Positions 1 to 41,836 of a stretch of 41,836 nt of DNA are shown piece by piece. The translations under genes were made by a program, and so were the position numbers. The stretch lies in the IMG/VR virus record IMGVR_UViG_3300036985_004072, positions 1-41,836 of that record; one strand, given 5' to 3'. Source of the stretch: a virus. Every line of letters begins with the position of its first letter. Within the stretch, counting starts at the first letter, position 1. A model generated the notes under the pieces. It searched no databases. It was given only the letters and a program-made list of their open reading frames with translations, and was not told where the DNA came from.

Positions 1-127
1 GACATCCTCGACGTGCGTGACCGCATCCGCACCGGCTACTACGCCGACCTCTTCCTGATGCTGGCCAACGACACCCGCAGCGGTGTGACAGCCACCGAGG
101 TGGCGCAGCGCCACGAGGAGAAGCTGC
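1..127. repeat. Left copy of the 127-bp terminal repeat (circular join)
   Basis: Bases 1-127 are identical to 41710-41836. The repeat lies inside the portal reading frame, and the frame continues perfectly across the join. This is the signature of an assembly overlap of a circular or circularly permuted genome rather than a biological terminal repeat. The unique length is 41,709 bp. Confidence 0.95.
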
Positions 128-639
128 TGATGCTGGGCCCGGTGCTCGAGCGTCTGCACAACGAGCTGCTGTCGCCCATGATCGACATCACCTTCGACTA
201 CTGCGAGCGAGTCGGCACCCTGCCGCCCGCACCGCCTGAGCTGCAGGGCATGGAGATCAGCGTCGAGTTCATCTCGGTACTGGCCCAGGCCCAGCGCGCT
301 GTGGCGGCCCAGGGCATGGACCGGCTGCTGGCCAACGTAGGCAGCATCGCCGCGGCCAAGGGCGGCGACATGGGCGTCTGGGACAAGATCGATGTCGACC
401 AGGTCGTCGAAGATTATGCTGAAATGTTCGGGGTCAACCCCGAGATCATCATCCCAGACGACCAGGTGGCCAAGGTCAGGCAGCAGCGCGCTGACGCGCA
501 GCAGGCCCAGCAGTCAGCGATGGCCGCCGCCGAGCTGCCCGCCGCCGCCAAGACCGCCAGCGAGATCGACACCCAGAACCTGGAAGACGTGATGCAGCGT
601 CTGACCGGGTACAGCACCACAAACGAGGCAGCACTATGA
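1..639 (+). CDS. Portal protein (head-tail connector), C-terminal part
   Basis: This is the continuation of the portal gene that starts at 40651. Base 1 is the first base of a codon, and the reading frame joins base 41709 without a break. Joined, the protein has 565 residues, the usual size for T7/BPP-1-type head-tail connectors. The dodecameric portal sits at one capsid vertex, is the channel for DNA packaging by the terminase, and docks the tail. The C-terminal part is rich in Gln/Ala (around 481-560), as is common in this family. Its stop codon overlaps the start of the tailspike gene (ATGA at 636-639), so the two are translationally coupled. Confidence 0.93.
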   Translation, partial: DILDVRDRIRTGYYADLFLMLANDTRSGVTATEVAQRHEEKLLMLGPVLERLHNELLSPMIDITFDYCERVGTLPPAPPELQGMEISVEFISVLAQAQRAVAAQGMDRLLANVGSIAAAKGGDMGVWDKIDVDQVVEDYAEMFGVNPEIIIPDDQVAKVRQQRADAQQAQQSAMAAAELPAAAKTASEIDTQNLEDVMQRLTGYSTTNEAAL

Positions 640-2261
640 GCCACCGTGTCGGCGACTACGTCCGCGCGCTGATCGACGACGTCACCGGCGAGATCGTCGG
701 CTTCCGCACGCCGGCGGATGAGGACCAGTTGTTTGTCGATGCCGACGACCTTGCTGCCTCTACCGGCTCTACCCTTGTCGGGCACATTGCATCGGGTACG
801 GGAGCGGTTGCCACCACCGTTCAAGCCGTAGAACGTGAAGTGGTTTCAATCACCGGCTATGCAGCGAACGGAGTTTCTGGTGTCGCGGTTGACCCTGCCG
901 GATCTGTCAGCAGCGCGCTTGGCATTCAAGCAGCACTGAACGCGGGGGCAGGCTATGTGTACGCGCCGACCGGGACATTCCAAGTTCAATCTGCCGTCAG
1001 CATTCCGGCCGGCGTTCGCCTTGTTGGTGCGGGGCAACGTGCCACCACTTTCCGCCTGACTGCCTCGGGCTTTGACGGCTTCACGCTGTCTGGCGATAGC
1101 AGCGAGATAAGCGATTGCGCCATCTCGGCAGCATCTGCTCGGACAAGTGGGGCGCATGTAAAAGCGGCGGCATCAAAGCGTAGCCAAAAAGTCAATCGCT
1201 GCTTAGTTGTCAATGCGTATCGTGGTGTTGTGGTTGCAGATGGGTGTGTCATCACCAGCATTGTGGGCTGTGAGTTTCTGAACACGAAGCCGACCACGGG
1301 CGTGTGCATTGAAGTTCAGGGTGGCAATGACACGTTCATTACCCGGTGTGTTGGCGATGGCCCTGCGGGTTCGGGTAATGAGCCTGCAGCCGGCATCCGA
1401 ATTACCAAGACAGGCGCAGTTTGGCTCACTGACATTGACTTCATCCGATGCGGTAACGGGCTTGAAGTGGTGCCCGATAACGGCGATGAATGCACATGGA
1501 TATTTGGTGTAAATGCGGCGTTTGATTCGTCCGAAGTTGGTTCTGGCGTACACATCCGGCCCACGAACGGCGGCAAGGTCAAAGCGTTTCAGCAGATCGG
1601 CCTCTGGTGCGCGACGAACATTAACGGCGTCAACATCGACACCGACGCTGATGCCGCGTCATTGGTGGATGGGGTCTATCTGGAATCGCCCCGGTTGTTC
1701 AATAACCAGCAATACGGCCTGCTGCACAACGGGGGGACCAAGATCAAAAACGTCAGGCTGACAAACCCAGAAATCACAGGAAACAGCAGCAGTTCCATCG
1801 GCACATATCCTGGCCTGTTTTTCGGCCCGAATGCAGCATCGTTTTACGTTACTGGGGGTAAGTCTGGCGCACAGGCTGGGTTCGGTTCGTCGCATTCATA
1901 TGGAGTTGTGATAGGTGCGGGTTGCTCTGATTACACCGTTCAGGGTCTTGCAGTAAATGGAAACGTGACAGGTGGGATCGCGAACAGCAGCGCTTCCGCA
2001 GCGCAAGGACGGATGAAGGACAACCCAGGGTCAAAGACTCGCTATTCAGGGGTTATCACCATACCAGCGGGCGCTACGTCACTCACATTTGCCCACGGCA
2101 TGGCGTTCATACCAAACATGGTCAAAGTCACGCCTTATGTGACTTTCCTCGGCGGGACGGATTATTGGGTGGACACGCCAACGTCAACAAATCTCAAAGT
2201 CTTTCTGAGCGCGGCACTCGGCAGTGATGCCCTGTTCTATGTAGACGCGGAGTTTGTATGA
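636..2261 (+). CDS. Tailspike / tail fibre with beta-helix (receptor binding)
   Basis: 541 residues. The N-terminal 70 residues contain a TLVGHIASGTGAVATTVQ-like segment that I associate with virion-attachment regions of phage tailspikes. A pectate-lyase-like run follows (about residues 85-450), rich in Gly, Asn and Val with short repeated strands, as in right-handed beta-helix spikes. The C-terminal 75 residues look like a separate binding or trimerisation domain. It probably recognises or degrades a cell-surface polysaccharide; I cannot name the substrate or catalytic residues. From about 820 onward the DNA is visibly less GC-rich than its neighbours, which suggests module exchange. Start is the ATG in the ATGA overlap with the portal stop. 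Confidence 0.8.
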   Translation: MSHRVGDYVRALIDDVTGEIVGFRTPADEDQLFVDADDLAASTGSTLVGHIASGTGAVATTVQAVEREVVSITGYAANGVSGVAVDPAGSVSSALGIQAALNAGAGYVYAPTGTFQVQSAVSIPAGVRLVGAGQRATTFRLTASGFDGFTLSGDSSEISDCAISAASARTSGAHVKAAASKRSQKVNRCLVVNAYRGVVVADGCVITSIVGCEFLNTKPTTGVCIEVQGGNDTFITRCVGDGPAGSGNEPAAGIRITKTGAVWLTDIDFIRCGNGLEVVPDNGDECTWIFGVNAAFDSSEVGSGVHIRPTNGGKVKAFQQIGLWCATNINGVNIDTDADAASLVDGVYLESPRLFNNQQYGLLHNGGTKIKNVRLTNPEITGNSSSSIGTYPGLFFGPNAASFYVTGGKSGAQAGFGSSHSYGVVIGAGCSDYTVQGLAVNGNVTGGIANSSASAAQGRMKDNPGSKTRYSGVITIPAGATSLTFAHGMAFIPNMVKVTPYVTFLGGTDYWVDTPTSTNLKVFLSAALGSDALFYVDAEFV

Positions 2262-2566
2262 CCACCCCGCACCAACTCCGCCAGTGGCTTGCCGACAACC
2301 GCCACCGCCCCGAAGCCGAAGCCCGCCAGGCGGAGCTAGACCGCCTTGAGCGCGCTGCAGGCTTGATGCCGAACATCAAACGCGAAGGCCAAGCCCGCGT
2401 TGATGAACCGCAGTACAGCACCACGCGAGCCCTGCCACTGGCCCACAGCATTGCCTCTGTATTCGGGCGAAACATCCCCGAGGCTGTGCAGGTGTTTGAA
2501 GGCTACGAACAGACGCGCCTGCGCTGGATGAAGCCCGGCCCTGACGGCAAGTTGATCCCGCGATAA
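2258..2566 (+). CDS. Small protein after tailspike, unknown function
   Basis: 102 residues, soluble, rich in Arg/Glu/Ala in the first half with a likely helical stretch (residues 8-36). It starts in an ATGA overlap with the tailspike stop, so it is co-translated with it. The position suggests a tailspike accessory such as a chaperone or assembly factor, but nothing in the sequence proves this. I recognise no family. Confidence 0.7.
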   Translation: MTTPHQLRQWLADNRHRPEAEARQAELDRLERAAGLMPNIKREGQARVDEPQYSTTRALPLAHSIASVFGRNIPEAVQVFEGYEQTRLRWMKPGPDGKLIPR

Positions 2567-2570
2567 CCCC

Positions 2571-2602
2571 GTGCGTTTGCTACAGCCGACATAACACACA
2601 AT
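2571..2602 (+). promoter_or_regulatory. Probable late promoter (GTGCGTTTGC ... CACAAT)
   Basis: GTGCGTTTGC at 2571-2580 is followed 26 bases from its first base by CACAAT (2597-2602), the same spacing as at four other sites in the genome. It lies in the gap before the head-gene operon. The -10-like hexamer overlaps the ATG of the next gene, so that gene may be translated mainly from upstream transcripts, or may use another start. Confidence 0.5.
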
Positions 2603-2915
2603 GCGCAACAAGCACCACCGAAACCCGACTGATCTGGCGGGCCTTGAGCACGATGAGCAGCGAGAGAACCTCGAGGCCAGCGAAGAGAGGAACCGGCAGA
2701 TCTCGGACTTGAAGTGGTTGATGAAGGACCAGCGCGGTCGGCGAGTCATGCAGCGTCTGATGGACAAAGCAGGCATCTACCGGTCGAGCTTCACGGGTAA
2801 CTCCGAGACCTTCTTCCGCGAGGGGGAGCGCAACGTGGGCCTGTTGTTTGTAGCAGAGATCACCGAGCACTGCCCCGAAGAATTTCTCTTGATGCTGAAG
2901 GAGCAACGACAGTGA
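2601..2915 (+). CDS. Bbp19-like phage structural protein
   Basis: 104 residues. The central part, with motifs such as DLKWLM, RGRRVMQRL, YRSSFTGNSE and FREGERNVG (residues 36-80), matches the conserved pattern I recall for the Bbp19-type family found next to capsid genes in BPP-1-like podoviruses. It is a small, charged helical protein whose exact role in the head is not established to my knowledge. It sits directly before the scaffold gene and overlaps it by an ATGA-type GTGA junction (2912-2915). Confidence 0.75.
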   Translation: MRNKHHRNPTDLAGLEHDEQRENLEASEERNRQISDLKWLMKDQRGRRVMQRLMDKAGIYRSSFTGNSETFFREGERNVGLLFVAEITEHCPEEFLLMLKEQRQ

Positions 2916-3496
2916 CCACCGAGACCCCGACACCCGCGGAGGGCGCCCCCAACACGCCAGCCCCCGCCGATGTCACGGCTACCGCCACGACTGCAGCACC
3001 GGCAACCGCGACCACCGCGGCGCCGGCCGCGGCGCCTGCTGCACCGGAGACCCCGGTCGAGTACGCGTTCGAGCTGCCCGAGGGGGTTGACCTGGACGAG
3101 AAGGGCGCCGAGGGCCTCACCGCCCTGGCGCGCGAGCACAAGCTGCCTCCCGAGGCCGCCCAGAAGCTCGTCGACATGTACGCCGAGCGCGTGCAGGCCC
3201 AAGCCAACGCGTTCACCGACATGGTCAAAGGTTGGGAGACCGAGGTCAAGAAGGACCCGGCCCTGGGCGGCGACAAGCTCGCCGAGACCATCACTGTCGC
3301 CAAGACCGCGATCGACAAGTACGGCAGCCCCGCGCTGCTGGCCCTGCTCGACAGCAGCAAGATGGGCAGCCACCCGGAGGTGATCAAGTTCCTCCACAAG
3401 GTCGGCTCGACCCTCAAGGAAGACACGGTCGTGACCGGCAAGCCGCCGGTGGCGCCCGCGAAATCGTTCTACGACAACAGCAACATGGCTCCCTGA
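2912..3496 (+). CDS. Capsid scaffolding / head assembly protein
   Basis: 194 residues, GTG start inside the preceding stop (GTGA). The first 50 residues are a low-complexity Ala/Thr/Pro linker. The following part is helical and charged (LPEGVDLDEKGAEGLTALA..., W-E-TE-KKDP-LGG), with a C-terminal segment ending in KSFYDNSN. Acidic helical proteins of this size directly before the major capsid gene in BPP-1-like phages are scaffolds that guide procapsid assembly and then leave. No protease catalytic motif is visible, so I prefer scaffold to protease. Confidence 0.75.
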   Translation: MTTETPTPAEGAPNTPAPADVTATATTAAPATATTAAPAAAPAAPETPVEYAFELPEGVDLDEKGAEGLTALAREHKLPPEAAQKLVDMYAERVQAQANAFTDMVKGWETEVKKDPALGGDKLAETITVAKTAIDKYGSPALLALLDSSKMGSHPEVIKFLHKVGSTLKEDTVVTGKPPVAPAKSFYDNSNMAP

Positions 3497-3516
3497 GCCG
3501 CTGAAAGGACTGAAAC

Positions 3517-4515
3517 ATGGCTGCTCTGAGCACCACCCACCCGACGCTCCTGGACTTCAAGGCGCGCCTGGACCCGGACGACAAAGTCGCCCGCGTGATC
3601 GAGATCTTGAACCAGCAGAACGAGATCCTGGACGACATGGTCTGGGTCGAGGGCAACGAGCTGACAGGTCACCAGACCTCGATCCGCACCGGCATCCCTG
3701 AGCCGACCTTCCGCAAGCTGTATGGCGGCGTCCAGCCGACCAAGAGCACCAGCGCGAAGATCCGCGAGGGCACCGGCATGCTGGAAGCCTACGCCGAGGT
3801 CGACAAGGCCCTGGCCGACCTGAACGGCAACAGCGCCGCCTGGCGCATGTCCGAAGAGCTGCCGCACATCGAGGGCTTCGCGCAGAAGGTCGCCCGCTAC
3901 GTGATCTACGGCAACGAGGCGAGCGAGCCCGAAGGCTTCACCGGCCTGGCCCCGCGCTTCAACGACCAGTCGGCCGCCAACGGCGAGAACATCCTGACCG
4001 ATTCCGCCACGCCTGACGGCACCGACAACACCTCCATCTGGCTGGTGGGTTGGGGCCCGAACACCGTGCACGGCATATACCCGAAGGGCAGCCAGGCCGG
4101 CATCCAGATCGCCGACAAGGGCCAGGTCACCATCGAGAACGTGGACTCCAACGGCGGCCGCATGGAAGCCTACCGGACCCACTACCGCTGGGACTGCGGC
4201 CTGTGCGTGCGCGACTGGCGCTACGTGGTGCGCATCAACTTCGACTACGAGAACCTGGTCAAGGACGCTGCCACCGGCCCCGATCTGACCGACCTCATGG
4301 CGCAGGCGATGGAGTTGATCCCCAACAAGAACGGCGTGCGTCTGGCCTTCTACGGCAACCGCGGCACCAAGTCGTGGCTGCGCCGGCAGATGACCAACAA
4401 GACCAAGCAGTCGACCCTGTCGATGGAGAACATGGCCGGCCGCCATGTGATGACCTTCGACGGCGTGCCGTTCCGCCGCGTCGACCAGATCCTCTACACC
4501 GAGGCCGGCATCTAA
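3517..4515 (+). CDS. Major capsid protein (BPP-1 Bbp17-like)
   Basis: 332 residues, typical for the HK97-fold coat proteins of BPP-1-like podoviruses (about 330). The start ATG follows a good ribosome site (GAAAGGA, 3503-3509). The sequence pattern (TLLDFKARLDPDDK near the N terminus, DDMVWVEGNELTGHQTS, then a GFTGLAPRFND segment and a DWRYVVRIN segment) fits this coat family. It forms the icosahedral shell. The context (scaffold before, cement protein after) supports the call. Confidence 0.88.
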   Translation: MAALSTTHPTLLDFKARLDPDDKVARVIEILNQQNEILDDMVWVEGNELTGHQTSIRTGIPEPTFRKLYGGVQPTKSTSAKIREGTGMLEAYAEVDKALADLNGNSAAWRMSEELPHIEGFAQKVARYVIYGNEASEPEGFTGLAPRFNDQSAANGENILTDSATPDGTDNTSIWLVGWGPNTVHGIYPKGSQAGIQIADKGQVTIENVDSNGGRMEAYRTHYRWDCGLCVRDWRYVVRINFDYENLVKDAATGPDLTDLMAQAMELIPNKNGVRLAFYGNRGTKSWLRRQMTNKTKQSTLSMENMAGRHVMTFDGVPFRRVDQILYTEAGI

Positions 4516-4553
4516 GCCGCGGCCCCAGCAACGAACACGCAAGGAGATCAGAA

Positions 4554-5009
4554 ATGATTTTAGACGAGAGAACCGAGTTTTGCGACGCCACGGCGTTGAA
4601 CACCGGCGCGGCCGGTTCCTACCTGCTGGGCGACCAGATCGATTCGGGCGCGGTTGCCCGCGACTTGGGCGAGTCGACCGACCAGCTGTACCTGGTGTTG
4701 CAGGTGGAAACCACTGCAACCTCGGGTGGCAGTGCCACGGCGGCCTTCCATCTGGCCAGCGACAGCACGGCCAGCGTGGCGACCGACGGAAGCGCGACCT
4801 ACCACTTCAGCACCTCGGCCATCCCGGTGGCCACGCTGGTGGCGGGCTACGTGATCGCCATCGTCGCGCTGCCCCGCGGCAAGCTGTACGAGCGCTACCT
4901 CGGCATCCTGCAGACGACCGCTGTGGCGGCCTTCACCGCAGGCAAGATCAACGCGTTCCTGACGCCTGATCCGAGCAACTGGCGCCACTACGCCGACGCA
5001 GCGAACTGA
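4554..5009 (+). CDS. Bbp16-family capsid cement protein
   Basis: 151 residues. The start ATG at 4554 is preceded by AAGGAG (4541-4546). The opening MILDERTEFCDATALNT and the later GDQIDSG and PRGKLYERYLGI segments match the Bbp16 cement family that I recall from BPP-1. There, a jellyroll protein decorates and stabilises the expanded capsid. It directly follows the major capsid gene, as in BPP-1. Confidence 0.85.
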   Translation: MILDERTEFCDATALNTGAAGSYLLGDQIDSGAVARDLGESTDQLYLVLQVETTATSGGSATAAFHLASDSTASVATDGSATYHFSTSAIPVATLVAGYVIAIVALPRGKLYERYLGILQTTAVAAFTAGKINAFLTPDPSNWRHYADAAN

Positions 5010-5022
5010 TCGGACCTGAGCG

Positions 5023-5250
5023 ATGGCGTACATCACCACCCGTGACACGTTCGACCATCGCGGTCTCTTCGTCCGAAAGGGGGAGGAGATCACCTTCCGC
5101 GAGGGGGCGAAGATCCCCAAGTGGGTGGTGAGCCGCGACAAGTTCAAGCCGTCCGACATTCCTGTCGAGCCGAAGATGGGCGACACGAAACCGAAGGCGG
5201 CGCAGGAGGCGGTCAAGAAGAAGGCCGCCGACTTGAACAACCTGGCCTGA
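5023..5250 (+). CDS. Small basic head-region protein, unknown
   Basis: 75 residues with an SH3-like N-terminal part (residues 1-45; many short strands, e.g. GLFVRKGEEITF) and a Lys/Ala-rich tail (KPKAAQEAVKKKA). It follows the cement gene by 13 bases and precedes a terminator, so it closes the head transcription unit. Small proteins at this place in related phages are not assigned to a function that I know. It could be a minor head component. Confidence 0.65.
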   Translation: MAYITTRDTFDHRGLFVRKGEEITFREGAKIPKWVVSRDKFKPSDIPVEPKMGDTKPKAAQEAVKKKAADLNNLA

Positions 5251-5270
5251 CCCAGGCCCGCTGAACCCGA

Positions 5271-5294
5271 AGGGCCGCCACGAGCGGCCCTTTT
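5271..5294 (+). terminator. Rho-independent terminator after head genes
   Basis: A perfect 8-bp stem AGGGCCGC / GCGGCCCT (5271-5278 and 5284-5291) with a 5-base loop is followed by TTT. It lies in the 59-base gap between the small head gene and the tail tube gene, so it probably reduces read-through from head into tail genes. Confidence 0.8.
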
Positions 5295-5309
5295 CACAGG
5301 AGCATCGCC

Positions 5310-5960
5310 TTGGCCTCAGTCGCCGATATTTGCAATGTGGCCTTGTCGGCCGTCGGCGCCGACGCGGTCGTGACCTCGATCAGCCCCCCTGACGGCAGCG
5401 TCGAGGCGGGGCATTGCACCAGGTTCTACCCGCTCGCGCGCAAGCTGATGATCGAGACCGGGCCATGCGTGTTCGCGCTGAAGCGCGCGGAGCTGGCCGA
5501 GGTCGACAACGCCAGCGAGGTGTGGAGCTACGCCTACGCCCTGCCGGCCGACTGCATCAAGCCGCTGCGCGTCCTGCGCGCGCTCGACTTCCCCTACACC
5601 AACGCCTCGATCTACGAGATCGACAAGGTGCTCACCAGCTTCGAGCCGAACGAGCAGGGCGGGGCCGAGTACCAGATCGAGGGCCAGGTGCTCTACACGC
5701 ACGAGCCCGAGGCCGTGCTGATCTACCGGCGCGACGTCACCGACACCACCAAGTTCACGCCCACCACCGTACTGGCGCTGGGCACGCTGTTGGGCTCGTT
5801 CCTGGCCGGCCCCATCGTCAAGGGCATGGACGGGGTCCGCCTGGCCCAGGCGCTGCGCAACCAGGCCACCGAGCTCATGGCCCAGGCCGGGGTCCTCGAC
5901 GCCAACAGCAGCACCGAGCGGCATGAGCCGATGCCTTCGTCGATCAGGGCCCGCCAATGA
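5310..5960 (+). CDS. Tail tubular protein A-like (head-tail adaptor)
   Basis: 216 residues, TTG start chosen because ACAGGAGC (5295-5302) sits just upstream and the N terminus ASVADICNVALSAVGA is typical for this adaptor family. T7 gp11-like proteins form the dodecameric ring under the portal and the upper part of the short tail. The helical pattern, length (T7 gp11 is close to 200) and the position before the tail tube B-like gene support the call. Its end overlaps the HNH gene by ATGA (5957-5960). Confidence 0.8.
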   Translation: MASVADICNVALSAVGADAVVTSISPPDGSVEAGHCTRFYPLARKLMIETGPCVFALKRAELAEVDNASEVWSYAYALPADCIKPLRVLRALDFPYTNASIYEIDKVLTSFEPNEQGGAEYQIEGQVLYTHEPEAVLIYRRDVTDTTKFTPTTVLALGTLLGSFLAGPIVKGMDGVRLAQALRNQATELMAQAGVLDANSSTERHEPMPSSIRARQ

Positions 5961-6502
5961 CCGATGCCTTGAAGGAATACCAGCGGCAATACCGGCTGAG
6001 GAACAAGCAGGTATTGAACGAGAAGGCGCGAGCCCGATGGGCCGCTCGCTCTGAGGAAGACCGCGAAGCGGAGCGGGTACGCTCGCGCCAGCGGCACTAC
6101 GATCAGGGCGAAAAGGCAAGCGAAAGGGGAAAGGGCTACTACCAGAGAAACCGCGAAAAGGTTCTTGCGAGGCAGTCCGCCCACCAGATGCAAAACCGCG
6201 AGCGGGCCACCGCCCGGGTCGCGGAATGGCGCCGCGCCAACCCAGAGAAGGTAAGGTCCGCTAAGGCGGCGCACTACTCCCGCATGAAGCGCATCCCCCC
6301 TTGGGCAGACGTGCAGCTCATCGAAGACATCTACCTGTACGCGAAGACAATGCGGGCCTGTGGGGTTGACGTTCACGTCGACCACATCGTGCCGTTGAGA
6401 GGGAAGCTCGTTTCAGGCCTTCACACGCACGACAATCTGCAGGTGATTCCCGCCAAGGAAAACATGCGCAAGAACGCCAAACTGCTGGAGCACCTGCTGT
6501 GA
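5957..6502 (+). CDS. HNH homing endonuclease inserted between tail genes
   Basis: 181 residues. The first 110 are a long, very basic helical region (repeated ARxRWAxR / EWRRANPEKVR-type segments). The C-terminal part holds the HNH motif VHVDHIVPLRGKL...GLHTHDNLQVIP...ENMRKNAK (about residues 137-176), with the DH pair, the central N and the final N/K. It overlaps both neighbours (ATGA upstream, GTGA downstream), so it sits in the late operon without breaking it. Free-standing HNH genes of this kind cut phage relatives lacking the insertion and spread by homing. It is not needed for the virion. Confidence 0.85.
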   Translation: MTDALKEYQRQYRLRNKQVLNEKARARWAARSEEDREAERVRSRQRHYDQGEKASERGKGYYQRNREKVLARQSAHQMQNRERATARVAEWRRANPEKVRSAKAAHYSRMKRIPPWADVQLIEDIYLYAKTMRACGVDVHVDHIVPLRGKLVSGLHTHDNLQVIPAKENMRKNAKLLEHLL

Positions 6503-8724
6503 AGATTCTGCTGCGCTCCTTTGCCGCCGGCGAGATAACGCCCGAGCTTTACGGTCGCGTCGACCTGACCAAGAACCAGACAGGCCTCGCCCTGTGCCAG
6601 AACTTCGAGGTGCGCCCCCACGGCCCGGCCACGCGGCGCCCCGGGTATGAGCATGTCGTCGAGGTCAAGACCACGGGCGCCCGGCTGATCCCGTTTGCGT
6701 TCAGCGCTGACCAGACCGTGGTGCTCGAGTTCGGCAACGCCTACCTGCGGTTCCACATCGCCGGCGACACGCTGCTCGAGGCCGGCAAGGCGATCGTCAG
6801 CATCGCTGCCGACCTGGTCACCGTCACCGGCCACGGCTACGCCGTCGGCAAGTGGGTCTTCATCGGCGGCCGCTTCTACAAGGTAGCCACCACGCCGAGC
6901 GCTAACACCTTCACCGTCGACAACCTGGACGGCACGAACGGCGCGCCGACGGGCGCCACCGCGGCCCAGGTCTACGAGATTGCCACCGGCTACGCCACGG
7001 CCAACCTGTTCAAGCTGCACTACGCCCAGGACAGTGACGTCCTGACCGTGACGTCCACCCTCTACCCCGCGCGCGACCTCGCCCGGGGCGGGGCCACCAG
7101 CTGGACGATCACCGACATCGACTTCGCGCCCAGCGCGGCGGTGCCCACCGGTGTTGGTGTTGTGGCCACCGTGCCGACGGCCACCAACCTGTCGCCGCAG
7201 AAGTACGTCGTCACGGCCATCGCCGCCGACCAGGTTACCGAGTCGCTGGCCAGCAGCATCGCCACGGCCAGCAACAACCTGTCGATCGCAGGCAACTACA
7301 ACACCCTGAGCTGGTCGGCCGTGGCGGGCGCCACGCGCTACAACGTCTACAAGCAGCGCGGCGGCAGCTTCGGCTACATCGGCCAGACCGTCAGCCTGAG
7401 CATCGTCGATGACAACGTGCTGGCCGACCTGACCAAGTCGCCGCCCGAGGACATCTTCGAGCTCAACACCGGCGCAGGCGACTACCCGGCGGCAGTCACC
7501 TACTACGAGCAGCGCCGCTGGTTCGCGGGCACGGCCGACGAGCCCCAGACCATCTGGGCCACACGCAACGGCACCCAGAGCAACCTGACCTCGAGCCTGC
7601 CCAGCCAGGACGACGACGGCCTGGAGTTTCGCATCGCGGCCCAGCAGCAGAACGCCATCCGGCACCTGCTGCCACTGACTGACATGATCGCGCTGACGGC
7701 CGGCGGGGAGTTCCGCGTGTTCAGCGACAACGCGCCCAGCATCACGCCGACCAGCCTGTCGATCAAGCCCCAGGGCTTCAGCGGCGCCAGCGACGTGCAG
7801 CCGGTGCTCACCAGTGGGTCGATTCTCTACGTCCAGGCCCAGGGCTCGCGCGTGCGTGAGTTCGCCTCAGACGGCCAGTCGGCCACGGCCAGCTTCAAGT
7901 CGGTCGACGTGTCGATCCTGGCGCCGCACCTCTTCGACGGCTACACCATCATCGACATGGCCTACAGCCGGGCGCCTGACCAGACCCTCTGGGCGGTGCG
8001 CAGCGACGGCGTGTTGCTGGGCCTGAGCTACGTCCCAGACCAGCAGGTGTACGGCTGGCACCAGCACACCACCGACGGCCTGTTCAAGTCGGTGTGCACC
8101 GTGGCCGAGGGCAGCGAAGACGTGCTCTACGCCGTGATCGAGCGCACGATCAACGGGCGCACGATGCAGCTCATCGAGCGGCGCCGCAGCCGGCTCTGGG
8201 TCGACGCCGAGGACGCGTTCTACGTCGACAGCGGCATGACCTACGACGGCGTGCCCACCAGCAGCATCACGGGCTTGTGGCACCTGGAGGGCGAGACCGT
8301 CAGCATCCTGGCCGACGCCGCGGTGCACCCGACCCGCGTCGTCACCAACGGCGCGGTCACGCTGGACGCCAGCTACAGCGTGGTGCACATCGGCCTGCCG
8401 TACAGCAGCCGGCTGCGCACGCTGCCGCTGTCGATGGAGGCCGCGGCCGCGGGGCAGGGCACCCGCAAGAACGTGAACGAGGTGCACATCCGCGTGGCCC
8501 AGTCCAGCCTGGTGAAGGCCGGGTCGACTTTCGACAAGCTGACCAGCTTCCCGGCCCGCGCCGTGTCGGACGACTACGGGCAGCCGCCCGCGCTGCGCAC
8601 CGGCGAGCTGTCGTTCAAGATCACACCGACCTGGTCGCAGGACGGCGCGGTCTGCGTCGAGCAGGATCAGCCCTTGCCGCTCACCGTGCTGTCGATGACG
8701 CTCGATGTCACGACCGGGGGTTGA
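6499..8724 (+). CDS. Tail tubular protein B-like (tail stabilisation/nozzle)
   Basis: 741 residues, GTG start overlapping the HNH stop. The opening (LLRSFAAGEITPELYGRVDL, then CQNFEVRPHGPATRRPG) is the recognisable signature of the T7 gp12 / BPP-1-type tail nozzle family. The rest is beta-rich with tandem Ig-like pieces around residues 100-310. The protein forms the lower tail tube through which DNA leaves. Length is in the family range (about 700-800). Confidence 0.85.
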   Translation: MKILLRSFAAGEITPELYGRVDLTKNQTGLALCQNFEVRPHGPATRRPGYEHVVEVKTTGARLIPFAFSADQTVVLEFGNAYLRFHIAGDTLLEAGKAIVSIAADLVTVTGHGYAVGKWVFIGGRFYKVATTPSANTFTVDNLDGTNGAPTGATAAQVYEIATGYATANLFKLHYAQDSDVLTVTSTLYPARDLARGGATSWTITDIDFAPSAAVPTGVGVVATVPTATNLSPQKYVVTAIAADQVTESLASSIATASNNLSIAGNYNTLSWSAVAGATRYNVYKQRGGSFGYIGQTVSLSIVDDNVLADLTKSPPEDIFELNTGAGDYPAAVTYYEQRRWFAGTADEPQTIWATRNGTQSNLTSSLPSQDDDGLEFRIAAQQQNAIRHLLPLTDMIALTAGGEFRVFSDNAPSITPTSLSIKPQGFSGASDVQPVLTSGSILYVQAQGSRVREFASDGQSATASFKSVDVSILAPHLFDGYTIIDMAYSRAPDQTLWAVRSDGVLLGLSYVPDQQVYGWHQHTTDGLFKSVCTVAEGSEDVLYAVIERTINGRTMQLIERRRSRLWVDAEDAFYVDSGMTYDGVPTSSITGLWHLEGETVSILADAAVHPTRVVTNGAVTLDASYSVVHIGLPYSSRLRTLPLSMEAAAAGQGTRKNVNEVHIRVAQSSLVKAGSTFDKLTSFPARAVSDDYGQPPALRTGELSFKITPTWSQDGAVCVEQDQPLPLTVLSMTLDVTTGG

Positions 8725-8729
8725 GAAAA

Positions 8730-8805
8730 TGGCGCCTCATAGGGGATTCGAACCCCTGTACCCGCCGTGAAAGGGCGGTGTCCTAGACCACTAGACGAAT
8801 GAGAC
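8730..8805 (-). tRNA. tRNA-Glu (anticodon UUC)
   Basis: Read on the minus strand, the 76 bases fold as a full cloverleaf. The acceptor stem is GTCTCAT/ATGAGGC with one G-U pair; there is a D-arm; the anticodon stem-loop is GCCCTTTCACGGC with TTC at the anticodon; the T-arm is AGGGG-TTCGAAT-CCCCT; and an encoded GCCA 3' end is present. This matches bacterial tRNA-Glu(UUC). It lies antisense to the late operon, between the tail nozzle and internal virion genes. It has its own sigma70-like promoter at 8890-8917. It could supplement host tRNA or survive host tRNA cleavage. It could also be a relic of an attachment site, though no integrase is present. Confidence 0.93.
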
Positions 8806-8889
8806 AGTTGACGAGGGTTGCCGTACTGGCCAGATACAAACGCATTGTCTGTTCCAAGAGGTTCTGGTTATCAACCCCCGTCAGACATA

Positions 8890-8917
8890 AATGTAGCACA
8901 TGCTTGAATTTCGTCAA
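8890..8917 (-). promoter_or_regulatory. Sigma70-like promoter for the tRNA, with operator-like repeat
   Basis: On the minus strand, TTGACG (8917-8912), a 16-base spacer and TACATT (8895-8890) preceded by TGC form an extended -10 promoter pointing to the tRNA about 80 bases away. AGCACATGCT (8895-8904), a 4+2+4 inverted repeat found at other early promoters, overlaps the -10. The -35 falls inside the start of the next + gene. Confidence 0.6.
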
Positions 8918-9367
8918 CCACTTTCTGCAGATATCGACGAGCTGGCCAGCAACATGCGACAGGCAGACGTGGCGGAGTGCCATGCCGCCGGTGTCGTCGA
9001 TCTGCGCGAGTGCATCGCCGACGGGGTCCAGCACAGCGACCTCTGCTGGGCCGCGCTGGTCGACGGCCAGGTGGCGGCCATCTTCGGCACGCGCCCGATC
9101 GGCAGCCTGCTCAACCCGACCGCGGCGGTGTGGCTGCTGGGCACCCCCGTGCTCACCGCCAACCGACGTGCGTTTGCTCGCCACAGCCCGCGCTACATTT
9201 GGCAGATGCGGCAGGCCCACTCCCACCTGATGAACTTCGTGCACACCGAGAACGTGCCGGCAGTGCGCTTCCTGCGGCACCACGGCTTCACCATCCACGA
9301 CCCGGTGCCGCTGAGCACGGGCGCGCTGTTCCATCCGTTCGAGATCGGGGGCACCCAAAATTTGTGA
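8900..9367 (+). CDS. Internal virion protein A-like (T7 gp13 / GNAT-like)
   Basis: 155 residues. The sequence resembles the T7 gp13-type small virion proteins with a GNAT-like fold, including FRQPLSADIDELASNMRQAD near the N terminus, an IFGTRPIG strand-turn, and the C-terminal FLRHHGFTIHD segment that resembles the last motif of acetyltransferases. No catalytic activity can be claimed. It heads the internal core gene group (A-B-C-D). A late promoter motif lies inside it at 9168-9199. Start is ATG 8900; no strong Shine-Dalgarno is seen. Confidence 0.75.
   Translation: MLEFRQPLSADIDELASNMRQADVAECHAAGVVDLRECIADGVQHSDLCWAALVDGQVAAIFGTRPIGSLLNPTAAVWLLGTPVLTANRRAFARHSPRYIWQMRQAHSHLMNFVHTENVPAVRFLRHHGFTIHDPVPLSTGALFHPFEIGGTQNL
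9168..9199 (+). promoter_or_regulatory. Probable late promoter inside the gp13-like gene
   Basis: GTGCGTTTGCT at 9168-9178 and TACATT at 9194-9199 keep the same 26-base offset as the other four copies. Its place inside coding DNA, 160 bases before the internal core genes, suggests an internal promoter for the 9360-17483 genes. Confidence 0.5.
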
Positions 9368-9884
9368 ACCCGCCACCCTCACAGCAGTCGGCACCTGGGC
9401 CGCGGCGAACGCTGGCACGATCGCGGCCGTCGGCGCCACCGCCGCCACCGCCGGTGCCGGCCTGACCGCCTACAGCGCCTACCAGCAGAACAGTGTGGCC
9501 AAGGCCGTGGCGAGCAACAACGCCGCGATGGCCGAGATCTCGGCGCAGGACTCACTGCGCCGTGGCGAGAAGGACGTGCAGGAGACCCAGCGCCGCGCCG
9601 CGATGCTGAAGGGCGCGCAGCGCTCGAACATGGCCGCCAAGGGCCTGGACCTGGGCACCGGCACGGCCGCGCAGCTGCAGGACCAGACAGACTTCTTCGC
9701 CGCCGCCGACGTCGCCATGCAGCGCACGAACGCGCTCAAGGACGCCCAAGGCTTCCGCAGCCAGGGCGCCAACTACCGGGCCGAGGCATCCGGCTACAGC
9801 CCGGCCCTGTCGGCCACGGCGAGCCTGCTCAACAGCGCAGGCCCGGTGGCTGACCGCTGGATGAAGTACGGCGGGAGGGGCTGA
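9360..9884 (+). CDS. Internal virion protein B-like (T7 gp14), probable ATT start
   Basis: 174 residues if it starts at ATT 9360. The opening then reads M-C-E-P-A-T followed by an Ala/Gly-rich hydrophobic segment, the N terminus typical of these internal core proteins. GGGGG at 9347-9351 stands 8 bases upstream, and the gene overlaps the previous stop. A start at GTG 9495 would delete the whole hydrophobic segment. The rest is helical, Ala/Gln-rich (residues 45-170). In T7, gp14 leaves the capsid to form the outer-membrane part of the ejection channel. The non-canonical start is inferred. Confidence 0.75.
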   Translation: MCEPATLTAVGTWAAANAGTIAAVGATAATAGAGLTAYSAYQQNSVAKAVASNNAAMAEISAQDSLRRGEKDVQETQRRAAMLKGAQRSNMAAKGLDLGTGTAAQLQDQTDFFAAADVAMQRTNALKDAQGFRSQGANYRAEASGYSPALSATASLLNSAGPVADRWMKYGGRG

Positions 9885-11626
9885 TGCCACGCGTCCCAAC
9901 CTATGACGGGCCCCAGGTCCGCGACGCCGCCAGCCAGCCGGTCTACCAGAACGCCAGCCAGTTCACTGCCGGCGCGTGGGGTGTCGGCCAGCTCGGCCAG
10001 GCCCTGACAAACACCGGCGAGGCGTTCGACCAGATCGCCACGCGCGAGGCGCAGCGCCAGGCCTACGACGTCGAGTCGAAGATCCGCGCCGACTATCTGA
10101 CCTTCGAGCAGAACGCGCGCAAGACCCGACAGGGCGCCAACGCCAAGGGTCTGACCGACGAGGTCGACCAGTGGTGGGGCAAGGCCGCCGAAACCTACGG
10201 CAAGGACCTACCGCCAATGGCGCGCCAGCTGGCCAGCAAGTCCTTGGCCAACGCCAAGCTGCAGGCCCTGGCCGGTGCCGGCAGCTTTGAGAACCAGCAG
10301 CTCGACCGGGCCTTGGACGAGTCGTGGGCGGCGGCCAAGCTGACCTCCATCAGCACCACCTCGGCCAACCCACAGCCCGCAGCCATCGAGGCCACGGTGC
10401 AGGAGCTGCGCCAGCGCAACGCCGAGCAGGCAGCGCGCCGCGGGTGGACGCCCGAGACCCTGGCAGCCGAGCAGCTCAAGGACACTAGCACCCTGCACAG
10501 CAACGTGCTGCAGGGCCTGATGCAGTCCGACCCCGAGGCTGCCCGCGCCTACTTCACCCGCTACGGCAGCGAGATCGACGGCAAGGTGCACGCCGAGATC
10601 ACCCGGCGCATCGACATGGCCGGCAAGGCCGACATGGCGCTAAAGATCGGGGCCGAGCTCGCGGGGCAGTACAGCTACACCAACAGCGCCGAGGCCCTGG
10701 CCGCCATCGACAAGCTGAACCAGCCGGCCGAGGTCAAGCAGGCGATCCGCGCCGACGTGCTGCAACGGCACAGCGTGCAGCTGGCCGACGCACAGCAGCG
10801 CAACGCCAAGGCCACCAAGGAGGTCATGGCGGCCTACGCCGGCGGGGCAACCCTGGCCCAGCTGCAGAAGATGCCGCAGTTCGCTGACCTCCAGGACGGG
10901 GGCGCGGCGATCCTGCAGCACATCGAGACCCGGGCAGCGACGCAGGAGAGCCGACTGGCCGCCCGCGAGAGCCGGGCCGCTGCCGCCGAGAGCCGCGCCG
11001 AGTCGCGCATCCTGCGCAGCGAGCGCGCGCAGGAGCGGGCCACGATGGGCGCCTACATGCGTTACAGCGACCCGGACGTGCTGCAGTCGATGACCCGCCC
11101 GCAGATCGAGGCCATGCTGCCGGCGCTGGGCGCCGACAACACGAACCGGCTGCTGGCCAAGAAGGACAGCTTCACCAAGTCGCCCGAGAAGCTCATCGAG
11201 GCCCGCATCGACAAGCAGGACTTCGACCACGTCGCCAGCCAGATGGGCCTGAAGCCGTTCGACGCCAAGACGCCGGCGGCGAAGGAGCGCGTGGGCGAGC
11301 TGCAGTACCGGGTCGAGACCCTGATCGACCGGGCCCAGAGCGCCAAGAAGGGCCCCCTCACCCGCGAAGAGAAGGTCGAGCTGATGCGCGGCGAGCTTGC
11401 GCGCACGGTCACCACCGACGCCGGCTGGTTCTCCTCTGAGAAGCAGACCCCCGTGATCGCGTTGACGCCGGCCCAGATCAAAGAGGTTGTGGTGCCGGCG
11501 ACCGACCGTGCGCAGATCGAGCAAGCGCTGAAGGCCCGCGGCATGGCCATCGACGACATGGCCATCCGCCGTCTGTATCTTTCCAAGCAGTCACGCGCTG
11601 CAGAACTGATCCCCAATGGCAAGTAA
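9884..11626 (+). CDS. Internal virion protein C-like (T7 gp15)
   Basis: 580 residues, almost entirely predicted helical, Ala/Gln/Arg-rich, starting MPRVPTYDGPQVR, an opening common to internal virion proteins of BPP-1-like podoviruses. A coiled-coil run of Glu/Ser/Arg/Ala (about residues 345-385) is prominent. It probably forms part of the periplasmic ejection tunnel together with its neighbours. It overlaps the previous gene by one base (TGATG) and the next gene by 11 bases. Confidence 0.78.
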   Translation: MPRVPTYDGPQVRDAASQPVYQNASQFTAGAWGVGQLGQALTNTGEAFDQIATREAQRQAYDVESKIRADYLTFEQNARKTRQGANAKGLTDEVDQWWGKAAETYGKDLPPMARQLASKSLANAKLQALAGAGSFENQQLDRALDESWAAAKLTSISTTSANPQPAAIEATVQELRQRNAEQAARRGWTPETLAAEQLKDTSTLHSNVLQGLMQSDPEAARAYFTRYGSEIDGKVHAEITRRIDMAGKADMALKIGAELAGQYSYTNSAEALAAIDKLNQPAEVKQAIRADVLQRHSVQLADAQQRNAKATKEVMAAYAGGATLAQLQKMPQFADLQDGGAAILQHIETRAATQESRLAARESRAAAAESRAESRILRSERAQERATMGAYMRYSDPDVLQSMTRPQIEAMLPALGADNTNRLLAKKDSFTKSPEKLIEARIDKQDFDHVASQMGLKPFDAKTPAAKERVGELQYRVETLIDRAQSAKKGPLTREEKVELMRGELARTVTTDAGWFSSEKQTPVIALTPAQIKEVVVPATDRAQIEQALKARGMAIDDMAIRRLYLSKQSRAAELIPNGK

Positions 11627-14600
11627 CCCCTACGACCTCCTGCTCGATGGTGAACAGCAGCGCCAGCGCGCGATGCTGGCGGGGTCGCTTTCGACTGCGG
11701 TCGACATCAACCCGGACGCGTTCAGCGCGCAGCGCCGGGTGGCCAAATACCTGGGCTACCCGACGGCCGCCGTCGAGGCGCTGCCAAAGGAGACCAAGAC
11801 CCAGGCCGCGGTGAAGCAAGTGACCGACGCCACGGCCAACAGCCCGGCGTTGCAGAACAAATACCTCGAGCCCGACTTCGCGCGCCTGGCGCATGACGAC
11901 GCGCCGAAGCTGACCGAGATCGAGCAGGCCGTGCGTCAGTACGGCGAGCTGAAGGCCTGGAAGGGCCCCGAGCCCACCACCGGCTCTGTGCTCACCGGCC
12001 TGGCCCAGTCTCTGCCCCAGGGCCTGCGCGCGATGCGTGAGGGCCTGCGCCAGCAGATGGGCGACCTGTTCGACACGCTGGGCATCCTGCCCCGCACCGA
12101 GCAGGAGAAGGCCGAGCAGCTGCGGCGCGCCGCCCAGGCCCAGGGCGCCAGCGCCTACACCACGCCCGAGTTCGAGAGCAGCACCGCCGGCGCCGTCTAC
12201 GGCGGCCTGACCAGCGTGTTGCGCCAGGCGCCCGGCATCGCCTTGTCTGTGGCCACCGGCAACCCCGTGCCGGCTCTGGCCAGCATCGGCGTGCAGACCC
12301 AGGCCGAGGCCTACGGCAAGTACCGCGTGCGCGGCGCCACACCAGGCATGGCTGCAGTGGGCGGCCTGGCCGAGGGCGCCGTCGAGGTGGGCACCGAGCT
12401 GCTGCCGATGGGCTTCCTCGTCAACAAGCTGGGCAAGACCGGGATGACCGAGTTCTTCACCGGCATGCTGGCGCGCGAGCTGCCAACCGAGCAGGTGGCC
12501 ACGCTGTTGCAGGATGCCATCGACACGGCAATCGCCAATCCCGACAAGACCTGGCAGCAGTACCTGAACGAGCGCCCCGAGGCGGCCTACCAGACCTTGG
12601 TGGCCACCATCACGCAGTCGGCCGTCATGGCCGGCGCTGGCGCCGCGGCGCGCCGTGCAATGCGCGACACCAACCGGGTGAACGACGCCGAGGGCGACGC
12701 CCAACGGCTGACCGAGCTCTTCGCCAAGGCCGGCGAGTCGAAGCTGCGCGAGCGCGACCCGTCGACCTTCGCCGAGCTGGTGCAGGGCGTGGCCGATCAG
12801 ACCGACGGTGCACCGAAGTCGGTGTTCATCGACGCCGCCACCCTGGCCGAGGCGCTGAAGTCGCCCGAGGCGGCCGAGGTCTTCAACCAGATGCCGCAGG
12901 CGGTGCAGGACCAACTGCCCGAGGCGCTGGCCGGCGGCGGCACGGTCGAGCTGCCCATCGGCGATCTGGTGGCGCACGCCAGCGGCACGCCCCTGGAGAA
13001 GGTGCTGCTGCAGAACCTGCGCACGGCGCCGGATTCGCTGTCGCAGCTGGAAGCCCAAGAGGCTGCCGGCCAGGCCGAGAGCTACCTCCAGGCCGAGGCC
13101 ACGCGCGTGATCGAGGAGGCAACCAACGCCGACGCGATGCGCACCAGCTCCGAGGTCGTCAAGGCCAACGTGCTGGGCCAGCTCAACAAGACGATGAGGT
13201 TCCGGCCCGAGGTCAACGAGAGCTACGCCAGCCTGGCCGGCGCGTTCTATACCACGATGGCCGGCCGCCTGGGCATCACGCCCGAGGAGATGTTCGCCAA
13301 GTACCCGCTGCGCATCACGGCAGAGCAGCCGGGCGGCGGGGTCCTGAACGACAGCGGCCTGCGCCCCGGCGAGATGAACGTCGAGGGCTACCACTTCAGT
13401 ATGGCCGACCGGCCGACGCTGTCGACTGGCTACTTCGGCACCGGGCTCAAGGGCAGCGCGCGCGAGGACATCCAGAACGCCAAGGTCGAGGACACGGTCT
13501 TCGCCGAGCAGAAGACCGGGCTGATGCCCGAGTGGACTTGGACCGAGGGTGTGGTGCCTGACGAGGGCGCACCGGCTGCTGATCTGGCGCAAGGCGAACA
13601 CGCACCCCGCGCCACCTTCAGCCCCAGCCAGCTGGAGATCACGCTGCTGGAGAACGCTGACCTGTCGTCCTTCCTGCACGAGATGGGCCACTTCTTCCTC
13701 GAGGTGCAGGCCGACCTGGCCAGCCAGCCTGACGCGCCCCAGCAGATCAAGGACGACCTGGCCGCCACGCTGAAGTGGTTCGGCGTGAAGGCCGACAAGA
13801 AGACCGGTCAGACGCCGGAGCAGGTGTGGGCCGGCCTGGACCTGGAGGGCAAACGCGCCTACCACGAGCGCTGGGCCGAGTCGTTCGAGCAGTACCTGTT
13901 CGAGGGCAAGGCACCGAGCGTCGAGATGCGCGGCGTGTTCCAGCGCTTCCGGCAGTTCATGATCAGCGCCTACAAGTCGCTGAAGGCCTTCATGCAGGGC
14001 CGCAACCTGCGCCTCTCTGACGAGGTGCGTGGCGTGTTCGACCGGCTGATCGCCACCGACGAGCAGATCGCCGAGGCCCAGAGCCTGGCCAACTTCGAGG
14101 CGGTGTTCAAGTCGGCGAAGGAAGCCGGCATGACGCCCGAGGAGTGGGCCGCCTACCAGGAACAGAACGCGGCCGCCACCACCGACGCCACCGAGGACTT
14201 GCAGAAGAAGTCGCTCGCCGGCATGAAATGGGCCGCGGCCGCACGGGGCAAGGCCCTGCGCGCAGCCCAGGCTGACGTCAAGGAAAAGCGCGACGCGATG
14301 CGGGCCGAGGTGAAGGCCGAGGTCGAGGCCTTGCCGGTGGAGCAGGCCCGGGCATACATCAAGGACCTGCGCACCAGCACGCCCGAGCAGCGCGATGCCC
14401 TGAAGGACTGGGGCGACCGGCGCGAGGCGGCGCAGGAGCGTGCGCGCGAGGAGGTCAAGGCGGCCTTCATGGCCACGCCCGAAGCCCAGGCCGTCAAGGG
14501 CATCAAGAAGGGCCAGCTGCTGGCCAAGAACAAGAAGGCGCTCGACAACCAGGCGGAGGCCAAGGTCATCGCCTGGGAGCAGGAGAACCCGCGCCCGACG

Positions 14601-17483
14601 CCGGTGCTGCCTGAGCCGCAGATGGACACGATCGCAGAGCAGTTCGGCTTCACCTCCGGGGATGAGCTCGCCCGCACGCTGGCCGAGCAACCGCCGGCTG
14701 CGCAGTTCATCGACGCACTGACCGAGCAGCGCCTGCTGGAGACCTACGGCGAGGTGGTCACTGCCGACGGCATGGCCCGGGCTGCCAACGAAGCGGTGCA
14801 CAACGAGGCCCGACGCCGGTTTGTGGCCACCGAGCTGGCCGCCATGCAGCGCGCCATGTCCGCCACGGCGCCCACCGGCAAGACCACGGCAAAGGGCCGG
14901 CCCCTGTCGGTCAACGTGATCGTGCAGGCGGCCAAGTCGTTTGCCGAGACCGTGGTGAACCGGCGCAAGATCCTCGACCTGAAGCCGGCGCAGCACGCCG
15001 CGGCGGCCACACGCGCCGCTGCCAAGGCGCTGAAGCTGCAGGCCGAAGGCAAGACTGCCGACGCCATCGCGGCCAAGCGCGATCAGCTCCTGAGCGAGTA
15101 CACCGCGCGCTACACCGCCCAGGCTGCGGCCGAGGTGAAGCGCTCGATCGAGTACCTCAAGAAGTTCGACAAGGCCAGCGTGCGCGAGAAGCTGCCGGCC
15201 GACTACCTCGACCAGATCGACCAGATGCTGGAGCGCTTCGATCTGCGCACCAGCACCACGGCGCGCGAGATTGACCGGCGCGCCAGCCTGGCGTCGTGGG
15301 TGGCCAAGCAGCAGGAGATGGGCCTGGACCCGGTGGTGCCGCAGGACCTGCTGGACAACGCCAGGCTGACCTCCTACAAGGAGATGACGGTCGAGGAGTT
15401 CCGCGGCCTGGTGGACGGGGTGAAGTCGGTCGAGCACCTGGCCCGGCTGAAGAGCAAGCTGCTGGCCGCCAAGGACAAGCGCGAGTTCGACGCCATCGTG
15501 GCCGAGGCGGTCGACTCGATCCGCGAGCACGGCGGCAAGCCGCGCCCGGTGCAGCTCGAGCCCGACGGCAGGATCAAGAAGTTCTTCAAGGGCGCCTGGG
15601 CCGACCACCGCAAGTTCAACAGCCTGATCCGGCAGATGGACGGGGGCCAGGACAACGGGCCGATGTACCGCATCCTGGTCCGCTCGATGAACGACGCCGG
15701 CGCCTCAGAGGCCACGCGCCTGGAGCAGGCCACCGAGGCACTGGCCAAGATCTACGCCCCCATAGAGAAGCTGCCCGGCGGCTTCAGCGGGGCCAAGGTC
15801 TTCATCCCCGAGATCCGCAATAGTTTGTCGCGCGCCGGCCGGCTGTCGATCGCACTGAACTGGGGTAACCCGCAGAACCGTCAGCGCGTGATGGACGGCG
15901 ACGGCTGGACCGAGGCCCAGGTGAACGCCATCCTGGCCACGCTGACGCCGGTCGAGCTCAAGTTCGTGAACGACGTCTGGGCCCACATCGACACCTACTG
16001 GGCCGACATCAAGGCCAAGCAGGAGCGCGTCACCGGCGTGGCCGAGGACAAGGTCGAGGCGGTCCCGTTCGAGCTGAACGGCGTGCAGATGCGCGGGGGC
16101 TACTACCCGATCAAGTACGACACCGAGCGCTCGATCAAGGCCGAGAAGCAGGAGGCGCTGGAGACCGCCAAGCAGATCATGCAGGGCATGGTTGCCAGGC
16201 CCACCACCCGGCGCGGCCACACCAAGGCCCGGGTCGAGGAGGTGAAGGGTCGGCCGGTGCGCAAGGATCTGTCGGTCATCACCCAGCACGTCAACCAGGT
16301 GGTGCACGACCTGGCCTGGCATGAGTGGTTCATCGATGCCAACCGCATCCTGAACGACCCGCGCGTGGCCGTGGCCATCCGCGAGTACCACGGCAACGAG
16401 ACCGCGCGCACGCTCAAGGAGACCGCCGACGCGATCGCCGTGGGGGATGCCGTGCACCAGGGCCAGATCGACCGCCTGCTGCTGCTGATGCGCTCCAACG
16501 TGAGCCGCTCGATCATGGGCGCCAGCCTGACCACCGCGCTGATGCAGCCCTTCGGCCTGACACAGTCGATGGCCCGGGTCGGCGTCGTGCCGGTGTTGAA
16601 GGGCGCCGCGCGCTGGGCCGGCGACTCTGTGCGCATGGAGTCGACGGTCGGCTGGATCAACGAGAAGTCGGAGTTCATGCGGCTGCGCTCGAAGACCTTC
16701 AACCGCGAGCTGCGCGAGATCTCGCAGCGCGTGCAGGGCAAGTCGAAGATCGCCCAGGTCTACGACACCAGCCTCTTCATGCTGATGCAGAAGCTGCAGC
16801 TGGTGGCCGACGTCCCGACCTGGGTGGGCGCCTACGAGAAGGCCCTGGCCGGCGGCGTGGACGAGAGCGCCGCGGTGAGCCTGGCCGACGAGGCAGTGCT
16901 GGGCAGCCAGGGCGGGGGCACGACCAAGGACCTCTCTGCGGTCCAGCGCAACATGCCGTTCCTGACCCAGTTCTACAGCTACTTCAACACCACGCTGAAC
17001 CTGGTGGCGGAGAAGACCGCGACCACCGAGTTCAAGGACCCCAAGGCCGTGGCCGGCTGGATGGCCGACATGGCCCTGCTAACGGTGATCCCGGCAATCC
17101 TGCCGGCGCTGCTGACCTTCTTGCTGAAGGGCGGGGGCGAGGACGACGATGCCGAGAAGTGGGCCAAGCGCGTGCTCGAGTGGCAGGCCGGCTACCTGTT
17201 CGGCATGTTCGTCGGCCTGCGCGAGCTGCCCACGCTGTGGTCCCCGTTCGACTACGCCGGCCCGCCGGCGGGCAAGATCGTGGGCGACGGCAAGAAGGCG
17301 GTCTCGCAGGCAGGCCAGGGCGAGATCGATGAGCCGGCCGTGCTGGCCACGATCAACCTGCTGGGCACTGCCTTTGGCATACCGACCATCCAGGCCACCC
17401 GCAGCTACAAGGGCTGGAAGGCCTGGAGCGAGGGCGACGCACCGGCCACGGCCATCCTCTTTGGCCCCCCGCCGCGCGACTGA
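11616..17483 (+). CDS. Giant internal virion protein D-like with zincin motif
   Basis: 1,955 residues, the largest gene. It takes the place of T7 gp16 at the end of the core group. A metalloprotease-type motif HEMGH (residues 688-692) sits in LSSFLHEMGHFFLEV, the usual zincin setting, followed by a Glu-rich stretch. Long helical and coiled-coil segments cover about residues 830-1300. A hydrophobic segment near residues 1815-1840 (LLTVIPAILPALLTFLL) is followed by a second one around FGMFVGL, suitable for crossing the inner membrane. I see no transglycosylase (SLT) motif of the T7 gp16 kind, so the zincin domain may act on the cell envelope or on virion proteins instead. Role in DNA ejection is inferred from position and size. 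Confidence 0.78.
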   Translation: MASNPYDLLLDGEQQRQRAMLAGSLSTAVDINPDAFSAQRRVAKYLGYPTAAVEALPKETKTQAAVKQVTDATANSPALQNKYLEPDFARLAHDDAPKLTEIEQAVRQYGELKAWKGPEPTTGSVLTGLAQSLPQGLRAMREGLRQQMGDLFDTLGILPRTEQEKAEQLRRAAQAQGASAYTTPEFESSTAGAVYGGLTSVLRQAPGIALSVATGNPVPALASIGVQTQAEAYGKYRVRGATPGMAAVGGLAEGAVEVGTELLPMGFLVNKLGKTGMTEFFTGMLARELPTEQVATLLQDAIDTAIANPDKTWQQYLNERPEAAYQTLVATITQSAVMAGAGAAARRAMRDTNRVNDAEGDAQRLTELFAKAGESKLRERDPSTFAELVQGVADQTDGAPKSVFIDAATLAEALKSPEAAEVFNQMPQAVQDQLPEALAGGGTVELPIGDLVAHASGTPLEKVLLQNLRTAPDSLSQLEAQEAAGQAESYLQAEATRVIEEATNADAMRTSSEVVKANVLGQLNKTMRFRPEVNESYASLAGAFYTTMAGRLGITPEEMFAKYPLRITAEQPGGGVLNDSGLRPGEMNVEGYHFSMADRPTLSTGYFGTGLKGSAREDIQNAKVEDTVFAEQKTGLMPEWTWTEGVVPDEGAPAADLAQGEHAPRATFSPSQLEITLLENADLSSFLHEMGHFFLEVQADLASQPDAPQQIKDDLAATLKWFGVKADKKTGQTPEQVWAGLDLEGKRAYHERWAESFEQYLFEGKAPSVEMRGVFQRFRQFMISAYKSLKAFMQGRNLRLSDEVRGVFDRLIATDEQIAEAQSLANFEAVFKSAKEAGMTPEEWAAYQEQNAAATTDATEDLQKKSLAGMKWAAAARGKALRAAQADVKEKRDAMRAEVKAEVEALPVEQARAYIKDLRTSTPEQRDALKDWGDRREAAQERAREEVKAAFMATPEAQAVKGIKKGQLLAKNKKALDNQAEAKVIAWEQENPRPTPVLPEPQMDTIAEQFGFTSGDELARTLAEQPPAAQFIDALTEQRLLETYGEVVTADGMARAANEAVHNEARRRFVATELAAMQRAMSATAPTGKTTAKGRPLSVNVIVQAAKSFAETVVNRRKILDLKPAQHAAAATRAAAKALKLQAEGKTADAIAAKRDQLLSEYTARYTAQAAAEVKRSIEYLKKFDKASVREKLPADYLDQIDQMLERFDLRTSTTAREIDRRASLASWVAKQQEMGLDPVVPQDLLDNARLTSYKEMTVEEFRGLVDGVKSVEHLARLKSKLLAAKDKREFDAIVAEAVDSIREHGGKPRPVQLEPDGRIKKFFKGAWADHRKFNSLIRQMDGGQDNGPMYRILVRSMNDAGASEATRLEQATEALAKIYAPIEKLPGGFSGAKVFIPEIRNSLSRAGRLSIALNWGNPQNRQRVMDGDGWTEAQVNAILATLTPVELKFVNDVWAHIDTYWADIKAKQERVTGVAEDKVEAVPFELNGVQMRGGYYPIKYDTERSIKAEKQEALETAKQIMQGMVARPTTRRGHTKARVEEVKGRPVRKDLSVITQHVNQVVHDLAWHEWFIDANRILNDPRVAVAIREYHGNETARTLKETADAIAVGDAVHQGQIDRLLLLMRSNVSRSIMGASLTTALMQPFGLTQSMARVGVVPVLKGAARWAGDSVRMESTVGWINEKSEFMRLRSKTFNRELREISQRVQGKSKIAQVYDTSLFMLMQKLQLVADVPTWVGAYEKALAGGVDESAAVSLADEAVLGSQGGGTTKDLSAVQRNMPFLTQFYSYFNTTLNLVAEKTATTEFKDPKAVAGWMADMALLTVIPAILPALLTFLLKGGGEDDDAEKWAKRVLEWQAGYLFGMFVGLRELPTLWSPFDYAGPPAGKIVGDGKKAVSQAGQGEIDEPAVLATINLLGTAFGIPTIQATRSYKGWKAWSEGDAPATAILFGPPPRD

Positions 17484-17484
17484 C

Positions 17485-17516
17485 GTGCGTTTGCGCCAGC
17501 ACAACCACAGGACAAT
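17485..17516 (+). promoter_or_regulatory. Probable late promoter before the tail fibre gene
   Basis: GTGCGTTTGC at 17485-17494 and GACAAT at 17511-17516 have the standard 26-base offset. It lies in the 39-base gap before the tail fibre ATG at 17523. The mRNA would have almost no leader. Confidence 0.5.
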
Positions 17517-17522
17517 TCAACC

Positions 17523-19538
17523 ATGACGCTCCCATCGACACCACGGCGCGCCGGGCCGTTCAACGGCAACGGCTCGGCCACCTCTTTCGCGTTCACCTTC
17601 CGGGTGTTCGCTGAGGAAGACATTCGCGTGGTGCTCGCTGACACCGACGGCGTCGAGTCCGAGCTGGTGCTGGACAGCGACTACAGCGTGGCGTTGAACG
17701 GCGACCAAGAGGACAACCCGGGCGGGTCGGTCACCTACCCGATCAGCGGGTCTCCGCTCGCCACCGGCGAAGCGCTCACACTCGCCGGCGCGCTCGAATA
17801 CGACCAGCCCGCAGACGTGCCCGACGGCGGCAACTTCAGCCCGACCGCGATCGAGAACGAGTTCGACCGCATCGTGATGCAGATCCAGCAGCTGGCCGAA
17901 GAGAACGAGCGCGGCATCCGCCTGGCGCTGAGCTCGGTCGGCGTGAGCACCGAGCTGCCCCTGCCCCAGGCCAACCAGGTCATCGCCTGGAACACCGCCG
18001 GGACTGCGCTGGTGAACCGCGACACCCCGCTGACGACCGATCTGGCCGACGCGGAGAACGTGAGCTACACCGCCCCCGCTACCGGCGCCGGGACGCGCGA
18101 CGCCGAGGTCAAGCTGTTCGAGACCCGCGTCAGCGTGACCGACTTCGCGCCGGCCGGTGTCGACATCGGTGACAACGCCTACGACGCCTACACCGCCATC
18201 TCCACCGCCGATGCGGTGGTCCGGGCGTTGGGCGGCGGCACGGTGTTCTTCCCCCGCCCGACGGTCAAGTACAAGGTCACTCAGACCCTGACCAGCGCCG
18301 ACGGCAACCGGTGGGAAGGGGAGGGCGCGCCGAACCGCTGGCGCTCCGCCCGCGCCCCAGTGGTAATCCGGTACACCGGCGGTTCGGCCGCGTTCAAGCT
18401 GGAGGCCGCTGCCAGCACCGGCATCGATTCGTTCCAGCTGGCCGGCATTCAGTTCGACGGCGTCAACAGTACCGCTGGCTGCCACGGGTTCCACCTGAAG
18501 GCCACCGCCAGCGGCGCCTACATCGAAGGCGTGCACGTCGACAACGCCGCGTTCATCAACTTCCCAGGCAACCAGATCCTGCACGACGGTGTGGTGTTCG
18601 ACATCACCTACCGGAGGGTCACCGCGCAGAACCCGAACCGTGCGGCGCTGGACTGCGTGCGTATCACCAACACCGCGCTGGCTGACGGGCCTAGCCAGGT
18701 CACCTTTGACGACTGCTGGATCGCACCCTACACCGCCGGCAAGTGGTCGATCCTGGCTGAGATCTGCCAGGACCTGCGCCTGCTGGGCGGCACGCTGGCG
18801 CCGTATGTCGAAGGCACGGTCGGCGCCAACGGGGTCCAGTGCAATGGCGGCCTGACCATCTTGGGCACCCACATCGAGGGCACCGACCCGCTCAACACTG
18901 ACGCCATCGGCGTCCAGTACAAGGGCTCCAACGGCGGCATGATCGCGCCGAGCGGGTGCAGCCTGTTTGGCCAGGGCGTGGTGATCGGTGACGGCACCAG
19001 CGCCGCGGCTCGCGGGGTGACTATCGGGGGTTCCATCGGCAACAACAACACCGCCGACATCGTGATCACTAACGGCGGCACGCGGGTCGGCGTGATCTTG
19101 GAAATTGGCTACGCCAACAGCACGCCGACCATTCTCGACAACCGCCGCGACATCGACGGCATCTACGAGTTCGTCAACCTGCGCGGCGGCCAAGTGTCAA
19201 ACGCGGTCGTGCGCGCGGCCCCTGGGACTGGCACGGTGCCGGGGCTGTCCTTCGCCAGTGGCTCAACCCGGGGGTTCTACGACACCGGCAGCGGCGTCGG
19301 TATCGCCACCGGAGGCGGCCAGCAAGGTGAGTTCCGCGGCACCGAGGCAGCGTTCCGTACACGAGTCTGTCCGGGCACCCCGCCTGGCGCCATCCAACGT
19401 GACGTTGGCATCTACGCCGGCACGGGCGCCCCTGACAACGCCTTCGGGGGCAACGGTGAGTTCTACCTGCGCAGCGACGGTGGCGCTCTCACCACCATCT
19501 ACCAGAAGCGCGCGGGCGCCTGGGTCGGCATCATTTGA
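17523..19538 (+). CDS. Tail fibre, T7 gp17-type N terminus plus beta-helix
   Basis: 671 residues. Residues 1-140 match the T7 tail-fibre N-terminal domain pattern (NGNGSATSFAFTFRVF, then DYSVALNGDQEDNPGG and a TAIENEFDRIVMQIQQL helix), which anchors the fibre to the tail. Residues 200-560 are a beta-helix of the pectate-lyase superfamily type (CVRITNTALADG, GVTIGGSIGNNNT). The last 110 residues are a Gly-rich tip. This is a second receptor-binding protein besides the tailspike at 636. It has its own promoter motif. No variable-repeat or reverse transcriptase of the BPP-1 kind accompanies it. Confidence 0.85.
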   Translation: MTLPSTPRRAGPFNGNGSATSFAFTFRVFAEEDIRVVLADTDGVESELVLDSDYSVALNGDQEDNPGGSVTYPISGSPLATGEALTLAGALEYDQPADVPDGGNFSPTAIENEFDRIVMQIQQLAEENERGIRLALSSVGVSTELPLPQANQVIAWNTAGTALVNRDTPLTTDLADAENVSYTAPATGAGTRDAEVKLFETRVSVTDFAPAGVDIGDNAYDAYTAISTADAVVRALGGGTVFFPRPTVKYKVTQTLTSADGNRWEGEGAPNRWRSARAPVVIRYTGGSAAFKLEAAASTGIDSFQLAGIQFDGVNSTAGCHGFHLKATASGAYIEGVHVDNAAFINFPGNQILHDGVVFDITYRRVTAQNPNRAALDCVRITNTALADGPSQVTFDDCWIAPYTAGKWSILAEICQDLRLLGGTLAPYVEGTVGANGVQCNGGLTILGTHIEGTDPLNTDAIGVQYKGSNGGMIAPSGCSLFGQGVVIGDGTSAAARGVTIGGSIGNNNTADIVITNGGTRVGVILEIGYANSTPTILDNRRDIDGIYEFVNLRGGQVSNAVVRAAPGTGTVPGLSFASGSTRGFYDTGSGVGIATGGGQQGEFRGTEAAFRTRVCPGTPPGAIQRDVGIYAGTGAPDNAFGGNGEFYLRSDGGALTTIYQKRAGAWVGII

Positions 19539-19664
19539 CGCCTGCTTCTTGAGGTCATCGATCTGCAGCAGTACCAGCAGGAGCTGGTCGGTGCGTGCCG
19601 ACAGCCTAGCCCGCAGCGCGGCCACTTGGGCCTCCAGCTTGGCGATGCGGCGGGCGTCAGTCAC
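19263..19664 (-). CDS. Small coiled-coil protein overlapping the tail fibre end
   Basis: GTG start at 19664 overlaps the stop of the DUF3310 gene (GTGA). The first 43 residues (RRIAKLEAQVAALRARLSAR... QIDDLKKQAS) are a convincing heptad coiled coil. The remaining 90 residues look like a shadow of the tail fibre gene on the other strand, since the open frame runs 276 bases into it. The functional part may be just the N-terminal coiled coil, with a lost stop codon. Function unknown. This is the last gene of the minus-strand early unit. Confidence 0.5.
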   Translation of the reverse strand: MTDARRIAKLEAQVAALRARLSARTDQLLLVLLQIDDLKKQASNDADPGARALLVDGGESATVAAQVELTVAPEGVVRGARAGVDANVTLDGARRGARTDSCTERCLGAAELTLLAASGGDTDAAAGVVEPPG

Positions 19665-20026
19665 TTATTTTCCTCGAGCTCGATCAGCAGATCCAGGAAG
19701 TGGCGGGCCTTTTTCAAGTCGGCTAGGCCGTTCTTGCTGCGCCAGCGGCTGACGTACTTGATGACGCACCCTTCAGCGAAGGGGATGCCGTTGGCGTGGA
19801 TGAACTCGATCGGCTGGATCTTCATCGCTTTGTAGTGCCCACCGCCCTCTTGGTGATCGAGCGCGCTGGGCGGCTCGGTCATCTCGACGGGGTCGGGATG
19901 CCCGGCCGGCGGCAGTGGCCACGTCGTTGCCTGCTTGAGCCGATCGTCTTCGCACCGCAGGCACCGCCCGCCGTGGTACTGCATGTGGACCGTGCAGTAC
20001 GTAATGCCATTAAAATCGCCGCTCAT
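19661..20026 (-). CDS. DUF3310 family protein
   Basis: 121 residues. The N-terminal part has paired cysteines and histidines (YCTVHMQYHGGRCLRCED) suited to a metal site. The C-terminal part (ALDHQEGGGHYKAMKIQPIEF, CVIKYVSRWRSKNGLADLKKA) is the DUF3310 signature, a phage family often called nucleotide kinase in annotations without direct proof. ATG at 20026 overlaps the helicase stop (ATGA), so it is part of the minus operon. A longer frame exists upstream but would run through the helicase gene. Confidence 0.82.
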   Translation of the reverse strand: MSGDFNGITYCTVHMQYHGGRCLRCEDDRLKQATTWPLPPAGHPDPVEMTEPPSALDHQEGGGHYKAMKIQPIEFIHANGIPFAEGCVIKYVSRWRSKNGLADLKKARHFLDLLIELEENK

Positions 20027-22341
20027 CTCTGCCCCTTCATCGCGTCGAGCAGCAAAGACTGCACCGACGCCTTGGTTTGCAAACGTGCGAGCACCAGCTT
20101 GTCGACGGTGCCCTTGGTGATCAGCCGGTGCACGAACACCGGCCGGTTGTAGCCCGACTGCGCCTGGCGCGTCGGGCCTATTCTTTCGATGATTTGCTCG
20201 TGCTGCTCGAGGTCCCACCAGAGGCCGAAGAAGACGATGATGTTGCCGCCGTCTTGGAGGTTGAGCCCGTGGCCAGCACTCGCAGGGTGAGCGAATAGCA
20301 CCGGGATCTGTCCGGCGTTCCATGCCTGAATAGTTCCAGGCCCAGTATCCAGCGCCCGGCCTTGAGGGAACGCGCGCTGTAGTCTGGCGAGGTCACTCTT
20401 AAAATGGTAGGCCACCAGGACGGGCGCGCCGGCAGCCTCCCCCACCACGGAGTGAAGAGCTTGAATCTTTGCATCATGGATCTCCTCGAAGGTGCCGTCG
20501 GCGTCTGTGTAGAGAGCGCCATTGGCCAGTTGCAGACAATTATGTACCAGTAAGTTGCCGGCACTTCCCCGAACGACAAAGCGGTGCCGCGGGCCGGCGT
20601 TTACTAGATCGAAGACGCGGGCGGTACGAGCGCAGCAGCAACCGGCCAACCCCGCCTTAGCCGCTTGTGCAGCGTGATGTACTTCACGCCAAAAGCCCTG
20701 GACGCCTGGGCTACCGTCATGCGCCCCTGTGGCGTTTCGATCCAGACGTTCCCCCGACGGTTGTTGGCTTGGTCCACGGCTGTTGCCCACCGGCAGTTGC
20801 TTTTGTTGTAACCCCCGTTGTTGTTTTTCCGATCCAGCGTCAGCCCTGGCGCCCACGTCGGGCCCATATCGACCCAGAAGTTCGAGAACGACTCGTGCCA
20901 TCGTGCGCAAACCTTGACGCCACGCGAACCGTAGTTTTGCCAGTCCTTGTCGTTTGGGTTCTCGCAGCGCGATCTCATGCCGTTCCAAGTCACCCAGGCA
21001 GGATGGTCGGTCATGCCGTGGGAGCCCCAAGCCGCTAGAAGCATTTCTCCCCGACGGCACCCACACGACTTCAGCGCGCCGCGGGTTTTGGATCGAAGAC
21101 TTACCCCCGTCCGTACTACTTCCATTCCGCAGATGCACCGGAGCCTCCACGTTGCTTGTTTGGATCTGGCTCGATTCGACAGCCCTTCGCGGCGTATGAC
21201 CGTCAGGTAACCGAACGTCTGCCCGGACAAGTCTTTTACTGGCATCGGCATTGTTGATCTCCTGCGCCTCGCGCCAACCGGCAACGGTGAGCACCTTGTG
21301 GTCTGGCGTCATTAAAACACCACAACATTCTATGACTGTTTTATACCCGTTGAAGGCCGCGCCGTCTGTTTCTACCCACTCCACTCCATCCCACACCCGA
21401 TCAGCACGGCTGACGGTTTCTATCGCGGCCCAGCCCCGCTGGGTCAACACTTCGGTCCCTTCGGCGATGCATTTCATCGTCAGGCTGGCAGCGTTGAAGG
21501 CCTCGACCTCCGCGCCGGTGTCCAGCTTCAGGAACATCTCCCGCTCCAGCTCCTTGTACAAGGCCTTGGCCTTGGCGGGCATGTTGACCTCGATCACGTT
21601 CTCGATCAGGGGCGGCAGGTCCAGGTAGTCGGCCGCGCGCACGGTGATCGTGCAGTCGGCCAGCAGCCGGTAGATCTCATCCTCGGCGCCGGGCAGCGGT
21701 GTGGTAACGCCGCCGAAGGCCTGGCCTGGTGCGCGCTGGGTCTTGAACCACCGGTTCTGGTACGCGCCGAAGGACCGGCCCAGCCTGACACCGGCGTCGA
21801 TGAACCACTGCTGGCCCCACAGATCCAGCAGCCCGTTGGGCGCCGGGCTGCCGGTGAGGTTGACCCACCGGCGCACATGCTTGTGGGCCACGCGACCCAG
21901 GGCCCGGGCCCGGATGCCGCCCTGCAGCACCCTGAACGACTTCAGCCTGGTGGCCTCGTCGGCTACCACGGTGCGGAAGGGCCAGCTGTCCTTGACCTCC
22001 TCGGCCAGCCAGGGCAGGTTGTCGTAATTCGTCGTGACGATGTCGGGCCGGCGGCGCAGCACCCCGCGGCGGAAGGGGGCGTCACCGCAGGCGGCGCCGA
22101 TGTTCAGGCCGTTCAGGTGGGCCCACTTCTGGGCCTCGTCGGGCCAGGTGGACTGGGCCACCCGCAGCGGGGCCAGCACCAGGGCGGGGAAGGGGTCCTC
22201 GACCAGCGCCAGGCCCTGCAAGATGGTCAGGGTCGACACGCTCTTGCCGGTGCCCATGCCTGACCAGACGTTGCAGCGCTCGTGCTCGGCGATGAACCGC
22301 ATGATGGCGCCCTGGTAGTCGCGGGGCTTGAACTCACGCAC
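20023..22341 (-). CDS. SNF2/DEAD-like helicase interrupted by an intein
   Basis: 772 residues before splicing; about 461 after removal of the intein (residues 291-601). N-extein: Walker A SGMGTGKS (27-34), DEAT box (128-131), and SGSP-like LTGSPAPNG motif. C-extein: helicase domain 2 with LVAYHFKSDLARL, GHGLNLQDGGN and the arginine-finger motif QIIERIGPTRQAQ. The insertion point is LTMK/C-LQLANGALY, a conserved stretch between the two domains and so a typical intein site. Phage proteins of this type act in replication or recombination. GTG start at 22341 (cac on +) overlaps the upstream gene by 8 bases. Confidence 0.88.
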   Translation of the reverse strand: MREFKPRDYQGAIMRFIAEHERCNVWSGMGTGKSVSTLTILQGLALVEDPFPALVLAPLRVAQSTWPDEAQKWAHLNGLNIGAACGDAPFRRGVLRRRPDIVTTNYDNLPWLAEEVKDSWPFRTVVADEATRLKSFRVLQGGIRARALGRVAHKHVRRWVNLTGSPAPNGLLDLWGQQWFIDAGVRLGRSFGAYQNRWFKTQRAPGQAFGGVTTPLPGAEDEIYRLLADCTITVRAADYLDLPPLIENVIEVNMPAKAKALYKELEREMFLKLDTGAEVEAFNAASLTMKCIAEGTEVLTQRGWAAIETVSRADRVWDGVEWVETDGAAFNGYKTVIECCGVLMTPDHKVLTVAGWREAQEINNADASKRLVRADVRLPDGHTPRRAVESSQIQTSNVEAPVHLRNGSSTDGGKSSIQNPRRAEVVWVPSGRNASSGLGLPRHDRPSCLGDLERHEIALREPKRQGLAKLRFAWRQGLRTMARVVLELLGRYGPDVGARADAGSEKQQRGLQQKQLPVGNSRGPSQQPSGERLDRNATGAHDGSPGVQGFWREVHHAAQAAKAGLAGCCCARTARVFDLVNAGPRHRFVVRGSAGNLLVHNCLQLANGALYTDADGTFEEIHDAKIQALHSVVGEAAGAPVLVAYHFKSDLARLQRAFPQGRALDTGPGTIQAWNAGQIPVLFAHPASAGHGLNLQDGGNIIVFFGLWWDLEQHEQIIERIGPTRQAQSGYNRPVFVHRLITKGTVDKLVLARLQTKASVQSLLLDAMKGQR
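20539..21471 (-). other. Intein (Hint domain) in the helicase
   Basis: Begins at Cys291 (C-I-A-E-G-T-E-V-L-T, block A). It has block B GVLMTPDHKVLT with Thr345 and His348, and ends with RVFDLVNAGPRHRFVV (block F) and LLVHN before Cys602 (block G: His600, Asn601, Cys+1). All splicing residues are present, so it should be active. Between block B and block F lies a 200-residue stretch that looks unlike any protein domain in this frame; it is the out-of-frame image of the nested HNH gene at 20604-21251. Confidence 0.9.
20604..21251 (-). CDS. HNH homing endonuclease nested out of frame in the intein
   Basis: 215 residues, encoded on the same strand as the helicase but in a different frame. ATG 21251 has its own ribosome site, AGGAG seven bases upstream. 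Domains: a Cys-rich part (CIC...KSCGCRRGE) and an HNH core of the phage type (WNGMRSRCENPND, YGSRGVKVCARW, FVDM-like FWVDMGP, LTLDRKNNNGGY, NCRWATAVDQANNRR). A C-terminal helix-turn-helix (MTVAQASRAFGVKYITLHKRL) follows, like the DNA-binding ends of homing enzymes. Its stop codon falls within intein block F. It probably makes the intein mobile by cutting inteinless helicase genes. Confidence 0.88.
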   Translation of the reverse strand: MPMPVKDLSGQTFGYLTVIRREGLSNRARSKQATWRLRCICGMEVVRTGVSLRSKTRGALKSCGCRRGEMLLAAWGSHGMTDHPAWVTWNGMRSRCENPNDKDWQNYGSRGVKVCARWHESFSNFWVDMGPTWAPGLTLDRKNNNGGYNKSNCRWATAVDQANNRRGNVWIETPQGRMTVAQASRAFGVKYITLHKRLRRGWPVAAALVPPASSI

Positions 22342-22495
22342 GCCGAGCCCAGACCTGTTGCAGCAGAGCCGAGGCCTCGCGCTGCCGCTTGTCGCGGCGG
22401 AGCTGCGCCGGCGGGGTTCTTTGGCCCTTCTCGCGCTCGGGGTTCAGGTCGGCCAGGCTCTTGCTGTGCTGCACAGCGCGGATCAGTTTGCTCAT
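22334..22495 (-). CDS. Small basic protein, unknown
   Basis: 53 residues, Arg/Gln/Lys-rich (LNPEREKGQRTPPAQLRRDKRQ), probably helical, with no recognised family. ATG 22495 overlaps the stop of the zinc-ribbon gene (ATGA), and its own stop lies inside the start of the helicase gene. Such tight coupling suggests it is made with the helicase. Confidence 0.6.
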   Translation of the reverse strand: MSKLIRAVQHSKSLADLNPEREKGQRTPPAQLRRDKRQREASALLQQVWARRA

Positions 22496-22722
22496 TTCCA
22501 CACCTTGAAAAGTTCGTTCGGGGGTGAGGGCGCCGGGGCGGGCTTGACGGCCACGCCCTTGCTGATCTTGTGCAGGGCGGTCGGGGGGTGGTCGGCGGCG
22601 CGCTTCTCGGAGGTCCACCACCTGGCGCCGCAGTCGTAGCACTCCCGCCGGCGCCAGGTGGCGTCGTCCAGCCGGCGGGTCTCGATAACCTTGTCTCGGA
22701 TGCATCCGCAGTGGCACTTCAT
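22492..22722 (-). CDS. NrdR-like zinc-ribbon protein
   Basis: 76 residues starting MKCHCGC. The pattern CxCxC ... VIETRRLDD...RRRECYDCGARWWTSEKR strongly resembles the N-terminal zinc ribbon of NrdR (the repressor of ribonucleotide reductase genes), with four metal cysteines. The ATP-cone of NrdR is absent; the tail is Pro/Ala-rich. It may bind DNA or modulate host transcription; this is inference. ATGA overlaps on both sides. Confidence 0.7.
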   Translation of the reverse strand: MKCHCGCIRDKVIETRRLDDATWRRRECYDCGARWWTSEKRAADHPPTALHKISKGVAVKPAPAPSPPNELFKVWK

Positions 22723-22937
22723 GGCCACACTTTTGCCAGCTCGGCGGTCGCGGCACGGGCCGCCTCAGCTGCGCGATCTTCCGCCCGGCGGCGCGCCGTG
22801 GCGCGGCCGTGCGCGGCGCTCCCGGCATTGGTCTTGGCCACCTTCTCGCGCGCCTTGGCGGTGTCGGCCTGGCGGTTGGCGTAGTAGATGGCCTCTGCAG
22901 CCTTCGGGACCTTGGGGGTTTTCCATTCGTGCTTCAT
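22719..22937 (-). CDS. Small Ala/Arg-rich helical protein, unknown
   Basis: 72 residues; a long basic helix (AAEAIYYANRQADTAKAREKVAK, then ARRRAEDRAAEAARAATAELAK) with no recognised domain. ATG 22937 overlaps the stop of the VRR-NUC gene. Place in the replication operon is the only functional clue. Confidence 0.6.
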   Translation of the reverse strand: MKHEWKTPKVPKAAEAIYYANRQADTAKAREKVAKTNAGSAAHGRATARRRAEDRAAEAARAATAELAKVWP

Positions 22938-23236
22938 CGCAGCAGCTCCTCGACTTGTTCGATCGTGCCGATCACCACAACCCGCTGGCCCATCGCCCGC
23001 ATGCGTTCGTGCTCGCGGTGCTGCCTGCGCTCGTGGGGGCCGGAGGGGAAGGTCTGGATTGTGTCGGGGTTCTTGAGCTCGACCCAGATGGTGCTGACCT
23101 CTTCGCAGTCACGGCCGCGCAGCATCACCAGCCGGTCAGGCGCGCCCTGGCGGCCGACCCACTGGACCTTGCGCACCTCGCCGCCCAGCTCTTTGACGCG
23201 CCGCACGAGGTGGTCTTCAATGTCGGATTCAAGCAA
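22934..23236 (-). CDS. VRR-NUC domain nuclease
   Basis: 100 residues, a stand-alone VRR-NUC domain. It has the helix with VRRVKELGG (11-19), catalytic Asp34 in GAPDRL, the E-x-K pair Glu53/Lys55 in WVELKNP, and the H..E..R motif toward the end. This PD-(D/E)XK fold cuts branched DNA, for example Holliday-type junctions, in phage recombination or packaging. TTG start at 23236 overlaps the upstream stop. It is adjacent to polymerase and helicase genes, as in many podoviruses. Confidence 0.88.
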   Translation of the reverse strand: MLESDIEDHLVRRVKELGGEVRKVQWVGRQGAPDRLVMLRGRDCEEVSTIWVELKNPDTIQTFPSGPHERRQHREHERMRAMGQRVVVIGTIEQVEELLR

Positions 23237-23339
23237 TGGACACCTCCACGACCTTTGTGAACGCCCAAGCCGGGGCGGCCACCAGGGCGCCGCCGACGGC
23301 GAACATCAGCAGGTGCTGGGCAGCAACGCCCCAGGTCAT
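23229..23339 (-). CDS. Very small membrane protein, possibly frameshifted
   Basis: 36 residues from ATG 23339: one hydrophobic helix (HLLMFAVGGALVAAPAWAF) and a short tail. A second frame begins with ATG 23412, right after the stop of the upstream gene, and codes for MLFIKLFFCAIAVALCAAP, which looks like a signal sequence or first TM helix before its frame turns into Arg-rich noise. Moving one base at the CCCCC run near 23353-23359 would fuse the two into a two-helix protein. It may be a real frameshift, a sequence error, or two overlapping peptides. Confidence 0.4.
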   Translation of the reverse strand: MTWGVAAQHLLMFAVGGALVAAPAWAFTKVVEVSIA

Positions 23340-23413
23340 CTGCGCCAGGGTTTGCGGGGGCAGCGCACAGCGCCACCGCGATGGCGCAGAAAAAGAGTTT
23401 GATGAAGAGCATC

Positions 23414-23602
23414 TCACGCTCCCGGCAGCCAGCCGAACACGGCCAGCGCAATGAAGCCGACGACGGCGATGGCGTAGGTGAGCCTGGCCGCGATGCCGAA
23501 GTGGGGTTCTTCGTCTGCCAGCTGGTCGCTGGTGTAAGGCCCGAAGGCCGACTGCATAGACCGATGGGTCTTGCCTGTGTGGTTGCTGTGGTTGGGGTTC
23601 AT
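23414..23602 (-). CDS. Small single-TM membrane protein, unknown
   Basis: 62 residues. The N-terminal half is polar (NHSNHTGKTHRS...), then one membrane helix near the C terminus (LTYAIAVVGFIALAVFGWL). It is the first gene after the promoter at 23628-23642. Function unknown; small early membrane proteins may act in superinfection exclusion, but nothing here shows it. Confidence 0.6.
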   Translation of the reverse strand: MNPNHSNHTGKTHRSMQSAFGPYTSDQLADEEPHFGIAARLTYAIAVVGFIALAVFGWLPGA

Positions 23603-23627
23603 TTGGGGTTCCAGTTGCGATGTAGAG

Positions 23628-23645
23628 AATGTAGCGCATGCTGCA
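23628..23645 (-). promoter_or_regulatory. Early promoter with operator-like repeat
   Basis: Minus-strand TGCAGCATGCGCTACATT: TACATT (23633-23628) is the -10, and AGCGCATGCT (23633-23642 on +) is a near match to the AGCANNTGCT element. A good -35 is not evident. It would drive the small membrane gene and genes down to 19263. Confidence 0.5.
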
Positions 23646-23662
23646 ATATCCTACGCAAACAC

Positions 23663-25747
23663 TCAACCTTTCCGGTAGCGGTCGCACTCGAACCCCGCGG
23701 CGGCCAGCGGCGCGTCGGGGGCCCACGATGGGCGAACCGACATCAACGCCGCCAGGTGCTCGGCGCTGAAGTCGTCGGTGTCGGGGGCTTCTGTGATCAG
23801 CTCGTCGTGCACCGTGAGCACAATCTCGTAGCTGGCGCTCTCGACGGCCGGCATGTTGGTCGACAGCACGTCGCGCGCGGCGGCCTGAGTCCAGTTCTCC
23901 ACCAGCTTGCCGCCGTAGGTCTTGAGCCTGGCCCACCGGCGCGTGTACTGGTTCACGCCCATGTAGGTGATCTGCCCGTCGTCAGCAACCTTGGGCTGCA
24001 GGTAGCAGACATACCGCCCAGACGGCAAACGGCAGCGCAGCCAGGCGCCGTCGCGCTGCACTTTGATGCGGGGACCAGCGTCGAACGTGATGCCGGGGTT
24101 CTCGATCGCGGCCTTGACTGCGTCGCCAGCGGCGGCCCACAGCGCGGTGGTCGCCGGGTGGGCGCTACGCCACATGGCCTTGAGCGCCTCGCAGGCCACA
24201 TAGATGTTGCGCTCCAGGCCCAGGGTGCGCTTCTTCCTGGTGGCCCACTCCCACATGCCGTAGGCCTTGGCCAGGACCTCCTTCGGGGCGGTGCTGTGCA
24301 CGGCATCGGCGAGCTCGGCGAGGTCCATCTGGTAGACCGCGGCAAAGGTCAGGAACGCCGCGACGCCGCCCTCGTAGCCCAGGCCCAGCTCCATCACCTT
24401 GCCGATCTGGCGCATCTGCCCGATGGCCAGGGCGGGGTCGATGTTGAACGCGCGGCCATAGGCCACTTTGTAGAGGTCGGCGCCGGTGCCCGCGTCGAAC
24501 GCAGCGAACGCGCGCAGCTTCCACTGCTCGCCGGCCAGCCAGGCCAGCATGCGGCCCTCGATGTTGGACAGGTCGGCGATCACCAGCTTCTTGCCAGGCG
24601 GCGCCACGATGCAGCCGCGGATGGCGTTGCTGGTGACCGACATCACGTCGTCGAAGTAGTCGGTGGCGCAGCCAGCCTTGAGGGACCAGATCGCGGCGTC
24701 GATCTCGTAGTCCTTCATGGTCGGCCGGGGCATGTTCTGCGGCTGGAAGATCCGGCCGGCCCAGCGGGCGGTACGCTGCGCGCCGGCGAACTGCAGCGTG
24801 TTGCGCAGCCGGCCGTCGGTCGACACTGCGTTGACCAGGGCCTTGTACTTGGCGGTGCTGGTCTTGGTGGCCTCGAGCCGCAGGCTGATCAGCAGCTTCA
24901 CGCCGTCGGGCAGCTCGGGGTCATCGAGCCGGCGGCGCAGGGTGTCGGCCTTGAAGTCGGGCAGCTCGACACCGTAGGCGTCCAGGATGAAGCGCAGCAG
25001 CTCGTCGCGCTTCGAGGGCCCGCTCACCTCGCCGAGCGTGGCGTCCTGGACGGCCTTCTTCAGTCGGGCCTGCTCCGTTGCAACGGCACGAATTGCGGCG
25101 TCTGCCAGGTCCACGTCAACTTGAAACCCTCGGTCATTGATTCGCTGGTCAAGGTGCCAGAGGGCCAGCTCAGGATGCCCGGGCCGGTAGTTCCAGGAGG
25201 GCAGCCGCCGGTCGATCTCACGCATGGCAACGATGTCTTGTCGTGAATACTCAAGAAATTCGGCCCACTCTGCGGGATGTGTTTCACGGGTTGCCCTTCG
25301 GCCGGTGTGGCCCTTCGGCCTGGGTTTGCAGAACAGCTGGATGAGCTGGGTGCCGCGCCGGTCCTTCTGCTGGTCGAGGGGAAGGCCCAGCACCTCGCCG
25401 ACTTTGCCCAGGCTGCCAGGCAGACCGTGGGCGTAGGCCTTGACCATCGTGTCGCGCCAGCGCTCGACCGGCACGTCGATGCCCCAGCAGTGGCGGATGA
25501 GGGTGCGGTCGAAGACGCTGTTGTGGGCGACGATCTCGACGGCGGGGTCCTCCAGCAGCGCGACCAGCGGCGCGGGCACGCGGTGGGGGAGAGGGTCGGT
25601 GCAGTCGCAGACCACCGGCTCGCCGTCGTCGACAGCCCACTGGGCGACAGCGATCTCGGTGCTCGGGTGCTCGGCGTAGCGGTGCGTGCCATGAGCTTTG
25701 AGGTCGGCCTCGCTGTAGGTTTCGGTGTCGAACCAGAGAGTGGTCAT
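23663..25747 (-). CDS. Family A DNA polymerase with 3'-5' exonuclease
   Basis: 694 residues, similar in length to T7 DNA polymerase. The exonuclease begins at once: Asp7-x-Glu9 in WFDTETY, with HNSVFDRTLI (Exo II) and YSRQDIVAMREI (Exo III). The polymerase has motif A IADLSNIEGRM (Asp392), motif B around RQIGKVMELGLGYEGG and motif C VHDEL (Asp648). It is the replicative polymerase of the phage. Start is ATG 25747 directly after a 16-bp tandem repeat. No intein here, unlike the helicase. Confidence 0.95.
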   Translation of the reverse strand: MTTLWFDTETYSEADLKAHGTHRYAEHPSTEIAVAQWAVDDGEPVVCDCTDPLPHRVPAPLVALLEDPAVEIVAHNSVFDRTLIRHCWGIDVPVERWRDTMVKAYAHGLPGSLGKVGEVLGLPLDQQKDRRGTQLIQLFCKPRPKGHTGRRATRETHPAEWAEFLEYSRQDIVAMREIDRRLPSWNYRPGHPELALWHLDQRINDRGFQVDVDLADAAIRAVATEQARLKKAVQDATLGEVSGPSKRDELLRFILDAYGVELPDFKADTLRRRLDDPELPDGVKLLISLRLEATKTSTAKYKALVNAVSTDGRLRNTLQFAGAQRTARWAGRIFQPQNMPRPTMKDYEIDAAIWSLKAGCATDYFDDVMSVTSNAIRGCIVAPPGKKLVIADLSNIEGRMLAWLAGEQWKLRAFAAFDAGTGADLYKVAYGRAFNIDPALAIGQMRQIGKVMELGLGYEGGVAAFLTFAAVYQMDLAELADAVHSTAPKEVLAKAYGMWEWATRKKRTLGLERNIYVACEALKAMWRSAHPATTALWAAAGDAVKAAIENPGITFDAGPRIKVQRDGAWLRCRLPSGRYVCYLQPKVADDGQITYMGVNQYTRRWARLKTYGGKLVENWTQAAARDVLSTNMPAVESASYEIVLTVHDELITEAPDTDDFSAEHLAALMSVRPSWAPDAPLAAAGFECDRYRKG

Positions 25748-25779
25748 GGTGCTTCAAGTAGTTGGTGCTTCAAGTAGTT
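25748..25779. repeat. Tandem 16-bp direct repeat before the polymerase start
   Basis: GGTGCTTCAAGTAGTT occurs twice in a row (25748-25763, 25764-25779), touching the polymerase start codon. The 167 bases from 25780 to 25946 hold no gene that I can support. They contain a distant inverted pair CTCTTGCAT / ATGCAAGAG. Confidence 0.85.
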
Positions 25780-25946
25780 GGTGGCCCGTTCTCTTGCATC
25801 GCCCGGCTATGCGCTTGCCGCCTGGCCCGGGGGTTCTCAGCGTGGTCCGCCCAATGAAAGTGCGGGTAACGGATGGTGCGCCTATGCAAGAGCTTCTTAC
25901 CGGGTGGGCCAGTCCTGGGGTGGAATCGCCAGGCCCCGCTATGTGT

Positions 25947-26480
25947 TCAGGGAGAGTGTTTATTGGCCTTCCGGCGGTTGGTGTCGCCCGGGAGGATCTG
26001 AAGGTTGTTCTCAACATGCAGGCCGCAAACAGTCTTGCCCTGCAGCGGAATTACGGGGTCAACGTGGTGCACGACACCGGTTTGTTGAGTGGTCTCAGCG
26101 CACTGCTCGTAGATCTTCACGATGGCGTCCTGGTTTGCCCAGCTCGGGGTGGCCCGCCCTTGGGCCACTTTGCGCTTTTGGGTGTAGTGGGTGTAGCGCG
26201 CCCGGTTGGCCGTGGCGTAGGCCCGTTTGTATTCGAGCCGGGCGTCGCGGTTGTCTTCGTAGGAACGCTTCTCGATTGACTTGGCGAGTTCGAGGTTGGC
26301 GTCACGCCACTTCTTGCGGTGCGCAGCGCGTCGCTCTGGGTTGGCTTTGAACCACACCTTGACTCGTTCGTTGACGCACGTCTTGCAGTGGTAGCAGTAG
26401 CCGTCCTTGGTGTTGCGGTCCCGCGAGAACAGGCCCAAAGGCTTGTCTTCGCGGCACTTGGTGCAGACCTTGGACGGCAT
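25947..26480 (-). CDS. HNH endonuclease-like gene between SSB and polymerase
   Basis: 177 residues from ATG 26480. The N-terminal zinc-binding part has C-x2-C...C-x2-C (VCTKCREDKP, YCYHCKTCVNERV). A long basic helix follows, then an HNH-like end (HHVDPVIPLQGKTVCGLHVENNLQIL...NRRKANK). Where the related gene at 5957 has VDHIVPL, this one has VDPVIPL, so the usual catalytic His is replaced by Pro, although a His pair lies just before. It may be inactive or use the shifted His. It is a homing-type insertion in the replication operon. Confidence 0.78.
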   Translation of the reverse strand: MPSKVCTKCREDKPLGLFSRDRNTKDGYCYHCKTCVNERVKVWFKANPERRAAHRKKWRDANLELAKSIEKRSYEDNRDARLEYKRAYATANRARYTHYTQKRKVAQGRATPSWANQDAIVKIYEQCAETTQQTGVVHHVDPVIPLQGKTVCGLHVENNLQILPGDTNRRKANKHSP

Positions 26481-26484
26481 GCGC

Positions 26485-27108
26485 TCAAGCGAAGTCGGCC
26501 GCGTCCGCGCCTGCAGTGACGGTCTCGAACTCGTCAGCACTGCCCGGGGCACTTCCGCCAAACGCGTCACCGTCGCGCAGGAACTGAACACCCCGCAGGG
26601 TGCAGTTCACGCGCTTGCCCCACGAATTGTCCTGAACCCAGATTTTTACCGAGGCGTTGACGTAGCAGCCGGCGTACGGCTTGCCGCTGCCCACGGTCAG
26701 AGGCTGCTTGAGCTGGTCGAGCAGGATGACCGGGCCGGCTTCCTCGGCGGTGTCGCCGGCCTTGCCGTTGGCGCTGAGGGCCATGCAGCCACCGAAGCCG
26801 TCGTACTTGTCGGCCTTGTCGTCACCGTCGCGCAGGGCGATGCGGTCCTTCTTGCGCATTTCGCTCTCAGCCGGGGCGCGCTTCTTCGGGTCCGGGTACT
26901 TGATGCCCAGCATCTGGTCGATGGCCTTCTCGATGGCGGCCACCTGGCGGTCGTTCTTGTCGATCAGGAAGACAGCGCCGCGGCGGAAGCCGCCCTCGCC
27001 GTTGACCTGTTCAGGCTTGTGGAGGGACTGGCAGAAGGCGATGCGGACGTTGTTCAGCAGCACGCGGCCGTTGTTCAGCAGCACGCGGTCGGGGGTAGGG
27101 GTGCTCAT
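26485..27108 (-). CDS. DUF2815 family ssDNA-binding protein
   Basis: 207 residues. It shows the DUF2815 pattern (VLLNNVRIAF, KPYAGCYVNASVKIWVQDN, GVQFLRDGDAFGG) and an acidic C-terminal tail ending in aromatic Phe (ADAADFA), the hallmark of single-strand binding proteins that recruit polymerase or helicase. It coats ssDNA at the fork. A 21-bp tandem duplication doubles the segment RVLLNNG/RVLLNNV near the N terminus. Start ATG 27108 has a good ribosome site (AAAGGA). Confidence 0.85.
   Translation of the reverse strand: MSTPTPDRVLLNNGRVLLNNVRIAFCQSLHKPEQVNGEGGFRRGAVFLIDKNDRQVAAIEKAIDQMLGIKYPDPKKRAPAESEMRKKDRIALRDGDDKADKYDGFGGCMALSANGKAGDTAEEAGPVILLDQLKQPLTVGSGKPYAGCYVNASVKIWVQDNSWGKRVNCTLRGVQFLRDGDAFGGSAPGSADEFETVTAGADAADFA
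27049..27090. repeat. 21-bp tandem duplication in the ssDNA-binding protein gene
   Basis: Two adjacent 21-base copies (27049-27069 and 27070-27090) differ by one base and keep the frame. They code twice for RVLLNN plus one residue. The first copy may be a recent slippage product. Confidence 0.8.
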
Positions 27109-27120
27109 TTTCGGTGTCCT

Positions 27121-28374
27121 TTAGACGAAGTCGGCATCGCCGACGGGGGTTACAGAATCGAACTCATCTGCGACGGGGCCCACGACAAGGGCCTCGCGCT
27201 TGTCACTCAGAGGCGCCACGCTCGGCTTGCCGGGCGAGCGGGTGATCAGGGCCTCGGCCTTCTTCCACTGGCGCTCGCCGATGTCGCCCGCCTTCGCCAG
27301 CTTTTCGGCGCTCGTTGGGCTGATCAGGCTAAGGTCGTAGGCCTTCTCGACGGGCAACCTGAACACCTTGCGCAACAGCTCCTCGGCTTGAGCCTTGTCG
27401 GCCCAGGCCCGGTTGCCTTGCTTGCCCTGCACCAGCTTGTAGCCTGGTACGGCCTGGCCAGCCAGCAGGCGGCGCTCTACCTCGGCGCGCACCGCCTTGA
27501 GCCAGTCCTCGATGAGGTCGGCCTTGGACATGGCGGCGGCGAGCCAGGCAGCCGGGTCGTCGAACAGCGCCAGCAGTTGCACCGGCTGGGTCACGACGTC
27601 AAACTCTTCGGGCGTGGCCGGCACGTTGCCGCTGACGGTCTCAGCCACCGCCGCCCGCAGCGCCGGGCAGGTGGCCTTGGCCTTGCAGAACCGGCACTGG
27701 TCCTCGCCGGGGCGTAGGAAGGTTGACTCCCACTCACGCGCCTGGTCAGGGTTGATCGGCGGGTCACTTTCAGCCACCAGCACGCTGGCCGCCGCGCTGC
27801 GCGCCGTCGAACGGCCCCAGGCCTTGAGGTCGGCCACGCTGATCGTCCACTCGCTGGGCGCCGACTTGATGCGCGGCTGGAAGATGACCAGGCGAACGGT
27901 CTCGATGTCGGCCACGTCTTCGTAGGCGTTCAGCGCGCCCAGTCCGTAGAGCATCATCTGCTCGTTGCGCTCGGCGTCGACCTCGCCCCCGCGGCCGTGC
28001 TTGTAGTCGCCCACCAGCAGCTCGGTGCCGTTGATGGCGATCACGTCCGAGGTGCCGAAGCCGTCCTGCTCGGGCACGCCCAGGTAGTTGGCGTAGTTGA
28101 CCCTGGTCTCGGCCAGGACCAGGTCGGCCTCGGCTGTCATCTCCTTGATGCTATTGAGCGCGATGTTGACGGCCTCGTCCATGTCGGACGATATTTCGAA
28201 CGGGGGCGTCGGGCTGCCGGGCTTGAGATACCACTCGAGCAGCGTGTGCGCCCGGGTGCCCTCTTCGGCGTACTTGCTCGAGCTGTCAGGCAGGCCGGCC
28301 GACAGAACCATGCTGCCGGGGCAGCTCATCCAGCGCTTTGCGGCGCTGGCGCTGAATTTGCTGTGGGCGGTCAT
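27121..28374 (-). CDS. DUF2800 family RecB-like nuclease
   Basis: 417 residues from ATG 28374. The PD-(D/E)XK core is visible: EEGTRAHTLLEW (helix), GTSDVIAI with the catalytic Asp, ELLVGDYKHGRG with the D-x-K pair, and the QMMLYGLGAL helix. A CRFCKAKATCPA cluster further on is a probable Fe-S binding site as in Cas4/AddB-like nucleases. It processes DNA ends in phage recombination, next to the ssDNA-binding protein. It ends with an acidic tail and a final Val. A longer frame upstream lacks support. Confidence 0.85.
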   Translation of the reverse strand: MTAHSKFSASAAKRWMSCPGSMVLSAGLPDSSSKYAEEGTRAHTLLEWYLKPGSPTPPFEISSDMDEAVNIALNSIKEMTAEADLVLAETRVNYANYLGVPEQDGFGTSDVIAINGTELLVGDYKHGRGGEVDAERNEQMMLYGLGALNAYEDVADIETVRLVIFQPRIKSAPSEWTISVADLKAWGRSTARSAAASVLVAESDPPINPDQAREWESTFLRPGEDQCRFCKAKATCPALRAAVAETVSGNVPATPEEFDVVTQPVQLLALFDDPAAWLAAAMSKADLIEDWLKAVRAEVERRLLAGQAVPGYKLVQGKQGNRAWADKAQAEELLRKVFRLPVEKAYDLSLISPTSAEKLAKAGDIGERQWKKAEALITRSPGKPSVAPLSDKREALVVGPVADEFDSVTPVGDADFV

Positions 28375-28376
28375 GC

Positions 28377-28862
28377 TCAGACCCCAGAGTTCTCGAGGGC
28401 CTGCACGTCGGCGTAGGCGGCGGCCCAGCACTCAGGCGGCAGCGACTTGAACGTGGTGGCACCGTGCGGCTGGCCGTGGCGCTGGGCGATCTCGGTGAGG
28501 GCGTCACCGTGGGTTGGCAGCAGCTTCAGGACCAGCTTCTTCAGGGTGTCGTACTGGAAGGCCTCAGGGGCAGCAGTCGAGGCTGGCGAGGGGGCCGCCG
28601 CAGGCTCGGCAGCGGGGGGTGATGCGGCGGCCGTCTTCGCGGGCGCAGCGGGTTCCGCCGCCGCCTTGGCAGTACGCGGCGAAGGGGCAGGCTTTTCCGT
28701 CGTCGCGGCAGACTTTCCCAGGACGGCTGCCTTCTCGTCGGCACTGACGCCGACCGTCGGCGCGTTGGCCACGTTGCTGGCGTAGCCAGCGGCGATGAAG
28801 GCGGTGACCTTGGCCAGCTCCTCGGGGGTGCTGATGGTCAGCCTGAAGTGGATGGGGAACAT
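28377..28862 (-). CDS. Ala/Pro-linker protein of the recombination cluster, unknown
   Basis: 161 residues from ATG 28862. Residues 1-28 form a short domain (FPIHFRLTISTPEELAKVTAFIAAGY). A long Ala/Pro/Thr linker (about 40-105) follows, then a helical C-terminal domain (YDTLKKLVLKLLPTHGDALTEIAQRHG...) of the kind fused to phage recombination proteins. Function unknown. Two bases separate it from the nuclease gene. Its promoter with a palindrome lies just upstream. Confidence 0.65.
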   Translation of the reverse strand: MFPIHFRLTISTPEELAKVTAFIAAGYASNVANAPTVGVSADEKAAVLGKSAATTEKPAPSPRTAKAAAEPAAPAKTAAASPPAAEPAAAPSPASTAAPEAFQYDTLKKLVLKLLPTHGDALTEIAQRHGQPHGATTFKSLPPECWAAAYADVQALENSGV

Positions 28863-28882
28863 GTAGTGGGCTCCGGGTTGGT

Positions 28883-28930
28883 TGAGCATTTGCTCAGTGG
28901 ATAGTGTAGCGGATGCTGCAGGCTGGTCAA
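28883..28930 (-). promoter_or_regulatory. Early promoter with palindromic operator
   Basis: Minus strand: TTGACC (28930-28925), 16 bases, TACACT (28908-28903). The palindrome TGAGCA-TT-TGCTCA (28883-28896) covers the expected start point, and AGCGGATGCT (28908-28917) overlaps the -10. This is the best matched promoter/operator pair of the minus early unit. Confidence 0.6.
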
Positions 28931-28948
28931 GGCCTGCAGCAAAGAAAA

Positions 28949-29284
28949 TCAGTTGCGGTCGCAGCCGTTTTCGTCCAGGCCGCACAGCGCCTGCTTGCGC
29001 TCGACGTAGTCGGCCAGGGTCACGTCAGGCTTGCGGTCTTCCGACTGGTCGCGCTTGAAGGGCCGGCTGGCGGTGGGCGGGTAGATCTTGCGGGTGACGT
29101 CGGGGCTGTCGACCGGGGCGTTGAGCGCGCTGACCGCCTCGAGCGGATCCTCGAAGGTCTCGATGCTCAGGATGTGCAGGCCGGTGTAGTTGGCCACGAC
29201 GTAGCGGCCCTGGGCCTGGAAGTTGGTGATCGCCGGCCCGAAGGTCTCGGCGTTCAGCTTGGCGATGGTGTGGAGGTCGTGCAT
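28949..29284 (-). CDS. Early protein, unknown function
   Basis: 111 residues, ATG 29284 with GAAAGGG upstream. Soluble mixed alpha/beta protein (MHDLHTIAKLNAETFGPA..., RYVVANYTGLHILSIETF) with a charged C-terminal part. I recognise no family. It has its own upstream TACATT element (29318-29323) and is followed by another promoter, so it is a single-gene step of the early unit. Confidence 0.65.
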   Translation of the reverse strand: MHDLHTIAKLNAETFGPAITNFQAQGRYVVANYTGLHILSIETFEDPLEAVSALNAPVDSPDVTRKIYPPTASRPFKRDQSEDRKPDVTLADYVERKQALCGLDENGCDRN

Positions 29285-29317
29285 GGTTGCCCTTTCAAGG
29301 CGGTGGTGGAACGGGTG

Positions 29318-29333
29318 AATGTAGCGGCTGGTC
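29318..29333 (-). promoter_or_regulatory. Weak early promoter element (GACCAGCCGCTACATT)
   Basis: Minus-strand GCTACATT with -10 TACATT at 29323-29318, as at the other early promoters. No clear -35. It lies between the 48-residue gene and the 111-residue gene. Confidence 0.35.
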
Positions 29334-29478
29334 AGCCTTGCTTGCGCACGGCCAGAATGCGGCCGGTGAAGCGGTTGTTGATCTGGGCGTAGGGCGAGCA
29401 GGCCGCCAGCCAGGCCAGGGCCTCGGCCCAGGTCCAGGCGACCTTGTCGGTACCGTAGTCGTCGCGGATGCGGTACAT
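29332..29478 (-). CDS. Small early protein, unknown
   Basis: 48 residues from ATG 29478, one base after the stop of the upstream gene. Trp-rich (VAWTWAEALAWLAA) with an amphipathic helix and a basic end. No family recognised. It is co-transcribed with the repeat-bearing gene upstream. Confidence 0.55.
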   Translation of the reverse strand: MYRIRDDYGTDKVAWTWAEALAWLAACSPYAQINNRFTGRILAVRKQG

Positions 29479-29479
29479 G

Positions 29480-29848
29480 TCAGACTGCCTTCGAGGGTTG
29501 GGCCAAGCGCTTGCCGCTGGGCAGGATGAAGAACTCAGGGTTGAACTCACCCCAGGCTGCGGCGCGGGGGCCGACCAACTGACCGTAGCGCCAGAGGGGA
29601 ACGTAGAAGGCGATGCAGTCCTGGCGCAGCTCGACCGCGGTCTGATAGCACCCATGCTCGAGGCTGAAGTTGTCCGCGGTCTGATAGCACCCATGCTCGA
29701 GGCTGAAGTTGTCCGCGGTCTGATAGCACCCATGCTCGAGGCTGAAGTTGTCCGCGACGATGGCTTCGACCACCAGGGTCGGCTCGGTGTCAGACTGCAC
29801 GACCTTGTGGCTGATGACGTCGAGGCCGATGTTCAGGATGAGTTTCAT
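29480..29848 (-). CDS. Early protein with a triplicated 13-residue segment
   Basis: 122 residues from ATG 29848. The first 35 residues are strand-rich (KLILNIGLDVISHKVV). Then DNFSLEHGCYQTA is repeated three times in tandem, followed by a C-terminal part (ELRQDCIAFYVPLWRYGQLVGP...) ending in a basic tail. It is the first gene of the minus early unit after the divergent control region. Function unknown; the triplication looks recent because the DNA copies are identical. Confidence 0.65.
   Translation of the reverse strand: MKLILNIGLDVISHKVVQSDTEPTLVVEAIVADNFSLEHGCYQTADNFSLEHGCYQTADNFSLEHGCYQTAVELRQDCIAFYVPLWRYGQLVGPRAAAWGEFNPEFFILPSGKRLAQPSKAV
29635..29751. repeat. Three perfect 39-bp tandem repeats
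   Basis: The unit starting CCGCGGTCTGATAGCACCCA is present at 29635-29673, 29674-29712 and 29713-29751 without a difference, followed by a 5-base partial copy. It is in frame (13 codons) in the minus gene 29480-29848, so copy number can vary without a frameshift. Confidence 0.95.
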
Positions 29849-29993
29849 GGAGGGCTCCGGTTGATTGGTGTGAAGAGACTGTAGCACATGCTGTAATCTC
29901 CAAGTAAAGCGTAGGGTCTTTGCAAGTTGCAGCCTTTGGTCAAGCGGGGGCAGCATCTGCTACATTGTAGGGGTCTGAACCACGAGAAAGATC
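29849..29993. promoter_or_regulatory. Divergent early control region
   Basis: Between the leftward and rightward early units. The leftward promoter has -10 TACAGT at 29883-29878; the rightward one has extended -10 TGC-TACATT with TACATT at 29961-29966. Each carries an AGCANNTGCT element on the upstream side of its -10 (29883-29892 AGCACATGCT; 29952-29961 AGCATCTGCT). The layout resembles a lambdoid-type control region, with the Cro-like gene at 29994 under the rightward promoter. Confidence 0.6.
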
Positions 29994-30338
29994 ATGACCA
30001 CAACCATCACGCCGATGAAGTCCTGGATGGACGCGGCCACCCCAGAGGAGCAGGAAATGCTCGCCCGCACCGTGCACAGCTCCCGCGGTGCTCTCTACCA
30101 ATACAGCGGGGGTCACCGGCAGTGCAGCGCCGAGCGGGCCATCCAGATCGAGCTGGCCACGGCCGACATGCACAAGGCCAGCAAGGGCCGGCTGCCCCGG
30201 CTCTACCGCACAGACCTGGCCAGCGCCTGCCGCGGGTGTGACTTCGCCAGGCGCTGCCTGGGCGAGGCCATCACCGTGCGCTCCGAGTTCCCGATCGTGA
30301 CTGCTGTCACCGACAGCGAAGGGGGCGAACATGACTGA
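29994..30338 (+). CDS. Cro/YdaS-like HTH regulator
   Basis: 114 residues. The stretch [20 protein letters not shown] followed by [15 protein letters not shown] has the helix-turn-helix pattern of Cro/YdaS-type regulators that recognise short operators. The C-terminal half has four cysteines ([13 protein letters not shown]) that could bind metal. It probably binds operators in the divergent region and tunes early transcription; the candidate operators are the AGCANNTGCT elements. No CI-like repressor or integrase was found, so the lifestyle is not settled. Confidence 0.75.
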
Positions 30339-30510
30339 GCCGAAGTTCAAGCTGGGCGACCTGGTCCGCAAGGTAAGCGGCTCGGCCTGGGAGGGCCGCG
30401 TCGTGGGCACCTACAGCACGGCGCTGACGCCCGAGGGCTACGCTGTCGAGAGCAGCGCGCACCCGGGCAGCGTGCAGATCTACCCTGCCAAGGCACTGGA
30501 GAAAGTATGA
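30331..30510 (+). CDS. Type II (DfrB/R67-like) dihydrofolate reductase homologue
   Basis: 59 residues. It aligns without gaps to the SH3-barrel of plasmid R67 DHFR as I recall it, with a constant offset of 18. Lys14 = R67 Lys32, Trp20 = Trp38, Ser41 = Ser59, His44 = His62, Ser47 = Ser65, and V48-Q49-I50-Y51 = the active-site V66-Q67-I68-Y69. [10 protein letters not shown] and [10 protein letters not shown] are unchanged or almost so; by eye about 70% identity over the barrel. R67 W45 is Thr27 here, and the disordered first 18 residues are missing. The family forms a tetramer with one central pore, reduces dihydrofolate with NADPH and is insensitive to trimethoprim. It may raise thymidylate/purine supply during replication. 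Overlaps the HTH gene by 8 bases; GGGGG ribosome site. Confidence 0.88.
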
Positions 30511-30776
30511 CCGAACGACTACTGTGTGGCTGCCCGCCTGGCACATGCTATGGCGGCTTGGCCGTCAGGCGAGGCAAGACCCCATCGGGTCTGCACTGCA
30601 AGGCCTGCGTGCCCGCCAAGGAAGCTGCTGCGGCAGCCTGGAGCGCCTCCACCGAGCAGGCCCTGCGCAAGCGCGTCGCCGAGCTCGAGCAGGAAGCCCG
30701 CGCGATGCAGACCCGCATCGAGGACATGGCGCGCAAGATGGCACGCTTCATGGACGCGATGGCGCCCAGGCGGTAG
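30507..30776 (+). CDS. Small Cys-rich / coiled-coil protein, unknown
   Basis: 89 residues, ATGA overlap with the DfrB-like gene. N-terminal part has four cysteines ([10 protein letters not shown]...HCKAC) that could hold a metal. The C-terminal half is a coiled coil ([27 protein letters not shown], residues 52-78). Function unknown; co-translation with the DHFR homologue is likely. Confidence 0.65.
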
Positions 30777-30795
30777 CAGGGGGTTTGGCTTCTGC

Positions 30796-30801
30796 TACAT
30801 T
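30796..30801 (+). promoter_or_regulatory. Extended -10 promoter before the leader
   Basis: TGC-TACATT with TACATT at 30796-30801, and GTAGCA 17 bases upstream as a poor -35. It would start an RNA near 30808 that contains the hairpin leader and the genes from 30917 on. Confidence 0.45.
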
Positions 30802-30807
30802 TGAGGG

Positions 30808-30913
30808 GCCAAACCAATCTGTCCCGCCACGGGTGGGGGTCCTGGCCCCGTGGACAGCGGGGTAGGGTTTGGCGACTTCAGGGCCCCCACCCGTGGCGAT
30901 TTTTGATCGCCAC
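30808..30913 (+). ncRNA. Structured leader with mutually exclusive hairpins
   Basis: State I: GCCAAACC (30808-30815) pairs with GGTTTGGC (30866-30873), enclosing CCACGGG (30827-30833) with CCCGTGG (30847-30853), and GTGGCGAT (30893-30900) pairs with ATCGCCAC (30906-30913) just before the start codon. State II: CGCCACGGGTGGGGG (30825-30839) pairs 15/15 with 30884-30898, followed by TTTTT at 30900-30904. The two states share arms and exclude each other. This is the layout of an attenuator or riboswitch; the ligand or trigger is unknown. Confidence 0.5.
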
Positions 30914-30916
30914 ATC

Positions 30917-31180
30917 ATGAACGCCACCATCATCCCTGCACAGCCGGGGTACTTTGTCGTCACCAAATCTTTGGGCGGCGGCTACTGGCCAGACCCCGTG
31001 CTGGCCTGGTCCATCCGAGAGTTCCACGCCGGTCTGGTCTGCGCTTTCCCTGTCACTTTGGACGGGGGGACGCAAGACGAGTGCGCCGTCCTTCGCCCCG
31101 ACGGGCGGGTGTCGCTCGGCACAGGTGAGAGGGTTTGGGATACGCTGGCCGACTGGCTCAGCGACGAGGCCGCCCGTTGA
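30917..31180 (+). CDS. Early protein under the structured leader, unknown
   Basis: 87 residues from ATG 30917 (a TTG start at 30869 is possible and would read through the hairpin). A globular beta-rich protein (IIPAQPGYFVV, PVLAWSIREFHAGLVCAFPVTL) with a C-terminal helix. No family recognised. Its end overlaps the primase-helicase start (TTGA), so its translation is linked to that gene. Confidence 0.6.
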   Translation: MNATIIPAQPGYFVVTKSLGGGYWPDPVLAWSIREFHAGLVCAFPVTLDGGTQDECAVLRPDGRVSLGTGERVWDTLADWLSDEAAR

Positions 31181-33387
31181 CCGCGGCAGGCAAGGGCGCC
31201 AGCCCCTCAGACTGGCAAGCATTCATCGCCCTGGGTCTTACCGAAGACCTGCTGCCGGTGGTGTCAGACACCTCGGTGCCGATCAGCCCGAAGTCGAAGA
31301 TGAAGGGCCTGGGCAAGACGCCCAGCACCCTGAACCGGACGGGCCAGGCGGTGGGCATTCCCAACTGGACCACGCACCAGGCCACCGACCACGAGGTGGC
31401 CAAATGGTCAGGCATTCCCGAGCTCGGCATCTGCCTGCAGACCCGGCGGGTCCGCGCCATCGACATCGACATCGGCGACCAGGCCGAGGCCGAGCGTGTG
31501 GCCCGCATGGCCGAGGTCGTCCTGGGCCCACTGCCGCGGCGCACGCGCCCCAACAGCGGCAAGATGCTGTTGCTCATCGGCATGCCTGGCGACTTCACGA
31601 AGCGCATCTTGCGCACCGCTCACGGCGCGATTGAGTTCTTGGCCAACGGGCAGCAGTGCATCGTGGCCGGCACCCACACCAGCGGCGAGCGCTACGCCTG
31701 GCTGCCGGCGCTGCCAACCGAGATCCCCGAGGTCAGCCCGGCTGAGTTCGAGGCTGTCTGGGCCGCGCTGGTCACCGCCCTGGCCCTGCCAGGCGGCCAC
31801 AGCGTGCTGGGCGTTGGCGCGAAGCCGGTGCGGCCGCGGGACGCCGACGACATCGACGACGAGGTGGTCGACTTCCTCGAGTCCACGGGCTGGGTCACCG
31901 GCTATGGTGGCGACGGCAAGGTCTTCGTGCGCTGCCCCTGGGCCCACCTGCACACCAGCGACAGCGGCGAGAGCGGCACCAGCTGGCTGCCGGCCGGCGT
32001 TGGCGGCATCGACCACGGCAACTTCGTGTGCCTGCACAGCAGCCACGGCAAGAAGACCAACGACCAGTTCCTTGCCGAGGTTGGGTTCACACTGAGCGAG
32101 TTCTCGGTGGTGGCCCAGGCCGAGCAGCAGGCCGCCGGCCTCGAGCCGGTGGAGGACTGGCCTGCCTTCACCCGGGACAGGCTGGGCCGCATCGAGAGCA
32201 CGGTCACCAACATGCTGGCAGCCCTGGCCCGGCCAGACATCTGCGGCGCCAAGGTGGCCAGCGACACATTCAGGGACGCGGTGATGATTGCCTGGGACGG
32301 GACAGACGAGTGGCGCACGCTGCGTGACAACGACTACACCGAGCTGCGACGCAGGCTCGAGGCCCGTGGGTTCAAGGCCCCGGGCCGCGAGATGGTGCGC
32401 GACGCCGCGCTCCTGGTGGCCGAGCAGAACGGCATCGACACCGCTGAGGTGTGGGCCAAGGGCCTGGTCTGGGACGGCGTGCCGCGGGTCGAGCAGTGCC
32501 TGCACCGGTACTTCAGGGCCGCCGACACGCCCTACACCCGGGCGGTGTCCCGGTACATGTGGTCTGGTCTGGCCGGCCGCTGCGTCGAGGGCGGCATCCA
32601 GTGCGACATGGTGCCGGTCCTGGTGGGCAAGCAGGGGGCGGGCAAGACGCAGGGCGTGAAGGCGCTGGCGCCCATCATCGACACCTACGTCGAGGTCAAC
32701 CTGGAGCACCGAGATGACAACCTGGCCCGGGCCCTGCGAGGCAAGTTGGTTGGTGAGCTGGGCGAGCTGCGGGGCCTGATGAGCCGTGACGCCGAGGCCA
32801 TCAAGGCCTGGATCTCACGCACCCATGAGGAGTGGATTCCGAAGTACATGGAGTTTGCCACCAAATTTCCGCGCAGGCTGATGTTCATTGGCACCACCAA
32901 CAGCGACGAGTTCCTGGCCGACAGCACCGGCGAGCGGCGCTGGCTGCCGGTGCCCACCGGTTTGGTTGATCTCGATGCGCTGCGCGCCGACCGCGATCAG
33001 CTGTGGGCCGAGGCGGTCGTCCTGTTCAATCGTGAGGGCGTTCGATGGGAGGCGGCGCACAGCTTGGCGGAGCCTGCGCGGGAGGCCCACAAGGCCACAG
33101 ACATGTGGGATGAGGCCATCGAGCAGTGGTTGGAGACCGACGCGATGGACGGGCCTGACGGCCCCAAGCGCGGAGATATTCCTTTCACCTTGAACGCGCT
33201 GGCGTTCGGCGCGCTTGGAATTACAGTGAAAGAGGGCGACATGCGTACCGCAAAACGCATCGGCGCGTCGCTCACGAGGCTCGGCTACTTCAAGAAGGAC
33301 CACAGAGGGGAGACAAAAGGCAAGCACTGGTTTCGTGTAGAAAAATGCACGGAACACGAGCGTGCAGGATTTGCGGATTTCGTTTGA
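31177..33387 (+). CDS. Primase-polymerase / VapE-like helicase
   Basis: 736 residues from the TTG in the TTGA overlap. The N-terminal part is an archaeo-eukaryotic-type prim-pol domain, with the catalytic DxD in VRAIDIDIGD (about residues 92-101) and later RPNSGKMLLL and TSGERYAW strands. Middle: a Cys/His patch (VRCPWAHLH...FVCLHSSHG). C-terminal: a VirE/VapE-type P-loop domain, with Walker A GKQGAGKT (484-491), the RGKLVGELGEL motif, and FIGTTNSDEFLAD...ERRWLPV. It should prime and unwind DNA at the phage origin. This is the replicative helicase-primase; the SNF2-like protein on the other strand is additional. Confidence 0.88.
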   Translation: MTAAGKGASPSDWQAFIALGLTEDLLPVVSDTSVPISPKSKMKGLGKTPSTLNRTGQAVGIPNWTTHQATDHEVAKWSGIPELGICLQTRRVRAIDIDIGDQAEAERVARMAEVVLGPLPRRTRPNSGKMLLLIGMPGDFTKRILRTAHGAIEFLANGQQCIVAGTHTSGERYAWLPALPTEIPEVSPAEFEAVWAALVTALALPGGHSVLGVGAKPVRPRDADDIDDEVVDFLESTGWVTGYGGDGKVFVRCPWAHLHTSDSGESGTSWLPAGVGGIDHGNFVCLHSSHGKKTNDQFLAEVGFTLSEFSVVAQAEQQAAGLEPVEDWPAFTRDRLGRIESTVTNMLAALARPDICGAKVASDTFRDAVMIAWDGTDEWRTLRDNDYTELRRRLEARGFKAPGREMVRDAALLVAEQNGIDTAEVWAKGLVWDGVPRVEQCLHRYFRAADTPYTRAVSRYMWSGLAGRCVEGGIQCDMVPVLVGKQGAGKTQGVKALAPIIDTYVEVNLEHRDDNLARALRGKLVGELGELRGLMSRDAEAIKAWISRTHEEWIPKYMEFATKFPRRLMFIGTTNSDEFLADSTGERRWLPVPTGLVDLDALRADRDQLWAEAVVLFNREGVRWEAAHSLAEPAREAHKATDMWDEAIEQWLETDAMDGPDGPKRGDIPFTLNALAFGALGITVKEGDMRTAKRIGASLTRLGYFKKDHRGETKGKHWFRVEKCTEHERAGFADFV

Positions 33388-33623
33388 GGCGTGTCGCCCC
33401 TTGGGATGGGGGGACAAGGGGTGTTGGAGAGACAAGATTCTCCCTATGTAGTCTCCCCTGTCTCCCCTGTCTCCCCTAGTTATAGATAAAAGTGCTGGAG
33501 AGTGAATACTGTATGGAAACCCAGTATGTTACAAATAGATACAGTGGTGTAGAGAGTCCAGGAGGGTTTACAGAAAATAGGGGCGACGGGGAGACAAGGG
33601 AGACAACCAAATTTGAGGTGAGC
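33388..33623. repeat. Repeat-rich, AT-leaning intergenic region (possible origin)
   Basis: 236 bases. GTCTCCCCT occurs three times in tandem (33451-33477). GGGGAGACAAGGGAGAC (33588-33604) is the inverse of two of them with one mismatch. Related GGGGACAAGGGG lies at 33410-33421 and GGGGAGACAAAAGG within the end of the primase gene. A short AT-leaning stretch (33478-33545) with ATACTG / CAGTAT and a TACAGT hexamer (33540-33545) lies between. This resembles iterons plus an unwinding element, but it may also be a terminator/promoter pair. A possible in-frame upstream start for the next gene exists at 33492. Confidence 0.45.
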
Positions 33624-33947
33624 ATGCAGAAAGTTGCAAAGTGCATCGTGGCCGTCAACGCCCGGGGGTCGGCCATCGGCGAGGACCACCCACGGGCCGC
33701 TCTCACAAATCACGAGGCGCAGCTTCTGCTCGAACTGCGCGATGAGGGCTACGGCTACGGCTGGCTGGCCGGCAAGTTCGAGATCAGCAAGCGCGCGGTG
33801 CGGGCGATCTGCTCGGGCAAGACCTACGGGCAGCACCCGGCAGGCTACGTCAGGCAGCGCCGGCAGACCGTGCGTTTGCTACCCGATGCTGGCGCTACAG
33901 TGCCGGCACCATGCAACCCTGGGTCGGACCATTCCTCGAAGCGCTGA
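33624..33947 (+). CDS. Small HTH protein before the terminase
   Basis: 107 residues from ATG 33624 (GAGGTGAG ribosome site). Residues 27-72 (LTNHEAQLLLELRDEGYGYG, WLAGKFEISKRAVRAICSGK) form a helix-turn-helix like those in phage DNA-binding and homing proteins. It sits at the start of the late region and may be a late gene regulator; this is inference. Its C-terminal end contains the late promoter and overlaps the terminase small subunit. A start at 33492 would add 44 poorly conserved-looking residues. Confidence 0.6.
   Translation: MQKVAKCIVAVNARGSAIGEDHPRAALTNHEAQLLLELRDEGYGYGWLAGKFEISKRAVRAICSGKTYGQHPAGYVRQRRQTVRLLPDAGATVPAPCNPGSDHSSKR
33870..33901 (+). promoter_or_regulatory. Late promoter for the terminase operon
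   Basis: GTGCGTTTGCT (33870-33880) and TACAGT (33896-33901), the same 26-base offset as elsewhere, followed by GCCGGCA, which is shared with the copy at 37859. The ATG of the next gene is only 10 bases from the -10, so the mRNA may be leaderless. Confidence 0.65.
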
Positions 33948-34450
33948 AGCACTGCGGCATCCACGCTCAGGCTGCGCGCACTGTTGGCTGCAGCTACAGC
34001 GCCGTGATGGCGCTCAAGGCCAACAACGCCGACTTCGCACACGCGTGCGATGAGGCCCTTGAGGAGGCCGTGGACCGGGCCGAGGCCGAGGCCTGGCGCC
34101 GCGGCGTCGAGGGCTTCGAAGAGCCTGTCGTGTACCAGGGCCAGCTCACGCTGCAGTACCGGCGCGACGAGAACGGCAACGTGCTGCTCTCAGAGGCTGG
34201 CCACCCCATCCCTTTGACCGATGCCAACGGCAACGTGGTGCCGCTCACCGTGCGCAAGCACAGCGACGCACTGCTGGCCCTGGTGCTCAAGGGCCGGAGG
34301 AAGAAGGTCTTCGCCGAGCGCACCGAGATCACCGGTGCCGATGGTGGCGCGGTTGCAATCGACGACACGGCGCGCGCTGCCCGTGTTGCACAACTGATGG
34401 GCCTGGCGCAGCAGCGCAAGAAGGCCGAAGACGACGAGGCCTTCGTGTGA
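33911..34450 (+). CDS. Terminase small subunit
   Basis: 179 residues. N-terminal helix-turn-helix (GIHAQAARTVGCSYSAVMAL, residues 16-35), central helical segment with EAEAWRRGVEGFEEPV, and TVRKHSDALLALVLKGRRKK near residue 115, the pattern I know from phage terminase small subunits. It recognises packaging sites and brings DNA to the large subunit. No Shine-Dalgarno is visible, in line with a leaderless start. Overlaps the next gene by GTGA. Confidence 0.82.
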   Translation: MQPWVGPFLEALKHCGIHAQAARTVGCSYSAVMALKANNADFAHACDEALEEAVDRAEAEAWRRGVEGFEEPVVYQGQLTLQYRRDENGNVLLSEAGHPIPLTDANGNVVPLTVRKHSDALLALVLKGRRKKVFAERTEITGADGGAVAIDDTARAARVAQLMGLAQQRKKAEDDEAFV

Positions 34451-34806
34451 GCCCAAGCCCAGACCGCTACCAGCAATCCACCGTTGCACGCCTATCCGAG
34501 GTAGAGCAATTGGCCGCCGACCACGCCGCCCAGCTCACCGTCGGCTCTGAGCGCATGGACCGCCTCGAGGCCACTCTGGCCAGGAACAGCGAGGCCCTGG
34601 CTGCCAACACCCGGCTCACGCAGTCGGTGCAGCAGGACACCGCCGAGATGGTGGCGTGGATCAAGGCCATCCAGGGCGCCACGCGGGTGCTGGAGGCGAT
34701 CGGCAAGCTCGCCAAGCCTGTGGGCTACATCCTGCTCGCCGTCGGCATCACTGCCGGCTGGTGGGCCTCTGTGAAGGGCATGTTGCATCTTGGGGACAAG
34801 CCGTGA
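34447..34806 (+). CDS. Single-TM coiled-coil membrane protein (holin-like?)
   Basis: 119 residues, GTG start in the terminase stop. A coiled coil (residues 10-60) precedes one membrane helix (VGYILLAVGITAGWWASV, about residues 92-109). Such proteins next to lysis genes can be holin partners or antiholins. Function not proven. GTGA overlaps on both sides. Confidence 0.6.
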   Translation: MSPSPDRYQQSTVARLSEVEQLAADHAAQLTVGSERMDRLEATLARNSEALAANTRLTQSVQQDTAEMVAWIKAIQGATRVLEAIGKLAKPVGYILLAVGITAGWWASVKGMLHLGDKP

Positions 34807-35069
34807 ACTTCGATCGAAACATCGCGGCCTTTGATAGCGCCCTGCCGGGCCTCTTGAAGAGCATCCCTGGGCGATGGGTGCTGATTCACTCTGGCGAGCT
34901 GTGCGGCGACTTCCCGGACTTCGCTGGTGCTCTGAGCAACGGCTACAAGCGGTTTGGCATCGCCGGCGGCTGGCTTGTGCAAGAGGTCAAACCCGCACCG
35001 GCACGCGAGAGGTGGCGGCAAGGCCGCAGCGCCGCTGAATCCGAATACAGATCCTGGGGCTTTGTATGA
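34803..35069 (+). CDS. Small protein between terminase and endolysin, unknown
   Basis: 88 residues, GTG 34803 overlapping the previous stop. The pattern GRWVLIHSGELCGDFPDFAGAL resembles small bacterial DUF5678-type proteins; I hold this tentatively. Basic C terminus. Overlaps the endolysin start (ATGA). Confidence 0.6.
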   Translation: MNFDRNIAAFDSALPGLLKSIPGRWVLIHSGELCGDFPDFAGALSNGYKRFGIAGGWLVQEVKPAPARERWRQGRSAAESEYRSWGFV

Positions 35070-35530
35070 CCTTCGACGACGCGTTCGAGAAGCTGATCGG
35101 CCATGAAGGCGGCTACGTCAACGACCCCCGCGACCGCGGCGGTGAGACCAAGTTCGGCATCTCGAAGCGGGCCTATCCGCTCGAGGACATCGCCAATCTC
35201 ACGCTCGACCGAGCCAAGCTCCTGTACCGGCGCGACTACTGGGGCCCGGCAGGCTGTGACGCGGTGCCCGAGGGCGCCAAGTTCGACCTGTTCGACACCG
35301 CGGTGAACTCCGGCGTGAACGCGGCCATCCGCATCCTGCAGAAGACCGTGGGCGAGACCGTCGACGGCGCGCTGGGGCCCCGCACGCTGCAGGCTGTGCA
35401 GAGCATGCCGGCCGAGCGTCTGAGCCGCTGGTTCAACGCCAGGCGCCTGCTGGCCATGACCGACATGCGGACCTGGCCGGCACACGGCAAGGGCTGGGCT
35501 CGGCGCGTGGCGGCCAACCTGCTAGGCTGA
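35066..35530 (+). CDS. GH108 endolysin (N-acetylmuramidase)
   Basis: 154 residues. The glycoside hydrolase 108 signature is at the start: HEGGYVNDPRDRGGETKFGIS, with the catalytic Glu14. A peptidoglycan-binding part follows (LQKTVGETVDGALGPRTLQAV). No signal peptide, so export relies on the holin at 35864. It cleaves the cell wall at the end of infection. Confidence 0.92.
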   Translation: MTFDDAFEKLIGHEGGYVNDPRDRGGETKFGISKRAYPLEDIANLTLDRAKLLYRRDYWGPAGCDAVPEGAKFDLFDTAVNSGVNAAIRILQKTVGETVDGALGPRTLQAVQSMPAERLSRWFNARRLLAMTDMRTWPAHGKGWARRVAANLLG

Positions 35531-35532
35531 CC

Positions 35533-35757
35533 ATGCCCTGGTCCAAGCTGCGCTACCGGCTCGGCCTGGAGCAGATCCAGCCGGCGCCCTATGTGCGACG
35601 GCGCGAGGTGCCGCCACTCCCGGTGCCACCCGAGCCTGCCCCGCGGTTCAAGCGCACGACGCGCGACCCGTTCGAGCAGGCTGAGGCAATGCGCAAAGAA
35701 CTGCAGGTTGGCAAGTGCTCATGGGCACCAGGCAGCAAACGAAGGAGAGCACGATGA
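35533..35757 (+). CDS. Small Pro/Arg-rich protein in the lysis cluster, unknown
   Basis: 74 residues, Pro-rich centre (PPLPVPPEPAP) and basic ends, with no membrane helix or lipobox. It lies two bases after the endolysin. I recognise no spanin features, so a lysis role is not supported beyond position. Confidence 0.55.
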   Translation: MPWSKLRYRLGLEQIQPAPYVRRREVPPLPVPPEPAPRFKRTTRDPFEQAEAMRKELQVGKCSWAPGSKRRRAR

Positions 35758-35864
35758 GTGCATACACGACGTCGGTGAACTACTCGATCTACGCCACCCT
35801 GCTGCACAGGCTGGGCGTGGACACGATCGACATGTTCGTGATCGAACCTGAGGAGATGCGCTGA
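35754..35864 (+). CDS. 36-residue protein in the lysis cluster
   Basis: ATG 35754 overlaps the stop of the preceding gene, and its own TGA overlaps the holin ATG (TGATGA-like). The peptide (SAYTTSVNYSIYATLLHRLG, then VDTIDMFVIEPEEMR) looks like a real globular peptide. The precise coupling on both sides supports translation. Function unknown. Confidence 0.55.
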   Translation: MSAYTTSVNYSIYATLLHRLGVDTIDMFVIEPEEMR

Positions 35865-36265
35865 TGAACCCCCTGCTGCTTGGCCCGCTCCTCGACTTCG
35901 GCAAGGACCTGATCGGCCGCTTCTTCCCCAACGAGGACGAACGGCGCAAGGCCGAGGCCGAGTTCCTGAAGCTCGCAATGGACGGCGAGCTGAAGCAGGT
36001 GATTGCCCAGCTCCAGATCAACGCGCAGGAAGCTGCTCACCCCAGCATCTGGGTGGCCGGCTGGCGCCCGGCGTTCGGGTGGGTCGGCAGCCTGGGCTTC
36101 CTGTACGCCGTGCTGCTGCAGCCCCTGCTGGCCTGGTGGGCCACGATCAAGGGCTGGCCCGTGCCGCCTACGCTCGACACCGACCTCCTGCTGACTGTGG
36201 CCGGCGGCATGCTGGGCATCGGCGGGCTGCGCACCTACGAGAAGCGGGCCGGCGTCACCAAGTGA
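35864..36265 (+). CDS. Holin, 3-TM (GTA holin-like) family
   Basis: 133 residues. It shows the pattern of the 3TM holin family: an N-terminal PLLDFGKDLIGRFFPNEDER helix, a charged helical linker, WVAGWRPAFGWVGSLGFLYA and LLQPLLAWWATI membrane helices (about 65-95), and a final LLLTVAGGMLGIGGLRTYEK helix. It would form pores that release the endolysin. GTGA overlap with the terminase large subunit gene. Confidence 0.85.
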   Translation: MNPLLLGPLLDFGKDLIGRFFPNEDERRKAEAEFLKLAMDGELKQVIAQLQINAQEAAHPSIWVAGWRPAFGWVGSLGFLYAVLLQPLLAWWATIKGWPVPPTLDTDLLLTVAGGMLGIGGLRTYEKRAGVTK

Positions 36266-37857
36266 AGGCCCACGACGTCCTCGAGCTCGAGCGCTACCTC
36301 ACCCATAAGGAGCGCCAGGAGCTCCACGAGCTGGCCACGCAGGACGCCAAGCTGGTGGTCTGGCGCTGCCAGGCCGGGCCGCAGGACATCGCCTACAACA
36401 GCACCGCCGACGTGGTGGGTTTCGGTGGCGCGGCCGGCGGGGGCAAGACCGACCTGGCACTGGGCAAGGCCCTGAACCAGCACCAGCGCACCTTCATCGT
36501 CCGCAAGAACGGCACCGAGCACACAGGCTTCGTCGACCGTATGACCGAGCTGCTGGGCACCCGCGACGGGTTCAGCACCAAGGACGGCATGTGGCGCGAC
36601 GCCGGGCCGCGCCAGGTGCAGATCGAATTCGGCTCACTGCCCAACCCGAAGGACGAGGAGAAGTACCGGGGCCGGCCGCACGACCTGCTGGTGTTCGACG
36701 AGGCCACCAGCCTCACGCGCTTCCAGGTGCAGTTCCTGATGGCCTGGAACCGGACCACCACGCCGGGCCAGCGATGCCAGACCCTGCTCACGTTCAACCC
36801 GCCGGCCGAGGCTGCAGGCCGCTGGGTCATCGACTTCTTCGGGCCCTGGCTCGACAAGAAGCACAGGCTCTACCCCACGCCGCCTGGCGTGATCCGGTAC
36901 GTGGCCATGCTGCCCACACCCAACGGCGAGACCCGGGACCTCTGGGTCACCAGCCCGGCGCCCTTCGTGATGGACGGCGAGGACCGCATCTACGGCTTCG
37001 ACCCGAAGCAGCACAGGCCCGAGGAGATCATCACACCCCAGTCGCGCACCTTCATCCCGAGCCGGGTGAGCGACAACGCCTACCTCAGCGGGTCGGGTTA
37101 CCTGCGCCAGCTGCAGGCCCTGCCCGAGCCACTGCGCAGCCAGATGCTGAACGGCGACTTCGAGGCCGGCATGCAAGATTCGGCTTTCCAAGTGGTGCCT
37201 ACCGCTTGGGTCGAGGCTGCGATGGCCAGGTGGCGGCCACGCTCACCGCGGGGCGAGATGATGTGTCAGGGCGTGGACGTGGCCCGCGGCGGCCGGGATC
37301 AGACCGTGCAGGCCACCCGGCACGTCGGCAACTGGTACGACAAGCTGCACGTCTACCCAGGCACCGACACGCCGGACGGGCCGCGGGTTGCGGGCCTGGT
37401 GATCGCAGAGAACCGCGACCACGCACCGATCATGCTCGACGTGATCGGTGTGGGCTCGAGCCCCTACGACTTCCTGAACCAGGCCAAGCTGCCGGTCTAC
37501 GGCGTGAACGTGGCCGAGGGCAGCACGGCCACCGACAAGTCGGGCCGGCTCACCTTCTTCAACCTGCGCAGCGAGCTGTGGTGGAAGATGCGCGAGGAGC
37601 TCGACCCGGCGAACGACACCGGCATCGCGCTGCCCCCAGACCAGGACCTGCTGGCCGAGCTGTGCGCGCCCATGTGGGAGATGTCAGGCCGCACCATCAA
37701 GGTCGAGTCACGGGACGACATCGTGAAGCGCACAGGCCGCAGCCCAGACCGGGCCACCGCGGTGATTCTGGCCCGCATCGACACGCCGAAGATCTACCTG
37801 CTGCAGCAGCGCGACGCGCAGGCCGCGATCCTGAACTACGACCCCTATTCGCGCTGA
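36262..37857 (+). CDS. Terminase large subunit
   Basis: 531 residues from GTG 36262 (GTGA overlap). ATPase: Walker A GGAAGGGKT (55-63), Walker B LLVFDEAT (142-149), and coupling motif LLTFNPP. Nuclease: Asp339 in GVDVARGGRDQ, then MLDVIGVGSSPYDFL. It packages DNA into the procapsid through the portal and cuts the concatemer. Length and motifs are typical. Confidence 0.93.
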   Translation: MKAHDVLELERYLTHKERQELHELATQDAKLVVWRCQAGPQDIAYNSTADVVGFGGAAGGGKTDLALGKALNQHQRTFIVRKNGTEHTGFVDRMTELLGTRDGFSTKDGMWRDAGPRQVQIEFGSLPNPKDEEKYRGRPHDLLVFDEATSLTRFQVQFLMAWNRTTTPGQRCQTLLTFNPPAEAAGRWVIDFFGPWLDKKHRLYPTPPGVIRYVAMLPTPNGETRDLWVTSPAPFVMDGEDRIYGFDPKQHRPEEIITPQSRTFIPSRVSDNAYLSGSGYLRQLQALPEPLRSQMLNGDFEAGMQDSAFQVVPTAWVEAAMARWRPRSPRGEMMCQGVDVARGGRDQTVQATRHVGNWYDKLHVYPGTDTPDGPRVAGLVIAENRDHAPIMLDVIGVGSSPYDFLNQAKLPVYGVNVAEGSTATDKSGRLTFFNLRSELWWKMREELDPANDTGIALPPDQDLLAELCAPMWEMSGRTIKVESRDDIVKRTGRSPDRATAVILARIDTPKIYLLQQRDAQAAILNYDPYSR

Positions 37858-37858
37858 C

Positions 37859-37890
37859 GTGCGTTTGCTACGGGCCTTCGCCGCTACAGT
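37859..37890 (+). promoter_or_regulatory. Late promoter before the connector gene group
   Basis: GTGCGTTTGCT (37859-37869) and TACAGT (37885-37890), 26-base offset, then GCCGGCA as at the terminase promoter. It begins right after the terminase stop and would drive the structural genes up to and past the portal. Confidence 0.65.
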
Positions 37891-37924
37891 GCCGGCAACC
37901 TGCTACAGGAGACCCATCATTTGC

Positions 37925-38113
37925 ATGTCAAAGCCCAGCATCCCGGGCCCTCCACCCCCAGTCCAAGACGTCAAACCCGCTGACACCGCGAACGCAGCCA
38001 CCCGCAAGGCGCAGAAGCGCACGGGCATGGCCAGCGGCAGCCTGCTCACCGGGCCTTCTGGCATCCAGACCACCGCGCTGAACACGGGCGGCACTTCGCT
38101 GCTGGGAGGCTGA
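37925..38113 (+). CDS. Small Pro/Gly/Thr-rich structural protein
   Basis: 62 residues from ATG 37925, with AGGAGA (37907-37912) upstream. Pro-rich start (SKPSIPGPPPPVQD), helix (TANAATRKAQKRTG), and the ending SGSLLTGPSGIQTTAL...TSLLGG. Small proteins with a PxPPP start and LLTGP-L-LLGG end accompany portal genes in many podoviruses and are virion components of unknown role. Confidence 0.7.
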   Translation: MSKPSIPGPPPPVQDVKPADTANAATRKAQKRTGMASGSLLTGPSGIQTTALNTGGTSLLGG

Positions 38114-38114
38114 G

Positions 38115-38420
38115 ATGGCCACCACTGAACTCCGCAGCCTCGACGGCAAGCAAGTGAAGGTCAGCGTGGGCGCTGGCGAAACCTCGAACCCCATCCCTGT
38201 GTCTGCCGAGTGCGTGGTCTCCTGCGCGCCTGGCAGCGGGGGTGAAATGTTGGCGCAAGCCACCTACTCCTCGCCGGCCGATGTCGCCGCGGGGGCAGCC
38301 ATCTGGCACGACTGGAGCAGCGGCACCGTGAGCACACCAACCAACGAGATCCTCTACAAGGGCCTGTTCGTCCGATTCACCACGACCCTTACGGCCGGTG
38401 TCGGTGAGGTGTCGCTGTGA
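38115..38420 (+). CDS. Putative minor structural protein
   Basis: 101 residues, beta-rich, Ser/Thr/Gly-rich with a jellyroll-like feel (MATTELRSLDGKQVKVSVGA..., FVRFTTTLTAGVGEVSL). It lies one base after the preceding gene and overlaps the next by GTGA. A head or neck decoration is likely, but unproven. Confidence 0.55.
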   Translation: MATTELRSLDGKQVKVSVGAGETSNPIPVSAECVVSCAPGSGGEMLAQATYSSPADVAAGAAIWHDWSSGTVSTPTNEILYKGLFVRFTTTLTAGVGEVSL

Positions 38421-40465
38421 GCTGGGCAAAGCCGGGGGGCTCACCCACCGCTTCTTACAACATTACGGGCAAATTCCGGGAGGCATTTGAAGCCTACGAC
38501 CCCATCAACGGCGGCAAGTGGGTAGAGAGCAAGGCCAGCGGCGACTTGATTTTTGTGGATGGCAATGCTGCGGCGTCTAGCTATCTAGTTATTAGCAAAG
38601 ACCCGATGTCGGCAGGAACTGAGTCGTACATTGAGCAAGCGGCTAAGTTGCACTTTGAGATGCCGTCGGAAATTGCCGTCGCATGCTCAATGTCTCAGCG
38701 CACGTTGGGCCAAGAGTTTTCAATCGAAGCGGTTGATCATTTCGCAGTTTTGCCGGATGTGGCCGACACTGCCATTGCCGGCATCACGCAAGCGGCCAGT
38801 GTTCTGACCGTCGACACCGTGGCACCCCACGGACTCAGTGTCGGTAAGAGCATTGGCATCTATGGCTGCTCTGACATGCGGGCCAACTATCCCGCCCTGG
38901 TGGTTGCAAGCATCCCCACGCCGAACCAAATCACATGCACTGCAGGGCCCGGCGGCACGATTGCCTCACAGACCATCACAAACCCTGCCGGCGCAAAGGG
39001 TTTGATCTACTTCCGCCAGCGCATGGGCCGCGCAAACAACGGCGTGTCTCAGATTTTTGAGAACGCCACCGTCACCAACGCGAGCATCTATCTGCGCAGC
39101 GAGTCCGGCGATGCCCTGCCAAGCGGAACCATTGCGGGCAGTCACTCCACGACGGTTGGCACCACCGCGCCCATTCAACTGGTCAACAGCGCAAACACCT
39201 ACGCATTCGGCGCGACCACCGAATACCGGATGCTCCTGCAAAGTGACCGGGTTCAAATTGCCGATGCATCCGTTGATGCAACTGCGCAACTCACTGCGCG
39301 AGCCACTCGCACGCAGGTATGCCCAGACCCGAGCGAGTCGTACAAGCTGCGATTCCGCGCCACAAACAACAAGGCACTGACTGTGCCTGTTGCTCAGATC
39401 GTTTCTGCAGTTAAAACTGGAACGACCACTGCAACCATCACGACTGACGTTGCTCACGGCCTTGCCCTGGGTGATCCAGTGGTGATCTACGGTATCCGAG
39501 ACCAGGCGGCCACATCGTTCCCCAACCTGCTGACCGCCACGGCTGTGGCATCAATAGTAAGTCCGACTAGTTTCACAATCGTTCAGGGCACGGCGGGGAC
39601 GGTTACCAGTTACGGAGGATATGTTGCTGAGGTGCAGGGCGGTAACTTGCCGTCGGCGTTGGGGGCTAACGCAGTGGTGGCTCAGGCGGCTGTTCTGTCC
39701 ACCCTGGCTGATGGTACGCGGCAGCTTGTGCTGACCGGTAACGCCAGCTGGGCAGGCTTAAGCATCGGCGACATGCTGAACGTGGTTGGGTGCCGCAACG
39801 CAACGGACGGCGCAACGCTGTCTGTGGATGGTCCGTGGAAAGTGGCAAACTTCGTCACCACTGCCCTGACCCTGGTTCTGCCGTTCTCCGGCCAGCGGGT
39901 GTTGCCTGCTGACTTTGCTTCTGTCAACTGCGGCGGCGGCATTATCAAGCGCACCTGCTTGCGAATCTCGTTCGTCCGCGTGTTTGACTACGATAGGCTG
40001 CGGGTTGAAGCATTGCCCAGGCCGGCTTCAGATTCAGCCGCTGCCATGCCTGTTGCTGTGCAAAACAGCTTAGCAGTAACTGCAGTCACTACGCAGGGCA
40101 CACCAGTAGCCCCCGCAACTCCGTTCATTTTGAACTCGCTCGCAACAACCAACGGCGCGTTGATTTTGAATGGCACTAGCGGTCTGCACGCCTTCTATGC
40201 GACAAACACAGGCGCAACTGCCGCGTACGTCAAGTTGTACAACAAAGCTACTGCACCGACGGTTGGCACCGACGTTCCGGCCATGATTCTCCCAATCGCC
40301 GCGGCTGTTGCCGGGGTACCTGGCGTTGCGTTGCTGCCCATTGGATACCAAGGCTTCCGCTTTGCCCTCGGGCTTGGAATCGCAGTTACTGGCGGTGCTG
40401 CTGATGCGGACACCACCGCTGTAGCGGCTGGTCAAGTCAAGGTCATGTTGTCGAGGACTGTGTAA
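38417..40465 (+). CDS. Large beta-rich virion protein near the portal (head/neck fibre?)
   Basis: 682 residues, GTG start in the GTGA overlap. Mostly short beta strands with Gly/Ala/Thr (repeated VAHGLALGDPVVIYGIRD-type turns at about 130-165 and 348-385, suggesting duplicated small domains). A C-terminal domain (AFYATNTGATAAYVKLYNKA) is of a kind I have seen at the ends of phage structural proteins. The DNA is less GC-rich than the neighbours and resembles the tailspike gene in that, so it may be an exchanged module. Likely a virion surface protein. Confidence 0.6.
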   Translation: MSWAKPGGSPTASYNITGKFREAFEAYDPINGGKWVESKASGDLIFVDGNAAASSYLVISKDPMSAGTESYIEQAAKLHFEMPSEIAVACSMSQRTLGQEFSIEAVDHFAVLPDVADTAIAGITQAASVLTVDTVAPHGLSVGKSIGIYGCSDMRANYPALVVASIPTPNQITCTAGPGGTIASQTITNPAGAKGLIYFRQRMGRANNGVSQIFENATVTNASIYLRSESGDALPSGTIAGSHSTTVGTTAPIQLVNSANTYAFGATTEYRMLLQSDRVQIADASVDATAQLTARATRTQVCPDPSESYKLRFRATNNKALTVPVAQIVSAVKTGTTTATITTDVAHGLALGDPVVIYGIRDQAATSFPNLLTATAVASIVSPTSFTIVQGTAGTVTSYGGYVAEVQGGNLPSALGANAVVAQAAVLSTLADGTRQLVLTGNASWAGLSIGDMLNVVGCRNATDGATLSVDGPWKVANFVTTALTLVLPFSGQRVLPADFASVNCGGGIIKRTCLRISFVRVFDYDRLRVEALPRPASDSAAAMPVAVQNSLAVTAVTTQGTPVAPATPFILNSLATTNGALILNGTSGLHAFYATNTGATAAYVKLYNKATAPTVGTDVPAMILPIAAAVAGVPGVALLPIGYQGFRFALGLGIAVTGGAADADTTAVAAGQVKVMLSRTV

Positions 40466-40647
40466 TGGCTCAATACGCCATCGTTTCCAACGCTGCGCCA
40501 TACCTGCAAGTTCAGGTTTTGTTTGCAGAACAAGTGTTTACTCAAACGCTTGTGTCAAGCAAAACCGGACAAGCCTTAGCCGACCAGCTCCAAGCGTACG
40601 CAGACGCCTACGAGGATGAGTGGACGGCGGCGCAAGCCGTAATCTGA
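40465..40647 (+). CDS. Small protein before the portal, unknown
   Basis: 60 residues, ATG overlapping the preceding stop by one base (TAATG). Two strands then a helix (ALADQLQAYADAYEDEW). Three bases separate it from the portal gene. It could be a companion of the preceding surface protein. Confidence 0.6.
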   Translation: MAQYAIVSNAAPYLQVQVLFAEQVFTQTLVSSKTGQALADQLQAYADAYEDEWTAAQAVI

Positions 40648-40650
40648 CGC

Positions 40651-41836
40651 ATGGCCGACCTGAACACCCAAACACCGCTCGCCAGGGCCTTGCACCGCAA
40701 GCAGGAGCTGTGGAACGAGCGGTCGAGCCACATCAGCCACTGGCGCGAACTGAGCGAGACTCAGCAGCCCCGTGGCGGGCGGTTCTTCACGTCGGACGTC
40801 AACAAGGGCGGCAAGCGGCACAACCACATCTTCGACGAGACCGCCACCTGGGCGCTGCGCACGCTGGCCGCCGGCATGATGTCGGGCGTCACCAGCCCGG
40901 CCAGGCCTTGGTTTAAGCTGGCCCTGCCCGACAAGGATCTGATGGAGGCGGGCGCAGTCAAGACCTGGCTGCACCAGACCGCGGAGCTCATGCGCGCGAT
41001 CTTCGCCGCGTCGAACACCTACCGCACGCTGCACACGATCTACGAGGAGCTGGGCCTGTTCGGCACCGGCGCCACGGTACTGCTGCCGAACTACAACACG
41101 GTCATCCACCATTACCCGATGACGGCGGGCGAGTACGCCATCGCCAACGACGAGATGGGCAACGTCGACACGCTGGTGCGCGAGTTCAAGCTGACCGTGC
41201 ACCAGATGGTCGAGCGTTTCGGCCTCGACGCCGTGAGCGAGTCGGTGCGCAACATGCACTCGATGGGCAAGCTGCACACCTGGGTCGACATCGTGCACCT
41301 GGTGGAGCCACGCCAGCAGCGCGACGTCACCAAGGCCGACAACAAGAACATGCGGTTCAAGAGCTGCTACTTCGAGCCGGCCGCCTGCGGCGAGAACAGG
41401 TGGTTGAGCGAATCCGGGTTCAAGCGCTTCCCGGCGTTGTGCCCGCGCTGGTCGGTGACCGGCAACGACGTCTACGGCGCGAGCCCAGGCATGGACGTGC
41501 TGGGCTCTGTGAAGCAGCTCCAGCACCAGCAGCTGCGCAAGGCCCAGGCGATCGACTACCAGGTCAACCCCCCGATCGGGGTGCCCACCGCGCTGAAGAA
41601 CCAGTCGGTCAACCGGCTGCCAGGCGGGGTCAGCTACATCGACACCGCGGGCAGCGGGAAGATCGAGAGCCTGTTCAACGTCGACCTGAACCTGCAGCAC
41701 CTGCGCGAGGACATCCTCGACGTGCGTGACCGCATCCGCACCGGCTACTACGCCGACCTCTTCCTGATGCTGGCCAACGACACCCGCAGCGGTGTGACAG
41801 CCACCGAGGTGGCGCAGCGCCACGAGGAGAAGCTGC
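40651..41836 (+). CDS. Portal protein (head-tail connector), N-terminal part
   Basis: The gene starts at ATG 40651 and runs off the right end, continuing at base 1 (unique part ends at 41709). Signatures of the phage head-tail connector family are present: RKQELWNERSSHISHWRELS, TATWALRTLAAGMMSGVTSP, FGTGATVLLPNY, YGASPGMDVLGSVKQLQ and NPPIGVP. The joined protein has 565 residues. It forms the packaging and ejection channel and nucleates head assembly. Confidence 0.95.
   Translation, partial: MADLNTQTPLARALHRKQELWNERSSHISHWRELSETQQPRGGRFFTSDVNKGGKRHNHIFDETATWALRTLAAGMMSGVTSPARPWFKLALPDKDLMEAGAVKTWLHQTAELMRAIFAASNTYRTLHTIYEELGLFGTGATVLLPNYNTVIHHYPMTAGEYAIANDEMGNVDTLVREFKLTVHQMVERFGLDAVSESVRNMHSMGKLHTWVDIVHLVEPRQQRDVTKADNKNMRFKSCYFEPAACGENRWLSESGFKRFPALCPRWSVTGNDVYGASPGMDVLGSVKQLQHQQLRKAQAIDYQVNPPIGVPTALKNQSVNRLPGGVSYIDTAGSGKIESLFNVDLNLQHLREDILDVRDRIRTGYYADLFLMLANDTRSGVTATEVAQRHEEKL
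41710..41836. repeat. Right copy of the 127-bp terminal repeat
   Basis: Identical to bases 1-127; see the left copy. It should be removed when the genome is treated as a circle. Confidence 0.95.

Follow-up and report, generated by a model that had tools for sequence, protein, structure and literature searches.

Classical full-length inteins carry a LAGLIDADG or HNH endonuclease in frame, between blocks B and F of a Hint splicing domain that comprises blocks A, B, F and G. Nested endonuclease open reading frames (ORFs) are found in group I introns too, where the endonuclease gene again lies within a self-splicing element. Another arrangement, the fractured genes of Dassa et al. 2009, reportedly consists of split inteins whose two halves flank a free-standing endonuclease gene, the endonuclease being said to belong to a family other than the HNH family discussed below. 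Out-of-frame HNH insertions are known from mycobacteriophage methylases, namely the ShiLan domain and the Pacc40 insertion, for which support was found for neither an intein nor an intron and no ribosome-binding site was detectable (Arsenault, Gosselin and Gogarten, 2025; PMC11855218). Another paper (PMC12613952) likewise mentions a methylase with an HNH out of frame. The ShiLan element, an out-of-frame HNH without an intein, is the closest published case to the phage intein described in this report.

This intein lies in a window of 41,836 nucleotides, the whole stretch of DNA that was analysed (IMG/VR virus record IMGVR_UViG_3300036985_004072). It has in common with ShiLan and Pacc40 an HNH gene that uses a different frame from its host gene, a host frame that remains open, a patchy distribution and an insertion site between conserved residues. 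In contrast to these insertions, which contain no splicing domain, the HNH of the window type sits inside a complete intein, is found in hundreds of phage polymerases and helicases and often has Shine-Dalgarno (SD)-like sites; with its complete Hint domain, the window element does not meet the ShiLan-type criterion of lacking a self-splicing domain. Hint blocks A, B, F and G, an endonuclease between B and F and the logic of homing are shared with classical full-length inteins, but the endonuclease is a separate protein in the other frame and the in-frame linker is mere filler. As in fractured genes, the endonuclease has its own gene between the Hint halves, whereas the window intein is contiguous in one ORF and thus fails the criterion for a split intein, Hint halves on separate ORFs. 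The resemblance to group I introns is limited to the nesting of an endonuclease gene in a self-splicing element, since splicing would here occur at the protein level, the insert being read through; a group I intron was rejected, no Rfam match being found at E up to 1 over positions 20300-21700.

The host gene, on the minus strand at 20023..22341, encodes an SNF2-like phage DNA helicase of 772 codons, intein included (phrog_62, E=1e-137; PF00176, E=2e-12), and is matched in tblastn searches by many phage helicases that have no intein. The original prediction that helicase residues 291-601 form an intein is borne out by alignments of relatives, by an empty site in one of them and by AF2 and Foldseek comparisons. 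The 311 residues (C291 to N601; 20539..21471, minus strand) run from Cys1 to a terminal His-Asn and separate an N-extein (22341..21472) from a C-extein (20538..20023, both minus strand). All residues of a class 1 intein are present, i.e. C1, TPDH, HN and C+1. The Hint N-terminal part, with blocks A and B (TPDH), covers intein residues 1-70 (21262..21471, minus strand), and the C-terminal part, with blocks F and G, covers residues 281-311 (20539..20631, minus strand) and ends in LLVHN. The Cys+1 codon of the C-extein (TGT; 20536..20538, minus strand) is native in the empty relative, L005 from IMG/VR, which is 91% identical in DNA to the window helicase and reads NAASLTMK/CLQLANGALY without interruption. 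The junction peptide is identical and the insert precisely absent, so that the comparison of homologues with and without the insertion, proposed together with the prediction, gave an exact empty site.

Two further observations concern the surroundings of the intein. At about 20239-20418 of the window, 120-300 bases 3' of the intein, identity to L005 is 60-83%, against more than 90% in most of the remainder; this diverged patch is possibly a co-conversion tract, or possibly the product of unrelated recombination. The window also encodes a DNA polymerase (23663-25747) in which the site occupied by inteins in relatives, YGGKLVEN/WTQAAARD, is empty and Trp takes the position of the obligatory Cys+1.

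The DNA of the linker encodes a complete HNH-family endonuclease of 215 amino acids in the +1 frame relative to the helicase (20604..21251, minus strand), starting at an ATG at 21251 and ending at a stop at 20604 within block F, 65 bases before the end of the intein. It thus shares 648 bases with the intein. A Shine-Dalgarno-like AGGAG (21259..21263, minus strand) is located 7 nt before the ATG, an assignment made from the sequence and from the enrichment of such motifs in relatives. Profile matches in PHROG (phrog_374, E=6e-57; phrog_3377, E=2e-49), an AF2 model and a codon-shuffling test all support this gene, which had been anticipated with its own AGGAG, ATG and stop in block F. We consider it confirmed that the insert is an intein whose presumed mobility enzyme is a separate +1-frame gene lying over the linker; splicing, HNH expression and cleavage are inferred. 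The HNH motif lacks its canonical first His: in a weak match (E=0.059) to I-HmuI (1u3e), Arg141 (LDR) of the window HNH aligns with the catalytic His, and Arg occupies the aligned position in the main HNH family. Because Arg replaces this catalytic residue, the cleavage chemistry of the main family is not established.

Structure prediction sets the two frames apart. AF2 was run on alignments of relatives from which three rows from phage records had been left out. The HNH frame is predicted to be folded (mean pLDDT 87) as an elongated modular protein with a pTM of 0.56; Foldseek searches with this model returned no match in the PDB and many phage HNH proteins among the predicted viral structures of BFVD. 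In the intein frame, the Hint parts (residues 1 to about 70 and 281-311) reach a pLDDT of about 90 or more and match the Mtu RecA, Ssp DnaB, gp41-1 and DnaE inteins with a Foldseek probability of 1.0. The linker at residues 92-278 (20638..21198, minus strand) is predicted to be disordered, with pLDDT below 50 at residues 92-172 and 203-278 and a low-confidence helix at residues 176-200, and Pfam scans of the window intein found no endonuclease domain in this frame between blocks B and F. The original prediction held that the stretch between blocks B and F forms no domain, and the models agree; with a disordered linker between confident Hint halves, there is therefore no sign of an in-frame endonuclease domain. 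A cryptic in-frame endonuclease was rejected on the lack of a Pfam endonuclease domain and on the disordered model.

The arrangement is a widespread phage intein type and not a one-off, as the original prediction had vaguely suspected. When tblastn was run with the intein, the same layout was found in Caulobacter phage RW and its relatives, in the APSE phages of Hamiltonella and in Shewanella phage SFCi1, and profile-guided scans of IMG/VR yielded 530 candidates. A first set, assembled from the best 80 of these 530, an HNH-based scan and bacterial contigs and then reduced to 125 non-redundant inteins, had the HNH in +1 in 117 cases, in +2 in four and in frame in none, the remaining four being mini-inteins without HNH. 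A further scan used the Hint N-block alone, so that the linker could not affect the ranking. The total then reached 165 contiguous full-size inteins (255-330 residues), 133 with HNH in +1, 31 in +2, one mixed and none in frame, besides eight mini-inteins. All 165 thus have an out-of-frame HNH, and the in-frame endonuclease in homologues that would have refuted the prediction was met in none of them (0/165). The host genes are phage polymerases and helicases, with insertions in conserved motifs. Contiguous elements were recognised through their open intein frame, and homologues are not independent observations. In an HNH-first check that did not require an open intein frame, 121 HNHs had the two Hint blocks on either side; for 118 of them the intein frame was open in one ORF, two were split and one had an undetermined base and a shift.

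The suggested search of phage inteins for HNH genes in an alternative frame was also successful in isolated Caulobacter, APSE, Shewanella and Salmonella phages. The polymerase inteins of Salmonella Jerseyviruses, Shigella phage EP23 and Vibrio phage 97.13 have the HNH in +2, and an HNH at least 80% identical to that of the Jerseyviruses is encoded in 163 phage records. RefSeq describes the Jerseyvirus polymerase intein in NC_023608 (L321, 2352-3248) only as 'encoding splicing domains' and leaves the +2 HNH unannotated; a LAGLIDADG endonuclease is annotated for this phage's helicase intein. What RefSeq lists as the HNH endonuclease P46 of APSE-1 (L060, 2717-3139) covers only part of the +1 HNH that lies in the polymerase intein of P45. 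One polymerase gene, L003, holds two inteins, with HNH in +2 (3455-4312) and in +1 with an interrupted HNH frame (4787-5704). A second, unrelated case is the first intein of L058 (2864-3721), which has PF14890 in the polymerase frame and PF13392 (HNH_3) in +1, the latter with a canonical motif. The intein frame is open in its relatives (L322-L329), two of which (L323 and L324) have a broken HNH frame. No literature report of an out-of-frame endonuclease inside an intein was found in open-access papers, the only ones covered, and within that limit the type is apparently undescribed so far.

Ribosomes might slip by +1 from the intein N-half near residue 70 and produce the HNH as a fusion without a fresh start. 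The two frames do meet within the intein, no new start codon would be needed, and some relatives lack a clear SD motif (41 of 108 HNH starts have no obvious one). Against slippage, a start codon is found at a nearly constant place, between intein codons 57 and 79, in 108 relatives (75 ATG, 30 GTG and 3 TTG), and SD-like motifs precede 67 of these starts (62%) vs 13% of background positions, an enrichment whose significance is inflated by relatedness. Both +1 and +2 offsets occur. Moreover, a free-standing HNH beside an intein-less polymerase (L168) has the same start, MGRRRL, as L183, and the N-half ORF of split relatives extends only a short way into the HNH gene. On this evidence, a programmed frameshift fusion is not favoured, and we regard it as very unlikely.

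The two frames could also be open merely because the insertion is recent, the HNH frame being a decaying relic. Indeed, L003/L235, L004, L271, L323 and L324 combine a broken HNH frame with an open intein frame. This explanation is opposed by the intact window HNH, with its start and SD, and by the pattern of substitution in 21 disjoint pairs of relatives, where the HNH frame is under purifying selection in most pairs over 1-29% DNA divergence; the relic can be given only very slight credence. Variability at the three codon positions is 0.15/0.10/0.36 in the Hint N-part, 0.32/0.13/0.12 in the overlap and 0.11/0.05/0.30 in the Hint C-part, the variable position of the overlap being the third position of HNH codons, and the pattern flips at the borders of the HNH gene. 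Per opportunity, HNH-silent changes occur about 3.5 times as often as HNH-replacing ones (relative rates 2.2-2.4 and 0.64-0.68), and it hardly matters what they do to the intein residue (2.23 vs 2.35 among HNH-silent and 0.68 vs 0.64 among HNH-replacing changes). Since substitution rates follow the HNH and not the intein residue, the intein-frame linker is a shadow that needs only to lack stops. The overlap evolves as HNH code, and the linker shows no amino-acid constraint. In the proposed comparison of selection in the two frames, HNH-replacing changes are thus the rarer kind and the effect in the intein frame is nearly irrelevant; as for the description of the stretch as dual-coding, both frames are open, but the coding is lopsided.

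The avoidance of stops completes this picture. Since an open intein frame was the means of finding contiguous elements, the absence of intein-frame stops in their overlaps (733 expected, 0 observed) is partly built in; for this reason the stop test was rerun from the HNH side with reciprocal controls. In a +1 overlap, an intein-frame stop arises only where an NNT codon of the HNH precedes AA, AG or GA. In 137 +1 HNH genes, codon-final T before these dinucleotides was never used (0/4429), against 26% at other places, and its use is normal in +2 HNHs (450/1302) and in free-standing HNHs (121/445). Conversely, in a +2 overlap no synonymous change can remove the stop that arises where ATG precedes an A-initial codon, and Met before K, N, T, I or M is absent from +2 HNHs (0/48) and present in +1 (210/796) and free-standing HNHs (22/64). 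Each class, as these reciprocal patterns show, bears the imprint of its own overlap. Free-standing relatives of the HNH have 3 to 19 stops in the frame equivalent to +1. For the window HNH, T-ending codons occur at 0 of 34 possible sites before AA, AG or GA and at 25 of 133 elsewhere; when its synonymous codons were shuffled with protein and codon counts fixed, the intein frame acquired 4.8 stops on average and remained free of them in only 108 of 40,000 shuffles. Together with the codon-position rates, this upholds the proposal that the intein frame only has to avoid stops while the other encodes the selected protein. Because every NNT has a synonymous NNC, all stops in +1 can be removed with the enzyme unchanged, which may explain the dominance of this frame.

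If the insert were not spliced, it could persist as a disordered loop of the helicase with the Hint parts as relics, as proposed for the ShiLan element in its methylase. The predicted disorder of the linker is compatible with such a loop, for which the published out-of-frame HNH insertion without splicing parts offers a precedent (PMC11855218). It is hard to reconcile with the retention of the splicing residues, C1 and T..H in 168/168 elements, HN in 162/168 and Cys+1 in 161/168, with strong purifying selection on the Hint-coding DNA, with the confidently predicted Hint fold and with insertion in conserved polymerase and helicase motifs, and we consider it highly unlikely. Splicing of the window intein is inferred from the conserved splicing residues, the modelled Hint domain and the exact empty site. 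Lastly, that sequencing or assembly indels split an in-frame endonuclease had nothing in its favour beyond the caution expressed with the original prediction and can be practically dismissed, given the same layout in independently sequenced complete genomes of many groups (APSE-1, Caulobacter RW, Shewanella SFCi1 and about 163 Jerseyvirus-type records) and the lack of any in-frame homologue.

The history of these elements was addressed with a FastTree phylogeny of the HNHs, which has moderate support and gives no direction. All +2 HNHs but one long-branched row fall into a single group (26 rows, support 99), and the helicase-inserted elements, the window copy included, into another (24 rows, support 94); the tree tracks the insertion gene, with split forms scattered. 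HNH and Hint distances are correlated (Mantel r=0.56), from which we conclude that the two travel together. The idea that a free-standing HNH gene landed in a mini-intein therefore stands in part: both exist in the same families, but capture is ancestral and not local to the window, as the co-divergence and the helicase-inserted group indicate. There were probably at least three such events, +1 and +2 in one Hint subfamily and +1 in an unrelated one. Free-standing relatives include the HNH of L168 (3380-4009), directly downstream of an intein-less polA and placed within the out-of-frame group, which perhaps escaped from an intein or perhaps preceded it.

In L281 (2501-3457), L210 (3260-4198) and L173 (3250-4225), each placed among contiguous elements and each matching the layout of fractured genes, the polA intein is split and the HNH gene separates its two halves. 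In all three, the N-half ORF ends just inside the HNH gene and the ATG of the C-half overlaps the HNH stop (ATGA). L263, L287 and L299 may be further, less clear split cases. Once the HNH is a gene in its own right, this layout would need only an intein-frame stop and an ATG that overlaps the stop of the HNH gene, and it apparently arose at least three times in the +1 group.

In our opinion the window element is very probably a mobile intein with its homing endonuclease as a separate +1 gene over the linker, spliced and homing by means of an internally initiated HNH, although no experiment has addressed splicing, HNH translation or cleavage. Ribosomes translating the helicase would read through the entire insert; the Hint halves would assemble into one fold, from which the shadow translation of the HNH gene protrudes as a loose loop, and excise themselves to leave an intact helicase. 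A second initiation, inferred from the internal SD and ATG, would yield the HNH protein, which is presumed to cut intein-less helicase genes at the insertion site, repair then copying the intein and its HNH in. Such an element may sometimes become a split intein with the HNH gene between its halves. More generally, we lean towards the view that overprinted inteins are a third widespread way to carry homing endonucleases, arising from repeated capture of free-standing HNH genes into mini-inteins in any frame that can stay open, and an intermediate on the way to natural split inteins.

A large group of phage inteins, some of them long annotated as splicing domains only, thus turns out to have a presumed mobility enzyme after all, concealed in a second reading frame. 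The overlap is an unusually clean natural one, in which one frame is selected as protein, the other has only to be free of stops, and splicing can remove the cost. The genetic code itself gives a rule for which frame a captured gene can occupy and, if the proposed history is true, these elements would provide a concrete route from contiguous to split inteins.
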